A stretch of DNA of 53,901 nucleotides from a candidate division WOR-3 bacterium (lineage in GTDB: Bacteria > Hydrothermota > Tepidihabitantia > SM23-42 > JAOAFX01). Position 1 is the first letter of the stretch, and each line of letters begins with the position of its first letter. Shown in pieces: positions 1-53,901 of this stretch. The notes under the pieces were generated by a model that did not search any database, was not told the DNA's origin, and saw nothing but the letters and a program-made list of their open reading frames with translations. The DNA is taken from positions 1 to 53,901 of the forward strand of contig JBDRWD010000013.1 in assembly GCA_039802205.1 (NCBI GenBank), written 5' to 3'. The translations under genes and the position numbers were made by a program.

Positions 1-904
1 TATTATCAAATATCAATTTGGGCTCACCATTGTCCATAACCACGGCCTGGGTCCAGAAGACCAAATTGGAATCAAAGGGCTCGGGCCAGACCATATTGTA
101 AACCTGCTCTGATGACCAGTTTATGCCATCGGTTGTCGTGCGGTAGTAGATATTCAAGAGTGTATCATAGTAAAAGACATAGGCAATACCATTATTAATA
201 TCAAATCCCCAGTATCTACGATAATCAGGATTGATATAACCACCAGCCAGCTGGGTCGTGAGATTGCAATTATAGGTGCGATAGATAATTTTTCTATCAT
301 CAGAATAGTTTTCTATAGTAACCGCAATAAATAATATGTTTCCATTCGGAAATTGCTTACCGATATTCCACCAGGCTTTATTTATTCCTGGTCCGAGGTC
401 AACCGGTGGATCCCAATATGAAGACCACCGACCACCAGTTTCAAATATTCCTACCATTCTGGAATATGTTAGATAACCACAAGAAAGAGAGACATGAGGT
501 CCAGAACCTGCAATATCAAAACCTGAGGCAATGGCAGATGGATATATAAACCCACCAAATTGACCTGTGTATACGCCGATATCAGTTAATGAAAAAGAAA
601 AGAGGTTATCTGTTTGGGAAACATTCAAATATAAGCCGGTTCCAAATTCATGGCAAACAAATAATAGACTACCGACTAAAGCATTGTATGCCAGACATTC
701 ATGACTTTGTGTCCAAAGAGAGTAGGCGTAAACAGAGGAGTCAACAGGTGAAAAGGAATTTGAGTTAACTATCGGAGTGTGTGATAGATTGTAAGTTTTA
801 TGCTCTTGATTTAATAGCACTAGCTCAGGTGGATTAATAGGGATACTAATCGTCACTGCCCTACTAATTTGAATGAGAATAAGAAAGAAACAAATATTTC
901 TCAT
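1..904 (-). CDS. Partial exported protein with sialidase-like Asp-box (3' end outside window)
   Basis: An open frame of 301 codons runs off the left edge. It starts at ATG 902-904 behind a strong Shine-Dalgarno (AAGGAGGAG). The first 16 or so residues (MRNICFFLILIQISRA) form a Sec signal peptide, so the protein is exported. The body is rich in Tyr, Trp, Asn and Gly and looks like beta-sheet. Near residue 270 the string TTDDGINW fits the Asp-box (S/T-x-D-x-G-x-x-W) of sialidase-type beta-propellers. No catalytic residues can be assigned. It is divergent from the next gene. Function unknown; probably a surface or secreted beta-propeller protein. Confidence 0.7.
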   Translation of the reverse strand, partial: MRNICFFLILIQISRAVTISIPINPPELVLLNQEHKTYNLSHTPIVNSNSFSPVDSSVYAYSLWTQSHECLAYNALVGSLLFVCHEFGTGLYLNVSQTDNLFSFSLTDIGVYTGQFGGFIYPSAIASGFDIAGSGPHVSLSCGYLTYSRMVGIFETGGRWSSYWDPPVDLGPGINKAWWNIGKQFPNGNILFIAVTIENYSDDRKIIYRTYNCNLTTQLAGGYINPDYRRYWGFDINNGIAYVFYYDTLLNIYYRTTTDGINWSSEQVYNMVWPEPFDSNLVFWTQAVVMDNGEPKLIFDN

Positions 905-923
905 AACTCCTCCTTATTACACA

Positions 924-953
924 ATAATATTATACCCCCCAAAAAAAAGTCAA
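924..953 (-). promoter_or_regulatory. Possible promoter of the exported propeller gene
   Basis: On the minus strand TTGACT (948-953) and TATTAT (924-929) are 18 nt apart. A TATAAT overlaps this but would leave only 13 nt of spacing. A normal leader with Shine-Dalgarno follows. The spacing is poorer than at the other promoters here. Confidence 0.4.
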
Positions 954-990
954 GTGGTTGGATAATCTTTTTGAAATTAGCAGAAGCATA

Positions 991-1018
991 TTGACTTAAA
1001 GGTAAATATCAGTAATCT
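991..1018 (+). promoter_or_regulatory. Leaderless-type promoter of the G1P dehydrogenase gene
   Basis: TTGACT (991-996), 16 nt, TAATCT (1013-1018), then 6 nt to the ATG at 1025. There is no Shine-Dalgarno. The expected transcription start lies at or next to the start codon. Confidence 0.6.
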
Positions 1019-1024
1019 TAAAAA

Positions 1025-2113
1025 ATGACAAAGAAAATTAGATTGATGAATGATAAACGTAAATCTGTAAAAGTGCCAGAGTTCATTATTCAGGGACATA
1101 ATATCATTGACAGGATTTATGAAATCTTGCAAGAGCAGCATGTTCGTTTCAAAAAGATTCTTGTTTTATGTGACGAAAAAACATTTAAGATTGGCGGCAG
1201 AAGAATTGTCAAATTATTAAAAGAAAAAAATGTTTTGATTTCAAACAAGTTCATCAAAAAGAGCGATGAGGAGACTGTAAGATTGGTGGCAAATCTGATT
1301 AAAAGCCAAAAATTTGATTTAGTTATCGGTTTCGGAGGTGGTCGGGTTCTTGATGTCGCAAAAATTGCTGCAGGAAAGAACAGAATAAAATTTATAAGTA
1401 TACCGACAATTCTATCTAATGATGGCATTGCCTCACCGGTTTCAGTGATCCTAAATAAAAAAGGAATACCAGTGAGCCATCTGACCAATCCCCCTTACGG
1501 AATAATCATAGATTTTAACATAATAAAAAAAGCACCAATAAGGCATCTGCGGTCAGGAGTAGGCGATCTGATCTCCAATCTTTCCGCCGTATTTGATTGT
1601 CGGCTGGCGAAAAGAAAAAAGAGAGAAAAAATCGATAATAAAATCCTGAGACTGGCGGAAATCGGTGCGAAGAAATTGTTAAAACTAAAAACGAAAAATA
1701 TTAAGAGTCAGAAATTTCTTGAAGCACTTTGTGATGGTCTGCTCAAAAGCGGTCTGGCAATGTGCCTTGTTGGTTCATCAAGGCCCGCAAGCGGGAGTGA
1801 GCATAAGATCAGCCATGCAATGGACTATTTATTCCCGGGGCGTGATGCCCTTCATGGTGAACAGGTCGGAATTGCAACACTCTTTACCATGGCGCTCCAA
1901 AAGAACCCTTATTTAAAAGCGGCAAAAAGGTTATTAGAGAAGGTTAAATTTCCCCTAAGCCTGGCAGGGTTAAAGATTAAATCCAAAGATTTTCCAAAAA
2001 TTGTTTTATATGCCCAAAAAATCCGACCCGGACGTTATACAATTTTAGAAGACAAAAAGTTAACGAAAAAAAATTTAAATGTGGTATGCAAGTTTATGAA
2101 AATATTTAAATAA
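1025..2113 (+). CDS. egsA: sn-glycerol-1-phosphate dehydrogenase (EgsA/AraM family)
   Basis: Predicted to reduce dihydroxyacetone phosphate to sn-glycerol-1-phosphate with NAD(P)H in the cytoplasm; this is the glycerol stereoisomer used in archaeal ether lipids. At 362 residues it has family length. Seen: nucleotide-binding GGGRVLDVAK (from residue 104), SNDGIASP (131-138), SGVGDLISNL with likely metal ligand D181, SRPASGSEHKISH (252-264) with H260, and LHGEQVG with H277. These are the signature blocks of G1P dehydrogenases and separate it from glycerol dehydrogenase. Bacterial AraM is the main alternative name for the same reaction. The start follows a leaderless promoter. gpsA, for the opposite stereoisomer, lies 14 kb away. 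Confidence 0.88.
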   Translation: MTKKIRLMNDKRKSVKVPEFIIQGHNIIDRIYEILQEQHVRFKKILVLCDEKTFKIGGRRIVKLLKEKNVLISNKFIKKSDEETVRLVANLIKSQKFDLVIGFGGGRVLDVAKIAAGKNRIKFISIPTILSNDGIASPVSVILNKKGIPVSHLTNPPYGIIIDFNIIKKAPIRHLRSGVGDLISNLSAVFDCRLAKRKKREKIDNKILRLAEIGAKKLLKLKTKNIKSQKFLEALCDGLLKSGLAMCLVGSSRPASGSEHKISHAMDYLFPGRDALHGEQVGIATLFTMALQKNPYLKAAKRLLEKVKFPLSLAGLKIKSKDFPKIVLYAQKIRPGRYTILEDKKLTKKNLNVVCKFMKIFK

Positions 2114-2117
2114 CATC

Positions 2118-2145
2118 TTGACCACCTGAGTTTTATAATTATAAT
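2118..2145 (+). promoter_or_regulatory. Leaderless-type promoter of the DUF488 gene
   Basis: TTGACC (2118-2123), 16 nt, TATAAT (2140-2145), then 7 nt to the ATG at 2153. An overlapping TATAAT at 2134 would give only 10 nt of spacing. Confidence 0.65.
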
Positions 2146-2152
2146 AATTTAG

Positions 2153-2587
2153 ATGGGACGGACAATTTATACCCTTGGAACCGGCACACGGAATAGGAAA
2201 ATGTTTTTGCGATTGATAAAAAATAAAAACATCGATGTGGTGGTCGATGTCCGGCGATTTCCAACGAGTCGGTTTGAAGACTTTAAAAAAGAGAGACTCA
2301 CCCAGATTTTGATGAAGAACGGGATAGATTATTTTCATTTTGGGAATGAACTGGGAGGCTATCGGAAGGGAGGGTATGAAAATTACATGAAAACAAAAGA
2401 ATTTGAGGAGGGTTTCAAAAAACTTCTCAGTATGGTGAGCAATAAGAATGTCTGTATCATCTGTGCAGAAACTTTCCCCTGGAAGTGCCATCGGCGGTTC
2501 ATCGCCCAAAAGCTGATAGAACATGGCTATGAAGTCATTCATTTGATCGATGAAAAACGCACCTGGCAGCAGGACCCAAAAAAATAA
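2153..2587 (+). CDS. DUF488 family protein
   Basis: A 144-residue cytoplasmic protein of the DUF488 family, whose biochemical role is not established. Family marks are visible: TLGTGTRN near the N terminus, VVDVRRFPTSR (about 30-40), FGNELGGYRKGGYENYM (about 62-78) and the Cys-containing block ICAETFPWKCHRRFIA (about 102-117). The Cys/Trp/Arg pattern suggests a conserved active or binding site. It begins 7 nt after a -10 box, so the mRNA is probably leaderless, and it is followed after 14 nt by a DUF72 gene. DUF488 and DUF72 genes often lie together, so a shared pathway is likely but unknown. Confidence 0.85.
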   Translation: MGRTIYTLGTGTRNRKMFLRLIKNKNIDVVVDVRRFPTSRFEDFKKERLTQILMKNGIDYFHFGNELGGYRKGGYENYMKTKEFEEGFKKLLSMVSNKNVCIICAETFPWKCHRRFIAQKLIEHGYEVIHLIDEKRTWQQDPKK

Positions 2588-2601
2588 AAAGAATAGAGAA
2601 A

Positions 2602-3303
2602 ATGATTAAAATCGGTTGTTGCGGATTTCCAGTGGCGCGAGAAAGATACTACAAAAAATTTTCGGTTGTTGAAGTTCAGTCAACATTCTATGATTTTATC
2701 AATCCTGCGACATTAGAAAAATGGCGTGCCGAAGCACCAGAAGGTTTTGAATTTGTCCTAAAAGCATTCCAGTTTATCACCCACCCTGCAAATTCTCCCA
2801 CCTATAAGCGGGCAAAACATATTGGGAATCTGAGATTAGAAGAACTGGGTAATTTTCAGCCCACTAAAGCGGTTTTTAACTGTTATGAGTCACTAAAAGA
2901 ATATGCCGAAATTTTAAAAGCAAAAGTTATCATCTTCCAGTCACCCCCAAGTTTCCAACCGACAGAGGAGAATATAAAAAATATGGAAAAATTTTTTGGT
3001 AAGATAGATAGAAAAAATTTTATCCTGGGTTGGGAACCAAGAGGCAAATGGCAGTCTGCAGAGATTAAAAAAGTTTGTGAAAGGCTTAACCTTGTTGATG
3101 TGGTTGACCCGTTTGTAAGAGAAACTACCTACGGTAGAATTTTTTATTATCGATTGCATGGTGGCAAGGGTTACAAGCATAAATTTACTGACGACGAGCT
3201 TAAAGTGCTCGCAGAAAAAATTAAAGGAAAAATTGGTTATGTGATGTTTAATAATATAACAATGTTTGAAGATGCACAGAGATTTTCAGAGATGAGGAGG
3301 TGA
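2602..3303 (+). CDS. DUF72 family protein
   Basis: A 233-residue protein of the DUF72 (YecE-like) family, thought to have a TIM-barrel fold. Typical motifs are IKIGCCGFP at the N terminus, VVEVQSTFYDF (about 22-32), FEFVLKAFQFITH (about 49-61), the barrel strand IIFQSPPSF, ILGWEPRGKW, and the C-terminal YYRLHGGKGY and YVMFNN blocks. Function is unknown. It is co-oriented with the DUF488 gene 14 nt upstream and has no clear ribosome-binding site, so it is probably expressed from the same transcript. Confidence 0.85.
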   Translation: MIKIGCCGFPVARERYYKKFSVVEVQSTFYDFINPATLEKWRAEAPEGFEFVLKAFQFITHPANSPTYKRAKHIGNLRLEELGNFQPTKAVFNCYESLKEYAEILKAKVIIFQSPPSFQPTEENIKNMEKFFGKIDRKNFILGWEPRGKWQSAEIKKVCERLNLVDVVDPFVRETTYGRIFYYRLHGGKGYKHKFTDDELKVLAEKIKGKIGYVMFNNITMFEDAQRFSEMRR

Positions 3304-3705
3304 TTTATTTTCTCTCCCGATATGGAAAAAAGCGGAATACAAGCCAGGAATAATCAGATTTGTAGAGATTTGTAATGTGGATTCAGTTGATAAATTGCCT
3401 AAAAAAGCGGATAAAAATAATTGACGAGACCAAAGAGAAATTGATTATAAAGAAACACAGATCGGTTTCAATCATGCAAAATTATGTTTGTAAAGTTAAT
3501 TTTGGCTGAAATCACCATAGAAACACTATTTTATTCGTGAAAACTTTCAGACAATCTAAACAATTGTCGAACCAATAAGATTAATGGTTAGAAAGGACTA
3601 TTTTGAAAAAGTAAAAGAAATTCTGCATGATATTGACTTTACTACCAGATCAGAAGAAAAAGGTGCACACCATATCACTTTTGCATAATAATCATCATAA
3701 TTCTA
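3304..3705 (+). other. 402-nt region without an intact gene
   Basis: Between the DUF72 gene and the next promoter the sequence is AT-rich with stops in all frames. The only coding-like stretch is the short frame at 3584-3688, listed separately. No terminator with a clear stem and T-run was recognised. Confidence 0.6.
3584..3688 (+). pseudogene. Possible 5' remnant of a small gene (34 codons)
   Basis: An ATG-started frame encodes MVRKDYFEKVKEILHDIDF and continues to about residue 34 before a TAA. The charged amphipathic start looks like the N terminus of a real small protein, but the frame stops early and nothing matching continues downstream. It may be a decayed gene or a chance frame. Confidence 0.25.
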
Positions 3706-3734
3706 TTGACTTACTTATAATTTTTTTTTACAAT
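3706..3734 (+). promoter_or_regulatory. Promoter of the DUF763 gene
   Basis: TTGACT (3706-3711), 17 nt that include a T-run, TACAAT (3729-3734), then 9 nt to the ATG at 3744. It lies inside the longer frame that opens at 3627 and argues against that upstream start. Confidence 0.55.
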
Positions 3735-3743
3735 TGCATTACC

Positions 3744-4928
3744 ATGCGCACCGGCATTGCTGATTTACCATTGCATTATGGTAGGGCACCGAAATGGCTA
3801 TTTGAGAAGATGGCCCGGTTATCAAGAGCAATCATCGAGGCAATAGTCATTGAATATGGACCAGAAGAATTTTTAAAACGCATTTCTGATCCCTACTGGT
3901 TTCAGGCCTTCGGAGCTGTCTTGGGATTTGATTGGCATTCATCTGGTGTTACGACTACGGTTTGCGGGGCGATGAAAGAAGGGACAAAGGATATTGCTTT
4001 TGAGTTGGGTTTATTTTTTTGCGGCGGTAAAGGCGGAACTTCACGAAAAACGCCGGAAGAGATTGAGAAGATTTGCTTGAAGTTAGGCAAAGATCCGAAA
4101 AATTTAATATACGCGTCCAAGATGTCCGCCAAGGTTGATAATACCTGTGTCCAGGATGGCTACAATCTTTATCACCACATGCTAATTTTTACTAAGAATT
4201 TAAAATGGGCAGTGATTCAACAGGGTATGTCAATCAGCCGTTCCCAGGTAGATGTTAGCTCTCAGAAAGACGGTTTGTTCTCCACGATTATAAACACTAT
4301 TCCCAAGGGCGAAAAACATCCACCTCCTTGCATTCCTCAGAAAAAAGCAAGGGTTAGAAATAAAAAGGGGACTGCCCGGCGTTATCACTGGCTCTCCTTG
4401 TGCCTTAATTCTTTCGTCTGTGAACCTCATAAGGCGGTTTGCTGTGATATCATCCAGCCCTGCCTGAATATGGTCGCTGCGGAAAGCGAGGCATCAAGAA
4501 GAACCATAACACTGCTTTCAAAAGAAAAGCCAGAGAAGATCTTAAAGGAAACGGAGTTGATTTTGAGGATGCCTGCCCGCCACCCGGTGTTGGCAATTGA
4601 CATTGACCCCCGATATTTTTATAAAATTCTTTTGAAGACCTATGAGTATGCCCCGAAAGATTTTGAAGATCTTTTATTGATTGAAGGTATCGGACCCAAG
4701 ACCCTACGTGCTCTGGCACTGATCGGTGAGTTAATCTATGGAGTGACCCCATCATTCCGGGACCCAGCGAGATATTCCTTTGCCCATGGGGGAAAGGATG
4801 GTCATCCCTATCCTGTGGATCGCGAAGTCTACAATCAATCCATAAGCATTCTGGAGTCAGCGATAAAAAAGGCAAAGCTCGGTGCAAATGATAAATTAAA
4901 GGCTCTGAAAAAATTGTCATTCATTTAA
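3744..4928 (+). CDS. DUF763 family protein with helix-hairpin-helix motif
   Basis: The frame is open from 3627, but the family's N terminus (MRTGIADLPLHYGRAP) begins at ATG 3744, just behind a promoter, giving 394 residues. DUF763 is common in archaea and thermophilic bacteria and has no assigned function. Visible blocks are FFCGGKGGTSRKTP, ASKMSAKVDNTCVQDGYNLYHH, RMPARHPV and SFAHGGKDGHPYPVDR. Near the C terminus LLIEGIGPKTLRALALIG is a good helix-hairpin-helix motif, suggesting non-specific DNA contact. A nucleic-acid-related role is inference only. It stands alone, with promoters on both sides. Confidence 0.87.
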   Translation: MRTGIADLPLHYGRAPKWLFEKMARLSRAIIEAIVIEYGPEEFLKRISDPYWFQAFGAVLGFDWHSSGVTTTVCGAMKEGTKDIAFELGLFFCGGKGGTSRKTPEEIEKICLKLGKDPKNLIYASKMSAKVDNTCVQDGYNLYHHMLIFTKNLKWAVIQQGMSISRSQVDVSSQKDGLFSTIINTIPKGEKHPPPCIPQKKARVRNKKGTARRYHWLSLCLNSFVCEPHKAVCCDIIQPCLNMVAAESEASRRTITLLSKEKPEKILKETELILRMPARHPVLAIDIDPRYFYKILLKTYEYAPKDFEDLLLIEGIGPKTLRALALIGELIYGVTPSFRDPARYSFAHGGKDGHPYPVDREVYNQSISILESAIKKAKLGANDKLKALKKLSFI

Positions 4929-5006
4929 AGAAGTTGGGTATCGTAAACCACGGCGGTCTACATCCACGTTTGGACGGAAAAAGGTCGCCAATTGGTAAAT
5001 TTCTGA

Positions 5007-5035
5007 TTGACAGTATTTGATTTCTATTTTATAAT
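5007..5035 (+). promoter_or_regulatory. Leaderless-type promoter of the exported amidotransferase
   Basis: TTGACA (5007-5012), 17 nt, TATAAT (5030-5035), then 6 nt to a GTG start at 5042. Near-consensus match. Confidence 0.7.
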
Positions 5036-5041
5036 GAGAAG

Positions 5042-6244
5042 GTGAAAAATAGAAAGATTTATTTCATCAAGCTTTTATGCTTCCTATTTGGGGCATCGGG
5101 AATGTTTATTGCCTGTTCCCTAAAGAGCGAGCACGAATGTCGTTTCTGGGGAGTTATTTTTTCTGAAAAAACTCCAACAATAGTCAGTATTATATCCAAT
5201 CACCTTGATTCATTATGCAAACTCGGTGCCTTCAATCCTGATGGCTGGGGTATGGGTTATTATATTGAATCTGCCACGGATACTTTGCTACCGGTGATCC
5301 GGCGCGGTGAACCAGCGGCACCTACTGATCCGCGATATATCCTGGATAAACTGGAATTGCTGAGAAATGTGAAAAATTCAGCAATTGCCCATGTACGAAA
5401 GCGTTCAAGTGGTCCGATCGTAGGGATACCTGATCCTCATCCTTTTAGAAGGAGGTGTATCAACCGGAAATTTGATATGCTCTTTGCTCATAATGGGACA
5501 ATAAGTGTAGATGTTTTACTTAAATTGATAACCGATATCAATTCATCTTATCTTGATCAGAATCCTCCAGATTACATCCCCAATTATCTTGATTCCGACC
5601 TTTATTCCATTCTCCTAGTGGAAGTCATGGATGAGTATCCCGATTTACCAGTTGAAGAATGCATAAAATTAGCCGTTACCAAACTGGATTCTGCCCTGGG
5701 TCTGAGTAAAGGACAATTGAATTTTGTCATGGCCAGTGGAACGAGTCTCTGGGGTCTTAATTTTACCCGGGATGCACCCAGAGCCATTACTCTCTATTAT
5801 TATCCAAATTCCGTGATCTCGGATTTTTGGATTGTTGCCTCTCAGCCTTTAGATACCTTAAACGCCGAATGGATAGAAATTCCTAATCGCACCCTTGCCT
5901 GTTTTAATCCTGGTGAACCAGTTCGTTACATCCCAATTAGTGAACATGGAGATTGGGTAAGCAGTCACTTTAGAAAAGAAGATCTGATCCAACCCAACCC
6001 ATTTTTGACGAGTGCCAACATCAAATATACGGTCACAAGACCAGGAATTGTGAAAATCAATATCTATGACGGGACCGGAAGATTTATAAAAAATCTGCTT
6101 AATGAATTCAAAATGTGCGGGGAATACGAGGCGTTCTGGGATGGATGTGACGCAGAAAAAAATCATCTGCCCAGTGGATCATATTTTTGCCATATCCAAA
6201 ATGAAGAATCGCTCAAGGTTTTAAAAGTGATTTTACTCCGCTAA
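5042..6244 (+). CDS. Exported class II glutamine amidotransferase-like protein with FlgD-like C-terminal domain
   Basis: A 400-residue protein starting at GTG, 6 nt after a -10 box. Residues 1-24 form a hydrophobic signal sequence ending FIAC (C25, a weak lipobox). At 33-37 CRFWG matches the start of class II (Ntn) glutamine amidotransferases, with C33 as candidate nucleophile. NPDGWGMGYY, AIAHVRKRSSGP and FAHNGTI follow in the order found in YafJ/EgtC-like amidotransferases. The last 75 or so residues (TVTRPGIVKINIYDGTGR through LPSGSYFCHI) form a FlgD/secretion-type immunoglobulin-like domain. An exported Ntn hydrolase is unusual; its substrate is unknown. C33 becomes N-terminal only if cleavage removes the preceding 32 residues. 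Confidence 0.8.
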   Translation: MKNRKIYFIKLLCFLFGASGMFIACSLKSEHECRFWGVIFSEKTPTIVSIISNHLDSLCKLGAFNPDGWGMGYYIESATDTLLPVIRRGEPAAPTDPRYILDKLELLRNVKNSAIAHVRKRSSGPIVGIPDPHPFRRRCINRKFDMLFAHNGTISVDVLLKLITDINSSYLDQNPPDYIPNYLDSDLYSILLVEVMDEYPDLPVEECIKLAVTKLDSALGLSKGQLNFVMASGTSLWGLNFTRDAPRAITLYYYPNSVISDFWIVASQPLDTLNAEWIEIPNRTLACFNPGEPVRYIPISEHGDWVSSHFRKEDLIQPNPFLTSANIKYTVTRPGIVKINIYDGTGRFIKNLLNEFKMCGEYEAFWDGCDAEKNHLPSGSYFCHIQNEESLKVLKVILLR

Positions 6245-6255
6245 AGAGTTTTTTA

Positions 6256-6283
6256 TTGAAAATGGATTTTTTTTGGATATAAT
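6256..6283 (+). promoter_or_regulatory. Promoter of purB
   Basis: TTGAAA (6256-6261), 16 nt, TATAAT (6278-6283), then 9 nt to the ATG at 6293. No Shine-Dalgarno is present. Confidence 0.6.
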
Positions 6284-6292
6284 TGAGTTTAT

Positions 6293-7558
6293 ATGATTAA
6301 GCGTTACGAGACCGAAGAGCTCAGAAAGATTTTTAGTGAAGAACATAAGATGGAGGTATGGGTCCAGGTTGAAAAAGCAGTTGCCGAGATCCAGGAAGAA
6401 CTCAGAGTAATCCCCAGGGGATTGAGTAAGAAATTGAGAGGGATAAAGATCGACCCAGAACGGGTTGCCGAGATAGAGAAGATCACTAATCACGATGTCA
6501 TTGCCTTTCTGGAAGCAGTGAGGGAAAAGATTGGGAAAGAGGGACGATGGGTCCATTTTGGTATGACTTCTTATGATCTGGTGGATACGGCGTGGGGTAT
6601 GATTTTAAAGGAGGCTTTAAAGGTCGTCCTTAAGGATGTTGGGAAGCTATTGCAGATTTTAAAACGCCTCGCATCAAAATACCGACGTACTCCGCAGATG
6701 GGGAGAACTCATGGTGTATTTGCCCAGCCGATTACTTTTGGATACAAAATAAAATCCTGGTATCAGGAAATTTTGCGGGCACAAAGCCGTCTCAAACAGG
6801 CTTTAAATGAGATCGCTTTTGGTAAACTCTCCGGTGCAGTGGGTGCTTATACAATCTTATCACCCGACATTGAAAAGAAGGTGATGAGAAGATTAGGGCT
6901 GAAGCCCGAGCCCGTTTCTACGCAGGTAATACCCCGTGATCGACACGCCTATTTGGTGGCGACCCTTGTTCTCTATGGATGTGCATTGGAAAGGATTGCT
7001 ACAGAGATTAGAAATCTTTCACGCTCCGAAATCGGTGAGGTATCAGAACCTTTTACCAAGGGCCAGAAAGGTTCTTCGGCAATGCCCCATAAGCAAAATC
7101 CCATCACTTGCGAACGGGTATGCGGGTTGGTGAAGGTATTGAGGGGCTATCTCATTCCGGCCCTGGAAAATATCAATCTTTGGCATGAACGGGATCTGAC
7201 TAATTCTTCAGGAGAACGGGTGATTATTCCCGATGCCTTTCATCTTGTCCATTATTGCACAAAAAAGATGATCTGGGTTTTAAAGAACTTGAAAGTTTTT
7301 CCAGAGAGGATGATGGAGAATATAACCAATAGTTTGGGTCTTTATGCCTCACAGAATTTGATGAATCGATTGATTGAGAAAGGAATGAGCCGGAAGGAAG
7401 CTTACGACCTCGTGCAGGCACTTTCTTTCTCGGCAATAGCGAATAAAAGGCATCTAAAGGACGTTGCCGGAGATAATGCGCGAGTGAAAAAATATCTTGA
7501 GGATGGGGAATTGAATAGGATTTTTGATCTGAACTGGTTTTTGAGAAATATTCTGTGA
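6293..7558 (+). CDS. purB: Adenylosuccinate lyase
   Basis: PurB splits adenylosuccinate to AMP and fumarate, and SAICAR to AICAR and fumarate, in purine synthesis. The 421-residue protein is near usual length. Seen: N-terminal RYETEELRKIFSEE, the VHFGMTSYDLVDTA block (about 83-96), RTHGVFAQP (about 139-147) with the catalytic His region, and the fumarase/aspartase signature GSSAMPHKQNP (about 261-271) carrying the mobile catalytic serine loop. No Shine-Dalgarno; a -10 box sits 9 nt before ATG. purQ lies 16 kb away, so purine genes are scattered. Confidence 0.95.
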   Translation: MIKRYETEELRKIFSEEHKMEVWVQVEKAVAEIQEELRVIPRGLSKKLRGIKIDPERVAEIEKITNHDVIAFLEAVREKIGKEGRWVHFGMTSYDLVDTAWGMILKEALKVVLKDVGKLLQILKRLASKYRRTPQMGRTHGVFAQPITFGYKIKSWYQEILRAQSRLKQALNEIAFGKLSGAVGAYTILSPDIEKKVMRRLGLKPEPVSTQVIPRDRHAYLVATLVLYGCALERIATEIRNLSRSEIGEVSEPFTKGQKGSSAMPHKQNPITCERVCGLVKVLRGYLIPALENINLWHERDLTNSSGERVIIPDAFHLVHYCTKKMIWVLKNLKVFPERMMENITNSLGLYASQNLMNRLIEKGMSRKEAYDLVQALSFSAIANKRHLKDVAGDNARVKKYLEDGELNRIFDLNWFLRNIL

Positions 7559-7560
7559 TA

Positions 7561-7588
7561 TTGACTTTAAAAATAATTTAATTATAAT
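7561..7588 (+). promoter_or_regulatory. Leaderless-type promoter of spt
   Basis: TTGACT (7561-7566), 16 nt, TATAAT (7583-7588), then 6 nt (CGAAAA) to the ATG at 7595. Confidence 0.7.
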
Positions 7589-7594
7589 CGAAAA

Positions 7595-8782
7595 ATGGAT
7601 ATCTTTAAGAAATGCCAGGCAACGGTTAAGGCGGTAGAAAGGGCAAAAGATATCAATATTTATCCTTATTTTACACCGATAGAATCTGCTCAAGACCATC
7701 GGGTGATTATAAACGGCCGCGAGTATATAATGATTGGTTCCAATGGCTATTTAGGTCTGGCAGCAGATGAAAGATTAAAAAAGGCGGCGATTGAGGCGGT
7801 GCAAAAATATGGTTCCACCTGCTCTGGTTCGAGATTTTTGAATGGCACCCTTGATATCCATGTTCGACTGGAGAGAGAACTCGCGGAGTTTTTTGAAAAA
7901 GACGAGGCAATCGTATTTTCAACTGGTTTTCAAACAAATCTGGGAATAATCTCGGCGCTTGCGGGCAAAGATGATGTCGTAATCATCGACCGGCAAGACC
8001 ATGCTTCAATAATCGACGGTTGCCGACTCTCTTTTGCAGAAATAAAGAAATTCAAACACAATGATATGGGAGATTTGGAACGGATACTGAAATCAATACC
8101 CCACAATAAAGGCAAGTTGATTGTGGTGGATGGTGTCTTCAGTATGGAGGGGGATGTAATTAATCTGCCGGAAGTTGTTAGATTGAAGGAAAAATACAAC
8201 GCCCGATTGCTCGTTGATGACGCCCATGGCATTGGTGTTTTAGGGAAAAGGGGGCGGGGTGTTTGTGAGCATTTTGATTTGTTGAACAAGGTGGATATTA
8301 TAATGGGAACTTTTAGTAAGTCCTTCGCTTCGCTGGGTGGTTTTGTAGTTGCCGAAAAGGATGTGATCACGCATATCCGCCATACCGCCCGGGCCCTGAT
8401 TTTTTCGGCGAGTATGACACCGGCTTCTGTGGCCAGCGCCTTAAAATCCTTAGAGATAATAAAAAGTGAACCAGAACGTCGGGAAAGACTCTGGAAGGTA
8501 ACAGAAAGGGTGCGGAAGGGATTCAAAGATATAGGCCTGGATACCGGAAATAGTACGACCCCGGTGATTCCGGTGATCATCGGGGAGGATGAAAAATGTT
8601 TTGCCTTTTGGAAAATGCTCTTTGATAATGGAGTATTTGCCAATCCGGTGATTTCTCCGGCAACACCACCGGGCCGAGCACTCATCCGGACGAGTTATAT
8701 GGCTACCCACACTGATGAAGATATTGATATTGTGCTTGATGTCTTTGCCCGCTGTGCCAAGGAGTTTGGTTTAGTAAAGTGA
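7595..8782 (+). CDS. spt: Serine palmitoyltransferase-like alpha-oxoamine synthase
   Basis: A PLP-dependent enzyme of the alpha-oxoamine synthase family (395 residues). Within the family it resembles Bacteroidetes serine palmitoyltransferase, which condenses serine with an acyl thioester to 3-keto-sphinganine. Features: YPYFTPIES near residue 25, MIGSNGYLGL, SGSRFLNGTLDIHVRLE (about 76-92), DHASIIDG, KHNDMGDLE, VDGVFSMEGD, VDDAHGIGVLG, and the PLP-lysine block GTFSKSFASLGGF. GTFSKS is typical of SPT; KBL and AONS usually have GTLGKA. The stop overlaps the next gene (GTGA), so the two are translationally coupled. 8-Amino-7-oxononanoate synthase is the main alternative, but no biotin genes are near. 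Confidence 0.82.
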   Translation: MDIFKKCQATVKAVERAKDINIYPYFTPIESAQDHRVIINGREYIMIGSNGYLGLAADERLKKAAIEAVQKYGSTCSGSRFLNGTLDIHVRLERELAEFFEKDEAIVFSTGFQTNLGIISALAGKDDVVIIDRQDHASIIDGCRLSFAEIKKFKHNDMGDLERILKSIPHNKGKLIVVDGVFSMEGDVINLPEVVRLKEKYNARLLVDDAHGIGVLGKRGRGVCEHFDLLNKVDIIMGTFSKSFASLGGFVVAEKDVITHIRHTARALIFSASMTPASVASALKSLEIIKSEPERRERLWKVTERVRKGFKDIGLDTGNSTTPVIPVIIGEDEKCFAFWKMLFDNGVFANPVISPATPPGRALIRTSYMATHTDEDIDIVLDVFARCAKEFGLVK

Positions 8783-9894
8783 TAAGGATTACGCCGGTAA
8801 AAGATGAGAAAGAGTTAAAAACATTTATTGAACTACCCTATCGGCTATACAGAAATAATCGCTACTGGGTTCCCCCCTTACGACGGGATGTCTACAACCT
8901 TTTTGATCGAAAGAAATACCCCTTTTGGGAACATGCGGAACGAGAGATGTATCTTGCTTATCGTAATAAAGAAGTAGTTGGGCGGGTTTGTGCAATCGTC
9001 GACTATAATTTTATTGAATTCTGGAACGAAAAGACGGGCTATTTCGGTTTTTTTGAGTGTGAGGACGATGGAGAGGCGGCAATTGCTCTATTCGATGCGG
9101 TGCGGAGATATCACAAAGAAAAAGGAATGACCAAATTTGTGGGACCATTTAATCCCTCCACGAACGAAGAAGTTGGTTTTCTTCTTGAGGGTTATTTTCT
9201 GGAACCGATGATTATGATGACCTACACCTTTGAATATTATCATAAACTTGCTGCTGCCAGCGGTCTAACCAAAGCAAAGGATTTATACGCCTTCTATATT
9301 GAAACAAAAAATGCTCCATTAGAATATTTGGAGCGATTGTGTTCTACAATTCGCCTAAGGGTGCGGGATTTAAAGGTGCGCCATGTGGACCTTAATGACT
9401 TCGCTAATGAAGTAAAAAAGATAAAAGAAGTATATAACAATGCCTGGAGCCGGAATTGGGGATTTGTGCCTATGACCGATGCGGAGTTTAATCATATTGC
9501 CAAAACATTGAAAGACCTAGTCGTGCCCGAACTGGTGATAATCGTGGAAATTGATAATGTTCCAGTGGGAGTTTCGTTGGCGGTACCAAATTATAATTTT
9601 GTTTTGAAAAAGTTAAATGGCAAATTAAACTTTATCAGCATTCTGAAATTTTTATACTACAAGAATAAAATAAAAGAAGCCCGGCTGATGATCATGGGTG
9701 TGAAGCATGAATATCAAAAATTGGGACTTGAAGCATTGATGTTTCTGGAGACTTTTAAAGCTGGTATGAAGCTGGGTTATCACAGCGGTGAGTTGAGCTG
9801 GACCCTTGAAGATAATCATCCGGTGAACAACACAATAATAAAAATGGGGGGAAGGTTATACAAAAAATACCGCATTTATCAGGGGCAGGTTTAA
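8779..9894 (+). CDS. GNAT-fold N-acyltransferase (YghO / bacterial ceramide synthase-like)
   Basis: A 371-residue GNAT-superfamily protein starting at GTG inside the spt stop (GTGA overlap). The N-terminal block FIELPYRLYRNNRYWVPPLRRD, then KKYPFWEHAE, GPFNPSTNEEVGFLLEGY, YNNAWSRNWGFVPMTDAEF and the C-terminal SWTLEDNHPVNNTIIKMGG with YKKYRIY are characteristic of the YghO-like family. From memory, a Caulobacter member is the reported bacterial ceramide synthase, which N-acylates the sphingoid base. Coupling to spt supports a ceramide-forming step. Substrate assignment is inference; membrane anchoring is not evident. Confidence 0.72.
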   Translation: MIRITPVKDEKELKTFIELPYRLYRNNRYWVPPLRRDVYNLFDRKKYPFWEHAEREMYLAYRNKEVVGRVCAIVDYNFIEFWNEKTGYFGFFECEDDGEAAIALFDAVRRYHKEKGMTKFVGPFNPSTNEEVGFLLEGYFLEPMIMMTYTFEYYHKLAAASGLTKAKDLYAFYIETKNAPLEYLERLCSTIRLRVRDLKVRHVDLNDFANEVKKIKEVYNNAWSRNWGFVPMTDAEFNHIAKTLKDLVVPELVIIVEIDNVPVGVSLAVPNYNFVLKKLNGKLNFISILKFLYYKNKIKEARLMIMGVKHEYQKLGLEALMFLETFKAGMKLGYHSGELSWTLEDNHPVNNTIIKMGGRLYKKYRIYQGQV

Positions 9895-9907
9895 AAATTA
9901 CTTTCCC

Positions 9908-9935
9908 TTGACAGAATTATATTTTGGCATATAAT
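9908..9935 (+). promoter_or_regulatory. Promoter of the GYD-thiC-chemoreceptor-regulator operon
   Basis: TTGACA (9908-9913), 16 nt, TATAAT (9930-9935). The gene starts at 9957 with Shine-Dalgarno GAGGAGGT, so the leader is only about 15 nt. That is far too short to hold a TPP riboswitch. Confidence 0.7.
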
Positions 9936-9956
9936 CTGATTTATGAGGAGGTATAA

Positions 9957-10205
9957 ATGACCTTCATCACTACGCTGGATGTCATCCCCGGTCGTGCTGA
10001 TGAGATGCTGAAGGCAGTTAAAGAGTTGAAGATTCCTGAAGGCATAAAGATAAGGGAGTTTTTGTCGCTGTTTGGCAAACCCGATTATATTTTGATTTTT
10101 GAGGCAGCTGATGAGGAAAAGGCAATGAATTTTATTTTGAAGTTTGTCGCCTATGCAGTACCCAAGACTTCGCTTGGGGTGAATGTGGAGTATGCCCATG
10201 AGTGA
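9957..10205 (+). CDS. GYD-like small alpha/beta-barrel protein
   Basis: An 82-residue protein starting MTFITTLDVIPGRADEMLKAVK and ending in a TSLGVNVEY strand. The pattern beta-alpha-beta-beta-alpha-beta with PDYILIFEAADEEKAMNFI fits GYD/dimeric ferredoxin-like domains, which usually bind small ligands or regulate neighbours. It has a strong Shine-Dalgarno and overlaps thiC by 8 nt. A ligand-sensing or thiamine-related role is suggested only by context. Confidence 0.7.
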   Translation: MTFITTLDVIPGRADEMLKAVKELKIPEGIKIREFLSLFGKPDYILIFEAADEEKAMNFILKFVAYAVPKTSLGVNVEYAHE

Positions 10206-11448
10206 TTTGGTTACCAAGCTTGCCCGGGAAGAAGGAATAAAACCTGAAATTTTGAAAAAAAATTTGAAGGAGGGCACAGCGGTAATAATCAAAAGCCGAT
10301 TGCACCGTATCAAACCCTTAGTCCTAGGCAAAGGATGCCGGACCAAAATCAATGCCAATATTGGAACCTCGCCCGATTTTGTCAATTTAAAATATGAATT
10401 AAAAAAATTGAAAGTTGCTGTGGAATATGGGGCAGATGCGGTGATGGATCTCTCAACCGGAGGAGATGTAGATCGGATACGCCGCGAGATTGTGCAGGCT
10501 TCTCCGGTCGCAGTTGGAACTGTTCCAATCTATCAGGTAGCGTTAGATATGCGGAAAAAGAAAAAATCGTTTGTTCAGGCAAGTGTTGATCAGATATTTG
10601 AGACGATTGAAAAGCATCTGGAAGACGGTGTTGATTTCATAACCGTCCATTGCGGCGTGACCTGGGAGACAATCCGGGGAATGGAACGAAAAAAGCGCAT
10701 CTGTGGTGTGGTGAGTCGCGGTGGCTCAATGATGATTGAGTGGATGAAGGCAAATAAAAAAGAAAACCCCCTCTATGAACATTATGACCGGCTTCTTAAA
10801 CTTGCTCAAAAATATTCCATAACTTTGAGTTTAGGTGATGGTCTGCGGCCGGGTTCAATAAGTGATGCGACCGATGAATATCAAATCCGAGAGCTGGTCA
10901 TAATTGGGGAACTGGTGCAAGAGGCATGGCGGTATGGAGTATCAGTGATTGTTGAGGGTCCGGGCCATATTCCGATTAATGAGATTGAGGCGAATGTCAA
11001 ATTACAGAAAAGAATCTGTCATGGAGCACCATTTTATGTGTTGGGTCCGTTGGTCACAGATATCGGTGCCGGGTATGACCATATCGTAGCCGCAATTGGT
11101 GGTGCACTTGCCGGATATTATGGGGCGGATTTTTTGTGTTATGTGACACCTTCCGAGCATTTGGGTTTACCTACTGTGGAAGATGTAAAAGAAGGTGTGA
11201 TTGCGCTAAAGATTGCAGCCCACGCCGCCGATATCGGCAAGGGGCTGGGTTTGGCAAGAATGCAAGATTTTAAGGTCTCACAAGCACGTTTTGCACTTGA
11301 TTGGGAGGCGATGTTGAGTCAGCTGATCGACCCTGAGAAGGCACGAACAATCTTCAAACGTAAACACTCCCGCTCAGCGGCTACCTGCACGATGTGTGGT
11401 GAATTCTGCGCGATGAAAAAAAGCCGCGAGATTTTCTGGAGGTCATAA
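10198..11448 (+). CDS. thiC: Phosphomethylpyrimidine synthase ThiC
   Basis: ThiC converts aminoimidazole ribotide to hydroxymethylpyrimidine phosphate (thiamine pyrimidine) by non-canonical radical SAM chemistry. The C-terminal cluster motif [10 protein letters not shown] (CX2CX4C) is present, with [61 protein letters not shown] and [12 protein letters not shown] along the barrel. In-frame ATGs lie at 10183, 10192 and 10198; GGAG at 10187-10190 is spaced correctly only for 10198, giving 416 residues ([14 protein letters not shown]). It overlaps the GYD gene and is followed directly by the chemoreceptor gene. The short radical-SAM C terminus resembles ThiC of anaerobes. BzaF-type benzimidazole synthesis is an unlikely alternative. 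Confidence 0.94.
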
Positions 11449-13037
11449 TGTCAGTAAATGAGGAACTTCATTTGAAAGGTTTAAATTTTATCCGAAAGGG
11501 AAGTGGTGCGATAATATTATTCTCCCTTTTGTTTGAAATCGTTTTTTTATTGGGTGCAATCCTTAAGTTCTTCATTGTCCCCACCATAGTGGTAATTCTC
11601 ACCACGACAATTTTCATATTCGGGTTGGTGGTATATTTTCTGGCGCGGAAGAATATATACCATCCGGTAATGCCCTATATAATTACAGCCACCGTAGTTC
11701 TGGTGTTGACCTTTTGCCTTTCCTACATTCCACCCCAGTTCCGGTTGCCTTTCTTTTTAATTTATTTTTATGTCGCTGTTCATCCTGGTTATCTTTTGGG
11801 TATGAAAAACGGAATTTATGCCATTCTCATGGTGGATGTTGCTTATGCCTTAATGGTTTTGCAAGCCCAGAACATCTATCCCGAGGTGAACTTGGGCATG
11901 GAATTCGTTAAATTGATCCTGTTCACCATCGTTTCCTTTCTATTGATTATGGATTTTGATTACGACCAGATGCGTCTCCAGCATTTGAAGGAGGCATTAA
12001 AGAAAGTGGAAAAAGGTGATTTAACCGTTACGATTACTGAAGGCAAGTCTACTGATGAAATATATTTTTTAAGCAGGACGATAAATAAACTTCTGGAAAC
12101 CGAAGCCAGTATCATTAAATTGATCATAGAGACTTCCAAAAATCTCAGTGAAATAAGCGCTCAAATCGCCGCCACATCAAATGAACTCTCTACTGCGATA
12201 TCGGAGATTGTTTCTACTACCCAAAGGATGACGGAAGGAGTTGATCGCCAATACCAGGAACTTGATAAATCAATATCAATGAGCAAGGCATTGAGTGAAA
12301 TAAGTTTTAGTGTTGTGGACAATATAAAAAAGGTAGAAGGCTATGCAGAGAGTTTTTCAACGAGTGCAAGCAACGGTTTAAAGATGAGCGATGAGGTATT
12401 GAAAAATATTGAATTGATTGGTTCACGCTATGAATACCTCATCGGTTTGCTAGCCAGACTCCATGAGGTTTCTGCTACTATTACTAAGATTATTGAGACG
12501 ATAAACAGTGTTTCGGAAAAAATTAATATTCTTTCTTTGAACGCAGCAATTGAGGCTGCCCGAGCAGGTGAATTTGGTCGGGGTTTTGCAATCGTGGCTG
12601 ATGAAATAAAAAAACTTGCGGATAATACCCAAAATTCCGCGATGGAGATCGGGGTAATAGTTAAAGAAATGATTGAGTCAATCCAGAGTGTCGCGGCAAG
12701 CTCAGAGGAAGTGCGCAAGGCAATCAGTGACGGTAACCAGATTATCAAAGCCACCACCGAATCTCTGCGTACCATTTCCAATGCTGTCATCGAACTGAAT
12801 AGTGCAATAAAAAATATCAAGACCGTGATTTCAAAAGAAGAAGAAGAAATCACCGCAATGCTTCGGCAGATTGAAGACTCATTTAATATCTCAAAAGAAA
12901 ATTCCACTGCTGCTGAAGAAATTCTCGCATCCCTTGAAGAACAATCTGCTGCCACTGAGCAGTTTGCTGCCACCAGTCAGGAATTGTTGAATATTACTGA
13001 GCGCCTGGCGCAGGTGATTAAGAATTTTAAAATTTAA
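11448..13037 (+). CDS. Membrane methyl-accepting chemotaxis-like protein
   Basis: A 529-residue sensor. About six hydrophobic segments fill residues 18-170 with only short loops, so it has no large periplasmic ligand domain. A HAMP-like linker (about 176-220) follows, then a long coiled-coil signalling domain with the conserved hairpin tip [35 protein letters not shown] (given here only as a landmark, about 355-390). ATG overlaps the thiC stop by 1 nt, and its own stop overlaps the response-regulator start. No CheA, CheW or flagellar gene is in the window, so it may signal to the adjacent NtrC-type regulator or act in a remote chemosensory array. Methylation sites were not identified. Confidence 0.85.
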
Positions 13038-14389
13038 TGGCGGATATTCTTATTGTCGAAGATAAGGCGAGTTTTGCCGAAGTATTGCGGGTAGCGCTTA
13101 ATGATGCAGGTTTTACTACAATTATTGTAGGCACCGGCCGTGAAGCACTTCAGATATTCAAACGAGAAAAAATAAATCTGGTGCTTTTAGATTTACGCCT
13201 GCCCGACATCGATGGAATTGATATTCTGCGCCAGTTGAAAAATATTGACCCTGATGCAAAATTTATAATCATGACTGCCTTTGGGACGATTGAGCGGGCT
13301 GTCGAGGCGATGAAATTGGGCGCCTGCGATTTTTTGACTAAACCCTTTGATACCGAACAACTTATCCATCTCATCAAAAAAATTCTCCAAGAGCAGAAGG
13401 CTTATTATGAAAATATTCTGCTCAAAGAGATGGTAGAGAGCATCCAAGGATTTCCAGAGATAGTGGGGAAAAGTGCGGCAATTAGCAACGCAATTGAACT
13501 GTTGAAAAAAGTGGCACCTACCGAGACCACAGTCCTTCTTTTGGGAGAATCAGGGACAGGTAAGGAGTTATTTGCCCGTGCCTGTCACAGTCTATCACCC
13601 CGCAAAGATAATCCATTTGTTACCATTAATTGCGCCGCAATTCCAAATGAATTATTGGAGAATGAATTATTTGGTTCGGAAAAAGGGGCGTTTACCGGTG
13701 CGGTTGCCAGGAAGATTGGTAAGTTTGAATTGGCCCACCGGGGGACAATATTTCTTGATGAGGTGGGAGATCTTGGGCTGGACTTGCAGGCAAAACTTTT
13801 AAGGGTGGTTCAGGAAAAAACATTTGAACGCCTGGGCGGGACTGCTTCTATAAAAGTAGATGTGCGGATCATTGCTGCAAGCAACAAAGATTTAGGGATG
13901 CTAGTAAATGAAAAAAAATTTCGTGAAGACCTCTACTACCGCTTGAGCGTTTTTCCTATAACCATCCCACCCCTCAGGGAAAGAAAAGAGGATATACCTT
14001 TGCTCGTAGAACATTTTTTAAAAAAATTGAAATCCAAAAAAAAGGTTAGCGAATCTGCACTCCAGAAATTGATCGAGTATGATTGGCCTGGAAATGTCCG
14101 GGAACTAGAAAATACCATTGAGCGGGCGAATATTTTAGCTGGAGAGACCATTGACTGTGAACACATCCTTCTTCCATCCCGGGCAAGAAAATCCATAAAT
14201 ATTATTCCTGAAGATGTAGATTTAAAGACGGCTGCCAATTACGGTAGAGAAATGGCGGAGGCCGAACTTATAAAAAAGACCTTGGAACTCACGGAAGGGA
14301 ATAAGGCAGAGGCGGCACGCAGGCTTAGGGTCTCCTACAAAACACTTTTAAACCGAATTGCCCGGTATCGGCAGAAAGGTTTACTATAA
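13037..14389 (+). CDS. NtrC-family sigma-54-dependent response regulator
   Basis: A 450-residue regulator with all three domains. REC at 1-120: VEDKASFAEV, phospho-acceptor in VLLDLRLPDIDG, and TKPFD. AAA+ at about 140-370: Walker A GESGTGKELFARA, the sigma-54 contact loop GAFTGA, Walker B TIFLDEVGDL, and sensor ERKEDIPLL. A Fis-type helix-turn-helix at the C terminus: EGNKAEAARRLRVSYKTLLNRI. The intact GAFTGA implies it drives sigma-54 promoters. It overlaps the chemoreceptor gene by 1 nt. No histidine kinase is adjacent, so how it is phosphorylated is open. Confidence 0.93.
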   Translation: MADILIVEDKASFAEVLRVALNDAGFTTIIVGTGREALQIFKREKINLVLLDLRLPDIDGIDILRQLKNIDPDAKFIIMTAFGTIERAVEAMKLGACDFLTKPFDTEQLIHLIKKILQEQKAYYENILLKEMVESIQGFPEIVGKSAAISNAIELLKKVAPTETTVLLLGESGTGKELFARACHSLSPRKDNPFVTINCAAIPNELLENELFGSEKGAFTGAVARKIGKFELAHRGTIFLDEVGDLGLDLQAKLLRVVQEKTFERLGGTASIKVDVRIIAASNKDLGMLVNEKKFREDLYYRLSVFPITIPPLRERKEDIPLLVEHFLKKLKSKKKVSESALQKLIEYDWPGNVRELENTIERANILAGETIDCEHILLPSRARKSINIIPEDVDLKTAANYGREMAEAELIKKTLELTEGNKAEAARRLRVSYKTLLNRIARYRQKGLL

Positions 14390-14541
14390 ATAGAAAACTG
14401 GTAATAATTTTACCATCCACCAATTAAAGATTTTATACGATCTAAGTTATAGGGTTTTTTCGCAAATTTAAACTCTGCCTTCTCTTTTTGAACACGCACA
14501 GATTAATGGATAAATTTTAACTGCTTTAGAAACAAATTATG
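14390..14541. other. Intergenic stretch after the regulator gene
   Basis: 152 nt without a gene. A weak stem GGTAA/TTACC lies near 14400 but lacks a T-run. This is also the downstream side of the minus-strand tRNA gene. Confidence 0.4.
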
Positions 14542-14627
14542 TGCCGGGAGCCGGACTTGAACCGGCACTCCCCTTACGGGGAAGCGGATTTTAAGTCCGC
14601 TACGTCTACCAATTCCATCATCCCGGC
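14542..14627 (-). tRNA. tRNA-Leu (anticodon TAA)
   Basis: On the minus strand an 86-nt cloverleaf folds. The acceptor arms are GCCGGGA and TCCCGGC plus discriminator A. The anticodon stem GCGGA/TCCGC encloses loop CTTAAAA with anticodon TAA, reading UUA/UUG. The long variable arm CCCC-GTAA-GGGG is typical of class II tRNA-Leu. The T-arm is GCCGG-TTCAAGT-CCGGC. The 3' CCA is not encoded (the next bases are CAT), so CCA must be added after transcription. Confidence 0.95.
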
Positions 14628-14740
14628 ATTGCAAGTTTCTTAAATTATAATCAAAAGCGGGAAATTGTCAACTCAGTGTTTTTACCGTGTTCTTTCCACT
14701 TTTTTGTCAAATTATTTTTATGCGCGCTGGATTATTAGAG

Positions 14741-14995
14741 GTAGCCGCACCTTCAGGGTGCGAAATACCCTAAGATTTAAAAAAATTTATCCGCAGGCTA
14801 AAGCCTTGCCCTACAAAAGTACCCAACGCTAAATCATTGATTACCCTTTCAAATCTTGCCTATGAGTTTTATCGTCCATCATAAGATATAAAAAAATATG
14901 GAGAGGACTAAAGCCCTACGAGAGGAGGAAATTGCTAAAACCTTGTCCTACTAAAGAAAAAATCGCTAAGGTCTTGCCCGAAAAACTTGGTGATT
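14741..14995. repeat. Hairpin-repeat cluster with degenerate copies
   Basis: GTAGC precedes a hairpin CGCACC / GGTGCG (14746-14762) with a TTCAG loop. Then AGGC-TAAA-GCCT (14795-14806) is followed by GCCCTAC. Three further degenerate phrases like 'ctaaagccctac', 'ctaaaaccttgtcctac' and 'ctaaggtcttgccc' run to about 14985. They match the hairpin units at 53548-53644, so this looks like a dispersed REP-like family. The whole 14628-15162 stretch has no convincing gene. Confidence 0.55.
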
Positions 14996-15162
14996 GGTCA
15001 TCTTTACAAATTTTCTCTATATGTCTCATTCTGTCTAAATAAGAGATTCTATAAAAATGTGGAGAAAAATCAGGTTTTTTAAAGCGGTGAAGGGATATCA
15101 TGGTATTGAAGTGAATGAAACTTGATGGATTATTTAAGGGCAAGAAAGGGATAAAACATCTT

Positions 15163-15495
15163 TTATTCAAGTAGGGCACGAATTTTTTTAAGTTCTTCTT
15201 TCACCTCCTTGATAATTTTTATGGCATCGCTCAAAGGGAGGGTAAGCTGTTCTGGAGCCTGGGTTATTGAGGCTAATTTTTTGCGGGCTCCGGCAATCGT
15301 AAATCCCTGCTCGTAGAGGATGACCTTTATCATCCGGACGATTTCAATATCTTTTGGGGTATAAAATCTTCTTCCCAGGCGATTCCGTTTCGGGCGGAGC
15401 ATGGGAAATTCTTTCTCCCAGTAACGGAGGACATAAGCGGGAATTTGTAGCATATCCGCAACCTCTTTTATTGAATAAAACTCTTTTTCTCCCAT
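15163..15495 (-). CDS. MerR-family transcriptional regulator
   Basis: The frame opens at 15516, but the Shine-Dalgarno AAAGGAGG ends 4 nt before ATG 15495, giving MGEKEFYSIKEVADML and 110 residues. The N-terminal MerR winged helix is clear: SIKEVADMLQIPAYVLRYWEKEF, then RRFYTPKDIEIVRMIKVILYEQGFTIAGARKKL. The C-terminal third is a charged helix (SDAIKIIKEVKEELKKIRALLE) that would form the dimer coiled coil. No Cys-rich metal site or ligand domain is present, as in small MlrA/SkgA-like regulators. It follows gpsA with a short gap and is likely the last gene of the minus-strand lipid/GTPase operon. Target unknown. Confidence 0.88.
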   Translation of the reverse strand: MGEKEFYSIKEVADMLQIPAYVLRYWEKEFPMLRPKRNRLGRRFYTPKDIEIVRMIKVILYEQGFTIAGARKKLASITQAPEQLTLPLSDAIKIIKEVKEELKKIRALLE

Positions 15496-15508
15496 CTTTC
15501 CTCCTTTA

Positions 15509-16495
15509 TTATTCATTCTTCAACGGTCTGAGCATTAAGCTCTTCAGACATTTTAAAGGTGCTCGGTTTTTATACAAAATTTCAAATACTACTTTGGATA
15601 TGGGCATCTCTACTTCGTATTTTCTTGCCAGTTTCATTACTGCCCGAACTGTAGGGATGCCTTCGGCCACCATTACCAATTTCTTTTTTATTTCTTTTAA
15701 TTTATGTCCTTGCCCGAGCAGTTTGCCTACGGTATGATTTCGTGATTCTTCGCTGAATGAGGTGGTGATAAGGTCACCCAGCCCGGACAACCCATAAAAG
15801 GTCTGTGGCTGGGCACCCATTTTAACACCCAATCTTTGTATCTCCACAATACCCCGGGTGATTAAGGCACCTTTGGCATTGGCTCCAAATCCCAACCCAT
15901 CGCTGATACCGCAGGCGATGGCAATCACATTCTTAAGGGCTCCACCGAGTTCCACCCCGCGCATATCACTACCGAGATAAATCCGAAAACTTTCGGTGGC
16001 GAGTTCCGATTGTAATTGCCTTGCTTTTTCTTGATCCTCACCGGCGAGAACCACCGCTGTTGGTTCTTTACGGATTATTTCGTTGGCAATTGATGGACCG
16101 GAGAGGACAAAACATCTTTTGTGCGGGAATATACTCTGAATGAGTTCTGAAGGAAGTTTTAGAGTTTTAAGATCAATTCCCTTTATCAGACTCAACAATT
16201 CTCGAGTGGGAAATTTTAATTTTTTCATTTCGTGGAGAACGGTATTCAGAGTCTGGCAGGGGACTGCAAATACGATAAGTTCTGAATCCCGTAACACATT
16301 TTCCAGACGCCAGTCCACCCAGATTGCCTTGGGTATTTTATAATACTTGAGGAAGGGGCGATTATCCCGTGTTCTTTGTACATACTCAGCCCTTTTTTTG
16401 TTAAATTCCCAGATCTTTATCCGATGACCTTTCTGATGCTGGATAATACCAAAAACTGAACCCCAGTTACCGCAGCCGAGGATGGCAAGATTCAT
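15509..16495 (-). CDS. gpsA: Glycerol-3-phosphate dehydrogenase [NAD(P)+]
   Basis: GpsA reduces dihydroxyacetone phosphate to sn-glycerol-3-phosphate, the backbone of bacterial phospholipids. The 328-residue protein has the Rossmann motif AILGCGNWGSVFG at the N terminus, LIVFAVPCQ, LSLIKGID, VLSGPSIANEI (about 130-140), the catalytic-lysine block ELGGALKNVIAIACGISDGLGFGANAKGALITRG (landmark only, about 187-220) and GLSGLGDLITT. ATG overlaps the plsY stop by 4 nt, so G3P synthesis and its first acylation are co-expressed. Its presence beside a G1P dehydrogenase in the same genome is notable. Confidence 0.95.
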   Translation of the reverse strand: MNLAILGCGNWGSVFGIIQHQKGHRIKIWEFNKKRAEYVQRTRDNRPFLKYYKIPKAIWVDWRLENVLRDSELIVFAVPCQTLNTVLHEMKKLKFPTRELLSLIKGIDLKTLKLPSELIQSIFPHKRCFVLSGPSIANEIIRKEPTAVVLAGEDQEKARQLQSELATESFRIYLGSDMRGVELGGALKNVIAIACGISDGLGFGANAKGALITRGIVEIQRLGVKMGAQPQTFYGLSGLGDLITTSFSEESRNHTVGKLLGQGHKLKEIKKKLVMVAEGIPTVRAVMKLARKYEVEMPISKVVFEILYKNRAPLKCLKSLMLRPLKNE

Positions 16496-17088
16496 TTTTT
16501 CTCCCAGAAAATCGTTCGCGGTTCGGTGCGGTTGATGATTCTTTTGATGTTGGCACGGTGGGCGAAGATGATTAGTAGACTCACAGTTGCAATCAAAAGT
16601 TTTTCACCTGCCGATACCGAACTGAAAAAGATGGTGGTAATCAAAAGAACGATGGCCAGACTTAGCGATGCGATTGAGACGATATAACTCGCCAGATAAA
16701 CGATAAGCCAGACGCTAATGGAAAGGAGAAAGGGGATAGGAACGATGCCCAGTGTCACCCCCAGGGTTGTGGAAACACCTTTACCCCCCTTGAATTTAAA
16801 AAATGGATTGAAGATGTGCCCCATTATTGCTCCTGCCCCGCATAATGCCGGAGAGAGGGTAAGGTGTTGTCCAAGCATGACAGGCAAAAACCCCTTGAGT
16901 CCATCGAGCAAAAACCCAAAGATAAAAAATCGAAGACCGAGTGCCCTTCCCAGATTTGTCGCTCCGATATTACCACTACCTATTTTTTTAATATCCACCC
17001 CCTTGAGTCTGCCCAAGAGGTAGGAGAAGGGAATTAATCCCCAGATAAAACCGAAAAAGAAGGAGCCAAACAGATTGAGCATCAACAT
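16492..17088 (-). CDS. plsY: Glycerol-3-phosphate acyltransferase PlsY
   Basis: PlsY transfers an acyl group from acyl-phosphate to glycerol-3-phosphate, the first step of phosphatidic acid synthesis in the inner membrane. The 198-residue protein has five or so membrane segments. Its conserved cytoplasmic loops are GSGNIGATNLGRALG (about 37-51), GHIFNPFFKFKGGKGVSTTLG (landmark, about 89-110) and HRANIKRIINRTEP near the C terminus. It overlaps gpsA downstream and der upstream. The acyl-phosphate source PlsX is not in the window. Confidence 0.95.
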   Translation of the reverse strand: MLMLNLFGSFFFGFIWGLIPFSYLLGRLKGVDIKKIGSGNIGATNLGRALGLRFFIFGFLLDGLKGFLPVMLGQHLTLSPALCGAGAIMGHIFNPFFKFKGGKGVSTTLGVTLGIVPIPFLLSISVWLIVYLASYIVSIASLSLAIVLLITTIFFSSVSAGEKLLIATVSLLIIFAHRANIKRIINRTEPRTIFWEKK

Positions 17089-18365
17089 CGTTTTCCCCTT
17101 TTTGCTAATTCGGTCTTTATTAGTATTGGAGTCCCGGAAAAACCGAAGTAGCCACGGAGGGAATTGCGCAAATACTGGATATAATTTTCTTTTAATTGCG
17201 TGGTGACTACCACTTTGAACTGAGGTGGTTTTATACCAGTCTGGCTGATTTTCAATAATTCACCATCGGGCGGGGATTTCAGGATAGTCGGGAGATCTTT
17301 CAAAACCCGGACATCTGCATATTTATTTAGTTCAGCGTAAACATCAAGGACGGTCTGGAGCAATTTTTCTATCCCCAGATTCAGTTTGGCGGATATTAAA
17401 ACGACCGGAGCGAAGTCCACGAAACGGAAAGATGTAAGCGTAGATTGAATGATTCTTTTGTAAAACTTTTTATTCAACAAATCAATCTTGTTGGGAGCAA
17501 TGATGATACCCTTTGCCTTGGATAAGAGCAGTGAAGCGATGTGACAATCCTCATGCACTACACCCTGAGTGGCATCAAAGATTAGAATGCCGATATCAAT
17601 TTCATCGATGACATGCATCACCCGCATCATGGAGTAGAATTCAATCGGCTCTTTTATCCGAGTGCGCTTTTTTAAACCATAGGTATCGATGAGTTCAATA
17701 TTCTTCCCGTTAAAAGTAAACCAGGCATTAACCAAATCCCGTGTCGTGCCAGGTTGTTCATCCACAACTGCTCTTTCTTCCTTGATGATGGTATTAAGCA
17801 AGGTTGATTTTCCAGCGTTGGGTCGGCCTAATATCGCAATCTTTATCATTTTAATTTTTTTCTTTATCGGCTTCTCCGGTAGGAATTTTATCGTTTCATC
17901 CAGCACAGCCCCAAAGCCGATGCCCGCCTCGGCTGAAACCGGGAAAACTTTATCAAACCCTAAGCGGTAAAAATCGCCCACCGCGGGCTCGAGCGATTTA
18001 TTATCAATCTTGTTTACCAGCAATAGCACGGGTTTGCCCAAGCTACGAAGCGTCTGGGCGATTTCCATTTCTGAGGGGAACAAGCCAGCTCTTCCATCCA
18101 CGACAAAATATATCACATCTGCTTGTTTGAGCGCCAGTTCAATCTGATACATAATTTTGCAGGCGAGAATGTTGTTCTCCTCGGGAAAGAAACCACCGGT
18201 ATCGATAAGATTGAACATCCGACCCCTCCATATCACTTCACCATAAATCCGGTCCCGGGTCACTCCCGGAGTCTTATGGACGATGCTCAAGCGCCGACCG
18301 ACGAGGCGATTAAATATTGAAGATTTACCTACATTTTTTCTACCCACAATCGCTACTGTAGCCAT
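17082..18365 (-). CDS. der: GTPase Der (EngA)
   Basis: Der is an essential GTPase of 50S ribosome assembly. The 427 residues show two tandem G domains. The first has GRKNVGKSSIFNRL (about 7-20), DTGGF and NKID. The second has GRPNAGKSTLLNT (about 179-191), DTYGLKKR and NKIDLL (landmarks). A KH-like C-terminal domain ends with FSGTPILI. The second domain's G3 reads DTYG rather than DTAG. It overlaps plsY and the DUF512 gene on either side; der and DUF512 are frequent neighbours in bacteria. Confidence 0.95.
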   Translation of the reverse strand: MATVAIVGRKNVGKSSIFNRLVGRRLSIVHKTPGVTRDRIYGEVIWRGRMFNLIDTGGFFPEENNILACKIMYQIELALKQADVIYFVVDGRAGLFPSEMEIAQTLRSLGKPVLLLVNKIDNKSLEPAVGDFYRLGFDKVFPVSAEAGIGFGAVLDETIKFLPEKPIKKKIKMIKIAILGRPNAGKSTLLNTIIKEERAVVDEQPGTTRDLVNAWFTFNGKNIELIDTYGLKKRTRIKEPIEFYSMMRVMHVIDEIDIGILIFDATQGVVHEDCHIASLLLSKAKGIIIAPNKIDLLNKKFYKRIIQSTLTSFRFVDFAPVVLISAKLNLGIEKLLQTVLDVYAELNKYADVRVLKDLPTILKSPPDGELLKISQTGIKPPQFKVVVTTQLKENYIQYLRNSLRGYFGFSGTPILIKTELAKRGKRC

Positions 18366-19573
18366 AGAAGCAACTCTTTGATCGAATAGGGCGCGATAAT
18401 AATCTGTTTAGATTTTAGTTCAAAGTCATCAAGAAATTTACCTTTATCATTTACACAGTTTGGGGGCAGGATTATTCTATCGTATCTCCGCCCTACTTCG
18501 TTTATTGCCTCTTGGATATCCTGACCGACCAATAAACCAGAGACGGTGATAGTGTCACCGAAAAATTTGTTTTTAATGGGCAAGACATCGAGTTTCAGTT
18601 TTTTGTTATTCAAACGGAACTTAAGACGCTTTATATAGGGATAGGCGAGTTCACCGGTGATCAAGAGAAATTTGCCGTGGAGTCGGCCTGGATTTGGGAG
18701 AGCGGCGATCTCATCAAGCAATTCGCGGACCATACCAATACCATTTTCGTATTGGGGAAAGTCATCATAATAACTCCGCTCAGGGATTGCCAAACCGGCC
18801 TGGATGAAGAACTCATCGGCAAGGTAGACAAAGCCTCTGTTGAATCTTTTCCGCAAATCTTGCTGCATCCGATTCATCTCGTAGATAATTATGCGGGCAA
18901 TTTTTTTATTTACCATTGGCAAATGCCTTAAGAATTTTGTCCGTCCCACGGGCACGATGCCCACCGAATTCACTCCTGGATATAATTCAGACAGGTCTTG
19001 GACCGTTTTGGAGAGATTGATACCATCCGTGAGTCCGGGTATCACGACAATCTGACAATGGATTTGGATATTACCTTCAACGAGTTTTTTTAACTGTTCA
19101 AGCACTTGACGGGCTTTTTGATTTTTAAATAACCGCGCCCGCAAGGCAGGATCAGTTGTGTGGACTGAAACATATAAAGGAGAGAGTTTCAGTCTTTTTA
19201 TACGGCTGATATCAGCATCTTTTAGATTGGTGAGGCTGATAAAGTTTCCAAAGAGAAATGAAAGGCGATAATCATCATCGCGGAAATATAATTCAGGACG
19301 CAACCCCTTTGGTAGACCCTTGACAAAACAATAGTTACAATCATTGTTGCAACTTTGATATTTCGGTTCTTCAAAAATACAAGATAGTTCTTCACCGGGC
19401 TTTAGATAGATAGATTTTTTCACGCCATTTTTTAAAAACAATAGCTTTCTAATTTTGGAGTTGTCATTATGGAAATAATAGTCAAATATATCGTAAATAG
19501 CATTTCGGTTTATCTTTAGAAGCAGTGCACCTTTTCCAATACGGGGATCTGAGGCATATAATACCCTGAGCAT
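18353..19573 (-). CDS. DUF512 radical SAM protein
   Basis: A 406-residue protein with an N-terminal PDZ-like segment, then the iron-sulfur motif CNNDCNYCFV (CX3CX2C, about 75-84) of radical SAM enzymes, then PLYVSVHTTDPALRARLF and IVVIPGLTDGINL. The C-terminal DUF512 part contains ITGELAYPYI and a Rossmann-like GDTITVSGLLVGQDI. The reaction is unknown. It is co-transcribed with and overlaps der, a conserved pairing that suggests a ribosome or translation-related role. Its promoter is leaderless: TATAAT ends 5 nt before ATG. Confidence 0.88.
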   Translation of the reverse strand: MLRVLYASDPRIGKGALLLKINRNAIYDIFDYYFHNDNSKIRKLLFLKNGVKKSIYLKPGEELSCIFEEPKYQSCNNDCNYCFVKGLPKGLRPELYFRDDDYRLSFLFGNFISLTNLKDADISRIKRLKLSPLYVSVHTTDPALRARLFKNQKARQVLEQLKKLVEGNIQIHCQIVVIPGLTDGINLSKTVQDLSELYPGVNSVGIVPVGRTKFLRHLPMVNKKIARIIIYEMNRMQQDLRKRFNRGFVYLADEFFIQAGLAIPERSYYDDFPQYENGIGMVRELLDEIAALPNPGRLHGKFLLITGELAYPYIKRLKFRLNNKKLKLDVLPIKNKFFGDTITVSGLLVGQDIQEAINEVGRRYDRIILPPNCVNDKGKFLDDFELKSKQIIIAPYSIKELLLWLQ

Positions 19574-19578
19574 ATAGG

Positions 19579-19606
19579 ATTATAGAAAAAATTTACCGGA
19601 TTTCAA
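19579..19606 (-). promoter_or_regulatory. Leaderless-type promoter of the DUF512-der-plsY-gpsA operon
   Basis: On the minus strand TTGAAA (19601-19606), 16 nt, TATAAT (19579-19584), then 5 nt to the ATG at 19573. Confidence 0.65.
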
Positions 19607-19630
19607 GTATTTTCTGCAAAATTATGCAGG

Positions 19631-20398
19631 ATGGCTATTGACCAGAACAAAAATCTACATAAGATAATGATAGAGATTCTGATGAAGAGGTTTTTTGGAA
19701 GAATGAGAGAGTATCTCGGTTTTTTTATAGATTTTCTATTTCCTGGTAACTGCATTGTGTGTAAAAAAGAGATTGGAAAAGGTCTTATCTGTAACGATTG
19801 TTTGAATCTTGTGGAAGAGCCGAAGTCCCCTCTATGTCGGTGTTGCGGGAGACCGGTTGATGATAAACATTATTGCGGCTATTGTCGAGAGGATAGTATT
19901 CTTGATCACGGCCGCGCTTTTACCCTTTACTTACCGCCTGTAGATACGATGATTCACCATTTTAAATATCGCCATAAAACTAAGATTGCAGAGTTTTTCG
20001 GCATGGGGATGGCCTATCTATTAAAAAATGATTTTTATCTCTGCCATGCCGATTTGCTTGTACCTGTTCCTTTGTTCTGGTGGAAAAAGTTACATCGTTC
20101 CTATAACCAGGCAGAATTGCTCGCAAGGATAATAAGTCAGCAGACTTCAATCCCCTTAATGGATGCCCTCGTCCGGATAAGACCCACCCGGACGCAGACT
20201 CGCCTTGACCCAAAAGGACGCCGAAGAAATGTCGCAGGTGCATTCCGCATTAAAAAGGGTTTAACGGTGGCAGAAAAAAAGGTTATTCTCATTGATGATG
20301 TAATGACGACTGGTGCGACGATAAAAGAATGTGCGCGGATCTTGAAGACGGCGGGTGCGAAAGAAATCTATTCGCTGGTCGCTGCGATCACTCCCTAA
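19631..20398 (+). CDS. comF: ComF-family phosphoribosyltransferase-like protein
   Basis: A protein of up to 255 residues. The Cys-rich N-terminal part (CIVCKKEIGKGLICNDC, then CRCCG and CGYCRED) would bind zinc, and the C-terminal part is a phosphoribosyltransferase fold with PRPP loop VILIDDVMTTGATIKEC (about 218-234). ComF proteins are needed for natural transformation in some bacteria and are widespread in others with unknown role. The start is uncertain. A promoter-like TTGACC-16-TAAGAT lies inside the 5' end (about 19638-19665), so M21 at 19691, which gives a normal ComF N terminus, may be the true start. Single gene, divergent from the DUF512 gene. Confidence 0.85.
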   Translation: MAIDQNKNLHKIMIEILMKRFFGRMREYLGFFIDFLFPGNCIVCKKEIGKGLICNDCLNLVEEPKSPLCRCCGRPVDDKHYCGYCREDSILDHGRAFTLYLPPVDTMIHHFKYRHKTKIAEFFGMGMAYLLKNDFYLCHADLLVPVPLFWWKKLHRSYNQAELLARIISQQTSIPLMDALVRIRPTRTQTRLDPKGRRRNVAGAFRIKKGLTVAEKKVILIDDVMTTGATIKECARILKTAGAKEIYSLVAAITP

Positions 20399-20416
20399 AT
20401 TGATGAAAATCAATGA

Positions 20417-20445
20417 TTGACTATACCAATAAGAATCAATATAAT
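20417..20445 (+). promoter_or_regulatory. Leaderless-type promoter of acyP
   Basis: TTGACT (20417-20422), 17 nt, TATAAT (20440-20445), then 6 nt to ATG 20452. It rules out the in-frame ATG at 20413, which lies upstream of the promoter. Confidence 0.7.
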
Positions 20446-20451
20446 TGCCTT

Positions 20452-20739
20452 ATGGAAGTTATGCGTATTCATCTTTTCGTTTCTGGACGGGTTCAGGGCG
20501 TTTTTTTTCGTGCCCATACCCAAGAAGTTGCCCACCAATTGGGATTGGTAGGGTGGGTTAAGAATCTTGATGATGGCAGGGTAGAGATAGTGGCAGAAGG
20601 TGAAGGAGCGGATCTCCAGCGTTTGATCGACTGGTGCCGGCATGGTCCGCCGGGTGCCCGGGTTGATGATGTAGAGATTTTCTATGAAGAGCCAACCCAC
20701 GAATTCAAAAGTTTTGAAATCCGGTATGGGAAATGGTGA
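20452..20739 (+). CDS. acyP: Acylphosphatase
   Basis: Acylphosphatase hydrolyses carboxyl-phosphate bonds such as in acetyl- or carbamoyl-phosphate. The family's two signatures are present: SGRVQGVFFRAHT with the phosphate-binding Arg, and GWVKNLDDGRVEIVAEG with the catalytic Asn. The C terminus ends FKSFEIRYGKW. With ATG 20452 the protein has 95 residues, the normal size. The longer frame from 20413 would start before the -35/-10 elements. It is followed after 12 nt by the bactofilin promoter. Confidence 0.93.
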   Translation: MEVMRIHLFVSGRVQGVFFRAHTQEVAHQLGLVGWVKNLDDGRVEIVAEGEGADLQRLIDWCRHGPPGARVDDVEIFYEEPTHEFKSFEIRYGKW

Positions 20740-20751
20740 GTATCGAAGAGG

Positions 20752-20779
20752 TTGACTTATCCATCTTTTTAGATATAAT
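20752..20779 (+). promoter_or_regulatory. Promoter of the bactofilin operon
   Basis: TTGACT (20752-20757), 16 nt, TATAAT (20774-20779). A conventional leader with AAAGGAG precedes ATG 20801, in contrast to the leaderless genes. Confidence 0.7.
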
Positions 20780-20800
20780 ATCTCTTTGAGAAAGGAGCAC

Positions 20801-21148
20801 ATGGAAAAAGAAAGTAAGATTGATACGATAATTGGTCGCAATACAGTTGTTAACGGTGATTTGAAGATTACGGGTTCAATAAAGATCGATGGGATGGTTG
20901 AGGGTAATGTTACGGTGAAAGACCACTTATTCTGTGGAAGCACCGGATTTGTTAAAGGCAACATCACTTGCAAATCGGGTGTGATTGGTGGCAAGATCGA
21001 AGGTAATATCCAGGCCGAAGAGGTGCTTGAATTCCAGAGCGGTGCCCAGATGTATGGTGATATAACCTGCAAGGGATTGATTATTCAGTCAGGTGTTTTC
21101 TTTGACGGCAATTGCCGGATGGGTCATAAAACAAAGGAAAAGGAGTAA
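20801..21148 (+). CDS. Bactofilin
   Basis: A 115-residue bactofilin, a polymer-forming right-handed beta-helix protein of the cytoskeleton involved in cell shape and envelope assembly. The repeats are visible as short Gly/Val/Ile turns: IGRNTVVNGDLKITGSIKIDG, then GFVKGNITCKSGVIGGKIEGNIQAEEV. Charged termini flank the core, as usual. The TTG at 20786 overlaps the Shine-Dalgarno AAAGGAG, so ATG 20801 is the start. It is contiguous with the metallo-hydrolase gene (stop and next ATG abut). Confidence 0.9.
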   Translation: MEKESKIDTIIGRNTVVNGDLKITGSIKIDGMVEGNVTVKDHLFCGSTGFVKGNITCKSGVIGGKIEGNIQAEEVLEFQSGAQMYGDITCKGLIIQSGVFFDGNCRMGHKTKEKE

Positions 21149-21970
21149 ATGGTTATTCGCTTTTATGGAACACGCGGTTCAATCCCAGTTTCTGGTCCTA
21201 CAACGATTGAATACGGTGGCAACACTACATGTCTCTATATTGAAACCAAAAGTGGCCAATCAATAATCATTGATGCTGGAAGCGGGATAAGAGAACTCGG
21301 CATTTATTTGATGCAAAATCAAAAGTACAATCTCCACCTTATCTTTACCCACTACCACTGGGATCATATTCAGGGTTTCCCATTCTTTGCTCCGGTTTAT
21401 TCTAAGAATACGGCGATAAATATATATGGACCAGAGAATGAGGTAGGTGCTCAGAAGGCACTTTCTTATCAGATGCATGTTCCTTTCTTCCCAACTATAA
21501 AATTAACCGACCTCCCTGCCCGACTTGCATTTAAAAGAGTTAAAAACCGATTCAAAATCGGGAATGTCGCTGTCCAGGTGATTCAAAACAACCACCCCAA
21601 TTATACATTTGGATTGAGATTCAGCGAAGATAAAAAGAGCGCTGTATTCCTCACAGATAACGAGCTCTATGCCCCTAAACCACGAACTCCTTATAAAAAA
21701 TTTGTTAAATTTATTCAGGGCGCGGATTTGTTGATCCACGATGCTCAGTATGTGGACGAGAATTATCCAAACCGAATCGGTTGGGGACATTCAACATTTA
21801 ATCAGGTGATGCAATTGGCAGTGGAGGGCGGTGTAAAGAAAGTTATTTTTACTCACCATGACCCTTCAAGCAGTGATGAGTTTATAAATAATATTTTAAT
21901 TAAGCTCCGTAAACAGTTCCCTGATTATGACCTTGATGCAGCACGCACTGGCACCGAAATCAAACTTTAA
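21149..21970 (+). CDS. Metallo-beta-lactamase-fold hydrolase
   Basis: A 273-residue enzyme of the MBL superfamily. MVIRFYGTRGSIPVSGP and EYGGNTTCLYIE at the N terminus are typical of the subgroup annotated as MBL-fold hydrolases near phosphorylase/PhnP-like and cAMP phosphodiesterase relatives. The metal-binding HxHxDH is THYHWDH (about 66-72), with further ligands H in NNHPNYTFG, D in VFLTDNEL and DLLIHDAQY, and H in IFTHHDP. No signal peptide. It is cotranscribed with bactofilin. The substrate cannot be told from sequence. Confidence 0.88.
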   Translation: MVIRFYGTRGSIPVSGPTTIEYGGNTTCLYIETKSGQSIIIDAGSGIRELGIYLMQNQKYNLHLIFTHYHWDHIQGFPFFAPVYSKNTAINIYGPENEVGAQKALSYQMHVPFFPTIKLTDLPARLAFKRVKNRFKIGNVAVQVIQNNHPNYTFGLRFSEDKKSAVFLTDNELYAPKPRTPYKKFVKFIQGADLLIHDAQYVDENYPNRIGWGHSTFNQVMQLAVEGGVKKVIFTHHDPSSSDEFINNILIKLRKQFPDYDLDAARTGTEIKL

Positions 21971-22015
21971 TTCTCCATGTAAATTCGTAAAAAATACGCT
22001 CCTCAGGAGGTGGTA

Positions 22016-22216
22016 ATGATTACCGAAATTGGTTTTGCGGCTGGTAATATTTGGAGAAAATTAAAAGAAGAGGGTGAAATGGTAATCACCCGGCTACTAC
22101 GTAAGAGTGGTTTACCGATAAATATGTTTTATATGGGCTTGGGCTGGTTAGCCCGGGAGGATAAAGTAAAATTCCGTAAAGAGAGAAGAACGATCTACGT
22201 CTCCTTAAAAGAATGA
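22016..22216 (+). CDS. Small winged-helix protein (DUF2582-like)
   Basis: A 66-residue protein. AGGAGG at 22005-22010 is 5 nt before ATG 22016, so this start is preferred to the in-frame GTG at 22010. The sequence IGFAAGNIWRKLKEEGEMVITRLLRKSGLP then LGWLAREDKVKF folds as a compact winged helix-turn-helix like the DUF2582 family. Partner unknown. It overlaps purQ by 4 nt, and may regulate or simply be co-expressed with it. Confidence 0.8.
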   Translation: MITEIGFAAGNIWRKLKEEGEMVITRLLRKSGLPINMFYMGLGWLAREDKVKFRKERRTIYVSLKE

Positions 22217-22977
22217 AAATAAAAGTTCTCATTGTGCGCGCGGCGGGAACGAATTGCGATCTGGAAACTGCCTACGCCTTTGAGTTTGCAGGTGCTCAAC
22301 CCGAGCGGGTCTACATTGATGAAGTGAAAAGAAAGGATTTACTCGATTATCAGATTCTCGTCTTCCCTGGTGGTTTTACCTACGGCGATGATATCAGTGC
22401 CGGGAAGATTCTTGCCAATGAAATTAAATATAAACTGAAGGATAAAGTCTTAAAGTTTATTGAAAAGGGGAACCTCATCTTAGGGATTTGCAATGGTTTT
22501 CAGGTGTTGGTAAAGGCGGGAATACTGCCTGGTTTTAATGGCTATTTTGAAGAACAGAGCGTGAGTTTGATTACGAATGATTCTGAAAGATTTGAAGATC
22601 GCTGGGTAGATTTGAAGGTTTATCCCGAACGTTCAATTTTTACCAGGGGGATCGATGGGATTATCACCCTTCCGGTGGCCCATGCCGAAGGCAAGTTCGT
22701 GGTTAAGAACAAAAGGGTTTTAAGATTGGTGGAAAAACAGATCGTCTTCCAGTATGTGGATAAAGAAGGGCGATTGGCTGGCTATCCCTATAACCCTAAT
22801 GGTTCGGTAATGAATATTGCGGGCATCGCGGATAAGACCGGAAGGATCCTGGGACTCATGCCTCATCCCGAACGGTATATCTCCTATTTACAACACCCGC
22901 TCCACACGCGAAAAAGACTTGCGGAGGAGGGCGATGGTTTTAAAATTTTTAAAAATGCGGTAAATTATTTCAAATAA
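22213..22977 (+). CDS. purQ: Phosphoribosylformylglycinamidine synthase subunit PurQ
   Basis: PurQ is the class I glutaminase subunit that supplies ammonia for FGAM synthesis in purine synthesis. The 254-residue protein has the N-terminal VLIVRAAGTNCDLETAYAFEFAGA, VFPGGFTYGDDISAG, the nucleophile elbow LGICNGFQVL (catalytic Cys near 93) and the C-terminal LGLMPHPERY carrying the His-Glu pair. It overlaps the winged-helix gene. purL and purS are absent here; the synthetase must be encoded elsewhere. Confidence 0.94.
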   Translation: MKIKVLIVRAAGTNCDLETAYAFEFAGAQPERVYIDEVKRKDLLDYQILVFPGGFTYGDDISAGKILANEIKYKLKDKVLKFIEKGNLILGICNGFQVLVKAGILPGFNGYFEEQSVSLITNDSERFEDRWVDLKVYPERSIFTRGIDGIITLPVAHAEGKFVVKNKRVLRLVEKQIVFQYVDKEGRLAGYPYNPNGSVMNIAGIADKTGRILGLMPHPERYISYLQHPLHTRKRLAEEGDGFKIFKNAVNYFK

Positions 22978-22979
22978 TT

Positions 22980-23294
22980 ATGAATGGATACATTACCCAT
23001 CATCCGATTCTAGAATTTAAAAGGGGCAAAAAAGTTAAATTTTATTTTGAAGATAAGGAACTCGAGGGTTATGAAGGAATGCCCATCGCGGCTGCACTCC
23101 ATGCTGCAGGGATAAGGGTGCTTCGCTATTCAGAAAAATATCACCGGCCGCGCGGGTTTTTTTGTGCTGTCGGCAAATGTTCCTCCTGCTTGATGGAAGT
23201 GGATGGGCGAGCGAATGTGATGGTGTGTATGGAACCATTAAAAGAAGGAATGCAGGTGCGACGGCAGAAAGGAAAGGGGAGGTTAGGTGTTTGA
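22980..23294 (+). CDS. (2Fe-2S)-binding small subunit of an amino-acid oxidoreductase (HcnA-like)
   Basis: A 104-residue protein with a BFD/ferredoxin-like 2Fe-2S fold: YFEDKELEGYEGMPIAAALHAAGI, then Cys ligands in FFCAVGKCSSCLMEVDG and VMVCME. This is the small subunit type found in hydrogen cyanide synthase (HcnA), sarcosine oxidase and dye-linked proline or opine dehydrogenases. It overlaps the FAD subunit gene by 8 nt. Electron transfer from the FAD subunit is the expected job; the substrate is unknown. Confidence 0.85.
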   Translation: MNGYITHHPILEFKRGKKVKFYFEDKELEGYEGMPIAAALHAAGIRVLRYSEKYHRPRGFFCAVGKCSSCLMEVDGRANVMVCMEPLKEGMQVRRQKGKGRLGV

Positions 23295-24369
23295 TATCTG
23301 TGTAATTGGAGGCGGACCCGCGGGTTTGAATGCGGGGATTGTGGCAAGGGAACTGGGTGCTTCGGTCTTGATCATCGATGATAATCCGGTCCTCGGTGGT
23401 CAGCTGATAAAACAAACGCATAAATTTTTTGGTTCTAAAGATCACTACTGTGGGGTTCGGGGTATAGATATTGCGAAGATCCTTTCTCAAAAGGTGGAAG
23501 AACTCGGTATTGAAGTATTGCTCAATGCTACCGTGGTTGGTTATTATGACGATGATTCCATTGGGGTATTAAAGAATGAGGAACTTATTCCGATAAAGGC
23601 GAAATGTTATATCTTTGCCACGGGTGCGAGTGAAAATATGTTGGCATTCGAGAACTCCGACTTGCCCGGGGTTTATGGTGCCGGCGCAGTCCAGACGATG
23701 ATGAATGTCTACGGGGTTATACCGGGAAAAAGAGCCCTGGTGGTGGGCTCCGGTAATATTGGCTTGATCGTGCCCTACCAATTATTACAGGCAGGTGTTG
23801 AGGTTGCGGCAATAATTGAGATTCTGCCCAGAGTTGGTGGCTACTATGTTCACGCCGCCAAAATAAAACGGGCAGGTGTTCCGATTCTCTTAAGGCATAC
23901 CATCATTGAGGCGAGGGGTAAAGAATGCGTGGAATCCGCGGTCATCACCGAGGTGGATGACCAGTTTGAATGTATCAAAGGAAAAGAGAAGATCATCGAA
24001 TGCGATATGATTCTTATTGCAGTAGGCTTATCACCTTTATGTGAGTTGCTTTATCAAGCAGGATGTGAGATAAGATATATTCCGGAACTTGGGGGCAATG
24101 TCCCTTACTATAATGAAGACCTCCAAACCTCCCGACCTCATATCTTTGTCTGCGGGGACCTTGCTTCTGTGGAGGAGGCTTCTACAGCAATGCTGGAAGG
24201 CAAAATTGCGGGTGCACGTGCCTATGAATATCTTTATGGAAAAAATGACCGGGCCGAGGAGATTGTATCAACTGCCAAACAGGAATTAAAAACTATCCGC
24301 ATGTCCCCTTTTGAACAGCGGATTGTTGAGGGACATCGAAAATTATTTGGAAGAGAAAGACAGGCATAG
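23287..24369 (+). CDS. FAD/NAD-dependent oxidoreductase subunit (HcnB/opine dehydrogenase-like)
   Basis: A 360-residue flavoprotein with an N-terminal FAD motif VIGGGPAGLNAGIVARELGA, a second dinucleotide motif ALVVGSGNIGLIVPYQLLQAG (about 147-167), and a C-terminal HIFVCGDLASVEEASTAMLEG. It is shorter than HcnB, which carries an extra C-terminal Cys-rich domain, so it probably relies on the small 2Fe-2S protein encoded just upstream. A matching third subunit of DadA/SoxB type is encoded 13.6 kb away (37955-39085). Substrate could be glycine, sarcosine, proline or another amine. Confidence 0.85.
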   Translation: MFDICVIGGGPAGLNAGIVARELGASVLIIDDNPVLGGQLIKQTHKFFGSKDHYCGVRGIDIAKILSQKVEELGIEVLLNATVVGYYDDDSIGVLKNEELIPIKAKCYIFATGASENMLAFENSDLPGVYGAGAVQTMMNVYGVIPGKRALVVGSGNIGLIVPYQLLQAGVEVAAIIEILPRVGGYYVHAAKIKRAGVPILLRHTIIEARGKECVESAVITEVDDQFECIKGKEKIIECDMILIAVGLSPLCELLYQAGCEIRYIPELGGNVPYYNEDLQTSRPHIFVCGDLASVEEASTAMLEGKIAGARAYEYLYGKNDRAEEIVSTAKQELKTIRMSPFEQRIVEGHRKLFGRERQA

Positions 24370-24450
24370 TCAATTTCTGCCACCCTAAATTCATGCGAAA
24401 AAAATGTAAAAAGCAGCAGGATTTCCTAATTTTTGTTATTTTGAGAGCCA

Positions 24451-24478
24451 TTGACAAAACAAAAAAATGATTTATAAT
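24451..24478 (+). promoter_or_regulatory. Leaderless-type promoter of thrS
   Basis: TTGACA (24451-24456), 16 nt, TATAAT (24473-24478), then 6 nt (TGAGCG) to ATG 24485. There is no room for a T-box or operator-type leader. Confidence 0.7.
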
Positions 24479-24484
24479 TGAGCG

Positions 24485-26383
24485 ATGATAAAGGTCAGAT
24501 TGAATAATAGTATCATGGAAGTTGCACCGGGCGTGAAGGCATCGGAACTGATTCAGGATGAAGAATGCATTGCGGTGCGGATCAACGGTGAATTGAGGGA
24601 TTTGAGTACCGTACTTAATGCGGATTGTGAATTGACTCCAGTAAAGTTTTCCGAACCGGAGGGTCAGCAAGTATTCTGGCACTCCACTTCTCATATCATG
24701 GCAATGGCGGTGAAATCTTTATATCCGGAGGCGAAACTGGCAATAGGACCAGCGATCGACCAGGGCTTTTATTACGATTTCGACCGAAGCCCCCCTTTCA
24801 CCAACGATGATTTGAAAAAGATTGAAGAAAAGATGTTAGAGATAATAAAAGGGGATATACCATTTGAACGTCTGGTGATGACCAAAGAAGCGGTGATTGA
24901 ATTTTTCAACCGGCGTAATGAGCCATACAAAGTAGAACTCGCCAAGGAAATTCCGGATAAAGAGATAAGCCTTTACCGCAATGGGGATTTCGTTGACCTT
25001 TGCCGGGGACCGCATATCCCGAGCACCGGCCGGGTTAAGGCATTCAAACTTCTCAGTGTTGCTGGTGCGTACTGGCGGGGTGATGCCCGTTTACCAATGC
25101 TTTCCCGAATCTACGGCATCTCTTTTACAACCGAGGAAGAGTTGAAGAAATACCTTTTCAAACTGGAAGAGGCACAAAAGCGTGACCACCGCCGATTGGG
25201 TACGGAACTGGAATTGTTTTCAATCTTTGAAGAGGCTGGAGCAGGGCTGGTATTCTGGCACCCCAAGGGTACGATCATCAGAAGGTTGATTGAACAATAC
25301 TGGATCACAGAACATTTAAAGGAAGGTTATGAGTTGATCACCACCCCACACATCGCTCGGAGTCACCTCTGGCATACCTCTGGACATTATGATTATTATC
25401 GGGACAAGATGTTCACCCTGCCGGTGGAGAACGAAGAATATGTTTTAAAACCGATGAACTGTCCAGGCCATATACTGATTTATAAATCAAAGGTGCGGAG
25501 TTATAAGGAGTTGCCGATCAAGTTTGCTGAATTAGCCACAGTCTACCGGAATGAATTATCAGGCACACTCCATGGTCTCTTGCGCGTCCGGGGTTTTACC
25601 CAGGATGATGCCCATATCTTCTGCCGTCCGGATCAGATTGAGGATGAGGTGGTGAAGATATTGAAATTGACGCTAAAAATATTTAAGAAATTCGGGTTTG
25701 AAGACTTTGTGGTGAACCTTTCGGTGCGCGATCCTAAGAATAAAGATAAATTTATGGGTTCGGATGAGGAGTGGGAAAGGGCTGAAAAAGCGCTTACTTC
25801 AGCATTAGAAAAGGTCAACCTGGCATATAAGGTGCAATTAGGCGAGGCAGTATTTTATGGTCCAAAGATTGATATCAATATTCTTGATGCCTTGGGTCGG
25901 CCCTGGCAGGCGACAACCATCCAGTTTGACTTCAATCTGCCTAAGCGCTTTAAAATTGAATATATGGATGCCCAAGGGCAACACCGGGAAGTAGTGGTAA
26001 TCCACCGCGCGCTGTATGGCTCATTGGAGCGGTTTATCGGCACCCTTATCGAACATTATGCAGGGGCATTTCCCCTCTGGCTTGCACCGGTCCAAGTGGT
26101 TGTCATGCCGATAACTGATAAAGAGGCGACTTATGCCCGAGAGGTTTATCAACGCTGTCTGAAACATGGATTGCGTGCGGAATTGAATACTAAGTCCATG
26201 AAGATAAATTATCGAATAAGAGAAGCCGAGGTTAAAAAAATTCCCTATATTCTGGTTGTTGGTAAAAGAGAAGTGGAAAGTAAGACGATTTCGGTCCGTA
26301 AGCGGGGACGGGGAGACCTCGGCGCCATGAAGTTAAAAGATTTTTTTAATCTCTGCGATTCAGAACAAGGGGGCGAAGATTAA
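24485..26383 (+). CDS. thrS: Threonyl-tRNA synthetase
   Basis: A full-length class II synthetase (632 residues). Domains: N-terminal TGS (1-60), editing domain with HSTSHIMAMAVK (about 73-84) and DFVDLCRGPHIPSTG, catalytic core with MNCPGHILIYKS (motif 2 region, about 326-337), RVRGFTQDDAHIFC and motif 3 in VVIHRALYGSLERFIG, then a C-terminal anticodon-binding domain starting LAPVQVVVMPI. It is transcribed from a leaderless promoter. Its stop overlaps the ATT start of infC by one base, so thrS-infC-rpmI form an operon. Confidence 0.97.
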   Translation: MIKVRLNNSIMEVAPGVKASELIQDEECIAVRINGELRDLSTVLNADCELTPVKFSEPEGQQVFWHSTSHIMAMAVKSLYPEAKLAIGPAIDQGFYYDFDRSPPFTNDDLKKIEEKMLEIIKGDIPFERLVMTKEAVIEFFNRRNEPYKVELAKEIPDKEISLYRNGDFVDLCRGPHIPSTGRVKAFKLLSVAGAYWRGDARLPMLSRIYGISFTTEEELKKYLFKLEEAQKRDHRRLGTELELFSIFEEAGAGLVFWHPKGTIIRRLIEQYWITEHLKEGYELITTPHIARSHLWHTSGHYDYYRDKMFTLPVENEEYVLKPMNCPGHILIYKSKVRSYKELPIKFAELATVYRNELSGTLHGLLRVRGFTQDDAHIFCRPDQIEDEVVKILKLTLKIFKKFGFEDFVVNLSVRDPKNKDKFMGSDEEWERAEKALTSALEKVNLAYKVQLGEAVFYGPKIDINILDALGRPWQATTIQFDFNLPKRFKIEYMDAQGQHREVVVIHRALYGSLERFIGTLIEHYAGAFPLWLAPVQVVVMPITDKEATYAREVYQRCLKHGLRAELNTKSMKINYRIREAEVKKIPYILVVGKREVESKTISVRKRGRGDLGAMKLKDFFNLCDSEQGGED

Positions 26384-26903
26384 GAATCTACCGAGGGTTA
26401 ATCATGAGATAAAAGCCGAAAAGGTAAAACTGGTGGATGAAAATCGCCAATATATGGGTATTTTTGATCTGGCGATTGCCCTGCGCATTGCCCGGGAACG
26501 GGGCTATGACCTGGTGGAAGTTGCCCCGGATTCCCAACCACCAGTCTGCCGTTTGATGGATTTTGGTAGGTATGTTTATGAAAAGAAGCGACAAGAACGG
26601 GAAGCGCGTAAGCACCAGCACCAGACCGAGGTAAGGGAAATCAGACTTTCAATGAAAATATCGGATAATGATTACCGGGTGAAGTTAAACAAGATGAAAG
26701 AATTTCTGGCCAGAGGCGACCGGGTAAAGGTGAAATTGAGATTAAAGGGCCGGGAATTGCTCCATGCCCACCTCGGGATGAATCTTATGGAAAGGGTGAT
26801 TAATGACCTAAAAGATATCGCCCGTGAGGAGGCTCCTCCGAAGCAGGAAGATCAGGTCATCCAGGTCACCCTTATTCCCCAGAAAAAGGAGAAGAAAGGA
26901 TGA
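26379..26903 (+). CDS. infC: Translation initiation factor IF-3, ATT start codon
   Basis: IF-3 binds the 30S subunit, blocks 50S joining and proofreads start codons. The usual N terminus of the family (PRVNHEIKAEKVKLVDENRQ) is encoded upstream of the first GTG (26433), and no ATG, GTG or TTG lies in that stretch. An ATT at 26379 follows AAGGGGG with 5 nt spacing and gives 174 residues, normal for IF-3. E. coli infC also starts with AUU, which lets IF-3 repress its own synthesis. Later blocks: LMDFGRYVYEKKRQEREARKH and VKVKLRLKGREL. ATT overlaps the thrS stop; the 3' end overlaps rpmI. Confidence 0.92.
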   Translation: MKNLPRVNHEIKAEKVKLVDENRQYMGIFDLAIALRIARERGYDLVEVAPDSQPPVCRLMDFGRYVYEKKRQEREARKHQHQTEVREIRLSMKISDNDYRVKLNKMKEFLARGDRVKVKLRLKGRELLHAHLGMNLMERVINDLKDIAREEAPPKQEDQVIQVTLIPQKKEKKG

Positions 26904-27088
26904 GAAAACTGAAAAGTAAAAGGGGTTGGTTGAAAAGGGTTAAGATAAAAAAAGATGGTAAGATTTTACATTGGAAAGCAGGCCGGAGACATTTATTGAC
27001 CGGAAAGTCCCGAAAAAGAAAGAGGCGTCTTTCGAAGTTAGTGCCGATTTCCAAGGCGGACCTAAAAAAATTCAAAGATTTTAAATAA
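26900..27088 (+). CDS. rpmI: 50S ribosomal protein L35
   Basis: A 62-residue basic protein with the L35 core WKAGRRHLLTGKSRKRKRRLSK. The N terminus MRKLKSKRGWLKRVKIKKDGK differs from the common MPKMKTK but keeps the charge pattern. ATG overlaps the infC stop (ATGA). The classic infC-rpmI-rplT order is kept, but a separate promoter lies before rplT. Confidence 0.93.
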   Translation: MRKLKSKRGWLKRVKIKKDGKILHWKAGRRHLLTGKSRKRKRRLSKLVPISKADLKKFKDFK

Positions 27089-27106
27089 CAATTTTGCCAA
27101 CAGGAC

Positions 27107-27134
27107 TTGACAGAATTTTTAATTTGGTTATAAT
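27107..27134 (+). promoter_or_regulatory. Promoter of rplT-pheS-pheT
   Basis: TTGACA (27107-27112), 16 nt, TATAAT (27129-27134). Transcription should start near 27141, leaving a leader of about 70 nt before rplT. Confidence 0.7.
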
Positions 27135-27140
27135 GTTTTG

Positions 27141-27206
27141 ATGAGCCTAAATCCTTAAGATTTCAGGCGATAAAATCTGAAGGCATAAATCAAAGAAAGG
27201 AGCAAG
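27141..27206 (+). promoter_or_regulatory. rplT leader with micro-ORF MSLNP and alternative hairpins
   Basis: Six nt after the -10 box, at the geometry used by leaderless genes here, lies ATG AGC CTA AAT CCT TAA (27141-27158), encoding MSLNP. Its second half forms a stem CCTAAATC / GATTTCAGG (one bulge) that is exclusive with a second stem TTCAG / CTGAA just downstream. AAAGGAG then serves rplT. Regulation by L20, as known for this operon in other bacteria, or by translation of the micro-ORF is plausible but unproven. Confidence 0.4.
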
Positions 27207-27210
27207 CGAT

Positions 27211-27579
27211 ATGCCAAGAACAAAGTGCGGACCTTATACGCGCAAACGCAGAAAAAAGTGGCTTAAAGCCGCAAAGGGCTACTGGGGTGGTAAACACCGT
27301 CTTTATAAAAGCGCCCGCCTCCAAGTGATGAAGGCGTGGCTTTCTGCGTACCGAGAGCGCAAAAGGAAAAAACGGGTATTCCGGGCATTATGGATAACGC
27401 GAATTAATGCGGCATTGAGACAGCAGGGGTTGAAGTATTCTGAGTTTATTAATTCGTTGAAAAAGAATAACATTGAAATAGACCGAAAGACCCTGGCAAT
27501 GCTCGCATATGAACATCCTGAGGAGTTCAATTCACTGGTTGAAGTATGTAAGGGTATGAAGGGAGAGGCACGGGCATAG
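27211..27579 (+). CDS. rplT: 50S ribosomal protein L20
   Basis: A 122-residue protein with canonical L20 sequence: N-terminal RKRRKKWLKAAKGYWGGKHRLYKSARLQVMKA, RDRK-like RERKRKKRVFRALWITRINAALRQQGLKYSEFI, and the C-terminal IDRKTLAMLAYEHPEEF (landmarks). L20 is needed early in 50S assembly and in several bacteria represses its own operon by binding the leader. It has a good Shine-Dalgarno (AAAGGAG) and is followed by pheS after 3 nt. Confidence 0.96.
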   Translation: MPRTKCGPYTRKRRKKWLKAAKGYWGGKHRLYKSARLQVMKAWLSAYRERKRKKRVFRALWITRINAALRQQGLKYSEFINSLKKNNIEIDRKTLAMLAYEHPEEFNSLVEVCKGMKGEARA

Positions 27580-27582
27580 GTT

Positions 27583-28584
27583 ATGGAAGAAAAATTAAAG
27601 GAAGTTCGGTCAACGATAGAACTGGAGTTAGGTAATATTAAAGATGCTCAGACACTGGAATCTTTTCGGATACGGTTTTTAGGTAGAAAGGGCGTACTAA
27701 ATGAGTTGATTAAAGAACTGGTGAATCTCCCTCTTGAAGAACGTAAGAAATACGGGAACGAGATAAATCTTTTGAAAACTCAGCTTACCGCAATAATAAA
27801 TCAGCGTCAGAGTGAGCTTTTAAAGAAAGAGAAACCGAAATTTGATCCTTTATTACCCGGAAGAATGGGCTATGTGGGCCACCGCCATCCGCTGAGTATT
27901 ATCCAGGAAGAGATTGAATCTTTTTTTGAAAATCTCGGTTTTGTCGTGGCATCCGGACCCGAAATTGAATACGACTGGTATAACTTTGAGGCTTTGAATA
28001 TCCCCAAGGACCACCCGGCACGGGATAATTTTTCAAGTCTCTATATCACCGACGAATTGCTCCTGAGGAGTCACACCTCACCGGTTCAGATAAGGGTGAT
28101 GGAAAAGTATAAGCCGCCGATAAAGATCATCTGTCCAGGTAGGTGTTATCGGTTTGATCCCTTTGATCCCAGCCATTCTCCAGTATTCCATCAAGTGGAA
28201 GTTTTGTATGTAGACAAAGGGGTTTCTTTTGGCGAATTAAAATGGCTATTGGGTGAATTCGTCAAACATATCTTTGGTCCCAAAACCAAATATGAACTCC
28301 GACCGAGTTTCTTTCCCTTTACCGAACCTTCTGGAGAACTTGCCATCAGTTGCTCTGTCTGCCAAGGAACCGGATGCCCGGTCTGCGGCAATACCGGCTG
28401 GCTGGAACTTTTGGGTTGTGGGATGGTTCATCCCCAAGTTTTAAAGAATGTGAAGATCTCACCGAAGGAGTATTCGGGTTATGCCTTAGGCATGGGTATT
28501 GAGCGGGTGGCGATAGTAAAATATCTGATTGATGATATCCGGGTATTTTATAATAACGATATCCGGTTCTTAGGACAATTTTAA
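27583..28584 (+). CDS. pheS: Phenylalanyl-tRNA synthetase alpha subunit
   Basis: The catalytic alpha subunit of the (alpha-beta)2 enzyme, 333 residues. The N-terminal coiled-coil arm (1-90) is followed by class II motifs: GHRHPLSIIQEEIESFFENLGF, YNFEALNIPKDHPARD, HTSPVQIRVM, CPGRCYRFDPFDPSHSPVFHQVE (motif 2) and GYALGMGIERVAIVKY (motif 3). Two CxxC pairs (CSVCQGTGCPVCGNTGW) near 265-280 replace the usual loop and may bind zinc. It is co-transcribed with rplT and pheT. Confidence 0.96.
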   Translation: MEEKLKEVRSTIELELGNIKDAQTLESFRIRFLGRKGVLNELIKELVNLPLEERKKYGNEINLLKTQLTAIINQRQSELLKKEKPKFDPLLPGRMGYVGHRHPLSIIQEEIESFFENLGFVVASGPEIEYDWYNFEALNIPKDHPARDNFSSLYITDELLLRSHTSPVQIRVMEKYKPPIKIICPGRCYRFDPFDPSHSPVFHQVEVLYVDKGVSFGELKWLLGEFVKHIFGPKTKYELRPSFFPFTEPSGELAISCSVCQGTGCPVCGNTGWLELLGCGMVHPQVLKNVKISPKEYSGYALGMGIERVAIVKYLIDDIRVFYNNDIRFLGQF

Positions 28585-28607
28585 AAAATGCGCGCAAGGG
28601 AGAGAGA

Positions 28608-30929
28608 ATGTTAGTCTCGGTCAAATGGTTGGAAGAAATCCTTGGCACTGAATTGGAGGTCAAGGAACTTGTGAAAGTGGCTAATAGACTGGGAATGGAA
28701 ATAAGTGAGCAAAAAAATTATGCCCCGCAGGATGTAGTAATCGGCCGGATTACGAAGATTACACCCCATCCCACGCTAAAGAATCTTATCATCCTTGAGA
28801 TCAAAACAAAAACTCATCATCAAATAGTGAGTGCTGCGACCAATGTCAAATTGGGTGATCTGGTCCTGGTTGTGGAGGCAGGAAAAAGGTTTAAAGAAGA
28901 GATTGTGGGTGAGCGGGATTTTGCCGGAATAAAATCCACCGGGATGCTGGTGAGCGAAGAAGAACTGGGGATGGCCGAAAAGTCTACAGGAGTGATTGTT
29001 TTAGACCGGGGAAAGGAAGGTGTGCATTTTCGTGATTATTTTGATGATGTGGTTTTGGATGTAAAAGTCAGTACCAATCGGCCAGACTTACTCTCGGTGG
29101 TGGGAGTGGCACGTGAATTCAGTGTCGGGCTGGGGATAAATCTTAGTCTAAAAGAAAAAAATCCGGAGCAGAGGAATAAGAACGATCCCTCACTCATTCA
29201 GATAATCGACCATGAGGGTTGCCCAAGGTATACCGCAAGGATATTTGAGGATGTCAAGATTCAGGAATCGCCGTTTTCCATAAAATGGCGACTTTACTGC
29301 ATGGGGATGAGAGGAATCAATAATGTGGTGGACCTGACCAACATCAACATGTTGCTCTACGGACATCCCCTCCATCCTTTTGATCTTGATTTACTCAAGA
29401 TGCCTGTGGTGATAAGGCGGGCGCAGAAAAACGAGCAGTTTGTGACCTTGGAGGGGACGGTTTTTAAGCTTAACGAAGATGACCTGGTGATTGCCGATAA
29501 AAATGGTCCTATTGCCCTTGCTGGTATTATCGGTGCTCGGTGCTCCCAGATCACCAATTCTACCCGACGGGTTCTGCTCGAAAGTGCCTATTTCAACCCT
29601 CGGCGGATCGCACATACCCGGCGCCGCCTGGGAATTCAGACCGAAGCCTCTTTGCGTTTTGAAAGAGGGGCGGACCTATCAATCGTTGACGAAATTTCTC
29701 GGATAACCGGTGAAGATTTCAAACGGTTGGCCGGGGCACGTGAAGTTTCATTTGTTAGTGCCGGGAAAAAGGCAAAGTCGCGCACAGTGGCATTCAATCT
29801 CGGGCGTTTAAATACCATCCTTTCATTGAATCTCAAATCCGATGAAGTCAAAAATCTTTTAAGTAAGTGCGCGATAAAAGTTTCGGGCAAAAATAATATG
29901 CGCGCAGTAATACCCCATTACCGTTATGACCTCCAGATTGAAGAAGACATCTATGAAGAAGTAGCACGTATTTATGGTTATATGAATATCCCGGATGTTC
30001 CTCCAAAACGCTGGGGTATTACTCCAATCCTGGAGCGGGGAAGGAGTTTGATAAAACATTTGAAATCTTATATGCTCGGACTCGGTTTCAGCGAAACATA
30101 TAACCTCTCACTGGTATCCAGTGAAAGGCTCGAAGATCTTGGATATAGTGAATTTGTTAAGGTGAAAAATCCGCTCAATGAGCGGTTTAATGCCTTAAGA
30201 CCCACACTCTTTTTGGGTCTTTTAGATGCGGTCCAATACAACCTCTCAAAGGGTAATTTTTCCTTAAAACTCTTTGAGGTAGGTAATATCCTTTTAAAAT
30301 CCGAGCCCTTTGAGGAAAAACGGCTCGGAGCGATAATGGGTGGTGAACGCTACCCCAATTTCTGGGAGAGTTCTGTCCAGAAACTCGATTACTATGATGC
30401 CAAAGGGGTGGTGGAAACAATCCTTGAGGCTTTGCACATTCCGGAGATCGAATTCAGCCACTTTGAAAAGAAAGGATTCGTTAACCCGGTGCAGATCATG
30501 TCTTCAGACCGCACACTTGGCTTCTTGGGGATGGTAGCTCCAGAGTTCTGCGAGCGCGAGTTTTACTACTTTGAATTATCAATTGACCAGATGCTTGGTC
30601 TCGTTAGTGAGCCTTTCTACAATCCTCCACCGAGGTTTCCAGCTAATATCCGCGATCTGGCGTTCCTCTTCGATGAAAGTGTGGAGGTACCGACGGTCAA
30701 AAAATTTCTCATCACCATTGCAGGACCGGTTTTAGAAAAAGTGGTGCTCTTCGATTATTATCAAGGCAAAAATCTTCCCCCCGGTAAAAAGAATCTGGGA
30801 TTCCGTTTTTATTTCAAGGCACCGGACCGAACCCTCACGGATCAAGAGGTTGATAGATTCGTTTCACGGATTGTCCAGGAAGTCACCAACAATTTTGGGG
30901 CAATATTAAGAACAAAGGAGACAAATTGA
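28608..30929 (+). CDS. pheT: Phenylalanyl-tRNA synthetase beta subunit
   Basis: A 773-residue beta subunit with the usual domain order: N-terminal B1, an EMAP-like tRNA-binding fold (VVIGRITKITPHPTLKNLIILE, about 43-64), B3/B4 editing domain (RYTARIFEDV, GMRGINNVVDLTN), B5 (about 400-470, YEEVARIYGYMNIP), a class II-like core and a C-terminal ferredoxin-fold anticodon-binding domain starting FPANIRDLAFLFDE. Residue positions are approximate. Shine-Dalgarno GGGAGAGAG precedes ATG. The stop overlaps a TTG start of a small coiled-coil gene. Confidence 0.96.
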   Translation: MLVSVKWLEEILGTELEVKELVKVANRLGMEISEQKNYAPQDVVIGRITKITPHPTLKNLIILEIKTKTHHQIVSAATNVKLGDLVLVVEAGKRFKEEIVGERDFAGIKSTGMLVSEEELGMAEKSTGVIVLDRGKEGVHFRDYFDDVVLDVKVSTNRPDLLSVVGVAREFSVGLGINLSLKEKNPEQRNKNDPSLIQIIDHEGCPRYTARIFEDVKIQESPFSIKWRLYCMGMRGINNVVDLTNINMLLYGHPLHPFDLDLLKMPVVIRRAQKNEQFVTLEGTVFKLNEDDLVIADKNGPIALAGIIGARCSQITNSTRRVLLESAYFNPRRIAHTRRRLGIQTEASLRFERGADLSIVDEISRITGEDFKRLAGAREVSFVSAGKKAKSRTVAFNLGRLNTILSLNLKSDEVKNLLSKCAIKVSGKNNMRAVIPHYRYDLQIEEDIYEEVARIYGYMNIPDVPPKRWGITPILERGRSLIKHLKSYMLGLGFSETYNLSLVSSERLEDLGYSEFVKVKNPLNERFNALRPTLFLGLLDAVQYNLSKGNFSLKLFEVGNILLKSEPFEEKRLGAIMGGERYPNFWESSVQKLDYYDAKGVVETILEALHIPEIEFSHFEKKGFVNPVQIMSSDRTLGFLGMVAPEFCEREFYYFELSIDQMLGLVSEPFYNPPPRFPANIRDLAFLFDESVEVPTVKKFLITIAGPVLEKVVLFDYYQGKNLPPGKKNLGFRFYFKAPDRTLTDQEVDRFVSRIVQEVTNNFGAILRTKETN

Positions 30930-31102
30930 ATGGGATAGCAAAACTGGAAGAGAAGATTGAAAGGATGATTAATTTAATCTATGAATTAAGACAGAAGATA
31001 AGTGAACTTGAAGAAGAAAATAGGCAGTTGCGCGAGAGAGAAGAAGAGGTAAGAAAAAAAGTTGATGGGCTAATTGAGAAAATTGATACGATGACCCTGT
31101 AA
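30926..31102 (+). CDS. Short coiled-coil microprotein (ZapB-like)
   Basis: A 58-residue frame starting at TTG 30926 behind AAAGGAG (5 nt spacing) and overlapping the pheT stop (TTGA). The product is an almost pure heptad-repeat helix: LEEKIERMINLIYELRQK, then ISELEEENRQLREREEEV. Size, heptads and position directly before zapA match ZapB-like cell-division coiled coils, which crosslink ZapA to the Z-ring. Sequence is too simple to prove homology. It ends 35 nt before zapA, which has its own Shine-Dalgarno. Confidence 0.65.
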   Translation: MNGIAKLEEKIERMINLIYELRQKISELEEENRQLREREEEVRKKVDGLIEKIDTMTL

Positions 31103-31137
31103 TTTTATGGAGTATTTGGTAAATTTTAGGAGTTAAA

Positions 31138-31434
31138 TTGAAGAAGGGTCATACCCACGAGGTGTTGGTTAATATCTTCGGAAATGATTATCGGATAACT
31201 TCCGAAGATATTGATGAGGAACGAATTAAGAAGATTGCGGAGATCGTAGATAAGAAAATGCGGGATATCCATCGTGAATTCCCGCTGCCCTCAACGACCA
31301 AAATTGCGGTGCTTGCCTGTTTGAATCTTGTGGACGAATTTTTGCAAAAAGAGGAACATTTAAATAAAAGGATTTCTGAACTTGAGCAGAGGATTAATTC
31401 ATTAATCCTCAGGATTGACGAGGTAGTCACTTAA
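31138..31434 (+). CDS. zapA: Cell division protein ZapA
   Basis: A 98-residue protein. ZapA binds FtsZ and bundles Z-ring filaments. The N-terminal head has VLVNIFGNDYRITSEDIDEERIKKIAEIVDKKMRDI (landmark) with the family's NIxGxxY pattern, followed by a coiled-coil tail (LQKEEHLNKRISELEQRINSLI). The start is TTG, with AGGAG 5 nt upstream. A 6S RNA gene begins immediately after the stop, the same neighbour order as zapA-ssrS in Proteobacteria. Confidence 0.9.
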   Translation: MKKGHTHEVLVNIFGNDYRITSEDIDEERIKKIAEIVDKKMRDIHREFPLPSTTKIAVLACLNLVDEFLQKEEHLNKRISELEQRINSLILRIDEVVT

Positions 31435-31435
31435 T

Positions 31436-31594
31436 TCGTTCCCTGCGATGCTCGTGATGGGCATTAAGTCTTGAGCCAACACCCATCGTTAGGGAGCTGA
31501 GTTCGGTTGCAGACTGCGTCTGTAACTGACAGGCGCCCACTTTAACTTTGGGTTCAGAGACTTTTTCCCACACGGCATTCGCGGGGACTTTAAA
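31436..31594 (+). ncRNA. ssrS: 6S RNA (SsrS)
   Basis: 6S RNA mimics an open promoter and sequesters sigma-70 RNA polymerase in stationary phase. The 5' end (GTTCCCTGCGATGC, from 31438) pairs with the 3' end (GCATTCGCGGGGAC, ending about 31588) as the closing stem. The 3' half (TTTAACTTTGGGTTCAGAG, then TTCCC...ACGGCATTCGCGGGG) resembles the E. coli 6S 3' half in order and sequence, and TCTTGAGCCAACACCC fits the 5' side of the central bubble. Location right after zapA supports the call. Exact ends are not determined. Confidence 0.85.
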
Positions 31595-31601
31595 AAATTT
31601 A

Positions 31602-31625
31602 CCGGGACCGTCGCCATGGTCCCGG
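31602..31625 (+). promoter_or_regulatory. Perfect GC-rich hairpin before the rny Shine-Dalgarno
   Basis: CCGGGACC (31602-31609) and GGTCCCGG (31618-31625) form an 8-bp stem with an 8-nt loop, ending 1 nt before GGAGG of rny. No T-run follows, so it is not a standard terminator. It may define the 6S 3' end or influence rny translation. Confidence 0.55.
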
Positions 31626-31636
31626 GGGAGGTTACA

Positions 31637-33190
31637 ATGACGTTGCTAATAATTGCCCTATTTTTGTTGGCTTTAGAAATCATTTTTGTGATATTTTTTT
31701 ACTTCCGGTATAACCGCGCCAAAATCCTTAGTGCTCAGGAAGAGGCCCGGAAGATAATTGAAGATGCCAAGAAAGAGGCGGAGAACTACCGGAAATCGGC
31801 GGAGATCGCTGCTAAAGAACATTGGTATCAGGAAAAATTGAATTTCGAAAAAGAGACAATGAACCGCCGGCGCGAGATTGAAAAAGCGGAACGGCGTCTG
31901 TTAGAGAAGGAGAATAATCTAGAAAAGCGAGAACGGTTAATTATTGATAAAGAGAAAGAGTTGCTAAATAAAGAACATAATCTCCAGAACCGTGAGAAGA
32001 TAATCCAGGTGAAATCTGAAAGGTTGGATCAGCTGATCAAAGAAGAAACCGAGGCATTACAGAAGATTGCCAATCTTTCCAAAGAAGAAGCCAAAGCCGC
32101 ATTGCTCCGTAACTTGGAAGCCGAAGCACGACATGAGGCTGCAGCCCTTTTGAATCGGATAAAAGAAGAAGCAAAACAGAAGGCGGAAGAAACGGCACGG
32201 GAAATAATTCTCCAGGCGATTCAGCGTTGTGCTACGAGCCATACTACTGAGACGACGATTGCGGTCGTTTCCATTCCCTCAGAAGAAATGAAGGGTCGTA
32301 TTATCGGTCGGGAAGGTAGAAATATTCGTGCTTTTGAGAATCTCACCGGAGTGGAGGTCATCATCGATGACTCGCCGGAGACGATTTCTCTTTCCTGTTT
32401 TGATCCGATAAGGCGCGAGATTGCACGGATTGCCATGACCAAACTTATTTCCGATGGCCGGATTCACCCGGCACGGATTGAAGAGGTGGTCCGGAGTGCG
32501 GAAAAAGAGATAGATAGTGTCATCAAGAACACCGGTGAAGAAATATGTTTAGAACTCGGGATTATCGGTCTGGCACCGGAGCTGGTAAGACATCTGGGGA
32601 AGATGCGTTTTCGAACGAGTTATGGACAGAATCTTTTGCAGCATTCTAAAGAAGTTGCTTATCTCTCAGCCCTCATCGCTCAAGAACTCGGTTTGGATCC
32701 GGTGATTGCAAAAAGGGCCGGTCTCTTGCATGATCTGGGAAAGGTGGCGGATATGAGCATGGAGGGTTCACATGCCCAGATCGGCGCCGAACTCGCTGCA
32801 AAATTTAACGAGAGCGAGATTATCGTCAATGCGATCGCAGCCCATCACGAAGAAGTTCAGCCCATCAGCCCTTACACTTTTATCGTAGAAATTGCAGATT
32901 CCATATCTGGTGCACGACCCGGTGCCCGAAGGGAAACGATTGAGGCTTATATCAAACGTCTCAAAGCCCTGGAGGAACTCGTTTCGGCATTCAATGGAGT
33001 GGAGAGAGTCTATGCAATTCAGGCTGGAAGGGAAGTGCGGGTGATGGTGAATCCTGGGGTGGTTTCGGACAATGAGGTGGCAAACCTTGCCAATGATATT
33101 GCGCGGCGGATTGAGAAAGAGATTCAGTATCCAGGACAAATAAAAGTCACGGTGGTGCGGGAAACCCGAGCTACGGAGATAGCCAGGTAG
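31637..33190 (+). CDS. rny: Ribonuclease Y
   Basis: RNase Y is a membrane-anchored endoribonuclease that starts mRNA decay. GGGGGAGG places the start at ATG 31637 (MTLLIIALFLLALEIIFVI); the in-frame ATG at 31616 lies in the loop of the preceding hairpin. The 517 residues comprise an N-terminal transmembrane helix, a long coiled coil (about 25-190), a KH domain (SIPSEEMKGRIIGREGRNIRAFENLTG, landmark) and an HD domain with LLQHSKEVAYLSALIAQEL and GLLHDLGKVAD carrying the HD metal pair. It follows 6S RNA and may be read from the pheT-zapA transcript. Confidence 0.94.
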   Translation: MTLLIIALFLLALEIIFVIFFYFRYNRAKILSAQEEARKIIEDAKKEAENYRKSAEIAAKEHWYQEKLNFEKETMNRRREIEKAERRLLEKENNLEKRERLIIDKEKELLNKEHNLQNREKIIQVKSERLDQLIKEETEALQKIANLSKEEAKAALLRNLEAEARHEAAALLNRIKEEAKQKAEETAREIILQAIQRCATSHTTETTIAVVSIPSEEMKGRIIGREGRNIRAFENLTGVEVIIDDSPETISLSCFDPIRREIARIAMTKLISDGRIHPARIEEVVRSAEKEIDSVIKNTGEEICLELGIIGLAPELVRHLGKMRFRTSYGQNLLQHSKEVAYLSALIAQELGLDPVIAKRAGLLHDLGKVADMSMEGSHAQIGAELAAKFNESEIIVNAIAAHHEEVQPISPYTFIVEIADSISGARPGARRETIEAYIKRLKALEELVSAFNGVERVYAIQAGREVRVMVNPGVVSDNEVANLANDIARRIEKEIQYPGQIKVTVVRETRATEIAR

Positions 33191-33262
33191 AAAAATAAAT
33201 CTGCCTAAATTCTATATATCAACACACATCATCCGAGAAAATAAAATAAAATTTGGGCAATC

Positions 33263-33290
33263 TTGACTTTAATCCTTTTTTCGGTATAAT
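33263..33290 (+). promoter_or_regulatory. Leaderless-type promoter of the tdh-kbl operon
   Basis: TTGACT (33263-33268), 16 nt, TATAAT (33285-33290), then 5 nt to ATG 33296. Confidence 0.7.
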
Positions 33291-33295
33291 AACCT

Positions 33296-34333
33296 ATGCC
33301 AACCATGAAAGCGATCGTCAAAACCAAACCCGAGACAGGTGCGGAATTATTAGATGTTCCAATTCCAACACCAGGACCCAATGAGGTCCTGGTCAAAGTT
33401 TTGGCTACCTCAATTTGCGGAACCGATCTCCATATTTATCAGTGGAATGAATGGGCGCAACGCCGTATAAAGAAACTCCCTCAGATTATGGGGCATGAAC
33501 TTTGTGGTCAGGTGGTAGAGATCGGTGCTAATGTTAAAAACATCAAAAAAGACGATTTGATATCGGCTGAGACCCATATCGCCTGCGGTCACTGCTTTAT
33601 GTGCCGGAATGGACTTGCCCATATCTGCGAAAATGGTAAAATATTCGGGGTAGATGTTGACGGTGTTTTCGCTGAATACGCCGTAGTTCCCGCAAACAAT
33701 GCCTGGGTGATAAATGAAAAAATTCCCCAGGACTATATCTCACTGATGGAACCTTTGGGTAATGCGATTCATACGGTCCTTGCTGGTGAGATTGCTGGGA
33801 ATACTGTCCTTATCACTGGGTGTGGTCCAATCGGACTCATGTCCATCGTTGTATCCCGGGCCTGTGGTGCGACAAAGATCATCGTTACGGAAGTCAATGA
33901 ATACCGACTGCATATGGCGAAACGTCTGGGTGCAGATGTGATTTTAAATCCCAAAAAGGACAAAGTGGTGGAGGTGGTGCTGGAAAATACCGAAGGAAGA
34001 GGGGTAGATGTGGTTTTAGAAATGTCTGGAAATCCGAGTGCCATCAACGAAGGACTTAAGGCTTTAAGACCCGGGGGTCGGTATTCAATCTTGGGAATTC
34101 CGGATAAACCTTTCAAATTTGACCTTGCAGAAATAGTCTTCAAGTATTTCACGATTCAAGGGATTAACGGCCGGTTGATGTACTCCACTTGGTATAAAAC
34201 CACCCGATTTCTTGCCGCAGGACGGATTGATCTGGAACCCCTGATCACCCACCGCTTCCGGCTCGAAGAATTTCAAAAGGGTATGGAATTGATGGAATCC
34301 GGTAACTGTGGAAAGATTTTGCTGTACCCATAG
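33296..34333 (+). CDS. tdh: L-threonine 3-dehydrogenase
   Basis: Tdh oxidises threonine to 2-amino-3-ketobutyrate with NAD+. A 345-residue zinc-type medium-chain dehydrogenase. Catalytic-zinc residues in SICGTDLHIYQWNEWA and IMGHELCGQV; structural zinc site CGHCFMCRNGLAHIC (about 97-111); Rossmann motif VLITGCGPIGLMSIVVSRA. The HIYQWNEWA block is characteristic of threonine dehydrogenases rather than sorbitol or alcohol dehydrogenases. kbl, the partner enzyme, is the fifth gene of the same operon. acpS begins at the base after the tdh stop. Confidence 0.92.
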   Translation: MPTMKAIVKTKPETGAELLDVPIPTPGPNEVLVKVLATSICGTDLHIYQWNEWAQRRIKKLPQIMGHELCGQVVEIGANVKNIKKDDLISAETHIACGHCFMCRNGLAHICENGKIFGVDVDGVFAEYAVVPANNAWVINEKIPQDYISLMEPLGNAIHTVLAGEIAGNTVLITGCGPIGLMSIVVSRACGATKIIVTEVNEYRLHMAKRLGADVILNPKKDKVVEVVLENTEGRGVDVVLEMSGNPSAINEGLKALRPGGRYSILGIPDKPFKFDLAEIVFKYFTIQGINGRLMYSTWYKTTRFLAAGRIDLEPLITHRFRLEEFQKGMELMESGNCGKILLYP

Positions 34334-34681
34334 ATGATAGAAGGAATTGGGATTGACCTTATTGAAATAGGGCGCTTTGCTAAGGTTGGCACTGATTTTT
34401 ATCAGCAAGTTTTTACTGAGAGTGAAATAAAGGAGATTAAGAATAATCATCTTTTGGCGAGTTTAAAATTTGCCCTTAAAGAAGCGATTTTAAAAGCACT
34501 GGGCATAGGACTCTCTCAAGGGTTTTTCTGGAAGAAGGTGGAAATAAGGGGTGAGGATAATAAACTGGATGAGGTTTTTAAGGGGAAAGAGAATAAAATC
34601 GGAATCCATACCGGAACAGGCAGGTCTAAAAAATATGCCTGGGCTGTGGCAATAATTGAAAATAAACAGGAGGTTTATTGA
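34334..34681 (+). CDS. acpS: Holo-[acyl-carrier-protein] synthase
   Basis: AcpS transfers 4'-phosphopantetheine from CoA to the serine of apo-ACP. The 115-residue protein has metal ligand D8 in GIGIDLIEIGRF and the second signature KFALKEAILKALGIG (E50, K54). C-terminal ending is shorter than typical but otherwise normal. It is tightly placed between tdh and acsA; its likely substrate, the ACP, is encoded two genes downstream. Confidence 0.93.
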   Translation: MIEGIGIDLIEIGRFAKVGTDFYQQVFTESEIKEIKNNHLLASLKFALKEAILKALGIGLSQGFFWKKVEIRGEDNKLDEVFKGKENKIGIHTGTGRSKKYAWAVAIIENKQEVY

Positions 34682-34682
34682 T

Positions 34683-36383
34683 ATGGCAAACATCGGGTCC
34701 TATGAGGAGAGATATAAAAATTTTGATTGGAAATTGAGCGAGCAGGAACTGGAGTATGGCAAAAACGGGATGTTCAATATCGGTTATTATTGTAGTGACC
34801 GTATTTGCGAACTCGGGCTGGGTGAGAAACTGGCACTGATCTGGCAGGGGTTCGGTGGGGAGGTGAAACATTTTACCTATCACGATATTAGAATCTATAG
34901 TAACAAATTTGCACACTTTCTTACAAAGTTGGGAATAAACCGCGGTGAGCGGGTTTGTATCTTTATGGACCGGATACCGGAATTATATATTTCATTTCTG
35001 GGTATTCTCAAGGCGGGATTCATCGTTCAGCCGTTATTTTCTGCATTTGGCGAGGAGGCGTTATTTACCCGTCTGGAGGATGCACAGACTACTGCGATTT
35101 TAACTACCCGTAAGCACCTTTCTAAAGTCCGGAAAATAAAAGCCCAGCTTCCCCACCTAAAATTTATCATCGTGCTTCATAACGAAGGTAAACCTTTGGA
35201 AGAGCGTGAGATTGAATTTGATATGGAGGCATACGACCGTATAGAGCAGTTTGCGATATTCCCCGCAGACAGGGAAACACCATCGGTTTTGCACTACACT
35301 TCGGGAACGACCGGTAAACCGAAAGGTGCCCTTCATGTCCACTCTTCCATCATCGCCCAGTATATTACCGCAAAATGGGTGCTTGATTTGCAACCCAATG
35401 ATATCTACTGGTGTACTGCAGATCCAGGTTGGGTGACAGGTACTTCCTATGGGATCATTGGACCTTGGTCTAATGGTGTAACCCAAGCAGTTTATGATAT
35501 AGGTTTTAATACGGAAAAATGGTATGGATTCATCGAGCGTCATAAAATTACGGTCTGGTATACTGCTCCTACTGCCATTCGGTTGTTAATGAAAGAAGGT
35601 GATGAGGTGGTTAAAAAATATAATCTAAGTTCGCTGCGTCATCTGGTAAGTGTGGGTGAACCGTTAAATCCCGAGGCAGTCATCTGGTCAGAGAAGGTCT
35701 TTGGATTACCCTTCCATGATTCTTATTGGCAGACCGAGACCGGTGCGATTGTGATTTCTAACTATCCGGGTATGAAGATAAAACCGGGTTCCATGGGAAA
35801 ACCATTTCCAGGTATCATTGCTACGGTCGTTGACCCCAAGAATTATGAACCGGTTAATACCCCGGGTGTAATTGGGTTGATCGCATTAAGACCGGGCTGG
35901 CCCTCGATGATGCGCGCCTACTGGAATAACCCCGAAACCTATAAAAACAAATTTAAAAATAACTGGTATATCTGCGGGGATCGTGCCTATCTTGATAATG
36001 ACGGCTATTTTTGGTTTGTGGGTCGGGATGACGATGTGATAAATACCGCGGGACATCTAGTAGGACCTTTTGAGATTGAATCAGCACTCCTGGAACACCC
36101 AGCAGTTGCTGAATCAGCAGCAGTGGGCAAACCGGATCCGGTTAACATGGAGGTGGTAAAGGCCTTTGTGGCTTTAAAACCCGGATACAAACCGAGCGAC
36201 GAATTAGAACTTGATATTATGAACTTCATCCGTAAAAAGCTTTCACCCCTGGCAATGCCCCAAGAAATTGAATTTGTGGATTCATTGCCAAAAACCCGCA
36301 GCGGCAAGATCATGCGTCGGCTTTTGCGGGCAAAGGAATGGGGTGAAGAGATTGGTGATATATCAACTTTGGAAAATGATTAA
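34683..36383 (+). CDS. acsA: Acetyl-CoA synthetase-like AMP-forming ligase
   Basis: Activates a carboxylic acid with ATP to an acyl-adenylate and then to the thioester. AGGAGG 9 nt before ATG 34683 favours that start (566 residues) over 34656. It closely resembles the Bacillus-type AcsA: LHYTSGTTGKPKGALHVH (P-loop, about 205), DIYWCTADPGWVTGTSYGI, the DSYWQTETG block whose Trp limits the acyl pocket to acetate-size substrates, and the C-terminal GDRAYLDNDGYFWFVGRDDDVI and TRSGKIMRRLLRA with the catalytic Lys. The predicted acid is acetate or propionate. Location between acpS and acp raises the option that it charges the carrier protein; this is unproven. Confidence 0.88.
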   Translation: MANIGSYEERYKNFDWKLSEQELEYGKNGMFNIGYYCSDRICELGLGEKLALIWQGFGGEVKHFTYHDIRIYSNKFAHFLTKLGINRGERVCIFMDRIPELYISFLGILKAGFIVQPLFSAFGEEALFTRLEDAQTTAILTTRKHLSKVRKIKAQLPHLKFIIVLHNEGKPLEEREIEFDMEAYDRIEQFAIFPADRETPSVLHYTSGTTGKPKGALHVHSSIIAQYITAKWVLDLQPNDIYWCTADPGWVTGTSYGIIGPWSNGVTQAVYDIGFNTEKWYGFIERHKITVWYTAPTAIRLLMKEGDEVVKKYNLSSLRHLVSVGEPLNPEAVIWSEKVFGLPFHDSYWQTETGAIVISNYPGMKIKPGSMGKPFPGIIATVVDPKNYEPVNTPGVIGLIALRPGWPSMMRAYWNNPETYKNKFKNNWYICGDRAYLDNDGYFWFVGRDDDVINTAGHLVGPFEIESALLEHPAVAESAAVGKPDPVNMEVVKAFVALKPGYKPSDELELDIMNFIRKKLSPLAMPQEIEFVDSLPKTRSGKIMRRLLRAKEWGEEIGDISTLEND

Positions 36384-36392
36384 GGAGGAAAA

Positions 36393-36653
36393 ATGGGAGA
36401 AGATTTAAAGAAATTAATCATTGATTATGTGAAAAGGGAGTATCTGGATGAAGATTCGGACCAAGAGATAAATGAGAATACACCGCTCATCTCCAGTGGG
36501 ATCGTTGATTCCTTTTCCATGGTTTCACTGAAGACATTTCTGGAAAAGAAATTCAACATTAAAATTCCAGATGAAAAGGCAACCACTGAAGCATTTGATA
36601 CTGTTAACAACATCATCAAACTGCTCAGTGAATTTGTAAAGATTGATACCTAA
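36393..36653 (+). CDS. Acyl carrier protein-like
   Basis: An 86-residue acidic four-helix carrier protein. The phosphopantetheine site is SSGIVDSFSMVSL, with S40 as the modified serine; DSF instead of DSL resembles carriers of amino-acid or secondary-metabolism pathways (e.g. D-alanyl carrier type) more than fatty-acid AcpP. A good Shine-Dalgarno (AAGGAGGA) precedes it. It sits between acsA and kbl, both of which handle thioesters, and in the same operon as acpS. The acyl group it carries is unknown. Confidence 0.88.
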   Translation: MGEDLKKLIIDYVKREYLDEDSDQEINENTPLISSGIVDSFSMVSLKTFLEKKFNIKIPDEKATTEAFDTVNNIIKLLSEFVKIDT

Positions 36654-36664
36654 AAGGAGGGAAT

Positions 36665-37912
36665 ATGGCATTCAGCGATCGGGTGCGCGAATTTTTTGCT
36701 AACGAACTCAAGGCGATAAAAGAAAAAGGTCTTTTCAAGGAAGAACGTTTCATAGCTTCACCGCAATCAGCAGTGATCAAGGTGGAATATCCAGCAGGTT
36801 CACCACCAAGGGAGGTGATTAATTTCTGTGCCAATAATTATCTGGGTTTATCCAGCCATCCTGAAGTCATCAAGGCAGCACATGAAGGGTTGGAAAACCG
36901 CGGTTACGGCATGTCCTCGGTTCGTTTTATCTGTGGCACCCAGGATATTCATAAAGAATTGGAAAGGAAACTTACTGAATTTTTAGGCACTGAAGATACA
37001 GTGCTTTTCCCTTCGTGCATGGATGCCAATGCCGGGGTTTTTGATGTTGTTTTAGACCAGCAGGATGCGATGATCGCCGATCGCTTGGTCCATGCCTCAA
37101 TCGTTGATGGGATGAAATTATGTAAAGCACAGACCTACAATTATAAACACCTCAATATGGCGCATTTAGAAGAAAAACTCCAGGAGACCCAGAATTGTCG
37201 TTTCCGGATGATCATCACCGATGGGGTTTTCTCCATGGATGGCGACATTGCACCCTTGGATAAAATCTGTGAATTGGCAGAAAAGTATGATGCAATGGTG
37301 ATGGTGGATGATTCCCACGCCACCGGATTTCTGGGCAAAAATGGGCGGGGAACCCATGAATACTGCGGGGTGATGGGTAAAATTGATATCATCACAACCA
37401 CCCTTGGCAAGGCAATGGGCGGGGCAAGTGGTGGATGTGTAAGTGGTCGCAAAGAGATTGTGGAACTCTGCAGGCAGCGGGCACGCCCATATCTCTTTTC
37501 GAATACCATTCCGCCGGTGGTAGTGGCTGCAGCAAATAAAGTGATGGATATCATCGGTACTACCACCGCCTTGCGGGATAAACTCGAAGAAAACACTAAG
37601 TATTTTCGTCAGAAGATAAAGGAAGCTGGGTTCGACATTAAAGAAGGTGTACACCCGATTGTCCCAATCATGCTTTACAACGCCAAACTTGCTCAAGATA
37701 TGGCGCGGGATTTATATGATGAAGGAATCTATGTGATCGGCTTTTCTTATCCAGTTGTTCCCCAAGGACAGGCGCGTATCCGCGTTCAGATTTCGGCGAT
37801 CCATGAAAAGGAGCATCTGGATAAAGCGATAGAAGCATTCAAAAAAGTGGGTGCTAAATACAATATCCTTGGCAAGAAAAAAGATGAGATAATCGCTATG
37901 TATGGGTTATAA
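36665..37912 (+). CDS. kbl: 2-amino-3-ketobutyrate CoA ligase (glycine C-acetyltransferase)
   Basis: Kbl cleaves 2-amino-3-ketobutyrate with CoA to glycine and acetyl-CoA. The 415-residue PLP enzyme closely follows E. coli Kbl: GLFKEER, INFCANNYLGL, MSSVRFICGTQDIHKELE (about 80-97), DGVFSMDGDIAPL, VDDSHATGFLG, and the PLP-lysine block TTTLGKAMGGASGG (about 245-258), then RPYLFSNTIPP. Compared with the spt enzyme at 7595, it has the GTLGKA-type signature and an extra N-terminal stretch. With tdh in the same operon the main role is threonine catabolism; use of acyl-ACP is possible because of the ACP gene just upstream. It has a strong AAAGGAGG. Confidence 0.93.
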   Translation: MAFSDRVREFFANELKAIKEKGLFKEERFIASPQSAVIKVEYPAGSPPREVINFCANNYLGLSSHPEVIKAAHEGLENRGYGMSSVRFICGTQDIHKELERKLTEFLGTEDTVLFPSCMDANAGVFDVVLDQQDAMIADRLVHASIVDGMKLCKAQTYNYKHLNMAHLEEKLQETQNCRFRMIITDGVFSMDGDIAPLDKICELAEKYDAMVMVDDSHATGFLGKNGRGTHEYCGVMGKIDIITTTLGKAMGGASGGCVSGRKEIVELCRQRARPYLFSNTIPPVVVAAANKVMDIIGTTTALRDKLEENTKYFRQKIKEAGFDIKEGVHPIVPIMLYNAKLAQDMARDLYDEGIYVIGFSYPVVPQGQARIRVQISAIHEKEHLDKAIEAFKKVGAKYNILGKKKDEIIAMYGL

Positions 37913-37954
37913 TCCATATCTGGATGCAGCCTGATCATCATCCTTTTTTCCTTC

Positions 37955-39085
37955 ATGAATAATACTGCAGATGTCATTATTATCGGCGGCGGGATAATCG
38001 GATGTGCGACTGGCTATTATCTGACCAAAAGAGGTTTAAAGGTTTATCTATTTGAGAAAGAATATCTCACCGCAGGTTCCACCGGTAGATGCATCGGCGG
38101 TATCCGACAGCAATACTCCACGGAATTGAGTATCAAGGTGGCGATGGAGTCGGTGAAGAAATTTAAAATGATGAAGGAAGAACTTGGCGTGGATGTAGAA
38201 TTTGAACAAGATGGTTATCTCTTTCTCGCCCACAGTGAAGAGAAAGAAAAAACTTATAAAAGGTTAATTGAATTGCAACGCCGAATGGGGCTGGATGTGG
38301 AATATGTTGATGTTCCAACGATAAAGGAGATTGTCCCAGGAATAAATACCGAAGGTTTGCTCGGAGGTGCCTACTGTCCCTCAGATGGCCAGGCAAATCC
38401 ATTTTTAGTAGTTGACGGATATGCCCGGAAAATAAAAGAAAGGGGGAAGATATTTACTTATTGCGAAGTGAAGAGGGTAAATCTCGATGGTCACAGGGTT
38501 TTGTCGGTGACGACCATTAACGGAGATACTTTCTATGCTCCGAATGTTGTCAATGCCACCGGTCCTTTTATCCGGGAGTTTTCTCAGCATCTCGGTTTAG
38601 ACATTCCGGTATTTCCTGAGCGGCATGAAGCGCTTATCACCGAACCGATAGAGATATTTTTTCGGCCTATGATCGTTGACTACCGCCCGGATGGCTGCTA
38701 TTTTCATCAGAAGGCTAATCAAGGGAGTATCATTGGATGTTATACTCCGGTGCCTAACATTCCTGGAACCGATATACGTTCCTCTTTTGAATTTATCAGA
38801 GAGATGGGGAAGCGAATGGCAAGGTTGATTCCGAAACTGGCGCAAGTGAAGATTATTCGTCAGTGGGCAGGCAGCTATGAGATGACACCCGATGGTAACC
38901 CGATTGTGGATAAGACTGATATAGAAGGCTTATGGGTAATCGGCGGGTTCTGTGGTCACGGATTTATGCTTGGTCCAGAAATCGGATATATTGCGGCAGA
39001 GTACATCGCAACCGGTAGCCCACCCTATGACATCAGTGAATTCGCCTTAAAAAGGGACTATTCAAAAAAAGAGGTGATGAAATAA
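37955..39085 (+). CDS. FAD-dependent amine/amino-acid oxidoreductase (DadA/SoxB/HcnC-like)
   Basis: A 376-residue flavoprotein of the DAO family. N-terminal FAD motif VIIIGGGIIGCATGYYLTKRG, then GSTGRCIGGIRQQY (covalent-flavin or substrate-loop region in this family), and the C-terminal RQWAGSYEMTPDGNPIVD and GLWVIGGFCGHGFMLGPEIG, which are typical of sarcosine oxidase beta and proline dehydrogenase beta subunits. It follows kbl, which makes glycine. Together with the HcnA/HcnB-like pair at 22980-24369 it could form a three-subunit dehydrogenase. No Shine-Dalgarno and no clear promoter were seen. Confidence 0.85.
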   Translation: MNNTADVIIIGGGIIGCATGYYLTKRGLKVYLFEKEYLTAGSTGRCIGGIRQQYSTELSIKVAMESVKKFKMMKEELGVDVEFEQDGYLFLAHSEEKEKTYKRLIELQRRMGLDVEYVDVPTIKEIVPGINTEGLLGGAYCPSDGQANPFLVVDGYARKIKERGKIFTYCEVKRVNLDGHRVLSVTTINGDTFYAPNVVNATGPFIREFSQHLGLDIPVFPERHEALITEPIEIFFRPMIVDYRPDGCYFHQKANQGSIIGCYTPVPNIPGTDIRSSFEFIREMGKRMARLIPKLAQVKIIRQWAGSYEMTPDGNPIVDKTDIEGLWVIGGFCGHGFMLGPEIGYIAAEYIATGSPPYDISEFALKRDYSKKEVMK

Positions 39086-39092
39086 AACTTAT

Positions 39093-39293
39093 ATGATAAC
39101 CAAAACAAGCCGGGTTGAAGAGATTATCAGTCAGACACCGGATAAGGTGAAGATATTTGTTAAATTTGGGCTACCCTGTCTGGTTTGTGGTGAGCCTTTC
39201 TGGGGGACGCTTGAAGAGTTATGTGAAAAATATAAAGTTGATGTGAATCTTTTATTGGAGCATCTTAACCAAGACGAAAACAAGGGAGTATGA
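39093..39293 (+). CDS. DUF1858 domain protein
   Basis: A 66-residue protein consisting only of a DUF1858 domain: MITKTSRVEEIISQTPDKVKIF then FGLPCLVCGEPFWGTLEELCEKY and LLEHLNQDE. The CxxC and later Cys are the family's conserved residues, possibly for metal or redox binding (as in ScdA-like and hybrid-cluster-associated proteins). It lies 7 nt after the flavoprotein gene and overlaps the Nudix-PanD start, so an accessory redox role is inferred. Confidence 0.83.
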   Translation: MITKTSRVEEIISQTPDKVKIFVKFGLPCLVCGEPFWGTLEELCEKYKVDVNLLLEHLNQDENKGV

Positions 39294-40147
39294 TGATGAA
39301 AAAATGGCATTATTGTCCACACTGTCGGGGCAATTTGATGGTTCAAAAAGGATTCGTGAGATGTGGGGGATGCGGTTGGCATTATTACTTCAATCCTCTT
39401 CCTTCGGTCGCAGTCTTCGTTCAGAATGAGCGCAAAGAGATCTTGCTTGTGAGACGTGGGATTGAGCCCGGAAAAGGAAAATGGGCGTTGCCTTCTGGCT
39501 TTATTGAACTGGGCGAGACTCCGGAGCAGAGTGCATTGAGAGAATTGAAAGAGGAGACGGGTTTAAGCGGAGCGGTGAAGGAATTGCTCGGAGTTTATGT
39601 TGAGGATACCGATGTCTATGGTGAAGTACTCCTTTTGGGTTATCGGGTGCAAATGACCGGAGGCAGGCTGCGACCAAATTCGGACAGTGTGGATGTACGA
39701 TTTTTTCCTGAGAACCGACTACCTACAATACCCTTTGCCAGTCATCGGGCGATAATTCAGGAAGGAATAAATATCCAAAAACGTTATGTCCCCTATTTGG
39801 AAGTTTTAAAATCAAAAATTACCGAAGCCACAATCACCGACACAGTGTTATTCTATCAGGGGAGTATGGGGATTGATGCCGAGATATTGGCGGCTGCCAA
39901 TATTAAACCCGGAGAAAAAGTCCAGGTGCTAAATTACGATAATGGAGAAAGGCTTGAGACCTATGTGATCGCCGAAAAACCGAAGTCCCGAAGATTTGTG
40001 CTTTACGGACCTGCTTCACTAAAGGGAAAAATCGGTCAGCGACTCTGTATTCTCGCTTACACCTTCCTCCCCCAAGATGAGGTAGAAGAATTTAAACCCA
40101 GGATTGTCCTTCTTGATAAAAATAACAACATCAAAAAAATCAAGTAA
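39290..40147 (+). CDS. Nudix hydrolase fused to aspartate 1-decarboxylase (PanD)-like domain
   Basis: A 285-residue fusion. Residues 6-36 form a zinc ribbon (CPHC, CGGC). The Nudix domain follows (about 38-165) with a complete Nudix box GFIELGETPEQSALRELKEE (70-89). From 172 the chain aligns with PanD over its whole length: KSKITEATITDTVLFYQGSMGID has the self-cleavage pair G191-S192 in place of E. coli G24-S25, K176 for K9, Y189 for Y22, R221 for R54, T224-Y225 for T57-Y58. H11 is replaced by Thr and N72 by Tyr. If processed, S192 becomes the pyruvoyl group. Three ATGs open the gene; GGGAG spacing best fits 39296. Substrates of both domains are unknown. Confidence 0.85.
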   Translation: MMMKKWHYCPHCRGNLMVQKGFVRCGGCGWHYYFNPLPSVAVFVQNERKEILLVRRGIEPGKGKWALPSGFIELGETPEQSALRELKEETGLSGAVKELLGVYVEDTDVYGEVLLLGYRVQMTGGRLRPNSDSVDVRFFPENRLPTIPFASHRAIIQEGINIQKRYVPYLEVLKSKITEATITDTVLFYQGSMGIDAEILAAANIKPGEKVQVLNYDNGERLETYVIAEKPKSRRFVLYGPASLKGKIGQRLCILAYTFLPQDEVEEFKPRIVLLDKNNNIKKIK

Positions 40148-41069
40148 CCCGAAATATATCTACGGGCCCGTTCCTTCTCGCCGCCTGGGATACTCCCTGG
40201 GCATAGATGTTGTTCCCTTCAAGACCTGCACCTATAACTGTATTTACTGCCAGCTGGGGCATACGACCCACCTTACCAATAGAAGAAAAAATTATGTTTC
40301 GGAAAAGGCTTTAATTGCGGAGTTAAAAGAGGTATTAAAACAAAAAATCAAAATTGATTGTATCACTTTTTCGGGCTCAGGTGAACCCACCCTTTATAAG
40401 AATCTGGGGCGTTTGATAAAAAAGATAAAGACCTTTACGGATATTCCTGTTGCCGTGATTACCAATTCCTCTTTGCTCAGCAATCCGGCAGTTCAAAAAA
40501 ATCTAATGGGTGCCGATGTAGTTCTTCCCACACTAACCACCACTGACGAAAGGACTTTTAAGAAAATCCACCGTCCTTTGGCAAAAATCCGGGCAAAAAA
40601 AGTTATCGGCGGGCTTATCAATTTTCGTAAGAAATATCCGGGTAAGATTTATTTAGAATTGATGCTGATAAAGGGATTTAATGATTCACCAGAGGAAATT
40701 TTAAAATTGAAAGAAGCGATAGCAAGAATCAAACCGGATAAAGTACATCTCAACACCGTGGTCCGACCACCGAGCGAAGATTACGCTCAGCCGCTCAAAA
40801 TGCAAGATTTGAATCAGATAAAGAGGATGATCAGCGGACCGAGTGAGGTGGTGGCGGAATTTAAAAAAGAAATTAATGTAGCAAAAATTAAAGATAAGAG
40901 GGATTTAATTCTTCGCTATCTACAGCGCCGTCCAGGAACGCGCAAGGATATCAGTAAAAGTCTGGGGGTCAATGAAAATGAATTGATCAAAGACCTTGCT
41001 CAATTATGGCGGGCGGGAAAGATAAGAAAGAAAAAATATGGAGGTGTAGTTTACTATGAAAGAATTTAA
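40104..41069 (+). CDS. Radical SAM protein (COG0731-like) with C-terminal winged helix
   Basis: A protein of up to 321 residues. YGPVPSRRLGYSLGIDVVPFKTCTYNCIYCQLG (landmark; cluster motif CX3CX2C in CTYNCIYC, about 42-49) and TFSGSGEPTLYKNLG place it in a radical SAM group whose members are often annotated Fe-S oxidoreductase. PSRRLG is diagnostic. The last 65 residues (LILRYLQRRPGTRKDISKSLGV and on) form a winged helix. The start is uncertain: TTG at 40104 or 40113, inside the end of the Nudix-PanD gene. It overlaps the DUF6125-like gene. Reaction unknown. Confidence 0.83.
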   Translation: MSFLIKITTSKKSSNPKYIYGPVPSRRLGYSLGIDVVPFKTCTYNCIYCQLGHTTHLTNRRKNYVSEKALIAELKEVLKQKIKIDCITFSGSGEPTLYKNLGRLIKKIKTFTDIPVAVITNSSLLSNPAVQKNLMGADVVLPTLTTTDERTFKKIHRPLAKIRAKKVIGGLINFRKKYPGKIYLELMLIKGFNDSPEEILKLKEAIARIKPDKVHLNTVVRPPSEDYAQPLKMQDLNQIKRMISGPSEVVAEFKKEINVAKIKDKRDLILRYLQRRPGTRKDISKSLGVNENELIKDLAQLWRAGKIRKKKYGGVVYYERI

Positions 41070-41583
41070 GATAATTGAACCTGAGGACTTAACAAAAGAA
41101 GAATTGCTTCAATTTCTACCCGATTTGGCAAAGAACTGGCTCGCCCACGATGGACTGTGGTTTTTAGGGGTTGAGGAGAAGTACGGCATGGAAGTGGCGA
41201 TTGAATTGGATAAAAAGGCATGGGAGAAATTTACGGTGATTGAAGCCGAGCGAATAATGAAGCGCTTTAAGATTCCGGCATACAGTGGCATTCCGGGACT
41301 GATCCAGGCACTTAAATTTAGGCTGTATGCATTTATCAACAAACAAGAGATCGTTGAGGTATCCGAAAAAAGGTGTGTATTGCGGATGAACGAATGCCGG
41401 GTTCAGGAGGCACGTAAAAGAAAAAATCTACCAGATTTTCCCTGTAAACCCGTGGGGTTGGTGGAATATGCTTACTTTGCTAAGACGATTGACCCGCGTA
41501 TAGAAACCAATTGTCTCTGCTGTCCTCCTGATGTTCATCCTGGAGAATACTACTGTGCTTGGGAATTTGTTATCCGGGATTAA
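41056..41583 (+). CDS. DUF6125-like / ATC-hydrolase-like protein
   Basis: A 175-residue cytoplasmic protein starting with a good overlap to the radical SAM gene. NWLAHDGLWFLGVEEKYGMEVAIELDKKAWEKF (landmark) and the C-terminal Cys-rich part (MNECRVQEARKRKNLPDFPCKPVG, NCLCCPPDVHPGEYYCAWEF) are typical of a family annotated DUF6125 or 'cytosolic protein' in anaerobes, related to L-2-amino-thiazoline-4-carboxylate hydrolase. Six conserved Cys suggest metal or cluster binding. Function is unknown. It is the last gene of the plus-strand block, with its stop 3 nt from the convergent TPR gene. Confidence 0.72.
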   Translation: MKEFKIIEPEDLTKEELLQFLPDLAKNWLAHDGLWFLGVEEKYGMEVAIELDKKAWEKFTVIEAERIMKRFKIPAYSGIPGLIQALKFRLYAFINKQEIVEVSEKRCVLRMNECRVQEARKRKNLPDFPCKPVGLVEYAYFAKTIDPRIETNCLCCPPDVHPGEYYCAWEFVIRD

Positions 41584-41585
41584 AT

Positions 41586-42320
41586 TTATTTATCTTTTAT
41601 CTGCTCCAATAATTTTAGGGCATGGGGCTTGTCTTCAAGTAGATAATCAGCTTCATAAGTGGGCTTTTGGATCGTCAGTACCCGGTTTAAATACCAACGG
41701 GCTTTTTCATAATCTTTCTTTTTAATATACACTTTTGCCATATCCACATAAAGCACTGTGTAATTTGAATCCAGGGCAAGTGCCTGATTGAGATATGCTA
41801 TGGATTTGTTGAGATCACCACCCATGAGTTTGGGCAATTCATAATAGAGATTCGCTGCTGCTGCCAGTGCACCGGTATGCTGGGGATCGATCTTGAGTAT
41901 CAACTCAATCTCTTTTTTTATTGTTGGCACCAGTTCCAAAGAATTGAGAACTCCTCGGGTTTGACCGCTGCGGCCTAAATTTACCATATACCAGAAATGA
42001 GCCCAGACCGAATTTTTATCTAATTCAATTGCCTTCTTGCCCTGGATGATACCCTCTTCATAAAATCTAAGTTTATCCTCTTTATTAATTTGCTCATCGC
42101 CGAGAAGGTAACATACCCGTGATAGTTCATAATGGGCCCGCAGATTATCAGGGTCCTTTTGCACAATATCCGTGAGTATTTCATAACTTTTCATCAGATT
42201 GTTTTTGGTTAAGTGACGAGTGGTATAAAGGTTTATCGCATGGTCGATCATCTCCTCTGTGGTTTGCCCTTGAATAAAGGTGAAGAAAAGTACAAAAGTG
42301 ATACAAATCATTTTTATCAT
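41586..42320 (-). CDS. Exported TPR protein (TatT-like)
   Basis: A 244-residue protein with a cleavable signal peptide (MIKMICITFVLFFTFIQGQ). The remainder is helical with tetratricopeptide repeats: DPDNLRAHYELSRVCYLLGD, DKNSVWAHFWYMVNLGR, DPQHTGALAAAANLYYELP and DSNYTVLYVDMAKVYIKKKDYEKARWYL. The AAAANLYYELPKLMGGD region matches periplasmic TRAP-associated TatT-type TPR proteins. It overlaps the deacetylase gene by 4 nt, at the end of the minus-strand envelope operon. Probably a periplasmic scaffold; partners unknown. Confidence 0.8.
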   Translation of the reverse strand: MIKMICITFVLFFTFIQGQTTEEMIDHAINLYTTRHLTKNNLMKSYEILTDIVQKDPDNLRAHYELSRVCYLLGDEQINKEDKLRFYEEGIIQGKKAIELDKNSVWAHFWYMVNLGRSGQTRGVLNSLELVPTIKKEIELILKIDPQHTGALAAAANLYYELPKLMGGDLNKSIAYLNQALALDSNYTVLYVDMAKVYIKKKDYEKARWYLNRVLTIQKPTYEADYLLEDKPHALKLLEQIKDK

Positions 42321-43045
42321 TTCGCCTTCCTCCTATTTAGCAGTGTGGCGATAGAGAAAAGGTTTATGACTTTTTGCTGAATCCGGGCATAGTGGTAGAA
42401 AGATCGCGGCTTTTCGGTGATTTTTATTTTGAGGCTGCGCGCATTATCCGTAATATACACACCTTCTTTTTTTATTGTCAAATTGTCCTCTCCTTTACCG
42501 CCAAAACCAAATTTATAACCAATTTCCCTCACCTTTTTAATCACCCGTTGATTTACCCGGTTAAAGGGGTAAGAGATAAAATCAATCGGTCCGAGATATT
42601 TTTCTAATATACGTTTAGATTCGGATAGTTCATATTCTAAATTCGCGGCAGATAATTTGGTTAGATCGGGGTGGCTCATGGTATGGGAACCGAATGCGAT
42701 TCCATTTTCTTTCATTTCCATGATTTGCCGCCAGTTGAGGTGGTGGTGGCGGGAAAAAAGTGAAATATCCCATAGATTTTTTTTGCCGATGTAACCCACG
42801 ATCAAAAAGATTATCGCTGGACAGCGGTATTTTTTTAAGATGGGAAATGCATAATGATAAAGGTTTTCTTCACCATCATCAAAGACGAGCACCACGCCTT
42901 CCTTTTTCATATCCGGGAGAACGATTTCATAACCCAGCTTATGGATGGTTTTGATGAAATTTTCAAGCTGTGCGGGATAGTTCCATGTCCCTCCGAATTT
43001 AAAATTTTTTGTTATGCTATGAAATTGCAGGGCTTTCAGCATCAC
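42317..43045 (-). CDS. Polysaccharide deacetylase family protein
   Basis: A 242-residue NodB-homology enzyme. VVLVFDDGEENLYHYAFPIL contains the metal and catalytic Asp pair, AFGSHTMSHPDLTKL the His-x-x-x-His metal site, and FISYPFNRVNQRVIKKV motif 3, where the usual Arg is Asn/Arg. It removes acetyl groups from amino sugars in a lipid-linked or exported glycan. No signal peptide is seen. It sits between the MFS transporter and TPR genes downstream of a glycosyltransferase and acyltransferase, which suggests glycolipid or surface-polysaccharide assembly. Confidence 0.85.
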   Translation of the reverse strand: MMLKALQFHSITKNFKFGGTWNYPAQLENFIKTIHKLGYEIVLPDMKKEGVVLVFDDGEENLYHYAFPILKKYRCPAIIFLIVGYIGKKNLWDISLFSRHHHLNWRQIMEMKENGIAFGSHTMSHPDLTKLSAANLEYELSESKRILEKYLGPIDFISYPFNRVNQRVIKKVREIGYKFGFGGKGEDNLTIKKEGVYITDNARSLKIKITEKPRSFYHYARIQQKVINLFSIATLLNRRKAK

Positions 43046-44384
43046 GAATCCTGGTAATGAGGACCCAGAAAGTTATGGATGCACCGAGGATGATGCCGCC
43101 GAAAATGATGAAGAGATATTTTTTGGTGAGAAACGAAGAGAGGGAGCCCACGATCAAAGCGCCGACAACAAAGGTTAGATTCAAAAGCCAGTCCCGGAAA
43201 GAGAAAATTCTCCCTCGAACCTCTTCATCAGCATATTGATGGATCAAGGTATCCTGTCCGATAAATATTGGTGATGCGGCGATACCCACCAGCAGGGCAA
43301 TGATGATGAATTGATAAAATTCGTGAATAAAAGGAAAGAAAAATAATCCGGCGCTGATCAGTATAAAGCAATAAATGATAAATCTCCTTAAATCAAAATA
43401 ATGACCAAGTGTTCCGGCAAGATATGCGCCCAGTAATAATCCCACGGCGCCGACCGCAGCCAGGACCCCAACCCCTCTTGTACCCCATGCCATATCCTGT
43501 TGAATAGTGGGAATGGCAAGGACATAAACCACACTTCCCGCAACGATCATCAAAAATATCGTGGCCATTGCGAAGCAAAGATTTTTTTTCTTGATGATGT
43601 GGGCGAGGGCGAAGGCTATTTCTTTTAGAATTTTTGCCAGACTGTCTTTCAACATCAAGAATAAGCTTTTCGGCTGCAGATGGGTTTCTTCTTTCATTTT
43701 TATCTTTTCCTTTAGATTCACCTTCATGATATAAAGCATGACTGCCGAGATGCCAAAGGTTATGCCATCAATTATAAAAGCCACAATCCAGCCCGCAATT
43801 CCAAAGACATTTTTCCATAAGGGCCAATCGATTATCAGCCCACCGGTGGCCATTCCTAAAAATGTTGCTCCCCGACCTACGAGATTTAATATGGAATTGG
43901 CTGTGAGCAGGCGCTTTTTGGAGACGAGATTGGGAATGATGGCACTGCGTGCCGCATTGAAAAACAAGGCAAGCAGGAACATAAAAAAAACAATGGCAAA
44001 GACCGGATAAATATTTTTTGTATACAAAAAAGTGATGGGTAAAGAAAAAGCACATAACATCCGCAGGGTATCGCATATCACCATTACTTTCTTCTTGTGC
44101 CAGCGGTCCACCAGGACCCCGGCGATTGGACCGAATAATAATACAGGAAGGGTAATGAACAGGGCAAGTTGGGAAAGCAATAATGGTGTCCGTTCCTTTG
44201 GGAACAATCCAATCAAGGCAATGAGAGCGATATAATCAAGTTTATCACCGAACTGACTGATCGTCTGGGAGAAGAGAAATATTGAAAAATCCCTGATTTT
44301 TAAGATATTCCAAAATTTAATCCGGGCGATGGCATACCTCCTCATAGAAATCAAGAACCATTCGGGATACAATCTTCCAGTCAT
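43017..44384 (-). CDS. MFS transporter
   Basis: A protein of up to 455 residues with about 12 membrane segments. The MFS loop GVLVDRWHKKKVMVICD follows the second helix, and a long cytoplasmic loop (KVNLKEKIKMKEETHLQPKS) divides the halves. It resembles the DHA3/macrolide-efflux or LplT-like subfamily, so lipid or drug export is possible. The start is unclear: ATG 44345 (MRRYAIARIKFW) overlaps AGGAGG itself, and an ATC codon 6 nt after that Shine-Dalgarno would be an alternative. It overlaps the glycosyltransferase gene upstream by about 68 nt of frame and the deacetylase gene downstream. Confidence 0.85.
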   Translation of the reverse strand: MTGRLYPEWFLISMRRYAIARIKFWNILKIRDFSIFLFSQTISQFGDKLDYIALIALIGLFPKERTPLLLSQLALFITLPVLLFGPIAGVLVDRWHKKKVMVICDTLRMLCAFSLPITFLYTKNIYPVFAIVFFMFLLALFFNAARSAIIPNLVSKKRLLTANSILNLVGRGATFLGMATGGLIIDWPLWKNVFGIAGWIVAFIIDGITFGISAVMLYIMKVNLKEKIKMKEETHLQPKSLFLMLKDSLAKILKEIAFALAHIIKKKNLCFAMATIFLMIVAGSVVYVLAIPTIQQDMAWGTRGVGVLAAVGAVGLLLGAYLAGTLGHYFDLRRFIIYCFILISAGLFFFPFIHEFYQFIIIALLVGIAASPIFIGQDTLIHQYADEEVRGRIFSFRDWLLNLTFVVGALIVGSLSSFLTKKYLFIIFGGIILGASITFWVLITRIRDAESPAIS

Positions 44385-45438
44385 ATTTTTCAGCCTTTTC
44401 TCTTCCAGCCCTGCCCATTTTTTTCATCAAGTCCGGATGGCGTAAAAGAAAGATAATTTTTTCTGCAAGCGCTTCGGCATTCATCGGTTCAAAAAAAAGC
44501 CCTTCGCTTTCCTCAGTTAAAATTGTCCGATAACCAGGGATGTCCGAAGCGACAATTGGTTTGCCGCTTGCCATCGCTTCAAGCAGGACGATGCCAAAGC
44601 TTTCGGCACCGGTGGCAGGGGAGCAATAGATATCACAAGAGGCATAATAGCGGGGTAGATCTTCGGGTTTGACATAACCGACAAATATTACATTTTCCTT
44701 GATATTTTCTTCAATATAGCGCCGGTAATAATGCTCCAGGAAGCCTTCGCCCACGACGATCAACTTTGCCTCGGGGAATTCTTTCACGATCTCGGGAAAA
44801 GCCATCAAAAGGTATTTCAAACCTTTGCGTGGTTCAAACCGACCAACAAACAGAATCTTGGGTGAATACTTTTTGAATTCTTCAATCTCCGGGATATCCG
44901 GACGGAACCTCTGGGTATCAATACCATTGGGAATGATACGACATTCACCAATCTGAAAATAACGGCGGACGCAATCTCGGGCAACAGTGGAGACTGCAAT
45001 CATCCCATCAATCCGACGGAAGTATTGTTCCAGAACCGGCTCCCATAATACATACCCAAAGCTTTCTTCATAAGCGGAATGAAAGGTTACAAAATTTTTG
45101 GCGTTGGAATATTTTAATGCCAGGTATGGCAATGTAGGTGCAATCGCACCATGGATATGGATCACATCAAATTTTTCCGAATCCAAGAAATGGCGCACCT
45201 GCCAAGGAAGGGTAAGACCAAAACTCAAGACCGAAAATGAACGGTTTTTGGGGAACTTAATTGCCCGGCCCATCCGGATTATATTTTCATCGACATAGGG
45301 GTAGTTTCTTCCATAAGAGGGGGCGAGGATTTTTGCATTGTGTCCCATTAGATTAAAGTTTTTCCAGAGATGGTAGATATGCTCCGAGATGCCACCGGTA
45401 TGGGGATAAAAGATATCGGAGACGAGCAGAATCTTCAC
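44317..45438 (-). CDS. Family 4 glycosyltransferase (PimA-like)
   Basis: A GT-B glycosyltransferase of 373 residues. N-terminal ILLVSDIFYPHTGGISEHIYHL is the acceptor-side glycine loop, FDVIHIHGAIAPT follows, and the C-terminal domain has ILFVGRFEPRKGLKYLLMAF and the nucleotide-sugar site ESFGIVLLEAMASGKPIVASDIPG (landmark) with the EX7E motif. The closest recognisable type is phosphatidylinositol mannosyltransferase/PimA-like, acting on a lipid acceptor at the cytoplasmic membrane face. The LpxL-like acyltransferase two genes upstream supports glycolipid synthesis. It overlaps dut by 4 nt. Confidence 0.9.
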   Translation of the reverse strand: MKILLVSDIFYPHTGGISEHIYHLWKNFNLMGHNAKILAPSYGRNYPYVDENIIRMGRAIKFPKNRSFSVLSFGLTLPWQVRHFLDSEKFDVIHIHGAIAPTLPYLALKYSNAKNFVTFHSAYEESFGYVLWEPVLEQYFRRIDGMIAVSTVARDCVRRYFQIGECRIIPNGIDTQRFRPDIPEIEEFKKYSPKILFVGRFEPRKGLKYLLMAFPEIVKEFPEAKLIVVGEGFLEHYYRRYIEENIKENVIFVGYVKPEDLPRYYASCDIYCSPATGAESFGIVLLEAMASGKPIVASDIPGYRTILTEESEGLFFEPMNAEALAEKIIFLLRHPDLMKKMGRAGREKAEKYDWKIVSRMVLDFYEEVCHRPD

Positions 45439-45917
45439 CGGATACCTCCGGTATGTCCAAAGCCTCCAGTTCCGCGTTTTGTTTGGCTCAGGCGTTTTAC
45501 TTTTTTAAAATTTGCCTTTATAACCGGAGCAAAGACAAGTTGGGCAATCCTGTCTCCCTTTTTTATTTTTATGCTCTTTTTACCAAAGTTGAACAATACC
45601 ACTTTTATTTCACCCCGATAGTCGGCATCAATCGTGCCCGGACTATTTAACACCCCGATGCCATATTTTGCGGCAAGACCACTCCTGGGGCGTACCTGGG
45701 CTTCATAGCCTTCAGGAATTTCTATCTTTATCCCCGTGGGAATGATACAATAACTATTAGGCTCCAGCAGCACTGGTTTTTCAACATCGGCATATAAATC
45801 GCATCCCGCGGCATGTGCTGTTTGATATTCAGGAATCCTTAGCCCATTGATTTTTACTTCTAATATAATCTTATTTTTGCCTGTTCCAACCACACTCTTC
45901 GCACTTTTGGGTTTCAT
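45435..45917 (-). CDS. dut: Deoxyuridine 5'-triphosphate nucleotidohydrolase
   Basis: dUTPase hydrolyses dUTP to dUMP and pyrophosphate. All five trimeric-dUTPase motifs are present: AAGCDLYADV (1), RPRSGLAAKYGI (2), GTIDADYRGEIKV (3), KGDRIAQLVFAPV (4) and GTGGFGHTGG (5, the C-terminal arm). The frame opens at 45947, but ATG 45917 overlaps the stop of the acyltransferase gene (ATGA) and gives 160 residues. Motif 5 ends the protein as normal. A housekeeping gene caught in an envelope operon. Confidence 0.95.
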   Translation of the reverse strand: MKPKSAKSVVGTGKNKIILEVKINGLRIPEYQTAHAAGCDLYADVEKPVLLEPNSYCIIPTGIKIEIPEGYEAQVRPRSGLAAKYGIGVLNSPGTIDADYRGEIKVVLFNFGKKSIKIKKGDRIAQLVFAPVIKANFKKVKRLSQTKRGTGGFGHTGGIR

Positions 45918-46750
45918 TCTATCCATTCCGGATGAAAGACAAACCATTGGTCCGGATATTTTTTTATTGTCTTTTCAAAAGCGGAGAGCATGTATCGATG
46001 GAATTTATCCACACTCTCAAATAATTGGACCGGTTCAACAATACCGTAATACCTTTTTCTTCCTTCTCCAGTTAAGACCATATATCCAAAAACGACGGGA
46101 ATTTTTCTTTTTACAACTATCTCCGCAAGATTTTTGGGAAATTTTCTTTTGCCCGAAAAGAAACGGAACTCCATCCCTTGTTTTGTCAAATCCCGGTCGG
46201 CAAGGACCGCCAGAATTCGGTTATTTTTAATGGTATCCAAAAATGCCACCTGGGCACGGGATAGAGGATAGGTTTTTAAGCCGGTGGCTTCCCGGTGTCT
46301 GGTATACAAGCGGAACATCTCGGGTTCGGTTTCTTCAACGAGCGCATTCATCGGATAGCCACGGGCTGCGAGATAACTACCTGCATAATCCCAGTTGCCG
46401 ATGTGGAGGGTGAGCAGAATACATCCCCGGTTAAAGGTCAGTGCATCATCAAGGTTTTTTAATCCCGAGGCAATAACCTCTTCTATCACTTGCTCTTTTG
46501 TCAAAAAACCGAGCCGAAAAAAGTCCACCATACACCGGGCAAATTTTTCAAACGTTTTACGGCAAAGATAATGGTGGTAGCCTTTTTCGGGCACTATATA
46601 GTGCAGATTTTTCAGAATATAACTCCGTTTCTTTTTCAACATAAAGTAACTCAAACCACCGAGCAACCTGCCGATCTTATCTGCGACCGATAGCGGAAGA
46701 AGGCGGGTGATCAGAATACCACATTTCTGGAGTTTGACCGCAATATTCAC
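45914..46750 (-). CDS. Lysophospholipid/lipid A-type acyltransferase (LpxL/HtrB family)
   Basis: A 278-residue protein of the LpxL/PatA-like family. YILKNLHYIVPEKGYHHYLCRK and FEKFARCMVDFFRLGF are N-terminal landmarks; ILLTLHIGNWDYAGSYLAARGYP holds the catalytic HX4D (HIGNWD). LADRDLTKQGMEFRFFSGKRKFP and the C-terminal YPDQWFVFHPEWIE also fit. In Gram-negatives these enzymes put secondary acyl chains on lipid A; PatA homologues acylate mannosylated phosphatidylinositol. With the PimA-like glycosyltransferase nearby, either is possible. Inner-membrane association through its N terminus is likely. Confidence 0.87.
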   Translation of the reverse strand: MNIAVKLQKCGILITRLLPLSVADKIGRLLGGLSYFMLKKKRSYILKNLHYIVPEKGYHHYLCRKTFEKFARCMVDFFRLGFLTKEQVIEEVIASGLKNLDDALTFNRGCILLTLHIGNWDYAGSYLAARGYPMNALVEETEPEMFRLYTRHREATGLKTYPLSRAQVAFLDTIKNNRILAVLADRDLTKQGMEFRFFSGKRKFPKNLAEIVVKRKIPVVFGYMVLTGEGRKRYYGIVEPVQLFESVDKFHRYMLSAFEKTIKKYPDQWFVFHPEWIE

Positions 46751-46764
46751 ACTTTCTGATACAA

Positions 46765-47982
46765 TTAACCCCGGTATTGTTTTAAGGCAACGCCAAGTGC
46801 GGTGATGGCAGCTCGGATGTCTTCTTCTTTTAACACATAAGCAATTCTTATTTGATCCTTACCTTTTTTAAGTGTGGAATAAAAGCCATTTGCCGGAGCA
46901 AGCATTACCGTTGCATTCTGATGATTAAAATCAGTCAATAACCACTGGCAGAAATGGTCGGCGTTTTTTACCGGTAAACTCAAGACCGTGTAAAAAGCAC
47001 CTTCTGGTTTATGCCCATAGACATTGGGAATTTCTTTTAAGCATTCAAATAAGACATTCCGACGGTGCTCATACTCTTTAATCATGGGGGTGATATATTT
47101 GTCGATATACTTGTAAGCCGCTACCGCACCAATCTGTTCAAGGGTTGGTGGGCATAACCGCGCTTGGCAGAATCGGAGTAGTGCATCCATTACTTTTTTA
47201 TTTCGGCTGATTATACAACCAACCCGAGCACCACAGGCGGAAAATCTTTTGGAGATGGAATCCATTAATATTACCCGGTCTTCAATCTCTGGTAAAGATA
47301 GTGCACTTATGTGTTGCTTACCATCATAGATGAATTCCCGATAGACTTCATCAGAGAGGAGAAAAAGATTGTGTCTTTTACATAGCCGCTGGAGGATGAA
47401 CATTTCTTCTTCGGTCAAAACTGTGCCCGTTGGATTGTTGGGGGTGTTAATAAGAATTGCTCGGGTTCGGGAACTGATTTTCTTTTTGATTTCTGATTCG
47501 GGAGGAAGGTGAAAACCGTTCTCAATTTTGGTTTCGATTGCGACGAGTTTGATATTAGACATCACCGCAAAGCCGTTATAATTGGTATAGTAGGGTTCAA
47601 AAACAATTATTTCATCTCCAGGGTCACATACGGTCATCATGGCAAATACTATCGCTTCACTCCCACCTATTGTTATCCAGATGTTATCCAGATCCAGATC
47701 AAAGCCCAGATTCCGGTAATAATCAAGAACCGCAAGGCGTAAGTCTAAGATCCCCCCAGATGGACCATAGCCGAGGACTTTTTCTCGGTAATTGCCGATT
47801 GCCTCGAAAATTTCAATGGGTGTCTCAATATCTGGTTGACCAATATTTAGATGGTAAACCTTTAAACCCTTTTTCTTCGCTTCATCTGCAAATGCGGATA
47901 ACTTGCGAATAGGCGAATAAGGCATACGCTCGGCCCTTGCCGATAAAGAGATATCTCTTTTTATGCTTTTTGTGCGCGCCAT
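46765..47982 (-). CDS. Class I PLP-dependent aminotransferase (AspB-like)
   Basis: A 405-residue fold-type I aminotransferase. LNIGQPDIETP, YGPSGGILDLR, ITIGGSEAIVFAMMTVCDPGDEIIV, NTPNNPTGTVL, LLSDEVYREFIYDG and the PLP-lysine site DSISKRFSACGARVG (about 236-250) are all present, with IRIAYVL at the end carrying the carboxylate-binding Arg. Aspartate aminotransferase or an aromatic/alanine-type enzyme cannot be separated by eye. The promoter is leaderless and has a palindrome in its spacer. It may be the first gene of the minus-strand operon (14 nt to the next gene). Confidence 0.9.
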   Translation of the reverse strand: MARTKSIKRDISLSARAERMPYSPIRKLSAFADEAKKKGLKVYHLNIGQPDIETPIEIFEAIGNYREKVLGYGPSGGILDLRLAVLDYYRNLGFDLDLDNIWITIGGSEAIVFAMMTVCDPGDEIIVFEPYYTNYNGFAVMSNIKLVAIETKIENGFHLPPESEIKKKISSRTRAILINTPNNPTGTVLTEEEMFILQRLCKRHNLFLLSDEVYREFIYDGKQHISALSLPEIEDRVILMDSISKRFSACGARVGCIISRNKKVMDALLRFCQARLCPPTLEQIGAVAAYKYIDKYITPMIKEYEHRRNVLFECLKEIPNVYGHKPEGAFYTVLSLPVKNADHFCQWLLTDFNHQNATVMLAPANGFYSTLKKGKDQIRIAYVLKEEDIRAAITALGVALKQYRG

Positions 47983-47988
47983 GATTAA

Positions 47989-48016
47989 ATTATATCCAAC
48001 CGCGGTTAAAAGTCAA
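47989..48016 (-). promoter_or_regulatory. Leaderless-type promoter with operator-like palindrome before the aminotransferase gene
   Basis: On the minus strand TTGACT (48011-48016), 16 nt, TATAAT (47989-47994), then 6 nt to ATG 47982. The spacer contains a perfect 10-bp palindrome AACCGCGGTT (47998-48007), where a repressor or MerR-type activator could bind. Confidence 0.65.
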
Positions 48017-48028
48017 TCACAATAGATT

Positions 48029-48869
48029 TTACCTCTCCATGTAATGTTTGGGCACCTTATTTACAGTTCTCCAGTAAGAACTTGTAGTCAGATTATCCAA
48101 TATCACTGGTGGAAATAGCGCAATATTGGGATTTAATTCAGGCATAATCTCTTTAGCATACTCAAGGGGTGTCTTGTTGTCAAGATTATCTCCCATATGT
48201 CTCCGCTGGGTATTGTAGCATTTTATCCAACTGTAAGCAATCAAAAATAGGGAATTGATATCTTTCATTCTGCTCTTTCCGACCCTTCTGAATCCGCGTG
48301 ATTTCCGCATCCAGAGACCCCAAACACCGATTCACCCACTCGATCTTACCCTCATCACCACCCCAATCACTCTGCAACACAATATGCCCTTTAATGCCAA
48401 ACGACCGCAACCATAAAACCACTAAGACAATAAACTCCCAGCCATTAGCAAAACTCTCCTCTTGACCGTAAGCAATAAACCTCAGCCGGCAGAGTATCAC
48501 CATCCTTGATCTCCTTCACATCCACCTGGAAAAATGCAAAAGGCCTAAAATCTAAGAGATTGTAATAGCGCCGACCCGTCCGCCGAAAACCATAATTAGT
48601 CTTCTGGAAAATCTCTAAAACCAAACGCTCAACATGCTCCGGGGTCTTATTCGGTGAATAATGGGGACGAGAAGAACGATTCTTTAAACCCACCCCACTA
48701 TCAAGGAAAAATGCTTAAGCCATTTTGAAACCGTGGACCGTGAAACACAAATTATCTGAGCCGTCCTGGAGATATTCCGATTGGCTTGATAAAAATAACA
48801 ATCTACGATCTTCTGATGGGCTAATAAGGGGTGTAACTTTAAAAGTTGGTTGTATTCTAAGCTAACCAT
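48029..48869 (-). pseudogene. Decayed IS transposase (rve/DDE integrase type)
   Basis: Four overlapping minus-strand frames are pieces of one transposase. 48684-48869: a helix-turn-helix start (SRTAQIICVSRSTVSKWLKHF) with Shine-Dalgarno GGAGG. 48445-48693: RRYYNLLDFRPFAFFQVDVKEI with the first catalytic Asp. 48186-48503: RFIAYGQEESFANGWEFIVLVVLWLRSFGI then HIVLQSDWGGDE with the second Asp. 48029-48310: LIAYSWIKCYNTQRRHMGDNL-type tail with KTPLEYAKEI. At least three frameshifts separate them, and internal stretches, including the Glu region, are shortened or scrambled. It cannot be active. No terminal repeats or target duplication were identified. Confidence 0.85.
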
Positions 48870-48891
48870 TTTTGCACCTCCAGGATGATTT

Positions 48892-49158
48892 TCAAAATGG
48901 CTCTATCGCTTTATTAAATGCATTATAAACGCCTTTCAAAGGACAGGCAAATATTTCACACCTATGGCGGATTCGAATGCGCATTTTTAAGGATTTTTTC
49001 AAGCCGCAGCTTCTTAAACTTTTCTTCACTACCTGAGGACTATATCTATCTATCTTGCAATTTTGCACTCTCACATTCTTAGATATCTTAAGAGTGCAAT
49101 TTACTACTTGATTTTCCTTAAAGCAACGATTATAATAATTTAGTCTATTTATTTCCAT
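48892..49158 (-). CDS. Hypothetical 88-residue basic Cys-containing protein
   Basis: An open frame MEINRLNYYNRCFKENQVVN and on, with GGGAGG 4 nt before ATG 49158. It has six Cys and a basic C-terminal half (LKKSLKMRIRIRHRCEIFACPLKG). No family recognised. Its Shine-Dalgarno is part of a perfect 9-bp inverted repeat. It lies beside the transposase wreck and may be mobile-element debris or non-coding. Confidence 0.3.
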   Translation of the reverse strand: MEINRLNYYNRCFKENQVVNCTLKISKNVRVQNCKIDRYSPQVVKKSLRSCGLKKSLKMRIRIRHRCEIFACPLKGVYNAFNKAIEPF

Positions 49159-49159
49159 A

Positions 49160-49215
49160 AGGCCTCCCTATATTTAGTAAGTTTTGTTAACTCTTTAATA
49201 TTAGCCGGGAGGCCT
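49160..49215 (-). promoter_or_regulatory. 9-bp inverted repeat that would mask a Shine-Dalgarno
   Basis: AGGCCTCCC (49160-49168) and GGGAGGCCT (49207-49215) are perfect inverted copies 38 nt apart. In a minus-strand transcript the later arm holds the GGGAGG of the 88-residue frame, so the stem would hide that site. It could also be an element end. Confidence 0.45.
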
Positions 49216-49273
49216 ATTATTAAGTTCTTTCTTACAGTGATAACAAGGTCCCTTTACGTTTGCATTCGGAATA

Positions 49274-49302
49274 TTGACAGGATAACCATTTAGGCATATA
49301 AT
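49274..49302 (+). promoter_or_regulatory. Leaderless-type promoter of the cysteine desulfurase gene
   Basis: TTGACA (49274-49279), 17 nt, TATAAT (49297-49302), then 6 nt (CTGGGG) to ATG 49309. Confidence 0.7.
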
Positions 49303-49308
49303 CTGGGG

Positions 49309-50481
49309 ATGGAAAGACACCAACAGAGAATCTATCTTGATTATGCAGCAACAACCCCCCTCCATCCCGAGGTTCTGGATGCAATGAAAATTTATTTCCT
49401 GGAGGAGTTTGGCAATCCTTCAAGCCTCCATACCTCGGGCCAGCGGGCGCGGGATGCTATTGAAAAAGCACGTCAAACCATTGCCGAAGCGCTGGGCGCG
49501 AGTCCAGATGAGATCATATTCACCTCCGGTGGTAGCGAATCGGATAATATGGCAATAAAAGGAGTTGCTTATGCCCTGGCTAAAAAGGGTAATCACCTAA
49601 TAACCACCAAAATAGAACACCATGCCGTCCTTGAGCCCTTCCATTTTCTACAAACCCAGGGTTTTCAAACTACATTTTTACCGGTAGATCGATACGGTAT
49701 AGTAGACCCCGATGATGTAAAAAGGGCAATTACCGATAAAACCATCCTCGTTTCTATCATGCATGCCAATAATGAAATTGGAACGATTGAGCCGATTGAA
49801 GAGATCGCCAGGATATGTCGGGAAAAGGGGGTATATTTACATACCGATGCGGTCCAGTCTTTTGGGGCGATAGAGACAAATGTTAATAGACTCGGTGTTG
49901 ATTTATTATCAATCTCTGCCCACAAGTTTTATGGACCAAAGGGGGTGGGTGCATTATATATAAGAAAGGGTACACGAATAGAACCGCTCCTGCATGGCGG
50001 CGCTCAGGAGATGGGGAAAAGGGCATCAACCCATAATGTCCCGGGGATTGTCGGTATGGCAAAGGCAGCGGAACTGGCGGTGAAGGAGATGCCACAAAGA
50101 GTGGAGCATACCAGACGGCTGCGGGATCGCTTGATTAAATCACTGCTCAATAATGTTGATGATATCATTCTGAATGGCCACCCGGAAAAGCGGCTGCCGA
50201 ATAACTGCCATCTGATTGTGAAATATATTGAAGGCGAGGCATTGTTGATGCGCCTTGACCAGATCGGGATTGAAGTTGCCACAGGTTCTGCCTGTTCTTC
50301 AGGGTCCCTTGAGCCTTCCCACGTTCTTACTGCAATTGGTGTTCCGATTGAAGATGCCCGTGGCTCCATCCGCATAACACTGGGAAGACTCACAACCGAT
50401 GAAGATATAGACTTTGTTTGTGAACATTTTCCTAAGATTGTAAAAGAATTGAGAGCAATATCACCTCTCACAAAGAAATAA
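49309..50481 (+). CDS. iscS: Cysteine desulfurase (NifS/IscS type)
   Basis: Takes sulfur from cysteine as a persulfide for Fe-S clusters and tRNA thiolation. The 390-residue PLP enzyme has YLDYAATTPLHPEVLDAM, IIFTSGGSESDNMAIKG, IEHHAVLEP, SIMHANNEIGTIEPI, the PLP-lysine site SISAHKFYGPKGVGAL (about 204-219) and the short catalytic Cys loop TGSACSSGSLEPSHVL of the group I type. The gene next door, mnmA, receives sulfur from this enzyme, so tRNA thiolation is a likely job. No iscU follows. Leaderless promoter. Confidence 0.95.
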   Translation: MERHQQRIYLDYAATTPLHPEVLDAMKIYFLEEFGNPSSLHTSGQRARDAIEKARQTIAEALGASPDEIIFTSGGSESDNMAIKGVAYALAKKGNHLITTKIEHHAVLEPFHFLQTQGFQTTFLPVDRYGIVDPDDVKRAITDKTILVSIMHANNEIGTIEPIEEIARICREKGVYLHTDAVQSFGAIETNVNRLGVDLLSISAHKFYGPKGVGALYIRKGTRIEPLLHGGAQEMGKRASTHNVPGIVGMAKAAELAVKEMPQRVEHTRRLRDRLIKSLLNNVDDIILNGHPEKRLPNNCHLIVKYIEGEALLMRLDQIGIEVATGSACSSGSLEPSHVLTAIGVPIEDARGSIRITLGRLTTDEDIDFVCEHFPKIVKELRAISPLTKK

Positions 50482-50486
50482 AAAAC

Positions 50487-50492
50487 TATAAT
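50487..50492 (+). promoter_or_regulatory. -10 box immediately before mnmA
   Basis: TATAAT (50487-50492) ends 5 nt before ATG 50498 with only a weak -35 (CTCTCA at 50465). It may add a leaderless transcript to read-through from iscS. Confidence 0.4.
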
Positions 50493-50497
50493 AGAAA

Positions 50498-51523
50498 ATG
50501 AAAATTCTTGTTGCATTAAGCGGTGGGGTGGATTCCAGCACTACTGCTGCTTTATTGAAAAGGGAGGGATATGAGGTTGCGGGTGCAACGATGATATTCA
50601 GGGGGGTGGGTGATGATGAGGTTGCCTTGGCTCGAAGCGCCTGCGAAGTGCTCGGAATAAAATTTTATTTATTTGATTTTAGTGATTATTATCAAAAAAC
50701 TATTGTAGATAATTTTGTAGAAGAGTATAAATCGGGTAGAACCCCCAATCCTTGTGTATTGTGTAATAAACTCATAAAATTTGGCTTATTTCTAAAAAAG
50801 GCACTTGAGATGGGCTTTGATATGATTGCGACCGGACATTATGCGAGAATCGAAAAGAAAGATGGATTTTATTTGCTAAAAAAGGGAAAAGATAAAAATG
50901 AGCAGTCCTATTTTTTATACCGGTTAGATCAAAATCAATTATCAAGGATGCTACTACCACTTGGTGATTATACAAAAGAAGAAGTCAGGAAGCTTGCGAA
51001 AGAATTTTGTTTACCTACTGCGCACAGGAAAAAAAGTCAGGATGTTTGCTTTTTGCCTGATATGGATTATACGACATATTTGAGGGGCGTTATTCAAGAG
51101 AAAAAAGGACCGATTTATGACAAAAATGGGAAGAAAATCGGTGAACACAAAGGTATCTTCCATTACACCTGGGGACAGCGCAAAAGGATCGGGATAAGCG
51201 ATAAAGAACCTTATTATGTGCTAAAGATCGATCCGATAAATAATGCAATCTATGTGGGGAAAAGACAGGATGTATATAAAAGAATGTTGATTGCCGATGA
51301 GCTGAGTTTTGTCGTTCCGGTGGATTTCAGTAAGAAAATAAAGGTGCTGGCAAAGACCAGGTATGTGGCACAACTCAGTCCAGCAGAGGTTTCTTTTGAG
51401 GGCAACCGGGCAAGGGTATGTTTTGAGAAGCCTCAGTGGGCAATAACCCCGGGACAATCTGTAGTATTTTATGAAAATGATATTGTCTTAGGAGGCGGAA
51501 TAATCAGTGAAGTTATTGATTAA
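50498..51523 (+). CDS. mnmA: tRNA-specific 2-thiouridylase MnmA
   Basis: MnmA thiolates U34 of tRNA-Lys, -Glu and -Gln. The 341-residue protein has the PP-loop ILVALSGGVDSSTTAALL (about 3-20), the first catalytic Cys in RTPNPCVLCNKLIKFG, ATGHYARI, DKNEQSYFLYRL and the second Cys in KSQDVCFLPDMDY, then the C-terminal beta-barrel with GQRKRIGI and YVGKRQDVY. It lacks long insertions and is slightly shorter than the 360-residue norm. It follows iscS after 16 nt; the convergent membrane protein gene ends 7 nt away. Confidence 0.95.
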   Translation: MKILVALSGGVDSSTTAALLKREGYEVAGATMIFRGVGDDEVALARSACEVLGIKFYLFDFSDYYQKTIVDNFVEEYKSGRTPNPCVLCNKLIKFGLFLKKALEMGFDMIATGHYARIEKKDGFYLLKKGKDKNEQSYFLYRLDQNQLSRMLLPLGDYTKEEVRKLAKEFCLPTAHRKKSQDVCFLPDMDYTTYLRGVIQEKKGPIYDKNGKKIGEHKGIFHYTWGQRKRIGISDKEPYYVLKIDPINNAIYVGKRQDVYKRMLIADELSFVVPVDFSKKIKVLAKTRYVAQLSPAEVSFEGNRARVCFEKPQWAITPGQSVVFYENDIVLGGGIISEVID

Positions 51524-51530
51524 AAATTTA

Positions 51531-53429
51531 TTACCTCACCGGTGGTAATCCTTGCCGCAGTAGATTCAACATTTCTTGGGCGTTTCTATGTTTAGGATTT
51601 TCGCGCAAAACTCTCTTATAGCAGTATTCTGCCTTATCAAATTTTTGCATAAAATGGTAAATAAGTCCGAGGCGAAAATATATCTCGGCACGGTGGTATT
51701 CGGCAATCTTTAAGGCATTCAAGTAAAGAATTTCGGCACTGGGAAAATCCAGTTTTAAAGAAGCAAAGAATGCCATTTTTGTTAAACCTACAGGATAAAT
51801 TTGTTTTCTATAAAGACTTTCAAAAAAAAGCACAAAACCAGATTTTGAAGGTTTGCGCAATATCTGCCATATTTCTTGCTCATTTAACTGAGTATCAATT
51901 CCTAAATTCTTTATTGTATTAGAAATAACAAATGGTTTAAATTGTTCAGCATAACCGTTTCTTGCGTATATAACCGAGGTTTCATCCCAGTAAATGATTT
52001 CCCACTCTGGTGAATTTTCTAAATCAATATCCCAGACGAATGCCTCAGGATAGGAATAATCAAAGATTATTAAATCAGGTTGGTATTTTTCAATGAGTTT
52101 GATTATTCCTCCGGGTTGATGACTTTCATGGAATTCTTTGAATAATTCCTCTTTCATAACTTCAAGGCGACCGTCAATATAAACCGGTTCGCGGACCGAC
52201 CATATCAACCAACTTCCCCGGTTCAGGTCATTCAGAATTCTGCCTTTAAGACCATTTTTGGTTATAAATTCGCAGGCCTTAATGGGTTGGACTTCCGGGT
52301 CAAACCCGATGCCAAATTTCCCGCCACCCCGCTGGGCATAATAGCCATTGTTTATAATGTGAAGAGCGAAGAGAATTGAAAATATTGATATAATCAAAGC
52401 TGCGCCTTTTTCTAAAAATCGTGGTATCTTTAAGAATTTTCTCAGCGCCGGTAATAGTTCGTTAATACTGCTCCCGATAATCTGTATCGCCACAATCATA
52501 AATAAAGGTATATTACGCACCGCGGTGGCAGATAGATAACCAAAGGTAAAGAAAAGGAGATATTCATGAATTCTTTTTTTGCGGTGATTTACAATCAGGC
52601 AAAAAATTGACAAGGCTAAAAATAAGAAATAGATAAAAAGTGCAGAATGCGATGTAAGCAAAAATCCTCGTGCCGAGAAGGGCGAAGCAAATTCGGTTAT
52701 TGCATCCTTAAAGACGCTTGAATTTTGGAGTCTTGTAAAAAGATAGAATGGAAATAAAATGCCTTTGATATGATAAGGATTCAAAAACGAAATGAAAACG
52801 GATAACATAGTCCATTTTAGTAATTCTTTGAATTTTGGTCTTTCATTAAAAAATGTGCTTATGAGATAGAAAAGCAGAATACCCCAGCCCAGGATAAATA
52901 GTCCATGAAGATTTACCCAGAGCATCTGGATGATGGGTAAGAGAAAGAGAAGATTCTTTTTTTGGAAGTAAAAGAGGTCAAGGATGAGTAACATCAGTAC
53001 CATAAAAATATAAGTAAATATCTCGGGTCTCACCCCGAATCTAATCTCAAATGAAAAAAGACTCGTCAGAATCAAAATACATATCAACCAGATAGGGATT
53101 GAGGAATTTTTCAGGCGTAAAAATAATAAAGTAAAAAAAATTAGAATCAAAATACCGTTGAAGATTGAAATACCTCCAGCACCTGAAACTTTAAAAATAA
53201 TAAACAAAATTATCTGATAGAGCCAATACATTGCGATATATTCGTGATGGCGCACGGTATAGGTAAACTGGTCATAGTGGTGAAACGATTTATTGGTGAG
53301 CATCCATTCTCCACCCCGGAGATGGAAGCCAATATCGGTGTCATAGATCTTGCGCAGGGAAAGACAAAAGACAAAGGCAAAAATAAGGATAAGTGTTATA
53401 TACCACAGATTAAATTTTGACTTTTGCAC
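51531..53429 (-). CDS. Multi-pass membrane protein with C-terminal TPR (GT-C-like)
   Basis: A 632-residue protein with 10 or more membrane helices in residues 1-370 and a soluble C-terminal part. The first extracytoplasmic loop (DTDIGFHLRGGEWMLTNKSFHHYDQFTYT, landmark) resembles the Asp-containing loop of GT-C glycosyltransferases such as the PMT/ArnT type, with D-x-D near residue 30. Residues 550-632 carry TPR repeats (AEIYFRLGLIYHFMQKFDKAEYCYKRVLRENPKHRNAQEML, landmark). Start is GTG 5 nt after a -10 box. A membrane glycosyltransferase is the best guess; acceptor unknown. Confidence 0.75.
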   Translation of the reverse strand: MQKSKFNLWYITLILIFAFVFCLSLRKIYDTDIGFHLRGGEWMLTNKSFHHYDQFTYTVRHHEYIAMYWLYQIILFIIFKVSGAGGISIFNGILILIFFTLLFLRLKNSSIPIWLICILILTSLFSFEIRFGVRPEIFTYIFMVLMLLILDLFYFQKKNLLFLLPIIQMLWVNLHGLFILGWGILLFYLISTFFNERPKFKELLKWTMLSVFISFLNPYHIKGILFPFYLFTRLQNSSVFKDAITEFASPFSARGFLLTSHSALFIYFLFLALSIFCLIVNHRKKRIHEYLLFFTFGYLSATAVRNIPLFMIVAIQIIGSSINELLPALRKFLKIPRFLEKGAALIISIFSILFALHIINNGYYAQRGGGKFGIGFDPEVQPIKACEFITKNGLKGRILNDLNRGSWLIWSVREPVYIDGRLEVMKEELFKEFHESHQPGGIIKLIEKYQPDLIIFDYSYPEAFVWDIDLENSPEWEIIYWDETSVIYARNGYAEQFKPFVISNTIKNLGIDTQLNEQEIWQILRKPSKSGFVLFFESLYRKQIYPVGLTKMAFFASLKLDFPSAEILYLNALKIAEYHRAEIYFRLGLIYHFMQKFDKAEYCYKRVLRENPKHRNAQEMLNLLRQGLPPVR

Positions 53430-53434
53430 AGATA

Positions 53435-53462
53435 ATTATATCTATCCATAAGGATTTGTCAA
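53435..53462 (-). promoter_or_regulatory. Leaderless-type promoter of the membrane/TPR gene
   Basis: On the minus strand TTGACA (53457-53462), 16 nt, TATAAT (53435-53440), then 5 nt to GTG 53429. Confidence 0.7.
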
Positions 53463-53547
53463 AGCATTAATAAGGAATATTGTCCATGCCTTGGATGGAA
53501 ATAACGCATACCTGAAGAGCCTGTGTCATAGCCCGTAAAATGGTAGC

Positions 53548-53644
53548 CGCAGGCTTTAGCCTGCGCATGGTCTTTCTATTGAATGTAGCGCAACCTTCGG
53601 GTTGCGATAAAATGGAGGGTAAACCTTCAGGTTTGCGCTTTAAA
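53548..53644. repeat. Three hairpin repeats with about 41-nt period
   Basis: CGCAGGC-TTTA-GCCTGCG (53548-53565), CGCAACC-TTCG-GGTTGCG (53589-53606) and AAACC-TTCA-GGTTT (53631-53644) lie at nearly regular 41-42 nt intervals, the first two preceded by GTAG. They are related to the cluster at 14741-14995. They fill the gap between divergent genes with the promoter region; stable stem-loops with UUCG-like loops suggest REP-type elements. The rest of 53463-53728 has no gene. Confidence 0.6.
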
Positions 53645-53728
53645 TTGTCGAGCAAGCTCAGCCACTACATTTAAGTATCCATCTCGTTTCTCTGGTTTTC
53701 ACCGGAGAATAAAAAGGGGGGGGTTGAT

Positions 53729-53901
53729 ATGAAAAACATATTATGTGTAATGTTAATAAGCGCAGGGCTCTGCCTTGCCCAGGATATCCACATCTATGTG
53801 GATTCAAGTGCCAATGGTTATACACTCTTTTTGCAAAATCACGAAAGCATCAGTTATAGTCCGCTGCTTGATACTATACTAATCGTCGATCGGGGTTTTG
53901 T
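53729..53901 (+). CDS. Partial exported protein (3' end outside window)
   Basis: ATG 53729 follows a G-rich Shine-Dalgarno (GGGGGGGG, 5 nt). The first 18 residues (MKNILCVMLISAGLCLAQ) are a clear Sec signal peptide ending AQ. Fifty-seven codons are visible, continuing DIHIYVDSSANGYTLFLQNH. No family recognised. Like the gene at the left edge it is probably a secreted or surface protein. Confidence 0.7.
   Translation, partial: MKNILCVMLISAGLCLAQDIHIYVDSSANGYTLFLQNHESISYSPLLDTILIVDRGF

Follow-up and report, generated by a model that had tools for sequence, protein, structure and literature searches.

An overlapping serine palmitoyltransferase and ceramide synthase-type GNAT gene pair, a probable sphingolipid-backbone operon in a candidate division WOR-3 bacterium

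Sphingolipids were long believed to be rare in bacteria. The Spt-bCerS-CerR pathway is established (PMC11087976, PMC9386255), and all three enzyme families of the Caulobacter (CC_1162, CC_1154 and CC_1164) and Escherichia coli BL21 pathway are also found in the WOR-3 genome considered here. CC_1154, which encodes the ceramide N-acyltransferase of Caulobacter, has YghO of E. coli as its listed counterpart (PMC9386255), and in E. coli BL21 yghO is placed beside, and divergent from, a run of genes comprising aasR, cerR, acpR and spt. This agrees with a published statement that cerS is "always" in an operon other than that of spt. According to a Black Sea survey (PMC11334938), Spt-like genes occur in 38 phyla; this survey treats the same gene set by the same kind of genome-based inference as used here, and neither WOR-3 nor Stahlbacteria is named in its main text. 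A literature search found no paper combining "WOR-3" with "sphingolipid".

The window, by which we mean the whole stretch of DNA that was analysed (53,901 nucleotides), makes up contig C13 of a genome of 2.65 Mb, which is assembled in 95 contigs and 96% complete. The features around the gene pair are as follows.

7561..7588, + strand: sigma-70-type promoter, TTGACT-16-TATAAT, ending 6 nt before the spt ATG, a predicted leaderless-type geometry
7595..8782, + strand: spt, serine palmitoyltransferase of 395 aa, ATG start (assigned by family models, phmmer, tree and alignment)
8779..8782, + strand: GTGA overlap of the GNAT gene start and the spt stop (read from the sequence; overlaps are conserved in relatives)
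8779..9894, + strand: predicted bCerS/YghO-type tandem-GNAT N-acyltransferase of 371 aa, GTG start (assigned by YghO homology and fold)
9908..9935, + strand: consensus promoter of the next gene, TTGACA-16-TATAAT, following the GNAT gene

An earlier note on this DNA had described the GTG start of the YghO-type gene as overlapping the spt stop, and the sequence bears this out: spt ends with tttagtaaaGTGAtaagg, in which the final base of a lysine codon and the TGA stop together form GTGA, an overlap of 4 nt. By contrast with E. coli BL21, spt and bcerS form a single overlapping unit to which cerR is not linked, and this tight spt-bcerS operon contradicts the published "always". Of the named relatives found, a Candidatus Stahlbacteria MAG (L076) is the nearest, with identities of 63% for the GNAT protein and 76% for Spt, so that the organism probably belongs to the WOR-3/Stahliibacteriota group.

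The pair is not peculiar to this contig. Among 61 genomes searched, Spt was found in 55 and the GNAT in 58, and in 52 of the 55 related genomes having spt the two genes are adjacent and co-directional with a gap of less than 150 nt, so that the overlap is not a matter of chance. Of the three exceptions, two stem from the assembly or the alignment, as in G008 spt is split by a contig end (the remainder of the gene adjoins the GNAT gene in L016) and in G025 the spt alignment is partial; only in G055 are the two genes truly unlinked. Twenty-six junctions were read base by base, and 20 of them overlap, 16 by 4 nt (ATGA, GTGA or TTGA) and 4 by 1 nt (TAATG), the other 6 being short gaps. Spt lies within 6 kb of the GNAT in 42 of the 80 best named loci of a scan of the genome collection, with CerR also present in 30. 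Such loci range over Myxococcota, Elusimicrobiota, Zixibacteria, Thermodesulfobacteriota, Gemmatimonadota, Bacteroidota, Ignavibacteriota, Pseudomonadota and others, and Planctomycetota and Calditrichota have Spt near the GNAT without CerR. The arrangement is therefore general and not specific to the WOR-3 lineage. The clusters of Myxococcota, Elusimicrobiota, Zixibacteria, Thermodesulfobacteriota, Gemmatimonadota and Reichenbachiella have Spt beside the same GNAT, as in WOR-3, but in these six groups CerR adjoins the pair, whereas in the WOR-3 genome it is on another contig.

Two further arrangements were seen during these comparisons. In one genome two GNAT copies stand in tandem behind spt, the one next to it only 32% and the farther one 47% identical to the GNAT of the window (G043:C22:14956-18561). 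A plasmid of Streptomyces sp. NBC_01001 (L160:4769-9295) carries spt-like, GNAT, NAD-epimerase/SDR and condensation-domain genes with successive 4-nt overlaps, and this gene order suggests a pathway to a sphingoid-type product in an actinomycete.

The promoter ahead of spt is near consensus, and the same geometry was recognised by eye upstream of spt in 24 of the 26 related sequences read. There is no Shine-Dalgarno-like site ahead of the spt ATG. As the promoter ends six bases before the start codon, spt-bcerS is probably a leaderless two-gene operon, and since a second consensus promoter follows the GNAT gene, the unit probably consists of just these two genes; no terminator-like site was found in 7300-10300. 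Leaderless starts look common in this genome, because the pattern TTGAC-16..18-TATAAT-3..8-ATG has 156 sites in the 2.65 Mb and the reversed pattern has none. In the window, leaderless-type promoters were seen at 2118, 7561, 24451, 33263, 47980-48016 (- strand) and 49274, and about a dozen operon-first genes have a -10 box 5-9 nt before the start codon without a Shine-Dalgarno-like site. A literature search found no paper joining "leaderless" and "WOR-3".

The 395-aa protein very probably belongs to the serine palmitoyltransferases (SPTs) of the Bacteroidota/Sphingobacterium type and would use L-serine. Of the NCBIfam models, NF047600 (the CFB type of serine palmitoyltransferase) matches it best, with 567 bits, and in this it differs from the proteobacterial type of Spt. 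This score is below the curated equivalog cut-off of 640, and so are those of SPTs encoded beside bCerS and CerR in Myxococcus (516 bits), Desulfuromonadaceae (570), Gemmatimonadota (572) and Endomicrobiales (Endomicrobia; 541), Reichenbachiella of the Bacteroidota being above it with 677. As SPTs from complete clusters of other phyla miss it, the cut-off seems to be tuned to Bacteroidota. Among solved structures, the nearest are those of the Sphingobacterium-type SPT (phmmer 448 bits, 53% identity over 379 residues), and in the alignment to this enzyme the protein keeps Lys242 (PLP), His136 (stacking), and Asn50 and Arg365 (substrate), the roles of these active-site residues being taken from PMC9304779.

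Alpha-oxoamine synthases are all similar, and models of the BioF/Kbl family (410 bits), bioF (393) and glycine C-acetyltransferase (387 and 307) match the protein too, as does SerpalmtaseBetaP (427), so that one might take it for a BioF or Kbl, with the GNAT acting on something unrelated. We regard this as extremely improbable: in a tree of 55 proteins, built from 52 SPTs, BioF and Kbl of E. coli and the Kbl of the window, with ALAS and CqsA left out, the SPT rows are split from the three others with 98% SH-aLRT and the protein sits among relatives of its class. The tree, by which the Kbl/BioF assignment was rejected, has an internal control in the true Kbl at 36665-37912 of the same window (631 bits, cut-off 493), the presence of which itself speaks against this assignment, as do the conserved linkage of spt to bCerS and, in other phyla, to CerR. 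That the PLP enzyme is an SPT, as the earlier note had it, is consequently upheld by the tree, in which it does not group with BioF (the outcome named in the note as a refutation), and by the SPT model scoring 567 bits against 393 for bioF. A sulfonolipid synthase of the cysteate-using SulA/CFAT type, with the pair leading to capnine-type sulfonolipids, has in its favour that SulA and Spt have a common fold and a nearly identical active site (PMC9304779), the four catalytic residues above included. However, SulA has Lys281 where the protein of the window has Ala272, as in Spt, and phmmer gives 448 bits for Spt against 243 for a cysteate C-fatty acyltransferase chain (28eh); the SulA assignment was rejected on Ala272, which argues against cysteate only, and we consider it very unlikely. 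Alanine or glycine could also replace serine as the substrate, in which case the pair would lead to 1-deoxyceramides, compounds reported from anaerobic bacteria with Spt-like genes (PMC11334938). Sequence offers no sure test between serine and alanine, but the 53% identity to the solved Sphingobacterium serine enzyme and the retained catalytic residues make these other substrates unlikely.

For the second protein, of 371 aa, Pfam and NCBIfam gave no family above cut-off, and the family was settled by comparison with YghO and by the fold. The protein is 32% identical to E. coli YghO over its full length (370 columns, E=1e-66), and a 12-row alignment has about 60 invariant columns. In these comparisons proteins of E. 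coli BL21, Sphingomonas and Roseomonas stood in for those of Caulobacter, and the Sphingomonas and Roseomonas homologues fall in one homologous family with the protein in a tree without an outside root. The earlier note's YghO/bCerS-type assignment is thus confirmed as full-length family homology, and a place "inside the bCerS clade" is to be read as membership of one family. The predicted structure (pLDDT 95.4, pTM 0.91, from a 74-row alignment) has tandem GNATs as its best PDB matches (2wpw, E=1.5e-13, and 7q3a), so that the GNAT label is right and the protein is a tandem GNAT. Homology and linkage together predict that it N-acylates the sphingoid base.

The GNAT family also includes a second clade, 45-48% identical, which is located away from spt (loci L034, L035, L036, L085, L095, L103 and L109, and in Cloacimonadota L080, L089, L105 and L106); it is absent from this genome and provides an extra copy in several relatives. 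As these genes are not near spt, the family may hold other activities, and the neighbours of two of them (TldD/PmbA-like, HD, amidohydrolase and FTCD) gave no clue to the substrate. In family f4 of the same class, as many as three divergent bCerS-like GNAT genes lie in tandem arrays (loci including G042:C155 and G044:C258).

The earlier note had found the ketone reductase to be missing from the window and had proposed a search for a ceramide reductase. The absence holds, and the search, run on the genome, gave a CerR homologue on contig C71 (G000:C71:10425-11393), matched by CerR of E. coli BL21 with 27% identity over the full length (E=2e-17), so that the genome appears to have the whole Spt-bCerS-CerR triad. 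We built a CerR profile from 33 CerRs of other phyla encoded near bCerS, mostly with Spt too; against this profile, the rows of which had in part been gathered through their similarity to the candidate, the C71 protein scores 273 bits and a held-out E. coli CerR 218. In a tree the C71 protein is within the wider CerR group (96% SH-aLRT), although the branches inside this group are weak and it also takes in one long-branched SDR from the genome. Its gene is unlinked to spt and bcerS, being flanked by genes for a class-I tRNA synthetase and a PorV-like protein; clustering of the three genes is reported not to be universal among known producers (PMC11334938). This lack of linkage, together with G006, a genome 94% complete that has a CerR-like gene without Spt and bCerS, would also agree with another reductase, a KDSR-like classical SDR acting before acylation as in eukaryotes, and a KDSR (BT_0972) is reported in Bacteroides thetaiotaomicron (PMC11087976). 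Yet the C71 protein alone scores like a CerR among the SDRs of the genome tested, the best of nine others reaching 131 bits, and nearly all relatives have a similar full-length match, so that we give the KDSR-like enzyme a small but appreciable chance and retain the C71 protein as the candidate CerR. In family f4 of the same class, CerR-like SDR genes form tandem arrays, the largest with six or more genes (loci including G032:C82, G044:C334, G028:C8 and G038:C137).

Taken as a whole, it is quite likely that spt-bcerS is a sphingolipid-backbone operon with CerR encoded elsewhere. Spt would condense L-serine with a fatty acyl thioester to 3-ketosphinganine, the tandem GNAT of bCerS type would N-acylate this product, and the CerR-type extended SDR of contig C71 would reduce the 3-keto group to give dihydroceramide. 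The promoter at the spt start codon would drive a leaderless bicistronic mRNA, in which the 4-nt overlap probably couples translation of the GNAT gene to that of spt. The sphingolipid synthesis that the earlier note had read from the overlapping pair is in this way supported by the Spt tree, the GNAT family and the CerR homologue, the enzyme activities and the lipid itself being predictions from sequence.

Genes of other membrane lipids are also present. The window has an archaeal-type ether-lipid gene, encoding a G1P dehydrogenase-like protein (1025-2113, + strand; 291 bits, below the cut-off of 413), and bacterial GpsA and PlsY genes at 15509-17088. Elsewhere in the genome, archaeal-type ether-lipid genes (loci G000:C7:40526-41206 and G000:C12:16205-16867) encode a GGGP synthase (206 bits, cut-off 161.55) and a DGGGP-synthase-like UbiA. 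A "mixed membrane" has been proposed for the FCB group (PMC7852524), and we tentatively raise the possibility, itself rather doubtful, that one cell has three lipid backbones, namely bacterial ester lipids, archaeal-type G1P isoprenoid ether lipids and sphingolipids made via a leaderless coupled spt-bcerS.

Many other phyla are known to have this pathway, so that the WOR-3 pair is a solid extension of it and not a new system; the step forward is modest, since Spt-like genes in 38 phyla are already on record in the Black Sea survey (PMC11334938). As the Spt-bCerS-CerR set is conserved through a class of uncultured bacteria, the members of this class become predicted sphingolipid producers.
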